This document shows positions 1 to 53,342 of a DNA stretch of 53,342 nucleotides, one piece after another (positions within the stretch are counted from its first letter, which is position 1; each line of letters opens with the position of its first letter). The notes beneath the pieces were generated by a model. That model saw nothing but the letters and a program-made list of their open reading frames with translations, was not told the DNA's origin and made no database searches. Position numbers and translations under genes: made by a program. Origin of the DNA: Actinomyces oricola (GTDB lineage: Bacteria > Actinomycetota > Actinomycetes > Actinomycetales > Actinomycetaceae); NCBI RefSeq assembly GCF_004104015.1, contig NZ_RYFV01000023.1, forward strand, positions 1 to 53,342, written 5' to 3'.

Positions 1-84
1 CCTGCGGGCTCTGGGGTCGGATACCTTGGCCAGGACATCGAGCAGACTCTGGCGCGACAGGACCTCGATGGGGCAGGATGGCAT
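1..84 (-). mobile_element. 5' end of an ISAs1-family transposase gene (partial)
   Basis: The minus strand from an ATG at 84 reads in one open frame to the window edge: 28 residues, including SLLDVLAKVSDPRARR. A leucine-rich stretch followed by DPRAR is the typical opening of ISAs1-type DDE transposases, in the domain that precedes the catalytic core. The catalytic part lies outside the window, so it cannot be said whether the element is intact. The terminal inverted repeat should lie between 85 and about 200, but it cannot be defined from one end. The family call rests on a short motif recalled from the family. Confidence 0.55.
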
Positions 85-351
85 AGCGGCGTGGCCTCAC
101 CTTCGAGGAATGCAGGACTGTTTAAGCGCTATCCATCATCTCCCAGGCAGGCCACGCCGCAACCCCCGCACCCCCAGAACCCGCCATCACCCCAGGCCAG
201 CCCCACAACAAACGACTTTGCCGAGCCCCTGCGGTGCTGGCGCGCGGATGTCAGCCGAGCGGGCATGAACGTCGGCCAGGGACGGGGAGCGCCACGTGGC
301 CCACATGAGGTCAGGGCCCGTGCGGGGGTCTAATACCCGGCGCGGATGTCT
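85..351. other. Intergenic stretch between the IS end and rsmD
   Basis: No convincing gene. The short open frames have no ribosome binding site and a composition unlike the neighbouring genes. The stretch probably holds one end of the insertion sequence and the region downstream of rsmD, which is transcribed toward it. No clear terminator hairpin was seen. Confidence 0.4.
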
Positions 352-930
352 TCACGCCCCCTCGGCGTTCATGGCCGGCTCGGCGAACCAGATCATGGTC
401 TCCCCGTACCTCCGCGAGGAAAAACACGTCAGGCCGGCGGGCCATAGCGGTTCGGGCGCGCGCGCGGAGCGCTCCACCACCACTACCGCCCCCGGCGCCA
501 GCCACGGATCGTTAATCCTGGTCAACGGCTCAAGGATCGCCAGAAGGCCGGCCTCATCGAGATCATAGGGCGGGTCAATGAGAACCAGATCCACCGGCGC
601 CCCCGCCGTCCCGGCCAAGAACGTGGCCGCCTTCGCCGCCACCGCGCGCACGCCGCGCAGCTTCAGAGCCCGCGCGTTGCGCTTGCACACCTTGATCGCC
701 GCCCGACTCGAATCCACCAAGGTGACGTCCGTGGCCCCCCGGCTAGCGGCCTCCAGGCCCAGGGCCCCAGAACCCGCGCACAAGTCCAGGACCCGCGCGT
801 CGTCGACCACGCCATAGTGCTCCAGGCGTCCGAACACCGCCTCACGAACCCGCTCCGAGGTTGGCCGTGTCCCTGAGCGCGGCACGTCAATGCGCCGTCC
901 GCCCACCTTCCCGGCAACGATTCTGGCCAT
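352..930 (-). CDS. rsmD: 16S rRNA (guanine(966)-N2)-methyltransferase RsmD
   Basis: This 192-residue protein is a full-length RsmD, which methylates G966 of 16S rRNA in the cytoplasm with S-adenosylmethionine. It opens with MARIVAGKVGGRRI, the family's N-terminal segment. The AdoMet-binding motif LCAGSG lies at residues 50-55 and the catalytic DPPY, typical of N2-guanine methyltransferases, at 119-122. The ATG at 930 has no Shine-Dalgarno sequence, but TAAGGT lies six bases upstream, so a leaderless transcript is likely. The gene is divergent from the beta-galactosidase. In many actinobacteria rsmD precedes coaD on the same strand; here the beta-galactosidase sits between them and rsmD is reversed. 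Confidence 0.93.
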   Translation of the reverse strand: MARIVAGKVGGRRIDVPRSGTRPTSERVREAVFGRLEHYGVVDDARVLDLCAGSGALGLEAASRGATDVTLVDSSRAAIKVCKRNARALKLRGVRAVAAKAATFLAGTAGAPVDLVLIDPPYDLDEAGLLAILEPLTRINDPWLAPGAVVVVERSARAPEPLWPAGLTCFSSRRYGETMIWFAEPAMNAEGA

Positions 931-942
931 AAGCAGACCTTA
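931..942 (-). promoter_or_regulatory. Probable leaderless promoter of rsmD (-10 TAAGGT)
   Basis: TAAGGT on the minus strand (942-937) ends six bases before the ATG at 930, which places the transcription start at or next to the start codon. There is no ribosome binding site in between. Confidence 0.4.
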
Positions 943-947
943 CGTGA

Positions 948-4325
<3,378 letters not shown>

Positions 4326-4440
4326 GCCCGGCGCGGCCGAGGGCCGGCGTCGGTAGAGCCGCCCCAGGCAGCACGGTCCACCCGGGCCGGGCGCGGTCGA
4401 GGGCCGGCTCGGCCGCGGACAGGACCTGGATCGGGCAGTG
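4326..4440. repeat. Imperfect direct repeats of a GC-rich segment
   Basis: The segments near 4326-4352 and 4388-4413 share the pattern GGCGCGG(C/T)CGAGGGCCGGC. They lie between lacZ and coaD, contain no gene and do not form an obvious terminator. They may be a local duplication. Confidence 0.4.
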
Positions 4441-4498
4441 TGCTGCGCCTCCTGGTTCGGTCTCGGCGCGCGTCCCGCACCTGGCGGGAGGGGGCCGT

Positions 4499-4511
4499 TA
4501 GCGTGACGCCC
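4499..4511 (+). promoter_or_regulatory. Possible leaderless promoter of coaD (-10 TAGCGT)
   Basis: TAGCGT at 4499-4504 is followed by seven bases and the ATG at 4512. The hexamer fits TANNNT only loosely; its spacing matches the other leaderless-type starts in the window. Confidence 0.3.
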
Positions 4512-4997
4512 ATGAGCTTGGCCGTGTACCCCGGAAGCTTCGACCCGATCACCCTCGGGCACATCGACGTCGTGGCCCGGGCGACGGCGCTCTTCGACCA
4601 TGTGGTCCTGGGGGTGGCCCACAACGCCGCCAAGACCGGCAGCCACCTGCTCGACATTGACACCCGCCTGGCCCTGGCCCGGGAGTCCTGCGCCCACCTG
4701 CCCGGCGTCGAGGTCGACACCATCCCCGGCCTGCTGGCCGACTACTGCGTCCAGCGGGGGGCCACCGCCATTGTCAAGGGGGTGCGCAACGGCACGGACC
4801 TGGACGCCGAGGTGCCCATGGCCCTGCTCAACCGCGACCTGGGCGCCCCCGAGACCGTGCTCCTGGTGGCCGCGCCCGCCCACGCCCACGTCTCCTCCTC
4901 GCTGGTCAAGGATGTAGCCCGCCATGGTGGAGATGTCACCGCATTCGTCCCCGCCCCTGTACTGCGCGCCCTGACACGTGCCTTCGCCGGTGCTTGA
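4512..4997 (+). CDS. coaD: Phosphopantetheine adenylyltransferase CoaD
   Basis: The 161-residue enzyme transfers AMP from ATP to 4'-phosphopantetheine to give dephospho-CoA, the penultimate step of CoA synthesis. The N-terminus YPGSFDPITLGHIDVV holds the nucleotidyltransferase (T/H)xGH motif at residues 14-17. The C-terminal segment with HVSSSLVKDVARHGGDV matches the conserved ISSS..R region of the family. Length is normal. ATG 4512 is preferred because the protein then begins directly with the conserved beta-strand; a GTG three codons upstream is possible. The next gene follows after 41 bases. Confidence 0.95.
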   Translation: MSLAVYPGSFDPITLGHIDVVARATALFDHVVLGVAHNAAKTGSHLLDIDTRLALARESCAHLPGVEVDTIPGLLADYCVQRGATAIVKGVRNGTDLDAEVPMALLNRDLGAPETVLLVAAPAHAHVSSSLVKDVARHGGDVTAFVPAPVLRALTRAFAGA

Positions 4998-5038
4998 GCA
5001 CCGCAGCCCACCAGACACCGAAGGGAAGGACCCCGCCA

Positions 5039-5602
5039 GTGACCACCAAACGCGACGCCGGCGACGACCTGCTGCTCATCCTCGACCAGCTCGACGAGCT
5101 CATCGCCACGGCCCGCTCCATGCCCATGAGCTCGTCGGCCATCCTCAACCGCGACGAGGCCCTGGGGCTCATTGACCGCGCCCGCCAGGCGGTGCCCACG
5201 GCCCTGCGCCGCGCCGAGCAGATCGTCGCCGACGCCGACGCCGTCCTGGCCCAAGGGCGCGAGGAGTCCGAGCGCATTATCCAGCACGCCCACGAGGAGG
5301 CTGAGCGGCTCATCGCCGGGGAGAACATTGTCCACCAGGCCAATGACCGCGCCGACGCCATTGTTGCCGCCGCCGAAGAGCACGCCGCCCAGCTGCGCAA
5401 CGGCGCCGACGACTACTGCGATCGTTCCCTGGCCACCCTGGAGGGCGAGATCGACCGCCTCAGCGAACAGGTGCGCGCCGGTCGCGAGGTCCTGGCCCAG
5501 CGCATGGAGCACCGCTCGGCCTCCAGCGCGGAGGAACCCGCCCAGGGTGGCTTCCCCCGCCGCTGGGCCGGCTGGTCGGTGGACCCCGCCACCGCCCACT
5601 GA
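5039..5602 (+). CDS. DivIVA-like coiled-coil protein (cell-division initiation type)
   Basis: A 187-residue soluble protein, mostly a long charged helix rich in Ala, Glu and Arg from about residue 25 to 165, for example RAEQIVADADAVLAQGREESERI. Such heptad-like sequence predicts a coiled coil. Proteins of this kind stand between coaD and the DUF177 gene in many actinobacteria and are usually named cell-division initiation or DivIVA-like proteins; their exact role is not settled. The start is taken as GTG 5039, behind GAAGGGAAGGA; a TTG at 4994 overlapping the coaD stop has weaker support. There is no membrane segment. The C-terminal 25 residues are low complexity. Confidence 0.75.
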   Translation: MTTKRDAGDDLLLILDQLDELIATARSMPMSSSAILNRDEALGLIDRARQAVPTALRRAEQIVADADAVLAQGREESERIIQHAHEEAERLIAGENIVHQANDRADAIVAAAEEHAAQLRNGADDYCDRSLATLEGEIDRLSEQVRAGREVLAQRMEHRSASSAEEPAQGGFPRRWAGWSVDPATAH

Positions 5603-5678
5603 GGCGAGGGCGGGTACAGGCGGGTACATTCGCGCCCGGGACACACCGTCCCGCACCGCCGCCACGCAGGAGGAAGCC

Positions 5679-6323
5679 ATGCCCGGACTCGTCGTCGACA
5701 TCGTCGACCTGCCCCAGCAGGCGGGCAGTACCAAGAACATCCACCTGGAGGAGCCCGCCCCCGCCGACCTGGGTACCGAGGTCATTGGCGTCCAGAAAGG
5801 AACCCCGGTGGTCCTGGATGCAAGCCTGACCAGCGTCGAGGACGGCGTGCTCGTGCGCGCCCGCACCCGGGTCCATATCCACGGCGAGTGCGTGCGCTGC
5901 CTGCGCGACCTCGACGAGGACCGCACCATAGCCTTTGACGAGCTCTACCTGCTGCCCGAGGCCCGTGCCGCCCAGATCGCGCAGGGCGACGAGGAGGCCG
6001 AGGGGTTCTTCCTCGTCGGGCCGACCTCCCTCGACCTGGAGCCGGCCCTGCGCGACGCCCTCGTCCTGGAGCTCCCCTTCCGCCCCCTGTGCCGCCCCGA
6101 CTGCGCGGGCCTGTGCTCGCAGTGCGGCGAGCGCCTCGACGACCTGGAGGCCGGCCACAGCCACGAGGTCCTCGACCCGCGCTGGTCCGCCCTGGCCGGG
6201 CTGCTGACCGACGCGGACCGGCCCCAGTCGGGCGGCGCCGGGACCGACGATCCAGTCCCCGACGGCGCCGGGGTCCAGGCCCCCGCCCCCACCGGCGCGC
6301 ACTCCTGTCGAGAGGAGGCCTAA
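5679..6323 (+). CDS. DUF177 (YceD family) metal-binding protein
   Basis: This 214-residue protein belongs to the DUF177/YceD family, whose members are linked to 23S rRNA accumulation in bacteria and plastids. The sequence shows a CxxC pair at residues 71 and 74 and four cysteines at 138, 142, 146 and 149 (LCRPDCAGLCSQCG), probably binding zinc. A low-complexity tail follows residue 180. The ATG at 5679 has AGGAGGAAG just upstream. Its TAA is immediately followed by the rnc ATG, so the two are likely co-translated. In most relatives rpmF (L32) lies between this gene and rnc; here it does not. Confidence 0.88.
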   Translation: MPGLVVDIVDLPQQAGSTKNIHLEEPAPADLGTEVIGVQKGTPVVLDASLTSVEDGVLVRARTRVHIHGECVRCLRDLDEDRTIAFDELYLLPEARAAQIAQGDEEAEGFFLVGPTSLDLEPALRDALVLELPFRPLCRPDCAGLCSQCGERLDDLEAGHSHEVLDPRWSALAGLLTDADRPQSGGAGTDDPVPDGAGVQAPAPTGAHSCREEA

Positions 6324-7277
6324 ATGGCGTCGCGCCGCAAGCCCCGCCCCGCCCGCACCGACCTTGAGGCCCTGGTCTACCGCTGGGGTCCCGCCATTGA
6401 CCCCGAGCTGCTTGACCTGGCCCTGACCCACCGCTCCTGGGCCCACGAGAACGGTGGCCTGCCCACCAACGAGCGCCTGGAGTTCCTGGGCGACTCCGTG
6501 CTCAGCATCATTGTCACCGAGTACCTGTACCGCACCCACCCCGAGGTCCCCGAGGGGCAGCTCGCCAAAATGCGCGCCGCCACCGTCTCCGAGCCGGCCC
6601 TGGCCGGGGCGGGGCGCGACCTCGGCCTGGGGGAATTCATCCGCCTGGGCAAGGGCGAGGCCCTTTCCGGGGGGCGGGACAAGGACTCCATCCTCTCCGA
6701 CACCGTCGAGGCCCTTATCGGCGCCACCTACCTGACCCACGGCCTGGAGCCCACGCGCGCCGTCGTCGAGCGGCTGGTGGCGCGCTTCCTGTCCGATGCG
6801 CGCATCCGCGGCGCCGGCCTGGACTGGAAGACCAGCCTCCAGGAGCTCTCCGCCGCCCACGGCCTGGGCAACCCCTCCTACAAGGTCGAGGGCGACGGCC
6901 CCGACCACGACCGGGTCTTCCACGCCCACGCCCTGGTCGACGGCGAGGTGCTGGGGGAGGGCACCGGCCCGTCCAAGAAGATCGCCGAGCACAGGGCCGC
7001 CGAGGCCGCCTACGCCACCATCCTGGCGGCGCGCGGCGACGGCGGCCTCAACCTGCCCGGCGTCAACGACGCTCTGCGCGCCGACCTCAAGGCCCAGCAG
7101 GCCGCCAGCACCGGGTCCGGGGGCAAGGCCAGGACTGCCGGCTCAAGCACCCCGCGCCGGCCCCCGGCCGCGGGCGCCCCGGGTGGCGAGACCGCGGGCG
7201 GCACCACCAGCCGCCGGCGCGCCGCCCGCCGGGGGCCGGCCTCCAAGAGCATGACTCCGGGCAGCCCCCGATCCTAA
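6324..7277 (+). CDS. rnc: Ribonuclease III
   Basis: A 317-residue double-stranded-RNA endonuclease that processes rRNA precursors and other structured RNAs. The catalytic signature NERLEFLGD is at residues 49-57, with the second acidic site in [15 protein letters not shown]. The double-stranded RNA-binding domain follows at about 164-235 ([20 protein letters not shown], later [12 protein letters not shown]). The last 80 or so residues are an Ala/Pro/Arg-rich tail not found in the compact family members. The gene abuts DUF177 with no spacer and is followed nine bases later by mutM, the usual actinobacterial order. Confidence 0.95.
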
Positions 7278-7286
7278 GGGGTCCCG

Positions 7287-8351
7287 GTGCCCGAGCTGCC
7301 CGAGGTCGAGTCCGTCCGCCGCGGCCTGGAGCGCCACCTGGCGGGGCGCACCATCGCCGGCGTCCAGGTCTTCCACCCCCGGCCGCTGCGCCGCCAGAGC
7401 GGAGGGCCCGACGCCTTCGCCCGAGCCGTGAGCGGGCGCACCATGACCGGTGCGGTGCGCCGCGGCAAACTCCTGTGGCTGCCCCTGGACGACGGCCGGG
7501 CCCTGGCCGCCCACCTGGGCATGAGCGGTCAGCTCCTGGTGCGCGGCACTCGCCCGCCGGCCGACGGCGAGCGGGCCCGCCGTCGGGCGCCCCTGGGGGC
7601 GGACGCCGAGCGGCCCGGCACCCGGGCCGACGGGCGGGGCACGCCGCTGCGGCCGGGGGCGCCGGGAGGGCCCGAGGACGCCCCCGGCGCCCCCGCGCCG
7701 GAGCGAGACCCCTGGCCCCGCCCGCGTCACCTGCGCGTCCGCCTCCACCTGGAGCCCGACGACGCCGACGCCCCCGGCGGGGCGGCCCTGGACTTCGTGG
7801 ACCAACGCATGTTCGGCGGCCTGCACGTCGTCGACCTGGTATCCACCGACGACGGTGCGCCGGGCGGACTCGGCTCCCCCCAAGCGCTCCTCCCCGCCGA
7901 CGCGACGCACATTGCCCGGGACCTGCTTGACCCCGACCTGGATGGCACCAAGACCATCGCCCTTATTCGGGCCTCGCGCCGCCCGATCAAGACTCTCCTG
8001 CTGGACCAGGGGATTGTCTCAGGGGTGGGCAATATCTACGCCGACGAGGGCCTGTGGGCCGCCTCCATCCACGGGCTGCGCCCAGGGCAGGCGCTGGGCC
8101 CGCTCGTGGCCGGGCGCCTCCTGGCCTCCACCGCCCAGGTCATGGAGCGCGCCCTGACAGCGGGCGGGACGAGCTTCGATGCCCTCTATGTCGACGCCGA
8201 GGGAACAGCCGGGTACTTCGCCCGCGAACTGGCCGCCTACGGTCGAGCGGGCCAGGAGTGCCGCCGCTGCAAGACAGTGCTGTGCGCCGAGACCATTGGC
8301 GGGCGCAGCCACGTCTTCTGCCCCCGCTGTCAAAGACGCCCGCGCCGCTGA
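7287..8351 (+). CDS. mutM: Formamidopyrimidine-DNA glycosylase (Fpg/MutM)
   Basis: A 354-residue bifunctional DNA glycosylase/AP lyase that removes 8-oxoguanine and formamidopyrimidines. The N-terminal Pro2 nucleophile and Glu3 are present in PELPEVESVRR. The conserved lysine is Lys61 in RRGKLLW. The C-terminal zinc finger has Cys325, Cys328, Cys345 and Cys348. The helix-two-turn-helix DQGIVSGVGNIYADE is intact. Compared with the usual length near 270-290, there is an extra segment of about 55 residues (roughly 88-147), rich in Pro, Gly, Arg and Ala, inside the N-terminal domain. The start is GTG; the gene should be translated together with rnc. Confidence 0.94.
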   Translation: MPELPEVESVRRGLERHLAGRTIAGVQVFHPRPLRRQSGGPDAFARAVSGRTMTGAVRRGKLLWLPLDDGRALAAHLGMSGQLLVRGTRPPADGERARRRAPLGADAERPGTRADGRGTPLRPGAPGGPEDAPGAPAPERDPWPRPRHLRVRLHLEPDDADAPGGAALDFVDQRMFGGLHVVDLVSTDDGAPGGLGSPQALLPADATHIARDLLDPDLDGTKTIALIRASRRPIKTLLLDQGIVSGVGNIYADEGLWAASIHGLRPGQALGPLVAGRLLASTAQVMERALTAGGTSFDALYVDAEGTAGYFARELAAYGRAGQECRRCKTVLCAETIGGRSHVFCPRCQRRPRR

Positions 8352-8391
8352 CCCGACCCGGCGCTCCCCGGCTCGGGCGCCAGCGGTCGGG
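8352..8391 (+). terminator. Stem-loop after mutM
   Basis: CCCGACC (8352-8358) pairs with GGTCGGG (8385-8391) and GGCGC with GCGCC inside it. The stem begins next to the mutM stop. There is no U-tract, which is common in GC-rich actinobacteria. Confidence 0.45.
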
Positions 8392-8453
8392 CGTGCGGGG
8401 TCGGGACGCGCCCGCACGGCAAATATGTGGTGCAGATCATAGATGACCGCCAA

Positions 8454-8482
8454 TCGACAAAGATATAGATGTTCTATATCAT
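8454..8482 (+). promoter_or_regulatory. Promoter with a perfect dyad operator for the EIIC-like operon
   Basis: TCGACA (8454-8459), a 17-base spacer and TATCAT (8477-8482) form a plausible sigma-70-type promoter. The spacer and -10 are covered by a perfect inverted repeat, GATATAGA-TGT-TCTATATC (8462-8480). Its position would let a bound dimer block RNA polymerase. The GntR-type regulator encoded at 11114 is the obvious candidate. The surrounding sequence is strikingly AT-rich for this genome. Confidence 0.6.
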
Positions 8483-8583
8483 CTAGTCTGCACTGGTCGA
8501 CAAGAGGGTCGGCGCCGGGCTGATCGCGGACCCGGGCCCGCCCTCCGGGTGCACAGTCAATGATGCGCGAAAGGTCAACTGCG

Positions 8584-10194
8584 ATGGTCAAAGAGGACGT
8601 CAAGCAGGTGTTGCACAGAATTGTGATCCTGGGAAGTAGTGGAGGGAATCTCCGCAGCCACGGCGGGAGCGATCCGGCCCGGCTGATCGCCGACACGAAG
8701 AAGCAGATCGACGCGGCGGGATTCATCCTGGACGACGTCCAGTTCGTTGGGGCGGAATCCTCTATGGATGGAATCTCGGCAAGCACTCCCGCCGAGCTGT
8801 GGGAGCTCAGGCAGGGCGCCCCCGTCGTGTCGGCGTCAGGAACCCTGGAGGAGGTCAATGCGAAGGCCCGCGAGCGCGATCGGCAGATCGCCGCCCGCGT
8901 GCGCGCCGGCGACATCTCCGGCCTCATCCTCATGAGCTGCGATCCCGACGACACCAATTCCCAGGCCATTGCCGCGGCGGCGCTAAAGGGCATCCCGGTC
9001 GTGGGCACGGGGGGAACCTCGATCGCCAAGGCGCAGTCGCTGGGGGCCAATGTGGTCGCCTCCTCGGGGACCACCGGCACGAACAGCGCCACAAGGGCCG
9101 TGGCGAACGTCTCGGGACTCGCCAAGGCGCTGGGCGTTAAGTACCGCCCCGTGCTCGGCTCCTCCTCGGCGGGGGGCGCGGCGCAGGACGAGGCCGCGTG
9201 GAGGCGGATCAGCATTCGCGGGATCATGGTGGGCAGCATCCCCGCGTTCATCTGCCTGGCCCTGGTCCTGGCTCTCAGCAAGATCCCGGTCCTGGGCGCC
9301 CTGACCGACGTCTTCGACCTTCTGATCGCGTCGCTGCCCATTGTCGTTGCGGCCGTCGCCGCACGAAAGATCTCCGGGCTCGACGAGGTCGGCCTCGTCG
9401 CCGGAGCCGTCGCCGGGATTCTCGCCGCGCCCGGAGGACTCCTGGGGGGCCTGGTCGCCGGAATCCTCTCCGGTCTCCTGGCGGCGTTCCTGATCAAGTG
9501 GACGCTGGCCAGTCACTTCCCCGCGACTACTGCGAATATTGTCACCGGGGCCCTGGGCGGCCTGATTCCCGGGCTCGTGGTCTACTACCTTCTGGCGCCA
9601 TTCACCGCCCTGCTCGGCGAGTGGGTCAAGACGGCCATTGAATGGGCGCTGGAGGTCAGCCCCCTCCTGGCGGGGGCGCTGGCCGGCCTGGCAATGTGGC
9701 CCTCCATTATTGGGGGCGTGTACCACTCGGTGATTCTGCCCCTGGTGCTGCTGGAGATGGGGCAGAAGGGGCACAGCTTCTTCGGCGCTATTGACATGGT
9801 GGCGCTGGTCATGACGTCGCTTGGAATCACCCTGGCCAATGTCGTCCGTCCCCGAACCAGTGGGGAGCGCGCACTTGCCGGCTCGGGGGCGGCCGTCAAC
9901 TTCTTCTTCGGCACGTTCGTCGAGTCCTCCTATCCCTTCATGTTCGGGGACAAGAAGATCTTCGCGACAGCGCTTCTGGCCGCCACGGCCGGCGGCATGG
10001 CGGTCGGCGCCACCGGGGTCGAGGCCTCCGCTTATCTTCCCGCGTTCCTGGCCCCGTTCATCTCCACCAATGCGGTGGGGCTGGTTCTGGCCATGCTGAC
10101 CTCATTCGCCATCGCGTTCGCCCTGACTTTCGCCACCAACACTATTCACCTCAAGCAAAGCAAGCAGAACGCCGCCGACCGGTCAGACGCCTGA
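8584..10194 (+). CDS. PTS EIIC-like membrane protein fused to an unassigned soluble N-terminal domain
   Basis: The protein has two parts. Residues 1-205 are soluble, with GSSGGNLRSHGGSDP at 17-31 and VVGTGGTSIAKAQSLGANV at 139-157; I cannot assign this domain. Residues 211-525 hold about ten hydrophobic segments resembling fructose-type EIIC permeases: Gly-rich helices (GGLLGGLVAGILSGLLAAFL) and a motif around Glu447 (FVESSYPFMFGDKKI) where EIIC proteins carry their substrate-binding (I/V)xE. No EIIA histidine or EIIB cysteine motif is evident. A phosphorylating PTS role is therefore unproven; it could be a sugar channel or use partners encoded elsewhere. ATG 8584 is preferred because GAAAGG lies nine bases upstream; ATGs at 8560 and 8563 lack this. 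Confidence 0.6.
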   Translation: MVKEDVKQVLHRIVILGSSGGNLRSHGGSDPARLIADTKKQIDAAGFILDDVQFVGAESSMDGISASTPAELWELRQGAPVVSASGTLEEVNAKARERDRQIAARVRAGDISGLILMSCDPDDTNSQAIAAAALKGIPVVGTGGTSIAKAQSLGANVVASSGTTGTNSATRAVANVSGLAKALGVKYRPVLGSSSAGGAAQDEAAWRRISIRGIMVGSIPAFICLALVLALSKIPVLGALTDVFDLLIASLPIVVAAVAARKISGLDEVGLVAGAVAGILAAPGGLLGGLVAGILSGLLAAFLIKWTLASHFPATTANIVTGALGGLIPGLVVYYLLAPFTALLGEWVKTAIEWALEVSPLLAGALAGLAMWPSIIGGVYHSVILPLVLLEMGQKGHSFFGAIDMVALVMTSLGITLANVVRPRTSGERALAGSGAAVNFFFGTFVESSYPFMFGDKKIFATALLAATAGGMAVGATGVEASAYLPAFLAPFISTNAVGLVLAMLTSFAIAFALTFATNTIHLKQSKQNAADRSDA

Positions 10195-10231
10195 GCGGCC
10201 CCCGACGGATACCGGAAAGGAAGACACGGAG

Positions 10232-11092
10232 ATGAACCATTACCAGACCCACGACATGGACCGCCGTCGGGCCGCAGCCATGGCCAAGGTCCGCGGGGCG
10301 ATCCGGGAGCACGGCGGGACCACGTTGCTGAGCACGGGGATCACCGCGGACGACGCCCGACTGGCCCGCGCCGTCATTGACACCGGCGTCAAAATGCTCG
10401 AGCCCAACCATCCGGCCATTGCGCTGGCCAGAGGGGTTCGCGGGGTCACGGACATGCACTCGGCTGAAAGCGTTCGGCACGAGGTGGAGCACGCCGAGCT
10501 CATCCGCGTGGTCAACGGGGTCCGCGCCGTCGCCGGCCCGGAGATCTTCATTACCGTGGGGATCCCCGGGGGATTCACGGAGGTGCAGCCGGTGGGGCTC
10601 GACGAGAGCACCTTCTTCGATCTGGCCGTTGCCGGTGCGGACGGGCTCCACACGCACAAATCGAGCCTTGAGGACCTGGAGTCCTGGGTGCGCGACGCCC
10701 ATCGGGCCGGCCTGACCGTGGACGCCTACATCGCCCATCCCGACGACCGTCACCCCTTCGGCATTGAGGCCGCCACCGCGCAGGAGGTGGCCCGCACGGC
10801 GCGCCGCATGGAGGATCTGGGCGTCGACATGATCGGACTCATGACGGGCATGTCCTACGGCGGGGCCGCCGCGGGGGAGATCCCCGCGCAGATCAAGGAG
10901 CGCCTGGCCGCCCTCGTCGAGACCGTCAGCGTCCCGACGCTGGCCGAGGGCGGCATCAATGTCACCAACTATGAGGCATTCCGGGGCACGGGGGTCAATG
11001 TCCTCGTGGTGGGGACCTCGTTCGACGACGTTGCCCGGGAGGCCGTCGCCCAGACAGCGAGACGGTACATCAGCGCCGAGAGCCGAGCCTGA
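10232..11092 (+). CDS. TIM-barrel protein of HisA/HisF/NanE-like fold, function unassigned
   Basis: A 286-residue soluble protein with the alternating strand/helix pattern of a (beta/alpha)8 barrel. Candidate phosphate-binding loops are the C-terminal LAEGGINVTNYEAF and VNVLVVGTSF. Other conserved-looking segments are VGIPGGFTEV, DGLHTHKSSLEDLE and MIGLMTGMSYGG. The layout suggests an aldolase or epimerase acting on a phosphorylated sugar or sugar acid, but the substrate cannot be read from the sequence. It lies 37 bases after the EIIC-like gene behind GGAAAGGAAG, so the two should be co-transcribed and it may process what that protein imports. It lacks the paired aspartates of HisA, so a histidine role is unlikely. 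Confidence 0.6.
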   Translation: MNHYQTHDMDRRRAAAMAKVRGAIREHGGTTLLSTGITADDARLARAVIDTGVKMLEPNHPAIALARGVRGVTDMHSAESVRHEVEHAELIRVVNGVRAVAGPEIFITVGIPGGFTEVQPVGLDESTFFDLAVAGADGLHTHKSSLEDLESWVRDAHRAGLTVDAYIAHPDDRHPFGIEAATAQEVARTARRMEDLGVDMIGLMTGMSYGGAAAGEIPAQIKERLAALVETVSVPTLAEGGINVTNYEAFRGTGVNVLVVGTSFDDVAREAVAQTARRYISAESRA

Positions 11093-11100
11093 ACCTCTGC

Positions 11101-11113
11101 GATAATCCGACGC
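11101..11113 (+). promoter_or_regulatory. Probable leaderless promoter of the GntR gene (-10 GATAAT)
   Basis: GATAAT at 11101-11106 lies seven bases before the ATG at 11114, with no Shine-Dalgarno between. It overlaps the end of the upstream operon, so the regulator may also have its own transcript. Confidence 0.5.
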
Positions 11114-11890
11114 ATGGCAGGCGTGAAGGGCTCCCAAAGGTCGCTCCACGAGCGGATCTATCTTGAGATCAAGGCGGATATTGAGCAGGGCGCGCTCGCG
11201 GCGGACACCCAGCTGCCAACCGAGCTGGAGTTGGCCCAGAAGTATTCCGTCAGCCGTGGCACGGCACGGCAGGCGATCACGCGCCTGGTCAACGAGGGGC
11301 TTGTGGAGCGGATGGCCGGCCGGGGGACTTTCGTGACGCCGCGCAGGCTCAATTACACTGCGCACGAGTTGCTCGGCTTTTCTCAGCAGATCCGGGATGC
11401 GGGGCTCACTCCCAGCTCGGAATTGGTCGATCTGGGACTGGTGGGAAACACGAATGGCGAGTTCGGTCCCCGAGTCGAGCGGCTCGTGCGCGTCGAACGG
11501 GTTCGCAAGGCGAACGGTGAACCGGTGGCCCTCGAGGAGTTGTTCCTCCCGTGGCCCCGGTTCGCCGGGCTCCGGGACATGGATGTCGAGGAAATAGCGA
11601 TCTACGACACGCTGGAGACCGTGTTCGGCGTCAGGCTCGGCTCAGGCGAATTCACTATCGACCTGGTGGAACTGGACGACAGGAGGGCCGGGCTGCTCAT
11701 GGAGCGGGCCGGGGCGGCGGCATTCCTCATGCACGGCGTCGTGTCGGACGACAACGCTCAGCCGATCGTTCGGGTTCGATGCTATTACCGGCGCTCACGG
11801 TACTCCTTCCAGTTCACAGTCCGGCGCGAACAGCACGACGCCCCCGGGTCCATGACTCCCAGGCCGGTCATGACCGGCGTGGACTCGTAA
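11114..11890 (+). CDS. GntR-family (HutC/UTRA) transcriptional regulator
   Basis: A 258-residue regulator. Residues 8-75 form the winged helix-turn-helix of the GntR family, including QLPTELELAQKYSVSRGTARQAI and the wing MAGRGTFVT. Residues about 90-240 match a UTRA ligand-binding domain, which senses small sugars or their phosphates (PVALEELFLPW, RCYYRRSRYSFQF). It most likely represses the upstream EIIC-like/TIM-barrel operon through the dyad at 8462-8480 and is released by the transported sugar. This assignment rests on context and family knowledge. The gene follows the TIM-barrel gene by 21 bases. Confidence 0.9.
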   Translation: MAGVKGSQRSLHERIYLEIKADIEQGALAADTQLPTELELAQKYSVSRGTARQAITRLVNEGLVERMAGRGTFVTPRRLNYTAHELLGFSQQIRDAGLTPSSELVDLGLVGNTNGEFGPRVERLVRVERVRKANGEPVALEELFLPWPRFAGLRDMDVEEIAIYDTLETVFGVRLGSGEFTIDLVELDDRRAGLLMERAGAAAFLMHGVVSDDNAQPIVRVRCYYRRSRYSFQFTVRREQHDAPGSMTPRPVMTGVDS

Positions 11891-11916
11891 CTGACGCAAA
11901 ACAAGTCATATTGTTT

Positions 11917-11946
11917 GAACATCCAGAATGTTCTAAAATTCTATAT
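11917..11946. promoter_or_regulatory. Inverted repeat and shared ATGTTCTA motif downstream of the GntR gene
   Basis: GAACAT (11917-11922) and ATGTTC (11928-11933) form an inverted repeat around CCAGA. The octamer ATGTTCTA (11928-11935) also occurs in the operator at 8469-8476, and TTCTATAT occurs at both 11939-11946 and 8472-8479. This may be a second binding site for the GntR regulator or a remnant. The AT-rich patch contrasts with the surroundings. Confidence 0.35.
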
Positions 11947-12070
11947 TTCTGGTTCCGGGGTGGCGCGAGCACTCCCGCCGCCCCGGCAGCGGAGCCACTG
12001 GTGGTCGCCGCCGGGCCCTGGTGCGGGCCGGTTACCCGGCGCCGTCGATGCCGGCCGGATGGACCCGGAT

Positions 12071-12100
12071 GGACATGGATGGACATGGATGGACATGGAG
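12071..12100. repeat. Three tandem 10-bp repeats upstream of hisC
   Basis: GGACATGGAT is repeated at 12071-12080 and 12081-12090, with a third copy differing in the last base (12091-12100). A degenerate GGACCCGGAT copy precedes them at 12061. The array lies 24 bases before the hisC -10 element. Confidence 0.8.
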
Positions 12101-12123
12101 GCGGTGGTGGGCGCCGGCCTGCT

Positions 12124-12136
12124 TACACTTTGGCTC
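12124..12136 (+). promoter_or_regulatory. Probable leaderless promoter of hisC (-10 TACACT)
   Basis: TACACT at 12124-12129 is followed by seven bases and the GTG at 12137. No ribosome binding site precedes the start. Confidence 0.55.
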
Positions 12137-13267
12137 GTGAGCACACTTCCTCTTCGGCCAGGTCTTGAAGGCGAGACGCCCTACGGCGCACCTGAGCTCG
12201 AGGTGCCTGTGCGCCTCAACGTCAATGAGAACCCGTACCCGCCCTCGCAGGGTGTTATCGCCGACATTGCTCAAGCGGTCACGAAAGCCGCTGCCGGACT
12301 CAACCGTTACCCGGATCGGGACTTCCCCGCCCTCAGGCAGGCCCTGGCGGACTACTTGGCCGTCGAGTCCAAGGTGCGCCTGTCCTGGGAGCGCATCTGG
12401 GCGGCCAATGGCTCCAACGAGGTCATGCTTCACATCCTCCAGGCCTTCGGCGGGCCAGGACGTGCTTGCCTGTCCTTCACCCCCTCCTACTCCATGTACC
12501 CCGAGTACGCCCGCGACACCCTGACCACCTACGTCGCCGCGCCCCGCCGCGAAGACTTCACCCTCGACCTCGACGCCGTGGCCACCGCCATTGACCGCGA
12601 GCGCCCCGCCGTCATTCTGCTGGCCAGCCCCAACAACCCCACCGGCACCGGACTGGAACTGGGCGCCGTCCAGTCCATCCTCGACGCCGCGCGCGGCCGC
12701 GGCCCGGCGACCACCGCCGGCGAGCCCACCGACTGCATCGTCGTCATTGATGAGGCCTACGGGGAGTTTCGCCGCGCGGGCGTCCCCAGCGCCCTGGAGC
12801 TCCTGGACGCCAACCCTCACCTGGCGGTATCCCGCACCATGAGCAAGGCCTTCGGTATGGCGGGGCTGCGCCTGGGGTACCTGGCGGCCTGCGCCGAAGT
12901 CGTGAATGCGCTGCGCGTGGTCCGCCTGCCCTACCACCTCTCCTCAGTCACCCAGGCCACCGCTCTGGCGGCCCTGTCCCACCGCGAGGAGCTCATGAGC
13001 CAGGTCGCCTCCCTGCGCGCCCAACGCGACGTCCTGGTGCCCTGGCTGCGCGAGCAGGGCCTGACCGCCTACGACTCCGACGCCAACTTCGTCCTCTTCG
13101 GGCCCTTCGAGGACCGCCAGGACGTCTGGAGGCGCCTGCTCGATCGCGGCGTTCTCATCCGCGTGGTCGGCCCGACCGGGTACCTTCGGGTGTGCATCGG
13201 GACACCGCAGGAGATGGAGCAGTTCCGCTCCGCACTCGTGACCGTCATAAAGGAGACCCGTCCATGA
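12137..13267 (+). CDS. hisC: Histidinol-phosphate aminotransferase
   Basis: A 376-residue class II PLP-dependent aminotransferase that converts imidazole acetol phosphate to histidinol phosphate in histidine synthesis. The N-terminal [12 protein letters not shown] matches the substrate-binding opening of HisC. The PLP-forming lysine is Lys237 in [30 protein letters not shown] and [10 protein letters not shown] are the cofactor-binding segments. The open frame extends 74 codons further upstream, but that part runs through the tandem repeats and is not conserved, so GTG 12137 is taken. ATGA overlap with hisB indicates translational coupling. This cluster has no hisD upstream, unlike many actinobacteria. 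Confidence 0.93.
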
Positions 13268-13863
13268 GCCGCACTGCCCGCATCGAACGCACCACCAGCG
13301 AGTCCAGTGTCGTTGTCGAGATCAACCTCGACGGCACCGGCACAACGGACATTGAGACGACAGTCCCCTTCTACAACCACATGCTCACGGCACTGGGCAA
13401 GCACTCCCTGATCGACCTGAGCGTGCGCGCCTCAGGCGACACTGACATTGACGTCCACCACACTGTGGAGGACACCGCCATCTGCTTCGGCCAGGCCCTG
13501 CGCCTGGCCCTGGGGGACAAGCGCGGCATTAAACGTTTCGGGGACGCCACCGTCCCCCTTGACGAGGCCCTGGCCCACGCCGTCGTCGATCTCTCGGGCC
13601 GCCCCTACCTGGTCCACGAGGGGGAGTCGGAGGCCTTCGTCCACCACCTCATCGGCGGGCACTTCACCGGCTCCATGGTTCGCCACGTCCTGGAGGCCAT
13701 TGCCTACCACGCCCACATCTGCCTGCATGTGCGCGTGCTCTCAGGCCGCGACCCCCACCACATTGCTGAGGCCGAGTTCAAGGCCTTGGCCCGCGCCCTG
13801 CGCGCCGCCGTCGAACCCGACCCTCGCGTGACCTCCATCCCCTCAACCAAGGGAACCCTGTAA
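13264..13863 (+). CDS. hisB: Imidazoleglycerol-phosphate dehydratase
   Basis: This 199-residue enzyme dehydrates imidazole glycerol phosphate to imidazole acetol phosphate. The two manganese-binding HHxxE-type motifs are visible: [17 protein letters not shown] and [31 protein letters not shown] and the C-terminal SIPSTKGTL are also diagnostic. Length is typical of the monofunctional enzyme. ATG 13264 overlaps the hisC stop and has AGGAG upstream. Confidence 0.96.
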
Positions 13864-14693
13864 TGAGTGACACCACCGGCCCCCACGGAGACGACTGGGA
13901 CCTCGACGCCGAGTTCACCGCCATGATGAGCGGCATTGAGATCCCCGAGGACCTCGCCGACCTGGCCGCCCCACCGGCAGACGACCAGCCCGACGCCACC
14001 ACCCCCCACAAGACCCCGGAGACCCCGCAGCCGGCCGACCCCGCCGACCTGCCCGCCAACATCTACCATCCGGCTGAGGACCAGGAGGACCCCCTGACCC
14101 CCGAGCAGCAGGCCGAGGTCGCCGCCCTGGCCGCCGCCCTGGAGGCCGACGGGTCCCCGGCCGCCCCCGCAGCGAAGGCCGTCAAGGTCGCCGTCGTCCT
14201 GACCCCGATCCTCAAGGCCGAGGTCCTGGCCGGCCTGTGCTCCATGGCCGGCCAGGACTGCATTGTGGTCCCGACCAGCTCCGGGGCCGTGGCCGTCAAG
14301 GAGTTCGTCTCCGCCCATGCCCAATGGGACGTCTCCGAGCTTCTGGGCGGGGCCGACTCCGAGCCCACTGAGGCCGCCGAACTCGCCGGCACCCTCTCGC
14401 GGCTTAGCCGGGGGGGATCCGTGCTCATGACCGCGGACCTCGCCACCGATATCGGCATTGAATCCGGGCTGTCGGGGACCATCGCCGCGCGCCACTACGT
14501 CAACGGCAAGGCCGGTGGGGAGGCTTCAGCGGGGCTGCTGCTCGCCGGTGTTGACCAGGTCGTCGAGGACATCCTGCTGGGCGTCGTCAAGGCCGAGGAG
14601 GTCCCCGGCGCCGTGCACAGCAGCGAGGCCAAGCCCTCGCGGGTCGTGCGCTGGCTCGGGCGGGGCCTGCGCCGGGGCGGCCAGGGGGCCTGA
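13863..14693 (+). CDS. Conserved-looking hypothetical protein in the his cluster
   Basis: A 276-residue protein of unknown function. Residues 1-85 are acidic and Pro/Ala/Asp-rich (DDQPDATTPHKTPETPQPAD) and probably disordered. Residues about 100-260 look folded, with alternating hydrophobic strands (VKVAVVLTPILKAEVLAGL) and a Gly-rich loop. There is no signal peptide or membrane segment. Its ATG shares a base with the hisB stop codon, so it is co-translated with hisB and may be tied to histidine synthesis, but this is inference from position. I do not recognise a family. Confidence 0.65.
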   Translation: MSDTTGPHGDDWDLDAEFTAMMSGIEIPEDLADLAAPPADDQPDATTPHKTPETPQPADPADLPANIYHPAEDQEDPLTPEQQAEVAALAAALEADGSPAAPAAKAVKVAVVLTPILKAEVLAGLCSMAGQDCIVVPTSSGAVAVKEFVSAHAQWDVSELLGGADSEPTEAAELAGTLSRLSRGGSVLMTADLATDIGIESGLSGTIAARHYVNGKAGGEASAGLLLAGVDQVVEDILLGVVKAEEVPGAVHSSEAKPSRVVRWLGRGLRRGGQGA

Positions 14694-14706
14694 GCGGGTC
14701 GGCGGG

Positions 14707-14729
14707 TGCACCCCGTTCGTTGGGGCGCA
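14707..14729. terminator. Possible bidirectional terminator between convergent genes
   Basis: TGCACCCC and GGGGCGCA form an eight-base stem with one A-C mismatch around GTTCGTT. It sits between the hypothetical his-cluster gene and the antisense deacetylase-like gene. Confidence 0.35.
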
Positions 14730-14735
14730 TTGGTC

Positions 14736-15695
14736 TCAACCGAGCCCAAGCGCCGCCGAAAGAGTGAGGAAAACGGTACCCGCCCCCAGCATCCGGGGGA
14801 TGGCCAGTTCGTAGCCCTCCCGGGTGCCGCTGCCGGGCTGGTTCATGTGGGAGATGACCACGTCCCCGGCCCCGGCCGCCTCCACCTCCGCGGCCACCGC
14901 CGGGCCGCTCAGTGTCGCCCCGGCGTCACCGTTGACCGAGAACCCGGCCGCCATCAGGCCCAGGTCGCCGGCAATGGCCACGGCAACATCATCCCAGTGC
15001 GCCGTGCCGGGCCTGAAGAAGCGCGGGGTGGCGCCGGTGCTCTCCATGAGCAGCTGCTGGCTGCCCATGATCTCGTCGTAGACCGCGCCCGCGTCCGCGG
15101 TCCCGGCGATCCCGTAGGCGCTCTGCCCAGACACTGACAGCGGCAAGTGCGCGGTGCCGTGATTGGCGATCTCGACCACCCCGCTGTCAACCAGGCGCCC
15201 AGTGGCGCCGGGATTGGCCTCGACCCAGCGGGAGTTGAGGAAGGCGGTGAAGGGGACCCCCAGCCCAAGCAGGACGTCAATAAGCGCCTCATCGACCTGT
15301 GAACCGCCCGGCCCCCCGCAGGCGTCCAGGGTCAGGCACACCCCGCCGGCCCCAGTGGTTGAAACGATGCCCTCCCCAGCCAGGTCGAACCATGCCGGTG
15401 AGCGGCCCGCATAGGAGGACACGATCTGTTCTCGGCTCACGCCCCCCGGGGTGCTCGCCGAGCTCGGTGAGGGGGAGGGCGCGGGGCTCGCCGAGGGCGA
15501 CGGTGTGGGGGAGGCCGGCACTGGCGGGGCCGTTGCCGGCACGGCTGATGGCGAGCCGGCCCCTGGGGCGGGGTCGCCTCTCACGCAGCCAACCAGCGAA
15601 GCGGCGGCCCCCAGGACGAGGGCGCCTGCGCGCACCACGCTCCTACGGGGCACGGCGGGGACGGCGGGTTGTGCGGATGGGCGGGGCGTGAACAC
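14736..15695 (-). CDS. Polysaccharide deacetylase-like (NodB) lipoprotein
   Basis: A 319-residue exported protein. The N-terminus PRRSVVRAGALVLGAAASLVGC has twin arginines, a hydrophobic core and a lipobox with Cys37, so Tat export and lipid anchoring are likely. A Pro/Ser/Ala spacer runs to about residue 75. The rest resembles a NodB deacetylase: LTLDACGG (motif 1), ANHGTAHLPLS (motif 2, with the metal-binding His), FFRPGTAHWD (motif 3) and VISHMNQP (motif 5). Motif 1 reads LDAC rather than TFDD, so activity should be tested. The substrate is probably a cell-wall glycan. GTG 15695 is chosen because CACAAT lies six bases upstream. The gene is antisense within the his cluster. Confidence 0.8.
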   Translation of the reverse strand: MFTPRPSAQPAVPAVPRRSVVRAGALVLGAAASLVGCVRGDPAPGAGSPSAVPATAPPVPASPTPSPSASPAPSPSPSSASTPGGVSREQIVSSYAGRSPAWFDLAGEGIVSTTGAGGVCLTLDACGGPGGSQVDEALIDVLLGLGVPFTAFLNSRWVEANPGATGRLVDSGVVEIANHGTAHLPLSVSGQSAYGIAGTADAGAVYDEIMGSQQLLMESTGATPRFFRPGTAHWDDVAVAIAGDLGLMAAGFSVNGDAGATLSGPAVAAEVEAAGAGDVVISHMNQPGSGTREGYELAIPRMLGAGTVFLTLSAALGLG

Positions 15696-15707
15696 GGGCC
15701 CATTGTG
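15696..15707 (-). promoter_or_regulatory. Possible leaderless promoter of the deacetylase-like gene (-10 CACAAT)
   Basis: CACAAT (minus strand, 15707-15702) ends six bases before GTG 15695. No Shine-Dalgarno sequence is present. Confidence 0.35.
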
Positions 15708-15911
15708 GCCCCGAACCCGCACCTCTCCTCACATGCCCGGGGCGCGGCACCGCCCGGCGTCCCGAGCAGCCGGTACCGCCCGGCGCCCCGAGCCGGGGCC
15801 GCGCAAGCCGACTCCCGGACGCCCCGGGGCGTCTGAGCGCGCCCGCCCCGCGGCGCGCCCGGTTTGGACTCGCAGCGTGGACACCCGGAGGCCACCCCGG
15901 GGGCGAGCCGG

Positions 15912-15924
15912 TACCCTCAACGGT
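15912..15924 (+). promoter_or_regulatory. Probable leaderless promoter of hisH (-10 TACCCT)
   Basis: TACCCT at 15912-15917 is followed by seven bases and the GTG at 15925. It gives hisH-hisA its own promoter downstream of the antisense insertion. Confidence 0.5.
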
Positions 15925-16563
15925 GTGAAGCAGCCCTTCGTCGTCGTCCTCAGCTACGGATCCGGGAACGTGCGCTCGGCTGTGCGCGCCCTGGAGCGCG
16001 TCGGCGCCCGCGTCGCCCTGACCGCCGACGAGGAGGCCGTCACCGGCGCCGACGGGCTCGTCGTCCCCGGGGTGGGGGCCTTCGGGGCGGTCATGGGCCA
16101 ACTCAGCGCGGTTGGGGCGCCGCGCCTCATTGAGCGCCGCCTGGCCGGGGGCCGCCCGGTGCTGGGCATCTGCGTGGGCATGCAGGTCATGTTCGACTCC
16201 AGTCAGGAGCACGGCACCACCAGCCACGGCCTGGCCCAGTGGCCCGGCACCATTACCCGCCTGCGCGCCGACATCGTGCCCCACATGGGCTGGTCCGCGG
16301 TGCGCCCCCCGAGCGGCAGCGTGCTCTTCGACGGCGTGGCCGACCAGCGCTTCTACTTCGTCCACTCCTACGCGGCCACAACCGACCCGGCCAGCCTCAT
16401 GGAGGCCGGCCCTACGCGCCTGCCACAGGCGACCTGGGCCACCCACGGCCAGGACTTCGTGGCCGCCGTGGAGAACGGGGCCCTGTCCGCCACCCAGTTC
16501 CACCCCGAGAAATCCGGCGACGCCGGTGCTGAGCTCCTGCGCAACTGGCTCACCACCCTCTGA
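15925..16563 (+). CDS. hisH: Imidazole glycerol phosphate synthase, glutamine amidotransferase subunit
   Basis: A 212-residue class I glutaminase that supplies ammonia to HisF. The nucleophile Cys83 lies in [12 protein letters not shown], and the catalytic His/Glu pair in QFHPEKSG near the C-terminus. [10 protein letters not shown] at the N-terminus and [11 protein letters not shown] are conserved HisH segments. GTG 15925 places the start at the first conserved strand. The partner hisF is not in the window. It is followed by hisA after 35 bases. Confidence 0.95.
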
Positions 16564-16598
16564 CACCCGGCCGACCCCCGTCCCACGAGGAGACCGTC

Positions 16599-17330
16599 AT
16601 GCTCACCCTTCTTCCCGCCGTCGACGTCGCCGACGGCAAGGCCGTCCGCCTGCTCCAGGGCGAGGCCGGCTCGGAGACCGACTACGGCAGCCCCCTGGAC
16701 GCCGCCCGCGACTGGGCCGGGGCCGGTGCCCAGTGGATTCATCTAGTGGACCTGGACGCCGCCTTTGGCCGCGGCTCCAATGCCGAGCTGCTGGCCCGGA
16801 TCGTTGGTGAGGTCGGGGTCAAGGTCGAGCTCTCCGGTGGCATCCGCGACGACGCCTCCCTGGCGCGGGCCCTGGCCGCCGGCGCCGCCCGCGTCAACCT
16901 GGGCACCGCCGCCCTGGAGAACCCCGAGTGGACCGAACGGGTCATTGCCGAACACGGCGAGCAGGTGGCGGTGGGCTTGGACGTGCGCGGCACCACTCTG
17001 GCGGCCCGTGGCTGGACCAAGGAGGGCGGCGACCTGTGGGAGACCCTGGCCCGCCTCGACGCCGCCGGCTGCGCCCGCTACGTCGTCACCGACGTCACCA
17101 GGGACGGCACCCTGACCGGTCCCAACACTGAGCTCCTGCGCGCCGTGTGCAACCGCACCAGTGCCCCGGTCGTGGCCTCCGGCGGCATCGCCACCTTGGA
17201 GGACCTGCGCGTCCTGCGCGGGCTCACCGACCAGGGCGTAGAGGCAGCGATTGTCGGCAAGGCCCTCTACAACGGCAATTTCACCCTCCCCGAGGCCCTG
17301 CGTGTGGCCCGCGGCGAAGACCAGCCCTGA
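16599..17330 (+). CDS. hisA: Phosphoribosyl isomerase HisA (probably PriA type)
   Basis: A 243-residue TIM-barrel isomerase that converts ProFAR to PRFAR in histidine synthesis. The catalytic acids are Asp9 ([14 protein letters not shown]) and the Asp in [14 protein letters not shown]. Phosphate-binding loops are [10 protein letters not shown] and [12 protein letters not shown]. In actinobacteria lacking a separate trpF, this enzyme often also performs the TrpF reaction (PriA); the sequence style fits but the dual role is not proven here. The RBS is ACGAGGAGACC. Confidence 0.95.
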
Positions 17331-17361
17331 GCATCCTGAAACATCCTGAACAAGGCCGCGA

Positions 17362-18678
17362 CTAACGCTCCCAATGGCGGATGACGGCGCGCAGCGCCAC
17401 CCCGAACACCGCGCCGGTCGCCGCCAGGTAGGGGCCGTAGTGCTGGCGGCACAGGGGCCCCAGGGGCTTTTCCAGCACCGCCACCAGCGCCGTGGAGGCG
17501 GCCATGCGGACGGCCCGCTCGCCCGCCGCATTGGCCAGCACCGGGCCCAACGGCAGATTGCGCCGACCGGACTCCGCGGCGAAGAGCTTGACCGGGATCC
17601 CAGTCAGCGCCTGCCTCCAGTAGCCCTGGGCGCCCCGCCTCAGATAACGGGCCGTGGCCGCCCTCATCGCCGGCGTCGTCCATGGTGCCGGCGGGCGGTG
17701 CCCGGAGCGGGAGAGTAGATGCGTCATGGCGACCCCCGCGACCGAGCCGGCCGTCACCATGGCGGCCCGGCGCCACAAGAGCCGGGGCTGGGTCACCCCC
17801 AGCCACACCTGGCTCATCTCCGCCATCACCGGGAAGGACACGGCCTCGGCCGCGCCCCAGGCGAACATGATGGCGTCCCCGCGCCACCCGCTCATCGCCT
17901 GGGCCACAACCTCGTGCACGTCCGAAACCGGCGCAGGACGCCGTGGCCGCTCCAGCATTGCCACAATCTGTGCGCGCGCCGCCTCGCTGACGGCGGCGAC
18001 GTCATCCGAAGGAGCGATCGGCTCGCCCACGCGCACCTCCACAGGCGAGTAGCGGGGCAGGCCCCCGCCGGCTTTGGGCAGCATCTGACGTGAACCCACC
18101 AGCGCCACCGGCAGCACCGGGATGCCGAAGTCGCGGGCCAGGCGCGCCGCCCCAGTGTGGAAGCGCCCCACCCGGCCGTCCTTGGAACGGGTCCCCTCCG
18201 GGAAGATGAGCACACTCATGGACTCCGCGACGCGATGAGCCAAAGTGCCGCGCAATTCCTCGTAGGCGCCTTCACCGTCGCGCCGCACCGGGTAGGCGCC
18301 CAACAACCCGCGCGCCACCGCCCGCCGAGAGGGCCTGGTGAACCAGTAGTCCTGGGCGGCCACCGTCACCACGCGCAAGATGGTGGGGGAAGCGGCCATC
18401 ATGGCTATGGTGTCCGCGTGCGAGCCGTGGTTGGCCACCACAATGTAGGGGCCCTCGTCGTCGAACTCGCCCTCGACGTGCACCCCGCCGAAAGGTGCGA
18501 TCACCGCCGACCAGAAGCGCTGGCGCGCTACCGCCCGCCAGGTCACTTTCTGGGGCGTGCGCACAATGGAGCGCAGGCGCCTCCCGGCAGCGGCCAGGCC
18601 CGCTGAACCGGGCAGGGATACGCCGCTCGCCAGCGAGGGCAGGGTGGGCAGGGACGGAAAAGACGGTAACGACGGCAT
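17362..18678 (-). CDS. 1-acylglycerol-3-phosphate O-acyltransferase family protein (PlsC-like)
   Basis: A 438-residue protein. Residues about 85-250 form a PlsC acyltransferase domain with the catalytic NHGSHAD (NHx4D-type) and FPEGTRS motifs. The C-terminal 170 residues (from about MSGWRGDAIMFAWGAAEAVSFPV) are hydrophobic and hold helices not typical of short PlsC proteins; their role is unknown. The likely reaction is transfer of an acyl chain to lysophosphatidic acid or a related lipid. It is the third gene of a minus-strand cluster with CdsA-like and CDP-alcohol transferase-like genes. ATG 18678 has TAGAGT seven bases upstream, so it also has its own promoter. Confidence 0.85.
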   Translation of the reverse strand: MPSLPSFPSLPTLPSLASGVSLPGSAGLAAAGRRLRSIVRTPQKVTWRAVARQRFWSAVIAPFGGVHVEGEFDDEGPYIVVANHGSHADTIAMMAASPTILRVVTVAAQDYWFTRPSRRAVARGLLGAYPVRRDGEGAYEELRGTLAHRVAESMSVLIFPEGTRSKDGRVGRFHTGAARLARDFGIPVLPVALVGSRQMLPKAGGGLPRYSPVEVRVGEPIAPSDDVAAVSEAARAQIVAMLERPRRPAPVSDVHEVVAQAMSGWRGDAIMFAWGAAEAVSFPVMAEMSQVWLGVTQPRLLWRRAAMVTAGSVAGVAMTHLLSRSGHRPPAPWTTPAMRAATARYLRRGAQGYWRQALTGIPVKLFAAESGRRNLPLGPVLANAAGERAVRMAASTALVAVLEKPLGPLCRQHYGPYLAATGAVFGVALRAVIRHWER

Positions 18679-18690
18679 CAACTCGACTCT
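18679..18690 (-). promoter_or_regulatory. Probable leaderless promoter of the plsC-like gene (-10 TAGAGT)
   Basis: TAGAGT (minus strand, 18690-18685) is seven bases upstream of ATG 18678. Confidence 0.5.
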
Positions 18691-18744
18691 ACCAAGTCAA
18701 TGCCGGCGGAAGGGTCGGCATGAGGGAACCGGGCTACTCCGGGA

Positions 18745-19722
18745 CTACCCCAGGACAGCGGCCAGGGGAAGGACCAGGAGCAGGGAGTCGACACGATCCA
18801 GCAGTCCGCCAAAACCGGGCAGCCAGGCTCCGGCGTCCTTGACCCCGGCGGCGCGTTTCATCATTGACTCCAGCAGATCCCCCAGCACCCCGCCCAGCCC
18901 CACGGCGACCACCAGCCCAGGGGTGATCTGCCCCAGGAGCGTCAAAATGAGGACGGCGCCCACCACGGCGCCCACCAGGCCGCCAAGGGTCTTATTCGGG
19001 GACAGGGGGGACAGGGGCCGGCGCGCCCAGGTGAAACGCCGCAGGAAAGTGCCGCCGGCCCAAGCCGCCACATCGGCCGCGGCCGCGGCGAAGGCAATGA
19101 GGAAAGCGTCCTGCCACAGCACCACCAGGTGCGCCAGCGACCAGGGGATCCACACCGAGGCGAAACCAGCCAGGCTGGCCCGGCGCACTCCATCAGCAGT
19201 GTCCCCGGCCAGCACCGCGGGCAAGGCGCACACGAGCACCATGAGCGGCGCCAGCCCCAGCAGGCCCGGGCGCAGCCAAGCCGCCACGGGGTAGGCCAGG
19301 GCCAGCAGCCCCAGCAGGAGGGTCTCGGCGCGGGGAAGCCGAGCCAGGCGGGACAACTCACGCACCCCCTGGAGGGCGAGCAGAGCCGCTAGCAGCGCCG
19401 TCGTGCCCCGGCCCGCCCAGATGGGGATACCAACAGTGGGGACAATGATCGCCCAGGTGGTCCAGCGGCGGCGCAACTCAGCCTTCCCAGAGGCGGCCAC
19501 CCCAAGGCCGGTCAGTAGCAGGATGCCAATGGCCATGGCCGCCAGGAAGACGGCGCGGCCGGTGAGCACCCAACCGGTGCCCGGCACGACGAAGGTCCAG
19601 GAGCGGTCGCCGCCCAGCAACCAATCAACGACATTAACGGCACTAATGGGTGCGCACCCGTCGGCCGCAGCCAGGGAGGGCACCGGCAGGGCCGGCGCCG
19701 AAAGGGGAAGAAGAGCGGTCAT
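18745..19722 (-). CDS. cdsA: Phosphatidate cytidylyltransferase (CdsA-like)
   Basis: A 325-residue membrane protein with about eight transmembrane segments. It carries the CdsA signature near the C-terminus: SPNKTLGG, then GDLLESMMKRAAGVKDAG and LPGFGGLLDRVDSLL, which hold the Mg-binding acidic residues. It forms CDP-diacylglycerol from phosphatidic acid and CTP. A second, canonical cdsA is usual elsewhere in actinobacteria, next to frr; this copy belongs to a lipid cluster and may serve a dedicated pathway. Its ATG overlaps the stop of the upstream CDP-alcohol transferase-like gene (ATGA). Confidence 0.85.
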   Translation of the reverse strand: MTALLPLSAPALPVPSLAAADGCAPISAVNVVDWLLGGDRSWTFVVPGTGWVLTGRAVFLAAMAIGILLLTGLGVAASGKAELRRRWTTWAIIVPTVGIPIWAGRGTTALLAALLALQGVRELSRLARLPRAETLLLGLLALAYPVAAWLRPGLLGLAPLMVLVCALPAVLAGDTADGVRRASLAGFASVWIPWSLAHLVVLWQDAFLIAFAAAAADVAAWAGGTFLRRFTWARRPLSPLSPNKTLGGLVGAVVGAVLILTLLGQITPGLVVAVGLGGVLGDLLESMMKRAAGVKDAGAWLPGFGGLLDRVDSLLLVLPLAAVLG

Positions 19723-20597
19723 AGATCCGTGTCCTGCTCAAGGGGCCCGGGCGTCGATGCGCCGCGCCCCGTAGGGGCGCTCGTGCCGGGGGCGGGGGCG
19801 TCAGCTGCAAGTGCTCGCCGGCCAGCCTCTGGGCCCGTGCCGGGGGCGGGGGAGGGGGTGCTGCCAGTGCGGGACGGCGCCGCAACCCCGGGGTCCCGGC
19901 CGGGGGCGGAAGCCGGCGCGGCCAGTGGGGCGCGGTCCGCCCGCCCCATGCGGGCGATGTCCTCCGGGGGAGGGGGCGCCACAAGATCGGCCGGGGCCGG
20001 GCCGCTCGTACCACGCAGCGCCCGGGCAGTGCGCAGAATGCGGATGGAGGCCGTGAGCACCGAGCCGATAATGATCACTCCCGCGATGACCGCCAGGTAT
20101 TGAGGCAGCGCCGCCGCGACCACCGCGGCCAGGCAGCGCTCGGTCTTACCGAAGGGGCCGCCGTTGAGCCGGGGAGCGCCCGCCCCGGCTGCCGCCAGGG
20201 AGGCGAAAGTCGGCAAAGTGGCCGCCAGAGCCGCCACCAGCGTGAGCACGACCGGCCCAAGGGAGGCGCCGGTGCGCAGGGCCAAACCCACCAGTCCGCC
20301 CATGACCAGCAGGTCCGAAACTCGGTCCCCGACCTCGTTGAGAACGAACCCGAAAGGCCTGGAGAGGCCCCGGGCCCGCGCCACCGCCCCATCCAGGTTC
20401 GCCCCGCCCAGGCGCGCGGCAAGCAGCACGAAGGCGGCGGGCCACCACCCCATAACGAGGGCGCCGCACCCCGCGGCGGCGGCGATCACGCCAACGGCGG
20501 TCCAGGTGTCTGGGGAGATGCCTCGACGAACCGAGCCCTCCACTAGGAAGCCGAGCCTGCGGGTGTACCAGTACTTCAAGGAGTAGAGCGATATCAC
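19719..20597 (-). CDS. CDP-alcohol phosphatidyltransferase-like protein with altered active site
   Basis: A 292-residue membrane protein. The family motif is D(x)2DG(x)2AR(x)8G(x)3D(x)3D. Here the segment at 66-95 keeps Asp69-Gly70, Ala73-Arg74, Gly83 and Asp91, but has Ala66 in place of the first Asp and Asn87 in place of the third. The same pattern (LNExGD) is, as I recall, shared by the YnbA-like subfamily, which is also encoded beside a CdsA homologue. Such a protein may use another alcohol or be inactive. The C-terminal 80 residues are a Pro/Ala-rich cytoplasmic tail. The start is GTG 20597 with TAGTCT six bases upstream. Confidence 0.75.
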   Translation of the reverse strand: MISLYSLKYWYTRRLGFLVEGSVRRGISPDTWTAVGVIAAAAGCGALVMGWWPAAFVLLAARLGGANLDGAVARARGLSRPFGFVLNEVGDRVSDLLVMGGLVGLALRTGASLGPVVLTLVAALAATLPTFASLAAAGAGAPRLNGGPFGKTERCLAAVVAAALPQYLAVIAGVIIIGSVLTASIRILRTARALRGTSGPAPADLVAPPPPEDIARMGRADRAPLAAPASAPGRDPGVAAPSRTGSTPSPAPGTGPEAGRRALAADAPAPGTSAPTGRGASTPGPLEQDTDL

Positions 20598-20609
20598 CGC
20601 CTCAGACTA
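20598..20609 (-). promoter_or_regulatory. Probable leaderless promoter of the lipid cluster (-10 TAGTCT)
   Basis: TAGTCT (minus strand, 20609-20604) lies six bases before GTG 20597. Confidence 0.5.
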
Positions 20610-20723
20610 ATGGTGGGCGGGGACATAAAATGGCCACTCCTCCGGGGAGCTCATGGGCAGTAGGGTCCAGTCCTGCCCGGGGGACCCCGGGCAGGTACAG
20701 CCAGGTACAGCAAGGAGAGCGCT

Positions 20724-21569
20724 ATGAGCGAGGCAACCGCGCCCAACGAGCCCGGCACGCATGGGAGCTCACCGCAAGTCGTCGCAGCACTCGCGGCCCG
20801 CGCCAAGATGGAGCGCCTTCTGGCCGCCCCCACACCCTTCGCCGACGACGACGGCTCCGCCGACGCTCATGTCCTGGCCGCACTGGAAGCCCATCGGGCC
20901 GCCGCTGCTCAAGGACCGGCCCAGGCTCGTGCCGCTATGGTCGAGGTGGTGGCCGCCCTGCGGGCATCCCGGGTTATCGTGCCCGTGGCGGCTCACAGCA
21001 TGCCGGCGCCGCGGGTAGTCCACCTGGGCAGGGACGCCGGCACAGAGATCCCTCAGCACTCCGTCCACACCAATGACGCCAGCCAGGACGCCGCCGCGCT
21101 CGCGGTGACCCTGCCCGACGGGCACAAGGCGCTGCCCGTCTTCACCAGCGCCGCCGCCATGCGCACCTGGCGCACGAACGTGCGGCCCGTTCCCGTCGTC
21201 CCTCAACGCGCCGCTCAGGTCGCCTGCGCCACCACCGACCGGCTGTGGGTCCTGGACCCCGGCAGCCAGGACCTGCGCGTGCCGCGCCCGGCCGTGGTCG
21301 CCCTCGCCGGAGGGCGGGCCTGGGTCCCCTCCTGGGAGAACCCGCCCGTCCAGGAGGAGATCCGCACCCGGCTTGAGCCGCTCGAGGGCGTGACCGCGGT
21401 GGCTTTTGCCGCCGGGGAGAGCGCCGAACTGCGGGTTCTCATCCGCATTGACGCCGCCGGCGGCCGCAGCGCTGTGGCGGCGACCCTGGAGGCCTGCCAG
21501 CACGTTATGGCCAACCCCGCCTGGGGGGAGCTCATCGACACGGTTGAACTCTGCCCCCTGCCCGCCTGA
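20724..21569 (+). CDS. SseB-like protein
   Basis: A 281-residue soluble protein. The region 110-270 resembles the SseB N-terminal domain family of actinobacteria: ALPVFTSAAAMRTW is the usual central motif, followed by a hydrophobic beta-rich segment and a conserved C-terminus. The biochemical role of these proteins is unknown; in many actinobacteria the gene lies next to infC-rpmI-rplT, as here. The start has a strong AAGGAG, and a duplicated CAGGTACAG lies just upstream (20693-20710). Confidence 0.8.
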   Translation: MSEATAPNEPGTHGSSPQVVAALAARAKMERLLAAPTPFADDDGSADAHVLAALEAHRAAAAQGPAQARAAMVEVVAALRASRVIVPVAAHSMPAPRVVHLGRDAGTEIPQHSVHTNDASQDAAALAVTLPDGHKALPVFTSAAAMRTWRTNVRPVPVVPQRAAQVACATTDRLWVLDPGSQDLRVPRPAVVALAGGRAWVPSWENPPVQEEIRTRLEPLEGVTAVAFAAGESAELRVLIRIDAAGGRSAVAATLEACQHVMANPAWGELIDTVELCPLPA

Positions 21570-21645
21570 ACCGAGCCGCCCGATCCTCCGTCGGCGCCCC
21601 CTCCCCTCCGCCGGCGCACCCCCTCCGCCTCGCCATCGGCGCACC

Positions 21646-21713
21646 CCCCTCCAACGGAATCCTCACAGCACAACGTCCACGGACGTTGTGCTGTGAGGAT
21701 TCCGTTGGAAGGG
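21646..21713. repeat. Long perfect inverted repeat (58 bp, 28-bp arms)
   Basis: Bases 21651-21678 are the exact reverse complement of 21681-21708, separated only by AC. A further T-A pair and three C-G pairs, with one mismatch, extend it to 21646-21713. The arms have lower GC than their surroundings. It lies 77 bases after the SseB-like gene and could act as a terminator, but its length and perfection exceed an ordinary terminator. Confidence 0.9.
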
Positions 21714-21980
21714 AGGTTGGAAGGGCCGGGGTTGGAGGGAGGTTGGAGGGGCCGGTAGGTAGTGGGCGGGCTCACGGGGGTGGGCCGCGCCATCGCCCTG
21801 GAACCAGGACTTCATGCTCTGGTAGGCTCTCTTCCCGACCGGTCGGAGTATGTCTCCGGCACGCAAGCGGAGAAATCCCACCTGGGTCCCTCGCGGGGAC
21901 CGGGTCATGCGAGGAGCAATCCTCGGCAGCCGGCCAGTGGCACCACGCCGCGTCCGGCTGCGCTCGTCAGAGCACATGCC

Positions 21981-22012
21981 AGGCCTTCGCCCGCGTTAAG
22001 CGGCGGGGGCCT
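21981..22012 (+). promoter_or_regulatory. Leader hairpin upstream of infC (possible attenuator)
   Basis: AGGCCTTCGCC (21981-21991) pairs with GGCGGGGGCCT (22002-22012), with two G-U pairs, around CGCGTTAAGC. A pyrimidine-rich TCTTCGCT follows. Control of infC-rpmI-rplT through leader structure is known in several bacteria; a role here is inferred from position. Confidence 0.4.
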
Positions 22013-22056
22013 TCTTCGCTGCAACGGTCGACCGTCGCCAAGAGTGAGGAACTGTC

Positions 22057-22695
22057 ATCAGCGAGCCCCGTATTAACGACCGGATCCGCGTCCATGAGGT
22101 GCGCCTCGTCGGCCCCAGCGGTGAGCAGGTCGGTGTTGTCCGAGTGGAGGACGCCCTGCGCCTGGCTGAGGAGGCCGACCTGGACCTCGTCGAGGTGGCG
22201 CCGGATGCGCGCCCCCCAGTGTGCAAACTCATGGACTACGGCAAGTTCAAGTACGAGTCGGCCATGAAGGCGCGCGACGCCCGACGCAACCAGGCCAACA
22301 CGCAGCTCAAGGAGATCCAGTTCCGCCCCAAGATCGACGAGCACGACTATGGGACCAAGATTGGTCACGTCAAGCGCTTCCTTCAGGGCGGAGACAAGGT
22401 CAAGTGCATTGTCCGCTTCCGCGGGCGCGAGCAGTCCCGCCCCGAGCTGGGCATTCGGCTGCTCCAACGCGTAGCCGAGGAGACCAGCGGGCTGAGCACC
22501 ATTGAGTCCCACCCGCGCCAGGATGGCCGCAATATGGTCATGGTTCTGTCCCCGACGCGCAAGAAGGCCGAAGTCAAGTCCGACCAGCGCCGTCGCCGCG
22601 AGGAGGCCCGCGCCAACCGTCGGGCGGAGAAGCAGGCCGCCCGCGCCAGCCGCGCCGGCGCTGTAGCGCGTGCTGGTGCTGGAGGGCGCGCCTGA
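22057..22695 (+). CDS. infC: Translation initiation factor IF-3, starting at ATC
   Basis: IF-3 binds the 30S subunit and monitors start-codon choice. The protein begins [19 protein letters not shown], the standard opening of actinobacterial IF-3, and continues with [30 protein letters not shown] and [12 protein letters not shown]. An in-frame TGA at 22045-22047 and the absence of ATG, GTG or TTG before 22099 mean that translation must start at ATC 22057, seven bases after GAGG. Non-standard start codons in infC allow self-regulation, because IF-3 rejects such starts. The mature protein is 212 residues, with a basic tail from about 180. rpmI and rplT follow. Confidence 0.93.
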
Positions 22696-22746
22696 CACCA
22701 CGAACCACAACCCACCCCCTCGCCACTGCGTGCGGGGTCCGCAGCC

Positions 22747-22764
22747 CCGGCCCGGCAGGGCCGG
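22747..22764 (+). promoter_or_regulatory. Stem-loop between infC and rpmI
   Basis: CCGGCCC and GGGCCGG form a perfect seven-base stem with a GGCA loop, 24 bases before the rpmI start. It could be an L20-responsive element, an RNase site or a weak terminator. Confidence 0.4.
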
Positions 22765-22787
22765 CGGCCAAGAAGAGGAAATCCACC

Positions 22788-22982
22788 ATGCCGAAGAACA
22801 AGACGCACTCCGGTGCCAAGAAGCGCTTCCGGGTGACCGGCAGCGGCAAGCTCATGCGCGAGCAGACCAACAAGCGCCACCTGCTGGAGGTCAAGTCCTC
22901 CCGCCGCAAGCGCAGGCTGTCCAAGGACCAGCCGGTCGCCGCCGCCGATCTGCGCCAGGTCAAGAAGCTGCTCGGTCGCTGA
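22788..22982 (+). CDS. rpmI: 50S ribosomal protein bL35
   Basis: The 64-residue protein is a complete L35: [20 protein letters not shown] at the start and a strongly basic core (SSRRKRRL). It is part of the large ribosomal subunit. AGAGGAAA precedes the ATG. It lies between infC and rplT, the conserved order. Confidence 0.97.
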
Positions 22983-23009
22983 CCGCCCTACCACCGAAGG
23001 AGTCATCAC

Positions 23010-23390
23010 ATGGCACGTGTGAAGCGGGCTGTCAACGCCCACAAGAAGCGTCGTACCGTCCTGAAGCAGGCCTCGGGCTACCGCGGGCAGCGCTCGCGCC
23101 TCTACCGCAAGGCCAAGGAGCAGGTCACCCACTCCGGCGTCTACGCCTTCCGCGACCGTCGCGCCCGCAAGGGCGACTTCCGTCGCCTGTGGATTCAGCG
23201 CATTAACGCCGCCGCCCGCGCCGAGGGCCTGACCTACAACCGTTTCATCCAGGGCCTGGGGCTGGCCGGGGTTGAGATCGACCGCCGTATGCTCGCCGAG
23301 CTCGCCGTCAACGAGCCGGCCGGCTTCAAAGCACTCGTCGAGGTGGCTCGCACCGCCCTCCCAGAGGACGTTAACGCCCCCAAGGCCTGA
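23010..23390 (+). CDS. rplT: 50S ribosomal protein bL20
   Basis: A 126-residue L20 with the N-terminal [20 protein letters not shown] and the conserved [20 protein letters not shown]. It binds 23S rRNA early in 50S assembly and, in some bacteria, represses its own operon. GAAGGAG precedes the ATG. Full length. Confidence 0.97.
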
Positions 23391-23441
23391 CACCGCACCT
23401 GACAATCGCACCAGCGGGCCCCGCCCCGCCTGGTTCCACTC

Positions 23442-23477
23442 GACGGCGCCGCCCACCAGCAGGTGGACGGCGCCGTC
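23442..23477 (+). terminator. Terminator after rplT
   Basis: GACGGCGCCGCCCACC and GGTGGACGGCGCCGTC pair over 16 positions with one C-A mismatch and an AGCA loop, 52 bases after the rplT stop. It ends the infC-rpmI-rplT unit. Confidence 0.65.
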
Positions 23478-23653
23478 CACTCCTCGTGCCGTCCACGCCT
23501 CAACCCGCTGGCCGCGGGGCGGGCTCTGACCTCGTTGAGCCGGTTGGAGTGCCCCGGCAATCAGCAGTCATGCCGGGGTTATCAAGGTGTTGTCGAGGTG
23601 CAGGGGGCAGCGCTGAGGCGCCTGGGGCCGACGAGGCGAAGAAGCATCCCACC

Positions 23654-23666
23654 TAGACTGGGCGCC
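23654..23666 (+). promoter_or_regulatory. Probable leaderless promoter of the SpoU gene (-10 TAGACT)
   Basis: TAGACT at 23654-23659 is seven bases before ATG 23667. Confidence 0.5.
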
Positions 23667-24488
23667 ATGAGCGGCGTTGGGACCCCCACCATTTTGACTA
23701 ACCCCTCCTCCCAGCGGGTGAGCCGGGTGGCGGGGCTGGCTCGTAAGAGCGCCCGCACCAGGCGCCAGCAGTTCCTGGTCGAGGGGCCCCAGGGGGTGCG
23801 CGAAGCAGTCCGCTTCGCGCCGGGGCGCGTGCGCGATGTCTACATGACCCAGGAGGCGGCCGGCCGGCACTCGAGGACCTGGGAAGAGGCCCGCGCGGCC
23901 GGGATCTACACCCACCTGGTCTCCGCCGACGTCATGGCGGCCATGAGCACGAACAGCCAGGGAGTACTGGCGGTCGCCAGGACCGAGGAGGTCTGCGGCG
24001 CCCGGGCCCTGGCCGCGGCCCTGGAGGGGGCCACGCTGGTGGCGGTACTCACCGAGGCGCAGGACCCGGGCAATGCGGGCACCATTATCCGCACTGCCGA
24101 CGCCGCCGGGGCTGATGCGGTCGTCCTGGTGCGCGGGAGCGTGGACTCCACCTCACCGAAGGTGGTGCGCGCCACCGCCGGCAGCCTGTTCCACCTGCCC
24201 GTGGTCACCGCCGGGGCTCTTGGCGACGTCGTTGCCGCCCTGCGTGAGGCCGGACTGACGGTTCTGGCCGCCGACGGCCGCGGCACCCTGGACCTATTCA
24301 ATGCCGGGGCAGTGCTCACGGCGCCGACCGCATGGCTGCTGGGCAACGAGGCGCACGGGCTGACCCCTGAAGCGTTGAGCTGCGCCGACGCCGTCGTCTC
24401 CATCCCCATCCACGGCAGGGCCGAATCCCTCAACGTGGCCGCGGCCGCAGCCCTCTGCCTCTACGCCAGCGCCCGGGCGCAGCGGTGA
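23667..24488 (+). CDS. TrmH/SpoU-family RNA 2'-O-methyltransferase
   Basis: A 273-residue AdoMet-dependent methyltransferase of the SPOUT class. The three motifs are visible: DPGNAGTIIRTADAAGAD, LLGNEAHGL and IPIHGRAESLNVAAAAAL. The N-terminal 100 residues form the substrate-binding L30-like domain (QQFLVEGPQGVREAVR). It lies after infC-rpmI-rplT, where rRNA methyltransferases of this type are common, and often before pheST. The exact rRNA or tRNA target cannot be read from the sequence. ATG 23667 is preferred over upstream in-frame starts, which run through the rplT terminator. Confidence 0.9.
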   Translation: MSGVGTPTILTNPSSQRVSRVAGLARKSARTRRQQFLVEGPQGVREAVRFAPGRVRDVYMTQEAAGRHSRTWEEARAAGIYTHLVSADVMAAMSTNSQGVLAVARTEEVCGARALAAALEGATLVAVLTEAQDPGNAGTIIRTADAAGADAVVLVRGSVDSTSPKVVRATAGSLFHLPVVTAGALGDVVAALREAGLTVLAADGRGTLDLFNAGAVLTAPTAWLLGNEAHGLTPEALSCADAVVSIPIHGRAESLNVAAAAALCLYASARAQR

Positions 24489-24491
24489 GCA

Positions 24492-25856
24492 ATGCGCATC
24501 GGATTACGTGGGCTCGCCAGCGCCGTCGTAGGCGTGCGCTCCTCGCTCATCCTGCGGATGCTGTGGACGGCCGTCATGACGCTGATGCTGGTCAACATGG
24601 TGCCGGAGGTGTGGAATGCGACCGGGAACTGGGGCGCGGTTGTAGCACTGTGCGTGGCGTGGGCGGCGACATGGTGGCGGCGCCTGGACACCGATGTGAT
24701 GCTGGCCGTGGTCTTTCTGCTTGCAGGACTTCAACTCCTTCTCATCAATGGGTCATTGACGGCCGACCTCATCGTTCTGTTCGCACTCTTCCGCCTGGGG
24801 GAGCGGGGGCGCCGACGATTGCAGCCCGTGTGGCTGGGGCTCATGGGCGCCGGGTGCGTTGTGGCGGCGGTGGCGTGGACCGAGGACGAACGAGGCGTCG
24901 TCCCGGACCCGATGTATTGGCAGAGCCTCATCACACTCCTCGTTCTCCAACTGACCCTGGGCTTACTCGCATGGGCGATGGGCCGCCTGGTGACGCTGCG
25001 CCGCAGCGTCGTGCAGGCGCGCGAGGCCGAGGTCCTGGCCCGCCGGGCGGAGCAGGATCAGCGCCTCAAGACTGAGGCGGCCACCCTCCGCTCCGAGATT
25101 GCCAGCGAGGTGCACGACGTCGTTGGGCACGCCCTCGCCCTGATCGCCGTGCAGGCCGAAGCGGGCCACTACCTGGCCACCCTCGGCGCCCAGGAGACGA
25201 GCCTGGATGCCGAGGAGCGCTTGAAGCAGGTGGGTCAAGCCCTGGCGACGGTCCTGGCCACGGCCCGCGACGCGCTGGGGCAGACCCGCGCCCTGACACG
25301 ATCCCTCAGGGCGTCCACCGACGGCTTACTGGGCGCGACAGGCTCGACGGAGCTGCTGCACCCCGTCCCGGGCCTGGCCGACCTGCCCGCACTAGTGCAA
25401 TCAGCCGTCGACGCCGGCGCCCCCGTACAACTGGAGGCCCGCGGTCAAACCGACCTGCACCGCTTTCGGGACGCCCCGCCCGGGCCTCAGACGCAACTGG
25501 CCCTATACCGGGTCGCGCAAGAAGGGGTCACCAACGCCATTAAGCACGCGCCCGGCGCCAGCCGAATCCTGGTCGAGCTCATTGCCGCCCCCGAGGCCAT
25601 GATCCTGCGAGTGAGCGACGACGGTCCCGGCCGCCAACCTGGTGGAGACGGCGGTGATGACACCGGCGGCAGTGGCCAGGGGCTGCGCAGCCTCCGACGC
25701 CGGGTGGAGGCCGTGGGAGGCAGTCTGCGAGTCGCTTCCGGCGACGGTGGCGGCCTGCTCGTCGAGGCATGGGTGCCTGGCGAACAGTCGCATGACGACA
25801 GGACCGGATCGGCCCGGAGTGACACCAGCGCCACCCAGACGGGAGCCCCAGAGTGA
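24492..25856 (+). CDS. Two-component sensor histidine kinase (NarL/DesK-type, HisKA_3)
   Basis: A 454-residue membrane sensor. Residues 1-175 have about five or six hydrophobic segments (SSLILRMLWTAVMTLMLVNM and others) and no large outer domain. A linker helix leads to the dimerisation domain with the phospho-acceptor His208 in ASEVHDVVGHALALIAVQA. The ATPase domain has the N box QEGVTNAIKHAP and a G box at SDDGPG, then GQGLRSLRRRVEAVGG. It begins three bases after the SpoU gene and overlaps its response regulator. The stimulus is unknown; membrane sensing is typical of this class. Confidence 0.92.
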   Translation: MRIGLRGLASAVVGVRSSLILRMLWTAVMTLMLVNMVPEVWNATGNWGAVVALCVAWAATWWRRLDTDVMLAVVFLLAGLQLLLINGSLTADLIVLFALFRLGERGRRRLQPVWLGLMGAGCVVAAVAWTEDERGVVPDPMYWQSLITLLVLQLTLGLLAWAMGRLVTLRRSVVQAREAEVLARRAEQDQRLKTEAATLRSEIASEVHDVVGHALALIAVQAEAGHYLATLGAQETSLDAEERLKQVGQALATVLATARDALGQTRALTRSLRASTDGLLGATGSTELLHPVPGLADLPALVQSAVDAGAPVQLEARGQTDLHRFRDAPPGPQTQLALYRVAQEGVTNAIKHAPGASRILVELIAAPEAMILRVSDDGPGRQPGGDGGDDTGGSGQGLRSLRRRVEAVGGSLRVASGDGGGLLVEAWVPGEQSHDDRTGSARSDTSATQTGAPE

Positions 25857-26584
25857 TGACTGACCCAATTCGCGTGCTTCTTGTCGATGATCAGACCCTG
25901 GTGCGGGCCGGGTTCCGCATGATCCTGGACGCCCGCCGAGACATCACTGTGGTCGGGGAGGCCGACGACGGGGACCAGGTCCTGGCCGCGGTGCGAGCCC
26001 GCAGGCCCGATGTGGTCCTCATGGACGTGCGCATGTCCCGGATGGACGGGATTGCGGCCACACGCGAGCTGGCCCGCAGCCACCCGCACGTGCGGGTTCT
26101 CATACTGACCACCTTCGACCTCGATGAGTACGTCGTGGAGGCATTGCGCTGTGGGGCCTCGGGATTCCTCCTCAAGGACAGTACGGCCCCCGAGCTCATT
26201 GCCGGAGTCAAGGCCGTCGCCCGCGGCGACAGCGTGGTGGCGCCCTCGGCCACGCGTCGACTCCTGAGCCACTGGATCTCCAGGGCGGCGCCGGAAGCAC
26301 CAGAACTGGACGGTGCGAGGAGCACGGCCGGCGGGCGGGGCCCGGGCCGGTCGCCCGGGGACGACGGGCGCCTGGCGCCCCTGAGCGCCAGGGAGAAGGA
26401 GATTCTGGCCCTAGTGGGTCGGGCGCTGAGCAACCGGGAGATCGCTGAAAAACTCGTCCTGGCCGAATCGACCGTCAAAACCCACATTAACCGCCTTCTG
26501 CACAAGCTCTCCCTGCGGGACCGTGCGGGGCTGATTGTGCTCGCCTACGAGACGGGCCTGGTCCGTCCCGAGCGCAGCCGGTGA
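25856..26584 (+). CDS. Two-component response regulator, NarL/LuxR type
   Basis: A 242-residue regulator. The receiver domain (about 1-120) has LVDDQ, the phospho-acceptor Asp57 in VLMDVRMSRMDG, and the conserved Thr and Lys in LTTFD and LLKDS. A linker of about 50 residues is unusually long and rich in Gly, Arg and Pro. The C-terminal LuxR helix-turn-helix reads LSAREKEILALVGRALSNREIAEKL and then STVKTHINRLLHKL. TGATG overlap with the kinase gene shows coupled translation. The likely target includes the membrane-protein gene downstream, by position only. Confidence 0.94.
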   Translation: MTDPIRVLLVDDQTLVRAGFRMILDARRDITVVGEADDGDQVLAAVRARRPDVVLMDVRMSRMDGIAATRELARSHPHVRVLILTTFDLDEYVVEALRCGASGFLLKDSTAPELIAGVKAVARGDSVVAPSATRRLLSHWISRAAPEAPELDGARSTAGGRGPGRSPGDDGRLAPLSAREKEILALVGRALSNREIAEKLVLAESTVKTHINRLLHKLSLRDRAGLIVLAYETGLVRPERSR

Positions 26585-26693
26585 GATCCACGGTGGTCGC
26601 GGCGAGTCCACCCATGGGTGGAAAAGCGCTCCAAAGGATCCATCCCGAGTTGGAATAACGCGGTTTTCCCTGGATCCGGCTGGTGGGCGCCCC

Positions 26694-26707
26694 TAGTGTT
26701 CAAAGAC
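26694..26707 (+). promoter_or_regulatory. Possible leaderless promoter of the DUF418 gene (-10 TAGTGT)
   Basis: TAGTGT at 26694-26699 is followed by eight bases and ATG 26708, with no Shine-Dalgarno sequence. Confidence 0.4.
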
Positions 26708-27841
26708 ATGAGCACTCCAACCGCACCGCCTGTTTTCCGCACCGCCTCTGGTCAATACCTCACCCGGCCCCGCCGCGAGGAGCGTGGTGGGGCGCCAGTG
26801 GGCGAGTCGCCTCTGCCGAGATCCGCGCCCCGTTACCGGGTCATCGACGTATTGCGCGGCTTCGCCGTCTGCGGCATCCTCCTGGTCAACATCGGGGACA
26901 TTACGCATCTGGGTTGGGATGCGCCCGTGACGACTAATGCGCCCTCGACGGCGGCGGCGGCCCTCCACTACCTGGTCTCCACCCGGTTCGTGCCGATCTT
27001 CGCCTTCATGTTCGGGATGAGCCTGAAGTTCGTCGCCGACTCGGCGTCCAGGCGCGGTGCCTCGCCCTGGACAGTGGTGGGTAGGCGCCTAATCGCCTTG
27101 CTGGCGATCGGAGTGCTGCACTCCCTGGTGTACCCCGGCGAGGTGCTTAAGGTGTATGCCGTGGTCGGGCTCCTCGTGCTGCCGGTCGTGTTGAAGGCCC
27201 CGCGCTGGCTGGTGGCGGTGCTGGCGGTGACCGGGACCATCGCATCCTTCGCCTGGGTCGGCTCCAGCGTCATCAATGTTCCGCCGTTATTCCTCCTGGG
27301 CGCCGCCGCGGCCGCCTACGGCCTGCCCGCCCGCCTTGAGCATCCCGACCGCCGCCTGGTGCTGGCCACCGCCGCGGCGGCGGCATTGACAATCCCAGCC
27401 GTCTACGCGCAGACGTACGATATTGATGGCGACCCCAGGTACGGGTACTTCGGTGGTATTGCCGGTGGCGTGCAGGCCATGCTCTACATCTGCCTCATCG
27501 CGCTCGCCTGCTCCTCCCCGATCCGCAAACCCGTTATCGCCTTCTTCGAGCCTCTGGGGAAGATGGCGTTGACCTGTTACGTGAGTGCGAGCTTCATTGT
27601 GGCCGCCATTGGTTCGGCTTTGCATTGGGCGAGCAGCCGTGACCTCCGGCCGCTCTTGGCGGTAGCCGTCCTGGTGCTGGTCGTGCAGTCCGTGGTGGCG
27701 CGCCTGTGGCTGAGAGGCTTCCGCTACGGCCCCCTGGAGTGGGTGTGGAGGTGCCTGACCTGGTGGACACTGGTGGACCTTCGCCAAGGGGTCTGCCAGG
27801 AGCGTCACACGGACGCAATCCGGCCCCGAGAGGGCCGCTGA
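26708..27841 (+). CDS. DUF418-family membrane protein (YeiB-like)
   Basis: A 377-residue integral membrane protein with about nine or ten hydrophobic segments. YRVIDVLRGFAVCGILLVNIGD is the typical N-terminal motif of DUF418/YeiB proteins, and FVPIFAFMFGMSLKF and FEPLGKMALTCYVS are further family marks. These proteins resemble acyltransferase-3 membrane domains; their substrate is mostly unknown. It follows the two-component system on the same strand, 123 bases away, and may be its target. ATG 26708 is chosen; the open frame upstream lacks a ribosome binding site. Confidence 0.85.
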   Translation: MSTPTAPPVFRTASGQYLTRPRREERGGAPVGESPLPRSAPRYRVIDVLRGFAVCGILLVNIGDITHLGWDAPVTTNAPSTAAAALHYLVSTRFVPIFAFMFGMSLKFVADSASRRGASPWTVVGRRLIALLAIGVLHSLVYPGEVLKVYAVVGLLVLPVVLKAPRWLVAVLAVTGTIASFAWVGSSVINVPPLFLLGAAAAAYGLPARLEHPDRRLVLATAAAAALTIPAVYAQTYDIDGDPRYGYFGGIAGGVQAMLYICLIALACSSPIRKPVIAFFEPLGKMALTCYVSASFIVAAIGSALHWASSRDLRPLLAVAVLVLVVQSVVARLWLRGFRYGPLEWVWRCLTWWTLVDLRQGVCQERHTDAIRPREGR

Positions 27842-27993
27842 GCCCATACGCGTTGGCGCCCATCGCGCCCCGGTTCTCGCCAGCGGATCACGAGCCCGCA
27901 CGGCCGTGGCTGCTGGCGAGGTGGCGCCCGTGCGCGACTTGATGTGTTGCCGGCCCTGACCTGAAGTGCCCGGTGGCCCAACACTTTTGAACC

Positions 27994-28019
27994 GATCCGG
28001 CGCACGCAGCGTCCGGATC
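27994..28019 (+). terminator. Possible stem-loop before gluA
   Basis: GATCCGG (27994-28000) and CCGGATC (28013-28019) form a seven-base stem with a 12-base loop. It may end the DUF418 transcript or lie in the gluA leader. The rest of the 261-base gap shows nothing else clear. Confidence 0.3.
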
Positions 28020-28102
28020 CCCTGACCTCGCTGGCAGGACCGCGGTACCCCTGTGCCGCCGGACGCTCACCCCCTTCACCGCAACCCCTGCATGAGGACA
28101 CG

Positions 28103-28876
<774 letters not shown>

Positions 28877-28946
28877 GGGCCGGCCCCCACCTCCCACCAA
28901 TAATCCGCCGACGGCAACCAGCCAGGCACATGTGAAAGGACACCCC

Positions 28947-29312
28947 ATGACGACCCTCTCCCGTCGTTCCCTGCTCGGCGCCAGCGGCGCCCTGACCCTG
29001 GCCACCGTCCTGGCTGCCTGCGCCGACACCGGCGCGGACGGGCAGGCGGTCTCCTCCAACTCCCAGGACGCCGACTACGACGCCGTCATTAACTCCGGCC
29101 CCGTGGCCGGCGACGACGCAGTGGCGGCATCCACCTGGGCCTCGGCCATTAAACAGGCGGGCGTATTCAAGACCGGAGGTACCAAGACGAGCCAGATCTT
29201 CTCCCTGGAGGACCCCGCCAGCGGTCCGCGACCCGCCAAGAGGCCTCGGTGTCGCATTCGCCGCCCACCGGTAGCGGCGGGCGCTCAGGCGCCCAGGTCC
29301 CGGCGGCGGTAG
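28947..29312 (+). pseudogene. gluB: Truncated glutamate-binding lipoprotein gene (gluB fragment)
   Basis: The first 93 or so codons encode the start of a substrate-binding lipoprotein: SRRSLLGASGALTLATVLAAC is a signal peptide with twin arginine and a lipobox, and TGGTKTSQIFSLEDPASG is the usual beginning of the mature binding domain. A complete protein would have roughly 280-300 residues and continue with GFDAG. Instead the frame turns at about 29225 into a short Arg/Pro-rich tail of unrelated sequence. The next genes are convergent and unrelated; gluC and gluD are missing. The ribosome binding site AAAGGA is intact. A deletion or replacement after position 29225 is the simplest reading. Confidence 0.75.
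29279..29294. terminator. Stem-loop at the ends of gluB fragment and ABC permease
   Basis: GGGCGC and GCGCCC pair around TCAG, overlapping the stop codon of the minus-strand permease. A second stem, CGCCGC (29259-29264) with GCGGCG (29274-29279), lies beside it. Both could act as terminators in either direction. Confidence 0.35.
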
Positions 29313-30922
29313 GCCAGCAGTCCGATGGCTGCGCCCGTCACACCCACCGCCGCCTGGACCGCCAGCGGCCTCCAGCCCATTGGGCCGACCACGTCAAGGT
29401 GGTGGCCAATGACACTGAGGTCCCGCGCCCAGGCGGGCAGCTCGACGAGCCCGCCGAGGAACCGGGCGAAGCCGCTCCAGGCCACTACCGCCCACGCCAG
29501 CGGCACCCACCGTGGGGCCGAGCCCACCAGGACCAGGGCTATCCCGACCGCCGCGAGCATCCCCGGCAGCTGGCTGACCGTGTAGACAACAGCACGCCCC
29601 ACCGCATGGTCCTCGGTGATCTGCCCCGCCGTCGCCGCCGCGAACGCCCCGCCCGAGACGAGCAGGAGGACCACCCCCTCAACCACCGCGGCACCGGCCT
29701 GCACCACGAAGATCCGGGAGCGGGAGGTCCCCACCGCGACCTCCGCCTCCACCAGCCCCCGACGCTCCGCCTCCGCTAAAGAACCGGCCCGATCCACTGC
29801 CGCCGTCACCACAAGCAGGACGGTGAGAACGGTCAGCAGGTCCATGAACTGCACCACCGGGCTGCCCGACGCCATCGCGTCCACCATCTGCGCCGTCGGC
29901 GACCCCGGCTTGAGCAGATCCGTAATGCTGCCGGCCATGGTGCCCAAGAGCGCAGAGACGCACGCCACCGCCACCGCCCAACCCACCACGGGATGCAGGC
30001 ACAGGCGCGCCAACAGGTCAGCGCGCCCGTGGACCCGCCACCGGCGCCAACTCACGGAGCGGTCCGGGAGATAGCCGCCCAGGTACTCCCGGCGCGCGTA
30101 GAGCACCCCCGCCACCACGATCAGCACCAGACAGCAGACAGCGCACCCCATGACAGGAGCCACCCGGTCGTGGGTATACGGCTCCACCAGGTCCCGCCAG
30201 GCCAGGGGGCTGAACCACCGCACCCAGGACGCGTCAGCCTCATCGGCCACCACCCGCAGCACGAAGGCGGCCCCGAGGACTCCCAGGGACAGGCCCCGCG
30301 CGCCGACCGTACTGCGGGCCAGCTGGCTCGCCACCGCGGACACTCCCATGAAGGCCCAGCCCACCACCGCCACCGTGCCCGCCAGCGCCCACGCCCCGGA
30401 GACAGTCAACTCCTCCACCCGCACGATCAAGAGGGTCATGACGGCGCCCACGCCGAGCGCGTGCAGGGCCACCGCCCCGGACACCACCAGGACAGGGGCC
30501 AAAAAGGGCACCCACCGTCCCGCGCCCGCGCCCCGAAGCCCCTCCACCAGGCCCTCGTCCTCATCGGCCCGCAGCATTCGGCAGGTCAGGAGCACGGCCA
30601 TGAGACCGGTGCACACCAGCAGGTGGCTGCCAATCTCCCACTGGGCGAGCTGCCCGATCCTCCCGGGCAGCGGCAGGACCCCGTAGAGCAGGCGGGTGCC
30701 GGGGTTCTGCCGCACGGCCGCAATGAGCGCGGTCCGTGAATCCAGCGACGGGTAAACGCTCTTGTAGCTCGGTGTCATGGCCGCCAGCGCCCACAGGGGC
30801 AACACCCAGGCGGGCACCTGCAGGCGCAGCCGCCACAGCATCAGGCGCACCGCCCGCCCCAGCCCGCGCAACCCCGACCCGCGCAACCCCGACCCGCGCG
30901 GCCCCAGTCCGGCGCCCCTCAT
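29285..30922 (-). CDS. ABC-2-type exporter permease (polyketide/antibiotic exporter style)
   Basis: A 545-residue integral membrane protein with about twelve hydrophobic segments in two similar halves. This resembles the large fused permeases of actinobacterial ABC exporters linked to antibiotic or polyketide resistance (for example tetronasin-type). Conserved-looking parts are WEIGSHLLVCTGLMAVLLTCRMLRADEDEG and the second-half REERG-like AEAERRGLVEAEVAVGTSR. The N-terminus has an imperfect tandem repeat GSGLRGSGLRG, encoded by two 15-base units. The start overlaps the ATPase stop (ATGA), so both are co-translated. The substrate is unknown; a drug or lipid exporter is likely by family. Confidence 0.8.
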   Translation of the reverse strand: MRGAGLGPRGSGLRGSGLRGLGRAVRLMLWRLRLQVPAWVLPLWALAAMTPSYKSVYPSLDSRTALIAAVRQNPGTRLLYGVLPLPGRIGQLAQWEIGSHLLVCTGLMAVLLTCRMLRADEDEGLVEGLRGAGAGRWVPFLAPVLVVSGAVALHALGVGAVMTLLIVRVEELTVSGAWALAGTVAVVGWAFMGVSAVASQLARSTVGARGLSLGVLGAAFVLRVVADEADASWVRWFSPLAWRDLVEPYTHDRVAPVMGCAVCCLVLIVVAGVLYARREYLGGYLPDRSVSWRRWRVHGRADLLARLCLHPVVGWAVAVACVSALLGTMAGSITDLLKPGSPTAQMVDAMASGSPVVQFMDLLTVLTVLLVVTAAVDRAGSLAEAERRGLVEAEVAVGTSRSRIFVVQAGAAVVEGVVLLLVSGGAFAAATAGQITEDHAVGRAVVYTVSQLPGMLAAVGIALVLVGSAPRWVPLAWAVVAWSGFARFLGGLVELPAWARDLSVIGHHLDVVGPMGWRPLAVQAAVGVTGAAIGLLAYRRRDLGA

Positions 30923-31833
30923 CGAACGTCCTCATAGTGGCGCAGGAACAGGTCCTCCAGGCTCGCGGGCCCACAGACCACGTCCGTGACCCGGTGCTCG
31001 GCAACCACGCCCAGGACCGCGGGCACCTGATCTGAAGCGACCTGCAGAGTCAACCGGTCCCCGTCCTCCTCAGGCGCGGCGCCCAGGGCCGCCAGCGCGG
31101 CGGCCAGCGACGCCAGCCGCCCGGGGGCGGCGCGCAGCCCAATGCGAGTGGCCGCCAGGGATTGCAGATGCTCCAGGTCACCGTCCTCCACCACGCGCCC
31201 GTCCTTGACAATAGTCACCGCCGAGCACAGGTGCTGCACCTCGGCCAGGATGTGACTGGAAAGCAGGACAGTGCGCCCCGCGCTCGCGGCTGCGGCGACC
31301 TCCTCGGCGAAGACCCGCTCCATGAGCGGGTCGAGTCCAGAGGTCGGCTCGTCGAGGATGAGCAGACGGGTGGGCGCGGCCAGGGCGGCTATGAGTGCGA
31401 CCTTCTGCCGGTTGCCCTTGGAGTAGGTGCGCACCTTCTTCGACGGATCCAACTCGAAGCGCTCGATGAGCCTGTCCTCCCGGGCGCTGTCGCGCCTGCC
31501 GCGCAGGCCGGCGAGGGCGTCAAGGACCTGGCCGCCCGTCAGGTTCGGCCACAGGGCCACATCGCCGGGCACGTAGGACACCTCCCGGTTAATGGCCGAG
31601 GCCTCGTGCGCCGGGATGCGGTCCAGGACGTGCACTTGGCCGGCGTCGGGCCGGTACAGGCCCAGGAGGATCCGGATGGTGGTGGACTTGCCGGCTCCGT
31701 TGGGGCCAAGGAAGCCGTGGATGGATCCTGTGGCCACGGCGAGGTCGAGTCCGTTGAGGGCGGTGGTGCGCCCGAAGCGCTTGACCAGGCCCCGGGCCCG
31801 GATCGCTGGGGCGGAGTCGTCGCGCGCCCTCAT
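30919..31833 (-). CDS. ABC-2 exporter ATP-binding protein
   Basis: A 304-residue ATPase. Walker A is GPNGAGKSTTIRILLGL, the signature YSKGNRQKVALIAALA, and Walker B LLILDEPTSGLDP; the switch is LLSSHILAEV. The signature reads YSKGNRQK instead of LSGGQ, which is usual in this drug-export type. The C-terminal 90 residues form the regulatory part of DrrA-like ATPases. The start ATG 31833 overlaps the MerR gene stop and is behind AGGAGGTCCGGCT, a strong site. The upstream extension of the frame runs antiparallel through the regulator gene and is rejected. Confidence 0.9.
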   Translation of the reverse strand: MRARDDSAPAIRARGLVKRFGRTTALNGLDLAVATGSIHGFLGPNGAGKSTTIRILLGLYRPDAGQVHVLDRIPAHEASAINREVSYVPGDVALWPNLTGGQVLDALAGLRGRRDSAREDRLIERFELDPSKKVRTYSKGNRQKVALIAALAAPTRLLILDEPTSGLDPLMERVFAEEVAAAASAGRTVLLSSHILAEVQHLCSAVTIVKDGRVVEDGDLEHLQSLAATRIGLRAAPGRLASLAAALAALGAAPEEDGDRLTLQVASDQVPAVLGVVAEHRVTDVVCGPASLEDLFLRHYEDVR

Positions 31834-32684
31834 AGCCGGACCTCCTGCGTCCCCGCTGAGCGGCGGATCGCGGCCGCCAGCGGGGGATCGTCGAGGATGA
31901 GCTCCAGCAGGTGGGCCACGAAGACCCGTTGAGAATCGTCGGAGTAGGCGACCTCGGCGAGGCGTCCCAGCAGAGCCCACAGGGCCTTCCCGGAGTGGCC
32001 GGTGGGAAGGTCCCGCGCCACGGCTAAGACGTGCTCCTGGTGACGCACCAGCAGGGACCAGGTGCGCTCGGCCAGGGCGCGGGCCTGCCGGTCGCGCTCG
32101 TCGGCGGGCAGGCCGGGCAGGGCGGTGAAGGCCGCCACCTGGCCGGCCGCCAGGTCCAGGTCATTGTGGTCGAGGGCGGCGATGAAGGCCTCCACGCTGG
32201 GAGGGATGAGGCGGAGGGCCGCCAGGACCTGTACCAGTTGGTGCTCGACGTCGAGGCCGCGGGTGCTGCCCCCGGCGGCCAGCACCCGTTCCCGGAGGGC
32301 GTCGTAGAAGCCCGCCAGGCGGGTCGGCAGGGGTGAGAGCGGCCCGCCGTCCTCGACTTGGGCAATGAGCTGCTCGATCCTGGTCGCCTGCTTACCCAGG
32401 CGCTGCTGCTCGGCGCGAATGGAGGCGTGGGTGGCGCTCAGGTCCGCCAGGATCTGCTGGCGGTCGTCCCCCGAGGCGTCGGCCTTCAGGAGGGCGGCGA
32501 CCTGGCCCAGGCTCAGGCCGGTGCCGACCAGCCAGCGGATGCGCAGGAGGCGGGCGAGGTGCTCAATGCCGTAGTCGCGCCGGCCCCGGACCGTGGGCGG
32601 CACGGGCAGCAGCCCGAGCTGGTGGTAGTGGCGGATGGTCCGCGGAGTGGTGGACGCCGCCTCGGCGATCTCCCTGGTGCGCAT
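31830..32684 (-). CDS. MerR-family transcriptional regulator
   Basis: A 284-residue regulator. Residues 1-70 form the MerR winged helix: TREIAEAASTTPRTIRHYHQ, then GLLPVPPTVRGRRDYG and LLRIRWLVGTGLSLGQVAAL. A coiled coil follows (residues 75-120), and the remaining 160 residues are an unassigned effector domain, as found in MerR regulators of multidrug exporters. It is the first gene of the operon with the ABC-2 ATPase and permease and most likely controls it and the divergent ATP-grasp gene. The promoter has the 19-base spacer typical of MerR control. Confidence 0.9.
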   Translation of the reverse strand: MRTREIAEAASTTPRTIRHYHQLGLLPVPPTVRGRRDYGIEHLARLLRIRWLVGTGLSLGQVAALLKADASGDDRQQILADLSATHASIRAEQQRLGKQATRIEQLIAQVEDGGPLSPLPTRLAGFYDALRERVLAAGGSTRGLDVEHQLVQVLAALRLIPPSVEAFIAALDHNDLDLAAGQVAAFTALPGLPADERDRQARALAERTWSLLVRHQEHVLAVARDLPTGHSGKALWALLGRLAEVAYSDDSQRVFVAHLLELILDDPPLAAAIRRSAGTQEVRL

Positions 32685-32721
32685 GGGCCCATCCCACCAG
32701 GTGACGTTGCGTCACCGTCAA
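32685..32721 (-). promoter_or_regulatory. MerR-type promoter: 19-bp spacer with central dyad
   Basis: On the minus strand TTGACG (32721-32716), a 19-base spacer and TGGGAT (32696-32691) precede ATG 32684 by six bases. The perfect inverted repeat GGTGACG-TTG-CGTCACC (32700-32716) fills the spacer. MerR regulators act on just such over-long spacers. The -10 is a weak match. Confidence 0.6.
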
Positions 32722-32773
32722 CCGCCGTCGGCAGGCCGGCGGGCGGCCACGGTCCACCATCCGACGCAGGAGC

Positions 32774-32785
32774 TAGGATCCCGCC
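32774..32785 (+). promoter_or_regulatory. Probable leaderless promoter of the ATP-grasp gene (-10 TAGGAT)
   Basis: TAGGAT at 32774-32779 is six bases before ATG 32786, with no ribosome binding site. The MerR dyad at 32700-32716 lies about 60 bases upstream. Confidence 0.45.
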
Positions 32786-33994
32786 ATGGTCCGCGACCGG
32801 GTGCTGCTGTCCGAGGGGGCGAGCCTGACCGCCCGGGAGACCGTGACGGTGCTCGGCTCCTGCGGGGTCGACGTGGAGGTGGCCTCCCCGGTGGGCTGGC
32901 CGCTGGCCTCCTTCAGCACCTGGTGCCGGGCGGTGCGCCGGGTCCCGGCCCCGGGCTCCAGCCCTGTGGGGTATCTGCGGGCCCTCGACGCCCTGCTGGC
33001 CACGGGCAGGTACCGGGCGCTGCTGGCCACGCACGAGCAGGCGTGGCTGCTCGCGGCGGGCAGGAGGTACCTGCCCCACGCCTCCGGGCGGCTGGCCGTG
33101 GCCGGGGCAGAGGCCTTCGCCCAGGTGCAGTCCAAGACCGCCTTCGCCAGGGTGTGCGACGAGCTCGGCGTCCCCCAACCGGCCTGGCACGAGGTCCGTG
33201 GCGAGGCAGACCTGGACCGGGTGGGGTACCCGGTGTGGGTCAAGGCCGCCTACTCGACCGCCGGTCGCGGCGTGCGCCGGGCCAGGACGCGTGCCGAGGC
33301 GGTCGCGGCGTGGCATTGCCTGGGGGCCGGCGGCGCCCCGGTCATGGTGCAGGCGCCCGTGGCCGGCGCCTACCGGCAGGTGGCCGCCCTGTTCGACCAC
33401 GGTCGGCTCGTCGCGGTCGCGTGCAGCCAGCGCATCGGCACCGGTGTGGGAGGGTCCGCGGCGGCGCGCCTGTCGGTGAGCGACCCGGCCGCGGTCGAGG
33501 CCGTCACCCGGATCGGCCGACGACTGTCCTGGCACGGCGGCCTCACCTGCGACTACTTCACCGGCTCCACCGGTCGGCCCCGGTTCATCGAGTGCAACCC
33601 GCGCACCACGGAGCCCGGCAACGCCGCCGCCTCCGGGGTCAACCTGCCGCTGCTGACCATGGCCTTGGCCACCGGGGGGCCGCTTCCCCGCCGGGTGCTG
33701 ATCGCTCGGCCCGGGGTCCGCACCCGCTCGACCATGGCCCTCGCACTGGGGGCGGCCCAGCGGCAGGGGAGGCGCCGGGCGGTGCTGGGCGCGCTGGGCC
33801 GCGCCCTGGGCGCGGGCCCGCCCCTCGCGGGCAGCCGTGAGGTCCTCACCCCGGTCCGCGACCCGCTGAGCCTCCTGCCGACCGCGGCCGTCGTGGGCGC
33901 CCTCCTGGTGCGGCCCCGCGCCGTGGAGGCCCTGGCAGGGGGCGCCGTCAGCGCCTACGAGGTGACTGACCGCACCATTGCCCGCCTGGGCTGA
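32786..33994 (+). CDS. ATP-grasp domain protein
   Basis: A 402-residue soluble protein with an ATP-grasp ligase fold. The central VQSKTAFARVCDELGVPQP, the lysine strand GYPVWVKAAYSTAGRGVRRA, and the metal-binding RFIECNPRTTEPGN are characteristic. Such enzymes join a carboxylate to an amine or thiol through an acyl phosphate; related genes occur in carbamoyl-phosphate/biotin-type enzymes and in peptide natural-product pathways. I do not recognise the substrate. It is divergent from the MerR-ABC operon, with only 101 bases between them. A joint role in making or handling a compound that the exporter moves is possible but not shown. Confidence 0.75.
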   Translation: MVRDRVLLSEGASLTARETVTVLGSCGVDVEVASPVGWPLASFSTWCRAVRRVPAPGSSPVGYLRALDALLATGRYRALLATHEQAWLLAAGRRYLPHASGRLAVAGAEAFAQVQSKTAFARVCDELGVPQPAWHEVRGEADLDRVGYPVWVKAAYSTAGRGVRRARTRAEAVAAWHCLGAGGAPVMVQAPVAGAYRQVAALFDHGRLVAVACSQRIGTGVGGSAAARLSVSDPAAVEAVTRIGRRLSWHGGLTCDYFTGSTGRPRFIECNPRTTEPGNAAASGVNLPLLTMALATGGPLPRRVLIARPGVRTRSTMALALGAAQRQGRRRAVLGALGRALGAGPPLAGSREVLTPVRDPLSLLPTAAVVGALLVRPRAVEALAGGAVSAYEVTDRTIARLG

Positions 33995-33995
33995 G

Positions 33996-34019
33996 CCGGG
34001 CCCGCGCCCGCGGGCCCGG
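33996..34019 (+). terminator. Strong palindrome after the ATP-grasp gene
   Basis: CCGGGCCCGCG and CGCGGGCCCGG are exact reverse complements separated by CC, starting two bases after the TGA stop. Effectively a ten-pair stem with a small loop; no U-tract. Confidence 0.55.
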
Positions 34020-34307
34020 GGCACATTGCGTCGCTCAGGAGGGCGACCGCACACCCCGGCCCGCCCTCGCCCGCGCCCCCGGGAGGTGGCGGTAGGCGGA
34101 ACGGACGCCATCGAAGTTTCTTTCCCCCGCCCGGGCCCCCGGGAGGTGGCGGGGACTGGTCACCTCGGATGCTGAACGTGGCCAGGGCGGTAGACGACGC
34201 GGGCGGGGCCCGCGCGCCCGATACCCGACCCGGATTCGGACCTGCCGGTAGGGCCGACTACCCTGGGACCCGGCACGAGACACCAACCCCGGCGGGAGGG
34301 CATAACC
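34020..34307. other. Intergenic region upstream of pheS
   Basis: No gene is seen. An 18-base direct repeat GCCCCCGGGAGGTGGCGG occurs at 34075-34092 and 34135-34152. A promoter candidate TTCGGA (34235), 18 bases, TACCCT (34259-34264) would start the pheST transcript near 34271. No T-box or Phe-rich leader peptide was recognised. Confidence 0.45.
34075..34152. repeat. 18-base direct repeat, 60 bases apart
   Basis: GCCCCCGGGAGGTGGCGG is identical at 34075-34092 and 34135-34152. The intervening sequence holds a short AT-rich patch (AAGTTTCTTT). Confidence 0.8.
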
Positions 34308-35393
34308 ATGACTGACGCACCCGGCGCGCTCTCACCCCTGGACGAGGTGGGCATTAACGATCTTGTCGAGGAGGCCCTGGCGGCTGTGGCCGCCGCTGAC
34401 TCCCTGGCCGCCCTGAAGGAAGCGCGCCTGGCCTACACCGGCGACTCCTCTGTCCTGGCCCTGACCAACCGGGGCATTGGCAGGCTGGACAAGGCGGATA
34501 AGCCGACGGCCGGCCGGCTCCTGGGCGGGGCCCGGGGCCGTATTAACACCGCCCTGGCCGCCCGCCAGGAGGTCCTGGAGGCCGCTGCCGAGGAGCAGAT
34601 GCTGCGCACTGAGGCGGTGGACGTCACGGTTCCCACCGACCGCACCGCCGGCGGCGCCCGGCACCCCCTGGACCTGCTCGTCGAGGAGATCTCCGACTTC
34701 TTCATCGCCATGGGCTGGTCCATCGCCGAGGGGCCCGAACTCGAGCACGAGTGGTACGACTTCGACGCCCTCAACTTCGACGCCGACCACCCCGCCCGCC
34801 AGATGCAGGACACCTTCTACATCCAGGGCGAATCGGTCGGTGCCGCCAGCGGCGAGCCCGCAAACCTGGTCCTGCGCACCCACACCTCCCCGGTTCAGGC
34901 CCGCGCCATGCTCGCGGCCGACCCGCCCCTGTACGTGGCCTGCCCCGGCAAGGTTTTCCGCTCCGATGAGCTCGACCAGACCCATACCCCCGTCTTCCAC
35001 CAGGTTGAGGGCCTGGCGGTCGACAAGGGCCTGACCATGGCCCATCTCAAGGGCACCCTCAACCACTTCGCCCGGGCCATGTTCGGCCCCGAGGCGCGCG
35101 TGCGCCTGCGCCCCTCCTTCTTCCCCTTCACCGAACCGAGCGCCGAGATGGACCTGTGGTTCCCCCTGAAGAAGGGCGGCCCCGGGTGGATCGAATGGGG
35201 CGGCTGCGGCATGGTCAACCCCAATGTCCTCATCGCCTGCGGCATTGATCCCGATGAGTACACCGGATTCGCCTTCGGCATGGGCCTGGAACGCACCCTC
35301 ATGCTGCGTCACGGCATCGCCAGCATGCACGACATTGTCGAGGGCGACATCCGCTTCTCCCAGCAGTTCGGCACGACCGGAAAGGGCCACTGA
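34308..35393 (+). CDS. pheS: Phenylalanyl-tRNA synthetase alpha subunit
   Basis: The 361-residue catalytic subunit of the (alpha-beta)2 synthetase, class II. The N-terminal coiled coil covers about 1-90. Motif 2 is seen in VFRSDELDQTHTPVFHQVEG and motif 3 in AFGMGLERTLMLRHGI; the phenylalanine pocket includes GGCGMVNPNVL. GGCGGGAGGG precedes the ATG. pheT follows one base after the stop codon, so the two are coupled. Confidence 0.97.
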   Translation: MTDAPGALSPLDEVGINDLVEEALAAVAAADSLAALKEARLAYTGDSSVLALTNRGIGRLDKADKPTAGRLLGGARGRINTALAARQEVLEAAAEEQMLRTEAVDVTVPTDRTAGGARHPLDLLVEEISDFFIAMGWSIAEGPELEHEWYDFDALNFDADHPARQMQDTFYIQGESVGAASGEPANLVLRTHTSPVQARAMLAADPPLYVACPGKVFRSDELDQTHTPVFHQVEGLAVDKGLTMAHLKGTLNHFARAMFGPEARVRLRPSFFPFTEPSAEMDLWFPLKKGGPGWIEWGGCGMVNPNVLIACGIDPDEYTGFAFGMGLERTLMLRHGIASMHDIVEGDIRFSQQFGTTGKGH

Positions 35394-35394
35394 C

Positions 35395-38049
35395 ATGCCA
35401 TACGTCCCCATTGAGTGGCTGCGCGAGCACGTCGACGCCCCCGCGGACCTGAGTGCCGAGCAGCTGGCGGCCGACCTGGTGCGCGTGGGCCTGGAGGAGG
35501 AGCGCATTGTCCCCCCGGCCGTCACCGGCCCGCTGGTGGTGGGCAGAGTCCTGACCCTGGAGTCCAAGAAACAGTCCAATGGGAAGGTCATTAACTACTG
35601 CCGCGTAGACGTGGGCGCGTACAACGACCCCCCCGGCACCGGCAAGGAGCCCTCAGACCTGCCCAGTCGCGGCATTGTGTGCGGGGCGCACAACTTCGAC
35701 GTCGGGGACTCGGTGGTGGTCAGCCTGCCCGGCGCCGTCCTGCCCGGCGACTTCGCCATCTCCGCCCGCAAGACCTACGGGCACATCTCCGACGGCATGA
35801 TCTGCTCGGCCCGCGAGCTCGGCATCGGCGAGGACCACACCGGCATTATTGTGCTCGACCAGTGGCTGGCCGAGCACGACCGGGCCGGTGAGGGGATACC
35901 CGCCCCCGGCTCCGACGCAATCCTCTTGCTGAGACTGGGGGAGGAGGTCCTGGAGATCAATGTGACCCCGGACCGCGGTTACTGCTTCTCCATGCGCGGG
36001 GTGGCCCGCGAGTACTCCCACTCCACCGGCGCCCGCTTCACCGACCCGGCCGACGCCGCCAACCCCGCTCTTTACCCGGCCGGCGTGGCCCGCAGCGGCG
36101 AGGGCGGTTTCCCGGTGGTCATCGCCGAAGACCCCGCCCCCATCCACGGGCGCCCCGGCGCCGACCGCTATGTGGCGCGCGTGGTGCGCGGCATTGACCC
36201 GGCCGCCCCCTCCCCGGCCTGGATGCGCGAGCGCCTCACCGCCGCCGGAATGCGCCCCATCTCCCTGGCCGTGGATGTCACCAACTACGTCATGCTCGAC
36301 CTGGGCCAGCCCCTGCACGCCTTCGACCTGAACAAGCTGTGCCCCCCCATTGTGGTGCGCCGCGCCGCCGCCGGGGAGCAGCTGACCTTCCTCGACGAGG
36401 TCACCCGCACCCTGGACGCCGAGGACCTGGTCATCTCCGACTCCGCCGGCGGCGAGGGCTCGCGCCCCCTGGTCCTGGCCGGCGTCTTCGGCGGAGCCGC
36501 CGCCGAAGTCGACCAGTCCACCACTGATGTGCTCATTGAGGCCGCCCACTTCGACGCTGTCTCCGTCGCCCGCTCGGCCCGCCGCCACCGCCTGCCCACC
36601 GAGTCCTCCAAGCGCAACGAGCGAGGCGTGGACACCGCCCTGGCCCCGGTGGCCGCCCAGCGCGCCGTCGACCTGCTGGTGGAGTACGGCGGGGCGGTGG
36701 CCGACCCCGTGTCCACCGACATCGATCGCACCAGCCCCATGCCCCCCATCGTCATGCGCGCCGACGCCGCCGAGCGGCTGACCGGGGTGGCCTACGGCGC
36801 GCCGCGGGTCATCGAGATCCTGGAGATGATCGGCTGCACGGTTCGCCCCGCCGGCGCTGACGAGCAGGGCCGCGAGCTGCTGAGCGTCACCGCCCCGACC
36901 TGGCGCCCCGACCTGGTGGGTCCCGCCCACCTGGCCGAGGAGATCGCCCGCATCGACGGCTACGACAACATCCCCGTCATTGTCCCCACCGCCCCCGCGG
37001 GCACCGGCCTGACCCTGCGCCAGCGCGCCCGGCGCGAGGTGGCGCGCGCCCTGGCCGACGCGGGCCTGACCCAGGTGCTCTCCTACCCCTTCATCGGGGA
37101 CGTTCACGACCTCCTGGAGATCCCCCAGGGCGACGAACGGCGTCAGGCCGTGCGCCTGGCCAACCCGCTGGCCGAGGATGCGCCTTGGCTGCGCACCTGC
37201 GTCCTGGACTCCCTGGTGGAGGCCGCCCGCCGCAACGTCTCCCGAGGGCTGTCCGGCGTCGCCGTCTTCGAGGTCGGCTCCGTCACCCGCCCCGGCGGGA
37301 CCGTGCCCGCGGCGATCCCCGGGGTGGAGCGGCGCCCCACCGATGAGGAGATTGAGGCACTCGAGGCGGGCATCCCCGCCCAGCCCACCCATGTCGCCGC
37401 CGTCCTGGCCGGTGAGCGGGAGCGAAGCGGCGTCCTGGGCCAGGGCCGGGCCTGGGACTGGGCCGACGCCCTGGAGGTGGTGCGCACAGTGGCCGCCGTC
37501 CTGGGCTTGAGCCTGGAGGCGGCCGCTCCGCCCCAGCCCTACGCCCCCTGGCACCCGGGCCGCACCGCAGAACTGCGCCTGCCCGGTGAGCGCCGGGGCA
37601 AGCAGGTCCAGGCCGGGCCCGTCGTGGCCCACGCCGGGGAGCTCCACCCCCGGGTCACGCGCGCACTGGGCCTGCCCGAGCGCAGCTGCGCCGTCGAAAT
37701 CGATCTGGAACCGATGCTGGACGCTGTCGAGGCGGCCGGTGTGCTGCAGGTCCGGGCCGTCTCCACCTTCCCGCCCGCCAAGGAGGATATCGCCCTGGTG
37801 GTTGATGAGGCCGTCACAGCCCGCGACGTGGAGGAGGTGGTGCGCCAGGCGGCCGGGGACCTGGCCGAGGAGGTCCGCCTCTTCGACGTCTTCCGCGGCC
37901 CCCAGCTGGGGCAGGGGCGCAAGTCCCTGGCCTTCTCTCTGGTGCTGCGCGCCCCCGACCGCACCCTGACGGCCCAGGAGACCGCCGCCGTGCGCAAGCG
38001 CGTGGTCAAGCGCGCCGCCAAGCGCCTGGGCGCCGAACTGCGCGCCTGA
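35395..38049 (+). CDS. pheT: Phenylalanyl-tRNA synthetase beta subunit
   Basis: An 884-residue subunit with the standard order: EMAP-II-like tRNA-binding domain at 40-165 (VVGRVLTLESKKQSNGKVIN, KTYGHISDGMICSARELG), B3/B4 editing domain (CFSMRGVAREYS, LFDLNK-like), B5 domain, core, and the C-terminal ferredoxin-fold anticodon-binding domain (STFPPAKEDIALVVDE). It forms the tetramer with PheS, binds tRNA and edits mischarged tyrosine. The ATG at 35395 starts with PYVPIEWLREHV, as in other PheT proteins. Full length. Confidence 0.97.
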   Translation: MPYVPIEWLREHVDAPADLSAEQLAADLVRVGLEEERIVPPAVTGPLVVGRVLTLESKKQSNGKVINYCRVDVGAYNDPPGTGKEPSDLPSRGIVCGAHNFDVGDSVVVSLPGAVLPGDFAISARKTYGHISDGMICSARELGIGEDHTGIIVLDQWLAEHDRAGEGIPAPGSDAILLLRLGEEVLEINVTPDRGYCFSMRGVAREYSHSTGARFTDPADAANPALYPAGVARSGEGGFPVVIAEDPAPIHGRPGADRYVARVVRGIDPAAPSPAWMRERLTAAGMRPISLAVDVTNYVMLDLGQPLHAFDLNKLCPPIVVRRAAAGEQLTFLDEVTRTLDAEDLVISDSAGGEGSRPLVLAGVFGGAAAEVDQSTTDVLIEAAHFDAVSVARSARRHRLPTESSKRNERGVDTALAPVAAQRAVDLLVEYGGAVADPVSTDIDRTSPMPPIVMRADAAERLTGVAYGAPRVIEILEMIGCTVRPAGADEQGRELLSVTAPTWRPDLVGPAHLAEEIARIDGYDNIPVIVPTAPAGTGLTLRQRARREVARALADAGLTQVLSYPFIGDVHDLLEIPQGDERRQAVRLANPLAEDAPWLRTCVLDSLVEAARRNVSRGLSGVAVFEVGSVTRPGGTVPAAIPGVERRPTDEEIEALEAGIPAQPTHVAAVLAGERERSGVLGQGRAWDWADALEVVRTVAAVLGLSLEAAAPPQPYAPWHPGRTAELRLPGERRGKQVQAGPVVAHAGELHPRVTRALGLPERSCAVEIDLEPMLDAVEAAGVLQVRAVSTFPPAKEDIALVVDEAVTARDVEEVVRQAAGDLAEEVRLFDVFRGPQLGQGRKSLAFSLVLRAPDRTLTAQETAAVRKRVVKRAAKRLGAELRA

Positions 38050-38121
38050 GGGGTCGGGAGGGTGTGGGGGGCCTCACCCCGGGAAGACGGCGGGCGCCGC
38101 GCCGCACCCGGGGAGACCCGG

Positions 38122-38133
38122 GATACTTGCCGC
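38122..38133 (+). promoter_or_regulatory. Probable leaderless promoter of the flavodoxin gene (-10 GATACT)
   Basis: GATACT at 38122-38127 is six bases before ATG 38134; no Shine-Dalgarno sequence. Confidence 0.45.
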
Positions 38134-38628
38134 ATGAAGTTCTTGCTCACAACCTCATCGCGCCACGGCTCCACGGACGAGATCGGTGCCGCGATCGCGA
38201 AGGAGTTGCGCGTTGCCGGCATTGACGTCGACCAGGCCCACCCCGAGGACGTCACCACTGTCGAGGGCTACGACGCCTTCATCCTGGGCAGTGCCGTGTA
38301 CATGACCAAGTGGACCCCTGAGGCCGTCGCCTTTACTGAGCGCTTCCGTGACGAGCTGGCCGCCCATCCCGTGTGGGCCTTCTCAGTGGGCCTGTCAGGT
38401 CTGCCCAAGGGTGAAATCGCCGACCCCAACCGCATTGGCCCGGTGCTGCTCCTCATTGAGCCCGAGGACCACGTCACCTTCCCGGGCCGCTTCGCCCCCA
38501 CTGAGCTCTCCTTGCGCGAGCGCTCCATTGCCCGCCTCGGTGGAGCGTCCGAGGGCGATTTCCGCGACTGGGACTCGGTGCGCCAGTGGGGCCGGGCTAT
38601 CGCCACCACGGTCCTGGCCCGCGCCTGA
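38134..38628 (+). CDS. Flavodoxin-domain protein (HemG-like)
   Basis: A 164-residue flavodoxin-fold protein. The FMN phosphate loop is TTSSRHGSTDEIG near the N-terminus. YDAFILGSAVYMTKWTPEA is the second flavin-binding loop, and WAFSVGLSGLP follows. The overall pattern fits the flavodoxin_5/HemG group; HemG proteins are protoporphyrinogen oxidases, but many actinobacterial relatives have no known substrate. The start is ATG 38134. It lies between pheT and argC and is a separate transcription unit. Confidence 0.85.
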   Translation: MKFLLTTSSRHGSTDEIGAAIAKELRVAGIDVDQAHPEDVTTVEGYDAFILGSAVYMTKWTPEAVAFTERFRDELAAHPVWAFSVGLSGLPKGEIADPNRIGPVLLLIEPEDHVTFPGRFAPTELSLRERSIARLGGASEGDFRDWDSVRQWGRAIATTVLARA

Positions 38629-38789
38629 ACTCGAAGGGCGCCCGCGCCTGGTCCATGTCGTTTCCATGTCGTTGGCGGCACGCGCCCGATGGGCGGCCCG
38701 GTCGATCCGGTATGCATCCCGCCACCGCGCTGCGCCCGGTGTGCGCCGCCCGGCCGCCCCATACCAAGATAACCAAGCAAGATAACCAA

Positions 38790-38806
38790 GGTATGCGCCG
38801 CATACC
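38790..38806. repeat. Perfect dyad GGTATGCG-C-CGCATACC
   Basis: Eight-base arms around a single C. GGTATGC also occurs near 38709-38715 and its complement (CATACC) at 38759-38764. It lies 120 bases before argC and has the size of a dimer binding site. Confidence 0.7.
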
Positions 38807-38892
38807 GAGGCGTGCGCCGCCCCTGGCACAGGCCTGTGCTGACGCCTTGGGGCGCTGTGAGCAAGGCGACGAGCAGACTCACGCCACCCTAT

Positions 38893-38928
38893 TTCGTATT
38901 TCTATGCATGACGACGTATGGTCTTCGC
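38893..38928 (+). promoter_or_regulatory. argC promoter (-10 TATGGT, leaderless) with a possible ArgR site
   Basis: TATGGT at 38917-38922 is six bases before ATG 38929. The segment TTCGTATTTCTATGCATGACGACGTATG just upstream of and over the -10 contains TGCAT/ATGCA-like half-sites resembling ARG boxes, though with mismatches. argR in the same cluster is the expected regulator. Confidence 0.4.
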
Positions 38929-40053
38929 ATGACGTGGACAGCAGCTGTCGCGGGCGCGACCGGTTACGCCGGGGGAGAGGTCCTTCGTCTCCTAGCCCAG
39001 CATCCCCGCATTGAGATTGGCGCCGTCACTGCTAACTCCTCAGCCGGAACCCCCCTGGGCGACCACCACCCCCACCTCGTGGGCCTGGCCAATAAAGTCG
39101 TAGCCCCTACGGACGTCAAGCACCTCGCCGGCCACGACATTGTGGTTCTGGCGCTACCGCACGGCGCCTCCGGGGCTATTACGGCCGCCCTGGAAAAGGC
39201 CGCCCCCGCCCAAGGGGCCACCTCCCTGCTGATCGACTGCGGCGCCGACCACCGCCTCACCGACTCCGCCTCCTGGACCGCCTTCTACGGTGAGCACAGC
39301 CCCTACGCCGAGGCGTGGACCTACGGCATGCCCGAACTCCTCCACGCCGGGGAGGGCGCCGCGGCCGCCCAGCGCGCTGAACTCGCCGCCGCCGCCCGCA
39401 TTGCGGTGCCCGGGTGCAATGTCACCGCGGTCACCCTGGCCCTCCAGCCCGGCGTTGCCGCGGGACTCATTGACACCGGCCCCCAGGCCCCGCCGATCAC
39501 GGCCGTCCTGGCCGTGGGCTACTCCGGGGCGGGCAAGTCCCTCAAACCGCACCTGAGCGCCGCCGAGGCGCTGGGCTCGGCCCAGCCCTACGCCGTGGGC
39601 GGCACCCACCGACACATCCCCGAGATCATCCAAAACCTCCGGGTCGCCGGCGCCCCGGGCGGCATCCGCCTGTCCTTCACCCCCGTCCTGGTGCCCATGA
39701 GCCGCGGCATCCTGGCCACCGTGACCGCACCCATGGCCCCCGCACTGCGCCGGGCCCCCGACCCCGGGCCCCTCCTGCGCAATGCCTGGCAGACCGCCTA
39801 CGGGCGGGCCGGCGGTGGCGAGCCCCTCGTCCATCTCCTCCCCGAGGGCACCTGGCCGACCACTGGCGCCGTCGCCGGGTCCGGCCTGGCCACCGTCCAG
39901 GTCGCCATTGACCGCACAGCCGGCGCCGTTATCGCCATGTGCGCCATTGACAACCTCGGCAAGGGCACAGCCTCCGCGGCACTCCAGTGCCTTAACCTGG
40001 CCCGCGGTCTGCCTGAGACCACCGGCATCCTCACCCAAGGAGTTGCACCATGA
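38929..40053 (+). CDS. argC: N-acetyl-gamma-glutamyl-phosphate reductase
   Basis: A 374-residue NADPH-dependent reductase, third step of arginine synthesis, converting N-acetylglutamyl phosphate to the semialdehyde. The NADP fold is [16 protein letters not shown]. The catalytic cysteine is Cys163 in [24 protein letters not shown] and [16 protein letters not shown] are conserved. ATG 38929 opens at the first conserved strand. argJ overlaps its stop (ATGA), and the following genes are coupled through to argR. Confidence 0.96.
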
Positions 40054-41216
40054 GTGTTACCGCTGCCACGGGCTTTTCCGCTGCGGGCGTGCGTGCCGGG
40101 CTCAAGGCCTCCGGCAGGCCCGACGTGGCCCTCGTGGTCAACAACGGCCCCCTGGCCGTGGCTGCGGGCGTTTTCACCACCAACCGAGTTGTGGCCGCCC
40201 CCGTGGTCTGGTCCCGGCAGGCGGTGGCCGACGGCGTGGCGCGGGCCGTCATACTCAACTCCGGCTCGGCCAACGCCTGCACCGGTCAGCGCGGCACCGC
40301 CGACACCGCCGCCACCGCCGCCCGCATCGCCGAGCTGCTGGGCTGTCAAGCCGAGGAGGTGCTGGTGTGCTCCACCGGGGTCATTGGTGAGCCCCTGCCC
40401 ATGGCGGCGCTCCTGGGCGGTGCCGCCGAGGCGGCCGCCTCCCTGGAAACGACCTCTCGGGCCGCCCATGAGGCCGCTTGCGCCATTATGACCACCGACA
40501 CCGTCCCCAAGGAGGACGCCCTGGATGCCGGCGGGTGGACCATTGGCGGCATGATCAAGGGGGTCGGCATGCTCGCCCCCGGCATGGCCACCATGCTCGC
40601 CGTCCTGACCACTGATGCGGTCATTGACGCCCCGACCGCCCGCGCCGCCCTGTCCGCGGCCGTGGCCCGCACCGTCAACCGCATTAACTCTGACGGGTGC
40701 ATGTCCACCAACGACACTGTTGTGCTCCTGGCCTCCGGCGCCTCAGGTGCCACCCCCGGCCGGGCCGAGTTCGACAAGGCCGTCACCGAGGTGCTGGGGC
40801 GCCTGGGCAGGCGCCTCGTGGCCGACGCCGAGGGCGCCACCCACGACATCGCCATCACCGTGACCGGCGCCGCCACCGAGGCCGCCGCCGAGATCGCCGC
40901 CCGTACCGTGAGCGCCTCCAACCTTCTGAAGTGCGCCGTGGCCGGGGGCGATCCCAACTGGGGCCGTGTCCTGTCCCAGTTGGGCACCGTCCCCGAGCAG
41001 GCGTGCCCCTTCGACCCCGAGCAGGTGGACGTGGCCATCAATGGCGTCACCATCTTCAGCCACGGCGAGCCGGCCACCAGCCGCTCCGAAGTGGACATGA
41101 GCGCCCGTGAGACCCGCATCGACATCGCCTTGAACGTTGGTGACGCCCAGGCCACCGTCTGGACCAACGATCTCACCCACGGATACATCACCATTAACGC
41201 GGACTACACAACATGA
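40050..41216 (+). CDS. argJ: Bifunctional glutamate N-acetyltransferase / N-acetylglutamate synthase
   Basis: A 388-residue ArgJ. It recycles the acetyl group from N-acetylornithine to glutamate and may also acetylate from acetyl-CoA. The precursor is self-cleaved between Ala180 and Thr181 in [15 protein letters not shown], where Thr is the nucleophile. [21 protein letters not shown] and INADYTT at the C-terminus are conserved. Having argJ means that argA and argE are not needed for the cycle. Confidence 0.96.
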
Positions 41217-42145
41217 GCTCTCTGACCAAGCACCTGACCCCCCGGCAAAAAGCCTCCGTCCTTCTGGAGGCCATGCCCTGGCTGCGCGCCTACAAGGGCG
41301 CCACCATTGTCATTAAGTACGGTGGCAATGCCATGATCGACGAGGACCTCAAACGGGCCTTCGCCGACGACGTCCTCTTCCTCCACCAGGTCGGCCTCAA
41401 GCCCGTCGTCGTTCACGGCGGAGGCCCCCAGATCAGTTCCATGCTCTCGCGCCTGGGCATCTCCTCGGAGTTCCGTGGTGGCCTGCGCGTCACCACCCCT
41501 GAGGTCATGGATGTGGTGCGCATGGTCCTCACCGGCTCAGTCCAGCGCGAGCTCGTCTCCCTGCTCAATGCCGAAGGATCGGCGGCGGTGGGCATTAGCG
41601 GCGAGGACGGCGGGCTCCTGCGCGCCCGCCAGCGCCTGGCCACCGTGGAGGGGGAGAGCGTGGATGTGGGTCTCGTCGGCGATGTCGTCGAGGTGAGCCC
41701 CCGCCCCATCCTCGACCTCATTGCCCAGGGCCGCATCCCGGTCATCTCCTCGGTGGCGCCCATGGTCGCGGACTCCACCACCGTCCTCAATGTCAACGCG
41801 GACACGGCCGCCGCCGCCATCGCCGTGGCCATTAAAGCCCAGAAGCTCATTGTGCTCACCGACGTCGAGGGCCTGTACTCGGCCTGGCCCGACCGCGCCT
41901 CCCTGGTCTCGCGCATTGGCGTGGACGCCCTGGAGGCGCTTCTGCCCGAGCTCTCCTCGGGCATGATCCCCAAAATGGAGGCCTGCCTGCGGGCCGTGCG
42001 CGGGGGAGTGGGGCAGGCCCATATTGTCGATGGGCGTCAGCCCCACTCCATGCTCCTGGAGATCGTCACCGACGACGGCGTCGGCACCGTCGTCCACCCC
42101 GAGGTTACCGGGTGCTCACGCACCAAGGGGGGCCCAACCCTATGA
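41213..42145 (+). CDS. argB: Acetylglutamate kinase
   Basis: A 310-residue amino acid kinase that phosphorylates N-acetylglutamate; usually the step inhibited by arginine. [10 protein letters not shown] is the phosphate-binding N-terminal motif, [11 protein letters not shown] the substrate loop, and [16 protein letters not shown] the nucleotide-binding segment. An N-terminal extension of about 20 residues is typical of arginine-sensitive enzymes. It overlaps argJ and argD by ATGA. Confidence 0.96.
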
Positions 42146-43404
42146 GCGCCCCTTCTGCCACCGGTGCCGCGGCCGGAGAAGCGCCGGACAACACGACATG
42201 GCGCAGGCGTTATGCCGAGGCCGTCATGAACACCTTCGGCACCCCCGACCGCGTCCTGGTGCGTGGCCGCGGCGTCCGCGTCTGGGATGCCGACGGTGCG
42301 GAGTACATTGACCTGCTGGCCGGCATTGCCGTCAACTGCCTGGGCCACGCCCATCCCGCCATTGTTACGGCCGTCACCGAGCAGCTCAGCACGCTGGGGC
42401 ACGTCTCCAACTTCTTCACCACCCCCGCCCAGGTGACTCTGGCCGAGGAGCTGGCCCATCTGACCTTCCCCCGGACGCCGGCCGGTTCCTCCAAAGTCTT
42501 CTTGGCCAACTCTGGTACTGAGGCCAACGAGGCGGCCCTCAAGATCGCCCGCCGTCATGGCGGGGCGCAGCGCCCCCGCATTCTGGCGCTCCAGGGCGCC
42601 TTCCACGGCCGCACCATGGGCGCCCTGGCCCTGACCCACAAGGCCGCCTACCGAGAGCCCTTTGAACCCCTGCCCGGCGGGGTCGAGTTCATCCCCGCCG
42701 GGGACGCGGCCGCTCTGGCCGAGGCCATGGGCCCCGACGTCGCCGCCCTGGTTCTGGAGCCCATCCAGGGGGAGGCCGGTGTGCGCGAATTGCCCGCCGG
42801 CTACCTGGAGGCCGCTCGCGAGACCACTGAGAGAGCGGGCGCCCTGCTCATTGTCGACGAGGTCCAAACCGGCATGGGCCGCACCGGGGCCTGGATGGCG
42901 CACCACCTCCTGGCCCCCGGGGTGGTGCCCGACGTTGTCACCGTGGCCAAGGGCTTGGGCGGGGGAGTGCCCATTGGAGCCACCCTGGCCACCGGGTCGG
43001 CGGCGGACCTACTCGGCCCCGGTCAGCACGGCACCACTTTCGGCGGCAACCCCGTGGCCTGCGCCGCCGCCCTGGCCGTCATCGACACCATCTCCAGGCA
43101 GGGCCTGCTGGAGCGAGTCGGTGCTCTGGGCCGGCGCTGGTCCGGGCAACTCGCCTCCGTGCCCGGCGTGGCCCAGGTGCGCGGCCGCGGTCTGCTGCTC
43201 GGTCTGGGCCTGGCCGCGGGTGTGGGGGAGGCCGGGCAGGTCGTCCAGGATCTGGTCCGAGCCGGTTTTATTGTCAACGCACCGCGCCCGGACACCCTGC
43301 GCCTGGCTCCGCCCTTCATCCTGTCCGATGCCGATGCCGATGCCTTCACCGCGGTGCTCACCGACATCCTCGCCACTAGAACTGCCACAGAAGGTGCCCA
43401 ATGA
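42142..43404 (+). CDS. argD: Acetylornithine aminotransferase
   Basis: A 420-residue class III PLP aminotransferase. The PLP lysine is Lys270 in [54 protein letters not shown] and [15 protein letters not shown] are family signatures. It makes N-acetylornithine from the semialdehyde. The ATG 42142 overlaps the argB stop. argF normally follows, but here argR follows directly. Confidence 0.96.
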
Positions 43405-43946
43405 GCGAGTCCCCAAGCCCGGCGGCACCAGCCACCAAGGCCGCCCGCCACGCCCTCATTGCCCAAATCCTCACCAAGGAGCGGATTCGCTCTCAAGCCG
43501 AACTCAGGGGCGCCCTGGCCGCTCGAGGCGTATCCACCACCCAGGCGACGCTCTCACGCGACCTGGTTGAGCTTCGCGCCACCAAGCTCCGATCTGCCGG
43601 CGGCGCCCAGGTTTACGCCATACCGGAGGCCGGGGCGCCCGGACAGGTCAATACCGGCGCCGTGGGGGGCGATGAGTCCCTGGCGGATCACACCACACCC
43701 CGCCTGGCCCGCTGGTGCGCCGACCTGCTGGTCACCGCGGAGTGGGCCGGCAGCCAACTGGTGTTGCGCACCCCCGCGGGGGCGGCTCAATTGCTGGCCA
43801 GTGCCGTCGACGACGCCATCCTGCCCGATGTACTCGGCTGCATTGCCGGGGACGACACCGTCTTGGTCATTACCCGCTCCGAGCGGGCGGCCGCCCAGGT
43901 CGCCGCCCACCTGCTGGCCCTGGCCGACCCCGGCGCTCGCCGTTGA
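43401..43946 (+). CDS. argR: Arginine repressor
   Basis: A 181-residue regulator. The N-terminal winged helix shows [23 protein letters not shown] and [20 protein letters not shown]. The C-terminal oligomerisation and arginine-binding domain has [20 protein letters not shown] and [15 protein letters not shown]. It represses arg genes when arginine is bound. ATGA overlap with argD means it is co-translated with the genes it likely controls (autoregulation). Slightly longer than usual because of an N-terminal extension. Confidence 0.95.
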
Positions 43947-44125
43947 GCCCGGTGCGGGACGGCGGCACCCGGGCGCCGCCGTCCGCCGGCCGGCCTTCCC
44001 GGCCGACCTTCTCGACTCACCCGCCCGGCCTCCGGGAGGCGGCCATGGAACCGGGCCGTAACCCCACCAGCTCCCCAACCGAACCCGCTGGACTACGCCA
44101 GCACTGCACTCAGGAGGCAGAACCC
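43947..44125. other. argR-argG spacer with GC-rich stems
   Basis: Contains GGCCGGCCTTCCCGGCCG-type self-complementary stretches (43985-44010) and GGCCTCCGGGAGGCGGCC. These may form a leader structure or terminator before argG. No gene. Confidence 0.35.
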
Positions 44126-45349
44126 ATGAGCATCCACAAGGACCGCGTCGTCCTGGCCTACTCCGGAGGCCTGGACACCTCTGTTGCCATTGGCTGGATC
44201 GGCGAGCAGACGGGTCGCGAGGTCGTCGCCGTCGCCGTCGACGTCGGCCAGGGCGGGGAGGATCTTGAGGTTATCCGCCGGCGGGCCCTGGACTGCGGTG
44301 CCGTGGAGGCGTATGTGGCCGATGCCCGCGATGAGTTCGCCACCGACTTCTGCATGCCGGCCCTGAAGGCGAACGCCCTTTACGAGGGCACCTACCCGCT
44401 GGTCTCGGCCCTGTCGCGCCCGGTTATTGCCAAGCACCTGGTCAAGGCCGCCCGCCAGTTCGGCGCCCACACCGTGGCCCACGGCTGCACCGGCAAGGGC
44501 AACGACCAGGTCCGCTTCGAGGTGTCCATTACCTCCATGGCCCCCGATATGGACTGCATCTCCCCGGTGCGCGACCTGGCCCTGACCCGCGACGTGGCCA
44601 TTGACTATGCCGAGAAGCACGATCTGCCCATTGAGACCACCAAGCACAACCCCTTCTCCATTGACCAGAACGTGTGGGGCCGTGCCATTGAGACCGGGTT
44701 CCTGGAGGACCTGTGGAACGCTCCCACCAAGGACGTCTACGTCTACACCGACGACCCCACCTACCCGCCGCTCCCCGACGAGGTCGTCATCACCTTTGAG
44801 ACCGGCATCCCGGTGGCCATTGACGGCAAGCCCGTGACCCCCCTGGAGGCCATCCAGGAGATGAACCGCCGCGCCGGGGCCCAGGGCGTGGGGCGCATTG
44901 ACATGGTCGAGGACCGCCTGGTGGGCATTAAGTCCCGCGAGATCTACGAAGCTCCTGGAGCGGTCGCCCTCATTGAGGCCCACCGGGCCCTGGAGGCCGT
45001 GACCTTGGAGCGCCTTCAGCGTCGCTACAAGCGTCAGATGGAGCAGGTCTGGGGCGAACTGGTCTACGAGGCCCAGTGGTATTCCCCGCTCAAGCGCTCC
45101 ATGGACGCCTTCATCGAGGACACCCAGCGCTACGTCAGCGGCGAGATCCGCATGGTCCTGCACGGCGGGAGGGCCACCGTCAATGGGCGGCGCAGCGAGT
45201 CGAGTCTGTACGACTTCAATCTGGCCACCTACGAGACCGGTGACACCTTCGACCAGTCATCCTCGCGCGGCTTCATCGAGATTTATGGCATGCAGTCCAA
45301 ACTTGCGGCCGCCCGCGACGTGCGCATGGGCCAGGGCGTCGGCTTCTGA
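44126..45349 (+). CDS. argG: Argininosuccinate synthase
   Basis: A 407-residue enzyme that joins citrulline and aspartate using ATP. The N-terminal ATP pyrophosphatase motif is [13 protein letters not shown], followed by [15 protein letters not shown]. The C-terminal part includes the tetramer helix. ATG 44126 has AGGAGG eight bases upstream. It lies 180 bases after argR and is separated from argH by an FNT channel gene and an O-antigen-ligase-like gene. Confidence 0.97.
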
Positions 45350-45434
45350 GTTCGTCGGGGTTCCTGAGATGAGGGCGCTGCTGCGCGCGGCCCTCAAGGG
45401 GCTCCTCTTCCAAGGGCTCATCCACCCCGATTGC

Positions 45435-45482
45435 GGCTCCGGGCGCGCAGGAGCAATGGGAAACCATTGCGCGCCCGGAGCC
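45435..45482. terminator. Bidirectional terminator between argG and the FNT gene
   Basis: GGCTCCGGGCGCGCA...CAATGG pairs with CCATTGCGCGCCCGGAGCC around a GAAA loop, with a five-base bulge on the 5' side. It sits between the convergent genes, 86 bases after argG and 39 before the end of the channel gene. Confidence 0.7.
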
Positions 45483-45520
45483 GGTTATCCCGGTTATCGA
45501 TGAACGGCTCGCGGAGTCTT

Positions 45521-46456
45521 TCAGCGGCGGCGCTGCTTGCCCTTCCTCGCCCCTGACTTGCGGCCATTGCCCGAGGCGCGCGCCGGGGTCTGGGCCCCCT
45601 GGGCCGCGGTCTCCGGGTGGCTGCGCAGCCAGCGGGTGTCGTCGTTGGCGTAGGCGTAGTAGGCGCCAATGAGCAGCCCGCCGCCCACGAAGTTGCCCAG
45701 CAGTGCGATCGCCACGTTCCCCAGCGCCAAGGGCACGTTAACCCCGTGGGTCAGGCCCACCACCGAGAAAAGCACCGTGTTGGCCACCGAGTGCTCCAGG
45801 CCCAGGAAGGCGAAGACGAACACGGCCATGATCATGGAGAAGATCTTGGACCAGTCCTCCTTGATGAAGCCGTTGTAGATGAGCAGCATCGCCAGGTTGA
45901 TCATGAAGTTGCACAGGATCGCCCGCACGAAGAGGTCCCCCATGGAGGACAGTGAGTCGAGATAGGCGAGCTTGGCCTCCACTGAATGCACTGCCTGGTC
46001 GCCGGTGGCACTGTCCACCAGGGTCGAGAAGTGGTACATGACGGCGAAGACCAGGCCGCCCACGAAGTTGCCCAGCAGGCACATGCCCAGCACGCGCAAG
46101 CCCCGCAGCCAGGAGATCTTGCGGTAGTAGGCGCCAATGACCACCACCATCATGTTGGAGGTCAGCAGCTCGGACTTGGTGTAGTAGATGAACACCAGGG
46201 CCGGGCCGAAGCACAGAGCGCCCAGGATGCGTCCCAGGCCCGCCAAGGAGGCGTCGCCGACCTTAATGCCGTCGAAGACGCCCACAATGGCGTAGTTGAC
46301 GATGTAGAACACTGCCACGATCATGCCGGCCATGGCGGCGCGCATGAGGTAGCGGTGCGCGATGGTGCCGGTCATCCTGGTCTTGGCGTCCAGGGCCTCA
46401 AGGACGGTGGAGATGAACTGCTTGCCGGGGAAGAGGGCGTTTGGAGACTCAGACAT
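45521..46456 (-). CDS. Formate/nitrite transporter (FNT) family channel
   Basis: A 311-residue membrane protein with six main transmembrane helices. TKSELLTSNMMVVVIGAYYRKISW matches the omega-loop region of FNT proteins, and FLGLEHSVANTVLF holds the pore-lining histidine of the family. It should form a pentamer that passes formate, nitrite or a related small acid. The C-terminus is an unusually basic, Ala/Gly-rich cytoplasmic tail. FocA and NirC types cannot be separated from the sequence alone. No pyruvate formate-lyase gene is nearby. Confidence 0.9.
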   Translation of the reverse strand: MSESPNALFPGKQFISTVLEALDAKTRMTGTIAHRYLMRAAMAGMIVAVFYIVNYAIVGVFDGIKVGDASLAGLGRILGALCFGPALVFIYYTKSELLTSNMMVVVIGAYYRKISWLRGLRVLGMCLLGNFVGGLVFAVMYHFSTLVDSATGDQAVHSVEAKLAYLDSLSSMGDLFVRAILCNFMINLAMLLIYNGFIKEDWSKIFSMIMAVFVFAFLGLEHSVANTVLFSVVGLTHGVNVPLALGNVAIALLGNFVGGGLLIGAYYAYANDDTRWLRSHPETAAQGAQTPARASGNGRKSGARKGKQRRR

Positions 46457-46669
46457 GAACCAATGGTTTCATGTTGTGGCCCGAAACACAGGAGACATAA
46501 GAACCTCAATCGCAGATTCCCCATGCTCATGGGGGCCTCTACCAGAGCACCGTCAACGCGTTGTGCCACTCGCTAGTGTGAAAACCTTCTACTATGGAGT
46601 CTCGGCGGGCCTTAACCGCCCTCGGCCGTGCCTGAGCATTGCCGACGCAGCAGACGGCCGAAGGATCGC
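46457..46669. other. Divergent intergenic region
   Basis: Lies between the FNT gene and the O-antigen-ligase-like gene. TAGTGT (46574-46579) and TACTAT (46590-46595) are -10-like on the plus strand. On the minus strand near the FNT start lies AACC-ATT-GGTT, a short dyad. No gene. Confidence 0.35.
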
Positions 46670-50225
<3,556 letters not shown>

Positions 50226-50229
<4 letters not shown>

Positions 50230-50864
50230 GCCGGAGTCCAAACACCTACTGGAACCACAATGCCGCCTTCCATAACGAGGTTGTCGCGCACGCCGCCGCT
50301 CGGGGAGGCCGGGCGCTCGATGTCGGCTGCGGGGAGGGACTGCTCCTTGAGCGCCTGGCGGGTGTGTGCGACGAGGTCGTGGGGATCGAGCTCGACCCGC
50401 CCTCGGTTGAACGAGCCCGCTCCCGGCTGTCGGGCACGCCGGGAGCGAGGGTGCTCCGGGCCGACGTCCTGGATCCGGAGCCGGTTGACGGCCTGGGGAC
50501 TTTCCAGACCGTCACCTGCGTGGCCGTCCTCCACCACCTGCCGCTGGAGGAAGGGCTGGAGCGCCTGGCGGGCCTGGTGGCGCCGGGCGGGCGGCTCATC
50601 GTCGTCGGGCTCGCCGCGAACGCAAGCGCCTGGGATTGGATCGTTTCGGGGGTGAGTGTGCTGCCCGTCCGCGTGGCGAGCCTTTGGCACCACGAGACCC
50701 CCGACATTGGCGTGCCGGTGGCTCAGCCCCGTGAGTCCCTGGCCGAGATCCGGCGGGCGGCCGCGCGACTGCTCCCAGGCAGTCGGCTCCGGCGCCGCTT
50801 CTACTACCGCTACACCCTGGTCTGGGACCGCCGGGCGGACGAGGTGCGGGAGGTCGACCGGTGA
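50226..50864 (+). CDS. Class I SAM-dependent methyltransferase
   Basis: A 212-residue methyltransferase. Motif I is RALDVGCGEGLLLERLAG, motif II near VVGIELDPPSVERA, and CVAVLHHLPLEEGLERL is the segment typical of small-molecule or UbiE-like methyltransferases. The substrate is not evident. The GTG start overlaps the glycosylase stop (GTGA) behind AGGAG, and the next gene overlaps its own end in the same way. Its role in a repair cluster is unclear. Confidence 0.85.
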
Positions 50865-51529
50865 GCGGGGAGGGCAACCAGGCCCCGCTGCGGCTGCGCC
50901 GACTCCTGGAGGTCCTGCGCGCCGAGTTGGGGCCGGGCGCCCGCTGGCCCGCCGACTCCGGCTTCGAGATCATGGTTGGGGCGGTGCTGGTCCAGAACAC
51001 TGCCTGGGGGAACGTGCTGCGCTCCCTGGAGCACCTGCGTGCGGCCGGGGCCCTGGAGCCCACGGCGCTGCTGGCCCTGCCGCTTGAGGGCGAGGGCTCC
51101 CTGAGCAGGCTCATCCGCCCCTCGGGTTTCATGACCGGTAAGTCCGCCACCTTGCGCGCCGTCGCCACCTGGCTGACCACGGGGCCGGGGCGCGGGGCCG
51201 ACTCCTTGGACGACGACGCCTTGCGCTCCTCCCTTATGGGCCTGCGGGGCATTGGGGCGGAGAGTGCCGACGTCATCAGCCTCTACGTGTACGACCGCCC
51301 CCGTTTCATCTGGGATACCTACGCCAGGCGGATGCTCGGGGCCTTGGGCGCCCCAGTGGGGCGGGACTACGAGTCCACTCGCCGTCTGCTTGAGGAAGCG
51401 GTCAACGCCGAGTCCCTGAGCGCCGCTGAGCACCAGGAACTCCACTGGCTGGTGCTGGAGGCGGGCAAGGCGGCACGGCGGGCGGGCGGCTGGCCGGTCT
51501 ACGCCCAACGCCTGGGCCTGGCCGGGTGA
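50861..51529 (+). CDS. HhH-GPD DNA glycosylase, endonuclease III-like
   Basis: A 222-residue protein of the HhH-GPD superfamily. GFEIMVGAVLVQNTAWGNV is typical of the endonuclease III-domain group, and LRGIGAESADVI is the helix-hairpin-helix. The catalytic Asp152 is in FIWDTYARRML. The lysine used by endonuclease III for AP lyase activity is replaced by Glu134, so the enzyme may be monofunctional. No Fe-S cysteine cluster is seen at the C-terminus. The three repair-related genes are coupled by GTGA overlaps. Confidence 0.88.
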   Translation: MSGEGNQAPLRLRRLLEVLRAELGPGARWPADSGFEIMVGAVLVQNTAWGNVLRSLEHLRAAGALEPTALLALPLEGEGSLSRLIRPSGFMTGKSATLRAVATWLTTGPGRGADSLDDDALRSSLMGLRGIGAESADVISLYVYDRPRFIWDTYARRMLGALGAPVGRDYESTRRLLEEAVNAESLSAAEHQELHWLVLEAGKAARRAGGWPVYAQRLGLAG

Positions 51530-51646
51530 CGCTTGAGCCGGGGCGGCGCCCGCCCGGTTCCGGAGGCGGGTTGACGCGGGCGGGGGAAAGCGGTCATGAC
51601 AGACTGTGCCCGGGGCAGTCAGCCCCTCCAAGTGAAAGGTAGAACC

Positions 51647-52912
51647 GTGACCGACGTTCTTGACGAGCTGCAGTGGCGGGGCCTCATTGCCCAGCACACC
51701 GACCTCGATGCCCTGCGCACCGCGCTGGGCCAGGGACCGATCACCTTCTATTGCGGCTTCGACCCCACCGGCGCCTCCCTGCACCACGGCCACCTCGTGG
51801 CGGTCAAGGTCATGCGCCACCTCCAGCTCGCCGGCCACCGGCCCCTGGCCCTGGTGGGCGGTGCCACCGGCCTCATTGGGGACCCCAGCGGCCGCAATAC
51901 CGAACGCACCCTTAACAACAAGGACGTCGTGGCTTCTTGGGCTCAGGCGCTCCAGGGGCAGCTGGAGAATCTGCTTGACTTCCAAGGGGAGAACGCCGCG
52001 CGGATCGTCAACAACCTGGATTGGACGGCACAGCTGTCCACCATCGACTTCCTGCGCGACATTGGCAGGCACTTCCGCCTGGGGACCATGCTCGCCAAGG
52101 ACGTCGTCGCACGGCGGCTGGCCGGCGAGGAGGGCATCTCCTTCACCGAGTTCAGCTACCAGATCCTCCAAGCCAATGACTACCTCGAGTTGTACCGGCG
52201 CTACGGCTGCACTCTGGAGGTGGGCGGCAACGACCAGTGGGGCAACCTGGTGGGCGGCATGGACCTCATTCACAAGGTCGAGGGCGCCTCGGTTCACATC
52301 ATGACCAACCCGCTCATCACCAAGGCCGACGGAACCAAGTTCGGTAAGACGGCCGGGGGGGCGGTGTGGCTCAACCCCGAGATGCTCAGCCCCTACGCCT
52401 TCTACCAGTTCTGGCTCCAGACCGACGACGCCGACGTCATCCGCTTCCTCAAGGTCTTCACCTTCCTGGGACGCGAGGAGATTGAACACCTGGAGCAGGT
52501 GACCGCCGCCAACCCCAAGTCCCGTGAGGCTCAACGCGTCCTGGCCCAGGAGGTCACCACATGGGTGCACGGGGCCGACGCCCTGGAGCAGGCCCAGGCG
52601 GCGACGGCGGCCCTGTGGGGGCGCGGCGAGTTGAGCGAGCTGAGCGAGCAAACCCTTGCGGCGGCCACGGCCTCTCTGCCAACCACCGACCTCGTGGTGG
52701 GGGAGTCGACCATTGTGGACCTGCTGGTGGGCGCGGGCCTGGAGAGAGGCCGCAACGCCGCCCGCAAGACCGTGGCAGCCGGTGGGGCCTACCTCAACAA
52801 TGTCAAGGTCACTGACGAGGACAGGCCCGTGGACGCCGGCGACCTGCTGGCCGGGGGCATGATCCTGGTGCGCAAGGGGCGGCGGAACCTGGCAGTCGCA
52901 CGCCGGTCGTGA
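51647..52912 (+). CDS. tyrS: Tyrosyl-tRNA synthetase
   Basis: A 421-residue class I synthetase. The HIGH-like motif is in CGFDPTGASLHHGHLVAV, the KMSKS-like motif is KFGKTAGG, and the tyrosine pocket includes YQILQANDYLELYRRYG and GGNDQWGNL. The C-terminal S4-like domain binds tRNA. GTG 51647 is chosen because GAAAGG lies seven bases upstream; an earlier frame opening at 51596 is not conserved. It is followed by a terminator and the rRNA promoters. Confidence 0.97.
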   Translation: MTDVLDELQWRGLIAQHTDLDALRTALGQGPITFYCGFDPTGASLHHGHLVAVKVMRHLQLAGHRPLALVGGATGLIGDPSGRNTERTLNNKDVVASWAQALQGQLENLLDFQGENAARIVNNLDWTAQLSTIDFLRDIGRHFRLGTMLAKDVVARRLAGEEGISFTEFSYQILQANDYLELYRRYGCTLEVGGNDQWGNLVGGMDLIHKVEGASVHIMTNPLITKADGTKFGKTAGGAVWLNPEMLSPYAFYQFWLQTDDADVIRFLKVFTFLGREEIEHLEQVTAANPKSREAQRVLAQEVTTWVHGADALEQAQAATAALWGRGELSELSEQTLAAATASLPTTDLVVGESTIVDLLVGAGLERGRNAARKTVAAGGAYLNNVKVTDEDRPVDAGDLLAGGMILVRKGRRNLAVARRS

Positions 52913-52954
52913 GCCGCGCCCGGGGTATTCCCGGGCGCCTCCAACACGGGTGAT

Positions 52955-52991
52955 GGGCGGTGACGGCGCCGTGTGGGCACCGTCACCGCCC
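52955..52991 (+). terminator. Terminator after tyrS
   Basis: GGGCGGTGACGG (52955-52966) and CCGTCACCGCCC (52980-52991) are exact reverse complements around a 13-base loop. It separates tyrS from the rRNA promoters. Confidence 0.7.
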
Positions 52992-52997
52992 GACCAT

Positions 52998-53026
52998 TTG
53001 ACCGTCGTTGACCTTGTGCGTAATGT
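52998..53026 (+). promoter_or_regulatory. rRNA operon promoter P1
   Basis: TTGACC (52998-53003), a 17-base spacer and TAATGT (53021-53026). A GC-rich GGCCCGGGGGCC palindrome (53036-53047) follows the probable start site. Confidence 0.7.
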
Positions 53027-53132
53027 TCTCTGCGGCCCGGGGGCCGTTAAGGAGAGATCCTAAAAGTCCTTCCGGGTGTCGATGGCTTCAGAGGGCCGAG
53101 AATGGGGATGACGGGGATCACGGATTCCCGGT

Positions 53133-53161
53133 TTGACCCAAGGAAATCGACTCGCTAAAGT
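53133..53161 (+). promoter_or_regulatory. rRNA operon promoter P2
   Basis: TTGACC (53133-53138), exactly 17 bases and TAAAGT (53156-53161). The same -35 and spacing as P1, 135 bases further on. This is a strong sigma-70-type promoter. Confidence 0.75.
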
Positions 53162-53342
53162 TCATCGAGCGCTTCCGGGAAGAAGCGATCTGCGGAACGC
53201 AGGTGGCGAGCCCGGTGGGTGTGTTGTTTGAGATCTCGATAGTGTGTCATGTTTTTTGTGCCTTTTTGTTGGGTTTGTGGTGCTGGGTTTTTGGCTGTGG
53301 TCCTGGGGTTGTTGTTCTGGGGTTGTGGTTGGGGGTCTGGTG
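53162..53342 (+). other. rRNA leader, G/T-rich; 16S gene lies beyond the window
   Basis: TGTTTGAGATCTCGATAGTGTGTCATG (53222 onward) resembles the sequence flanking rRNA genes in actinobacteria. From about 53238 the strand is almost only G and T, with repeated TGGGGTTGT. The conserved 16S start (AGAGTTTGATC) is not reached. Confidence 0.6.

Follow-up and report, generated by a model that had tools for sequence, protein, structure and literature searches.

Conserved pairing of an EIIC-like permease fusion with a TIM-barrel protein, and recurrent histidine-gene neighbors of the unit in some hosts

The DNA analyzed here, a 53,342-nucleotide stretch of an Actinomyces oricola contig (NZ_RYFV01000023.1; hereafter the window), carries a three-gene unit in which a membrane protein fusion and a TIM-barrel protein form a two-gene core that is kept across phyla. 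We tentatively favor the reading, at somewhat below even probability, that the core handles a small metabolite, possibly of imidazole type, by coupling a PTS-independent importer to a TIM-barrel enzyme of the phosphate-binding kind, with a regulator that in some hosts controls a histidine gene. Under this proposal the core would act as an uptake-and-conversion module. A permease with the glucose-superfamily EIIC fold would carry its substrate, presumably inward and probably by an elevator movement, without being driven by a phosphotransferase chain; the fused alpha/beta domain, probably cytosolic, would use a conserved polar pocket to hold a ligand, gating or capturing the substrate instead of relaying phosphate; and the TIM barrel would then act on a phosphorylated small molecule.

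The three genes lie on the same strand between positions 8584 and 11890, where the preliminary description had placed a co-directional set that included a GntR/UTRA regulator. The fusion gene (8584 to 10194, plus strand) encodes 536 amino acids from the ATG at 8584, or 544 from an alternative upstream ATG at 8560. It is followed after 37 bases by the TIM-barrel gene (10232 to 11092, plus strand) and, after a further 21 bases, by the regulator gene (11114 to 11890, plus strand), whose product passes the Pfam cut-offs for both the GntR wHTH (1.5e-20) and the UTRA sensor (7.2e-22) and belongs to the HutC/UTRA branch of the GntR family. The two core proteins of the window reach no Pfam or NCBIfam cut-off. 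Downstream lie hisC, a possible neighboring target (12137 to 13267, plus strand; NF002877, 561 bits versus a cut-off of 409), and hisB, encoding imidazoleglycerol-phosphate dehydratase (13264 to 13863, plus strand; NF002110, 339 bits versus a cut-off of 266), which is the single HisB match in its own genome (G000). As is generally known, a regulator, a permease, and a catabolic enzyme also occur together in complete EII permease operons that have a GntR or DeoR regulator, whereas the unit has two core genes and its core lacks phosphotransfer domains.

Relatives of the TIM barrel were used to fetch 80 loci, representing 80 of the 90 relatives found. The gene-neighborhood search proposed earlier as a check bore out the core: the fusion lies near the TIM barrel in 75/80 loci (two truncated at contig ends, one split), more than chance would explain, and fusion-bearing loci are spread over Actinomycetota, Bacillota, Chloroflexota, Enterobacterales, Spirochaetota, Fusobacteriota, Planctomycetota, and bins labeled Mycoplasmatota. 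Among the neighbor clusters that were identified, namely those present in at least 8 loci, there was no EIIA or EIIB and no kinase. Open-access literature on EIIC without PTS, or on hisB with PTS or GntR, yielded nothing on this unit. With regard to plasmid spread, neither P0001 nor the Yersinia fusion matched any plasmid; the TIM barrel has a match on one Nostoc plasmid.

For residue conservation, 54 of the 73 fusion references were aligned with the window's protein (55 sequences), leaving out near-duplicates and L002. Judged by its sequence, the membrane domain of the fusion (9190 to 10194, plus strand) is a remote glucose-superfamily EIIC. It had been described as fructose-type, which needs correction: the best sequence match is the beta-glucoside EIIC TIGR01995 (5.6e-13), and the fructose EIIC match is weaker (3.8e-5). 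Profile-profile comparison (hhalign) with EIIC-bearing proteins of the same genus gave 97.6% probability and an E value of 3.5e-12 over 315 columns. H389 and E455, which we take to correspond to the sugar-hydroxyl-binding residues of known EIICs, are conserved in the 55-sequence alignment. A non-PTS transporter, the other identity considered for the membrane part, was rejected because only EIICs recur as transporter families among the matches listed. The likeness to glucose and beta-glucoside PTS EIICs (TIGR01995, TIGR00852; PF02378) resides in the membrane domain, with its 315 aligned columns and conserved His and Glu. The fusion differs from these proteins in lacking an EIIA or EIIB site, in carrying another N-terminal domain, in scoring below every curated cut-off (window protein), and in occurring also in hosts that yielded neither EI nor HPr. 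One published account (PMC6048161) presents EIIC proteins as transporters whose action is coupled to phosphorylation.

The soluble N-terminal domain of about 200 residues recognized in the preliminary description is real: the AlphaFold2 model of this region (8584 to 9189, plus strand, with a start at 8560 also possible) is a confident alpha/beta domain (pLDDT, 89.7; pTM, 0.88). The alignment reveals invariant SSGG, D70, N100, D128, N133, GTGG, SGTT, and R179. Neither an EIIA phospho-His nor an EIIB phospho-Cys (or His) is conserved in the domain, where every His or Cys column is retained in at most 18 of the 55 sequences, and no EIIA or EIIB family matched it. The domain is therefore no canonical EIIA or EIIB, which excludes that identity, and the absence of visible EIIA and EIIB motifs first seen in the window protein holds for the 55 aligned sequences. 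It had also been suggested that the domain takes over phosphorylation, acting as a novel kinase or phosphoryl-donor domain and so turning the fusion into a self-contained group translocator. Strands of the domain are followed by invariant Gly/Ser/Thr loops that do resemble a phosphate or nucleotide site, weak MGS-like matches occur in 8/55 sequences, and the unit combines a TIM barrel of phosphate-binding type with no kinase in the identified neighbor clusters. Against this stand the lack of any kinase family among the matches listed, the lack of a conserved His or Cys, and weak matches to Peripla_BP_4 (PF13407) in 15/55 sequences (best, 1e-6), which equally fit a binding domain. With no catalytic or phospho-site found, the suggestion is not supported, and we consider it improbable. 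The preliminary interpretation as a whole is borne out in part, and neither of the two outcomes that it named as refuting it was observed. An hhalign profile comparison of the domain with one SBP gave 0.2%. Among 398 genomes from the phylum to which G471 belongs, a search for a stand-alone version of the domain returned 3 strong matches, all in fusion-sized frames, and 3 marginal ones; in 396 genomes of the window's phylum it returned the own genome plus one marginal match with an internal stop.

The general PTS enzymes were searched in the genomes of 54 of the 80 loci, the window's own genome, and that of a congener (G021), 56 in total. EI (PF05524) was not found in 9/56 and HPr (PF00381) was not found in 8/56, with both missing in the same 8 hosts. 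Two of these are isolates, Tissierella praeacuta and Longilinea arvoryzae, in which HisB, HisD, and HisG were found by the same method; the other 6 of the 8 genomes are metagenome-assembled, without reported completeness, and absence is weaker evidence there. EIIA_2 (PF00359), the one EIIA family searched, has no match in the nine EI-less genomes, and PF02378, the one EIIC family searched, has no match over the cut-off in the eight genomes lacking EI and HPr. Uptake without the usual PTS partners, as first envisaged, is indicated for 8/56 hosts; 47/56 possess EI and 48/56 possess HPr. Since the window's genome belongs to the EI-bearing hosts, and has HPr, EIIA_2, and eight PF02378 EIICs besides, PTS coupling may occur there. 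Alternatively, the protein could be a genuine PTS permease, borrowing EIIA and EIIB supplied in trans wherever a PTS exists, which would also account for the EIIC fold with its conserved Glu and His; the eight hosts in which neither EI, HPr, nor EIIA_2 was found, and the identified neighbor clusters devoid of EIIA and EIIB, speak against such borrowing, which we regard as improbable. Transport independent of the PTS, as proposed above, is probable. If true, an EIIC-fold family that has no EIIA or EIIB sites, carries a different soluble domain, and is present in bacteria that yielded neither EI nor HPr would illustrate a group translocator turning into another kind of transporter.

The TIM barrel was said to be of the phosphate-binding type, an assignment corroborated by PDB entry 4ml9, to which it is 60% identical over nearly the whole length (2.8e-109; 367.8 bits). 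The structure file gives the entry no name beyond "Uncharacterized protein"; we take it to be a Sebaldella termitidis protein from structural genomics, and no paper naming it was found in an open-access literature search. All 48 family members (48/48) give weak ThiE- and HPS-type profile matches, and there are further matches to hexulose-phosphate synthase, NanE, and class II aldolases; they are weak and mostly confined to the shared phosphate-binding end. The best of the 48 members reaches 8.5e-9 for HisA and 4.1e-5 for HisF, a single-sequence comparison with HisA gives 13% probability over 51 columns, and the window protein scores 18.2 bits against the 243-bit cut-off of the curated HisA family. 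The likeness to HisA/HisF, ThiE, hexulose-phosphate synthase, and NanE is that of the C-terminal phosphate-binding end; most of the matches do not reach the front half. HisA, HisF, ThiE, and NanE proper were rejected as identities, as scores fall far under the cut-offs. That the substrate of the TIM barrel is phosphorylated is probable. The Escherichia coli copies carry the PGAP label "histidine biosynthesis protein."

The link of the unit to histidine genes is new and was not foreseen in the preliminary description. HisB adjoins the unit in 13/80 loci, and in six loci hisB begins 11 to 13 bases after the GntR gene; it also lies downstream of the unit in the window. Mapped on the TIM-barrel tree, the linkage requires 5 label changes, 4 of them forced by well-supported branches; it has approximately three origins. 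The HisB copies of the window, L033, and L076 score over an equivalog cut-off, and that of L037 scores under all of them. HisB was searched in 45 genomes (those of 43 of the 80 loci, the genome of L095 not being among them, plus G000 and G021) and HisD and HisG in 26. Of the 12 genomes with a unit-linked HisB that were searched, 10 contain no other copy. Three genomes (G452, G454, and G455) have no hisG or hisD match, yet have a HisB-like gene in the unit, which is their sole HisB match and conserves the HHxxED and HHxxE motifs; all three are metagenome-assembled, which weakens the absence of hisG and hisD. In a Saccharopolyspora locus (L034), a HutH (histidine ammonia-lyase) over the equivalog cut-off is encoded near the unit. 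HisB has no match at all in 14 of the 45 hosts searched and therefore cannot be a general step, and neither hisC nor hisB is linked to the unit of the congener G021.

These neighbors bear on a further alternative, an ordinary sugar or polyol uptake unit in which a PTS-independent permease is joined to a TIM-barrel aldolase or epimerase and the his and hut neighbors reflect chance or genome position. Such a unit would agree with the 67/80 loci whose fetched flanks show no hisB (contig ends truncate some of them; all Enterobacterales are among the 67), with the retention of H389 and E455, and with the TIM-barrel profile matches to hexulose-phosphate synthase, NanE, and class II aldolases. It would also agree with a cluster that has Cof-type HAD phosphatase representatives and adjoins 18/19 Enterobacterales loci, and with a DeoR-cluster neighbor in 24 loci, both kinds of neighbor being typical of sugar-phosphate operons. 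The recurrence of HisB with about three origins, including in three genomes without hisG or hisD matches, speaks against it, and the HisB/HutH link points away from a plain sugar unit, which we consider possible but rather unlikely. A functional link to histidine or imidazole metabolism, as in the favored reading, has a slightly better than even chance, whereas imidazole-glycerol phosphate itself as the substrate or product is doubtful. Since a PTS-type permease without relay parts accompanies an unassigned TIM-barrel enzyme through many phyla, is present in some hosts that yielded neither EI nor HPr, and repeatedly has histidine genes as neighbors, the unit may represent an undescribed uptake route. 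In its most specific form, which is a long shot, the PTS-fold permease outside the PTS would take up an imidazole-type compound and the TIM barrel would convert it into or out of imidazole-glycerol phosphate by making or splitting a bond to glyceraldehyde 3-phosphate, playing the part for imidazole that the alpha subunit of tryptophan synthase plays for indole; HisB would take the product to histidine, or to breakdown in hosts without histidine synthesis. The three genomes in which HisB occurs only in the unit and hisG and hisD are missing offer a case, open to testing, for a way into or out of the histidine pathway that is not yet known.

Upstream of the fusion gene lies a sigma-70-like promoter (TCGACA-17 nt-TATCAT; 8454 to 8482, plus strand), a match to 10/12 consensus positions but not proof of a promoter; it is the sole such match between 8300 and 12250, where shuffled sequences average 0.4. 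The start given to the unit in the preliminary description, 8454, coincides with its first base. The promoter spacer contains a predicted operator, AAAGATATAGATGTTC (8459 to 8474, plus strand), with 1 mismatch to the pattern AAAGRTATANATNTTT. In its own genome, no other site has 2 or fewer mismatches; related sites with 1 to 3 mismatches precede the fusion in G021, L033, and L034; and in four actinobacterial genomes, all 7 places with at most 2 mismatches fall in the loci of the units. A second, weaker operator-like site with 3 mismatches (11935 to 11950, minus strand) lies about 190 bases upstream of hisC. Within the 53-kb window, only these two sites have 3 or fewer mismatches (0.06 expected), the hisC-side site having been spotted by eye before the pattern was fixed and being one of 11 three-mismatch places genome-wide. 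A search of the his region of the congener G021 gave no operator-like site. In Saccharopolyspora (L034), a predicted operator with 0 mismatches lies 19 bases before the HutH gene start, so that HutH shares the operator pattern of the unit, a further point against a sugar or polyol unit. The GntR/UTRA regulator would probably be a repressor acting through the promoter operator, switching the unit on with the substrate or product, and in some hosts it may also control a histidine gene (hisB, hisC, or hutH). Were it to do so, a common sugar would be a less likely substrate than a metabolite related to imidazole or histidine. No histidine T-box or riboswitch adjoining the units was seen in 20 of the 80 loci at Rfam gathering scores; one T-box is present in L035, on the minus strand and 3.4 kb from the fusion.

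The preliminary description had placed three genes together, for a fusion of a soluble N-terminal domain to an EIIC-type membrane part, a TIM barrel and a GntR/UTRA regulator, and all three were found in the window as it stated. The fusion gene (8584-10194; 536 aa, or 544 aa from an alternative ATG at 8560) is separated by 37 bases from the TIM-barrel gene (10232-11092), which in turn lies 21 bases from the regulator gene (11114-11890). The only sigma-70-like promoter found within 8300-12250 is located at 8454-8482, and the predicted operator AAAGATATAGATGTTC (8459-8474) falls within its spacer. Between the regulator gene and hisC are an A+T-rich patch (11891-11960; 37% G+C versus 70% for the window) and a short repeat of ATGGATGGAC-like units (12060-12100).

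The fusion protein of the window is below every Pfam and NCBIfam cut-off. Among 55 members, weak matches to EIIC models were of the sucrose (42/55) and beta-glucoside (41/55) types, and when the profile was aligned with that of ten long EIIC-bearing proteins from this genus, picked by frame length (one, L029, coincides with a match to the EIIC family PF02378), the match had a probability of 97.6% over 315 columns. The conserved membrane-part residues include H389 and E455, which, after EIIC structures, presumably bind sugar. A longer fusion (559 aa) in a Leptolinea bin (L106:5306-6985) has a two-part EIIC match, as with an insertion. Strong matches to the N-domain occurred only within such fusions in the genomes and loci searched. 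Its weak Pfam matches, to a binding-protein-like fold (15/55) and an MGS-like fold (8/55), were not confirmed by single-sequence comparison, and no His or Cys column is kept in more than 18/55 sequences. In an AlphaFold2 model built from the 55 sequences (pLDDT 89.7; trimmed-model numbering), the invariant SSGG, S118, D120, N125, GTGG and SGTT come straight after strands, which suggests that these stretches form one binding pocket; invariant N92 is in a helix. The TIM barrel is 60% identical to PDB entry 4ml9, named only "Uncharacterized protein"; 39 polar positions are kept in ≥95% of 48 sequences, and His, Asp or Glu accounts for 19 of these. It weakly matches ThiE, hexulose-phosphate synthase, HisA and NanE, and in the window protein the likeness is mostly confined to the phosphate-binding end.

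Besides the source genome, one of the 36 congeners screened (G021, 72% identity) has the full fusion. When named genomes were scanned using the TIM barrel, 90 relatives came up; 80 of these were taken as loci, in Actinomycetota, Bacillota, Chloroflexota, Enterobacterales, Fusobacteriota, Spirochaetota and others. The fusion is near the TIM barrel in 75/80 loci, counting two cut by the contig start (L050 and L056) and a broken copy over two frames in Tepidanaerobacter DTU063 (L065:1816-3349); it was not found there in L064, L074, L076, L109 and L112. Two of these five, L074 and L109, are close to contig ends. A Nostoc bin carries a broken TIM barrel (L112:6950-8051). The Nostoc plasmid pn1 also encodes a TIM barrel (L146:5962-6906), with no permease- or regulator-like frame seen among its listed neighbors, and the fusion had no match on any plasmid searched. 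Neighbor clusters, named via Pfam matches of representatives, were GntR (37 loci), DeoR (24) and Cof-type HAD (18, all Enterobacterales). In E. coli, 3 of 5,426 genomes have both the fusion and the TIM barrel; annotation was examined for two of these, and there the core genes (PGAP names "PTS sugar transporter" and "histidine biosynthesis protein") are followed by HAD and DeoR genes. In two E. coli genomes (L144 and L145), the unit lies between a slipin gene and yjbD, with a sorbose-type PTS region a few kilobases away.

Enzyme I (EI) and HPr were sought in 56 hosts, namely the source genome, G021 and 54 reached via loci. EI was not found in 9/56 and HPr in 8/56; both were missing from G454/L037, G455/L038, G457/L041, G458/L043, G472/L080, G486/L101, G489/L106 and G494/L055, and EI alone from G499/L090. 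The EII families searched in these nine genomes were EIIA_2, not found in any, and PF02378, with no match above cut-off in the eight lacking both proteins and one in G499. Completeness figures were given for none of the nine, and six of the eight are metagenome assembled and may be incomplete. The other two are isolates, T. praeacuta DSM 18095 (G457) and L. arvoryzae KOME-1 (G486), in both of which the control proteins HisB, HisD and HisG were all found. PTS-independence of the unit is well supported in at least some hosts.

The operator pattern AAAGRTATANATNTTT was drawn up from the sites that precede the units of the window, L002, L033 and L034. At ≤2 mismatches it occurs at seven places in four genomes (18.5 Mb), 7/7 in the units' loci; since sites of this kind went into the pattern, the result shows rarity elsewhere rather than discovery. 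Over the source genome, it gave 9 forward and 5 reverse matches versus 4 and 4 for a reversed-pattern control. Two sites, at hutH in Saccharopolyspora L034 (0 mismatches) and at hisC in the window (3 mismatches, like ten other places in the genome, 11 in all), had been spotted by eye before the pattern took its final form.

The unit probably has a functional tie with the metabolism of histidine or imidazole, although not a universal one. HisB is encoded within 13/80 loci and adjoins the unit in the window; in six loci of a Lachnospiraceae-like clade, it starts 11 to 13 bases past the GntR gene. The unit of L096 is flanked by hisZ (named by eye), hisG and hisD on one side and hisB and hisIE on the other, and in L034 HutH sits between the TIM barrel and the fusion. 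L076 has a hisB-TIM pair, with no permease within the stretch that was fetched, and lying roughly 10 kb from a cluster of hisZ-like, hisG, hisD, hisC, hisH, hisA and the start of a hisF-like gene; hisB was not seen within the part of this cluster read. Because the hisB label changes five times on the TIM-barrel tree, four of them forced by well-supported branches, the linkage may be read as having arisen about three times, in actinobacterial, Fermentithermobacillaceae-like and Lachnospiraceae-like lineages, with L073 and L082 counted as unlinked though their sequence ends right after the TIM barrel. The linked HisB is the sole copy in 10/12 examined genomes, including G452, where it is in two pieces of one frame; the exceptions are G482, which has two copies, and G479, which has an additional fragment. 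Neither hisG nor hisD was found in G452, G454 and G455, whose units encode a divergent HisB in which the HHxxED and HHxxE motifs and the Arg and Lys positions, with roles taken from IGPD structures, are conserved. Against the tie, hisB was not found in the flank of 67/80 loci, HisB had no match in 14/45 hosts searched, and G021 has neither his linkage of the unit nor operator sites at his genes. The boldest reading the HisB data allow is that the unit would convert something into, or out of, imidazole-glycerol phosphate. Lachnospiraceae HisIE proteins (L096:8956-10335 and L081:4423-5715) carry an N-terminal HisF/WbuZ-like half-length stretch.
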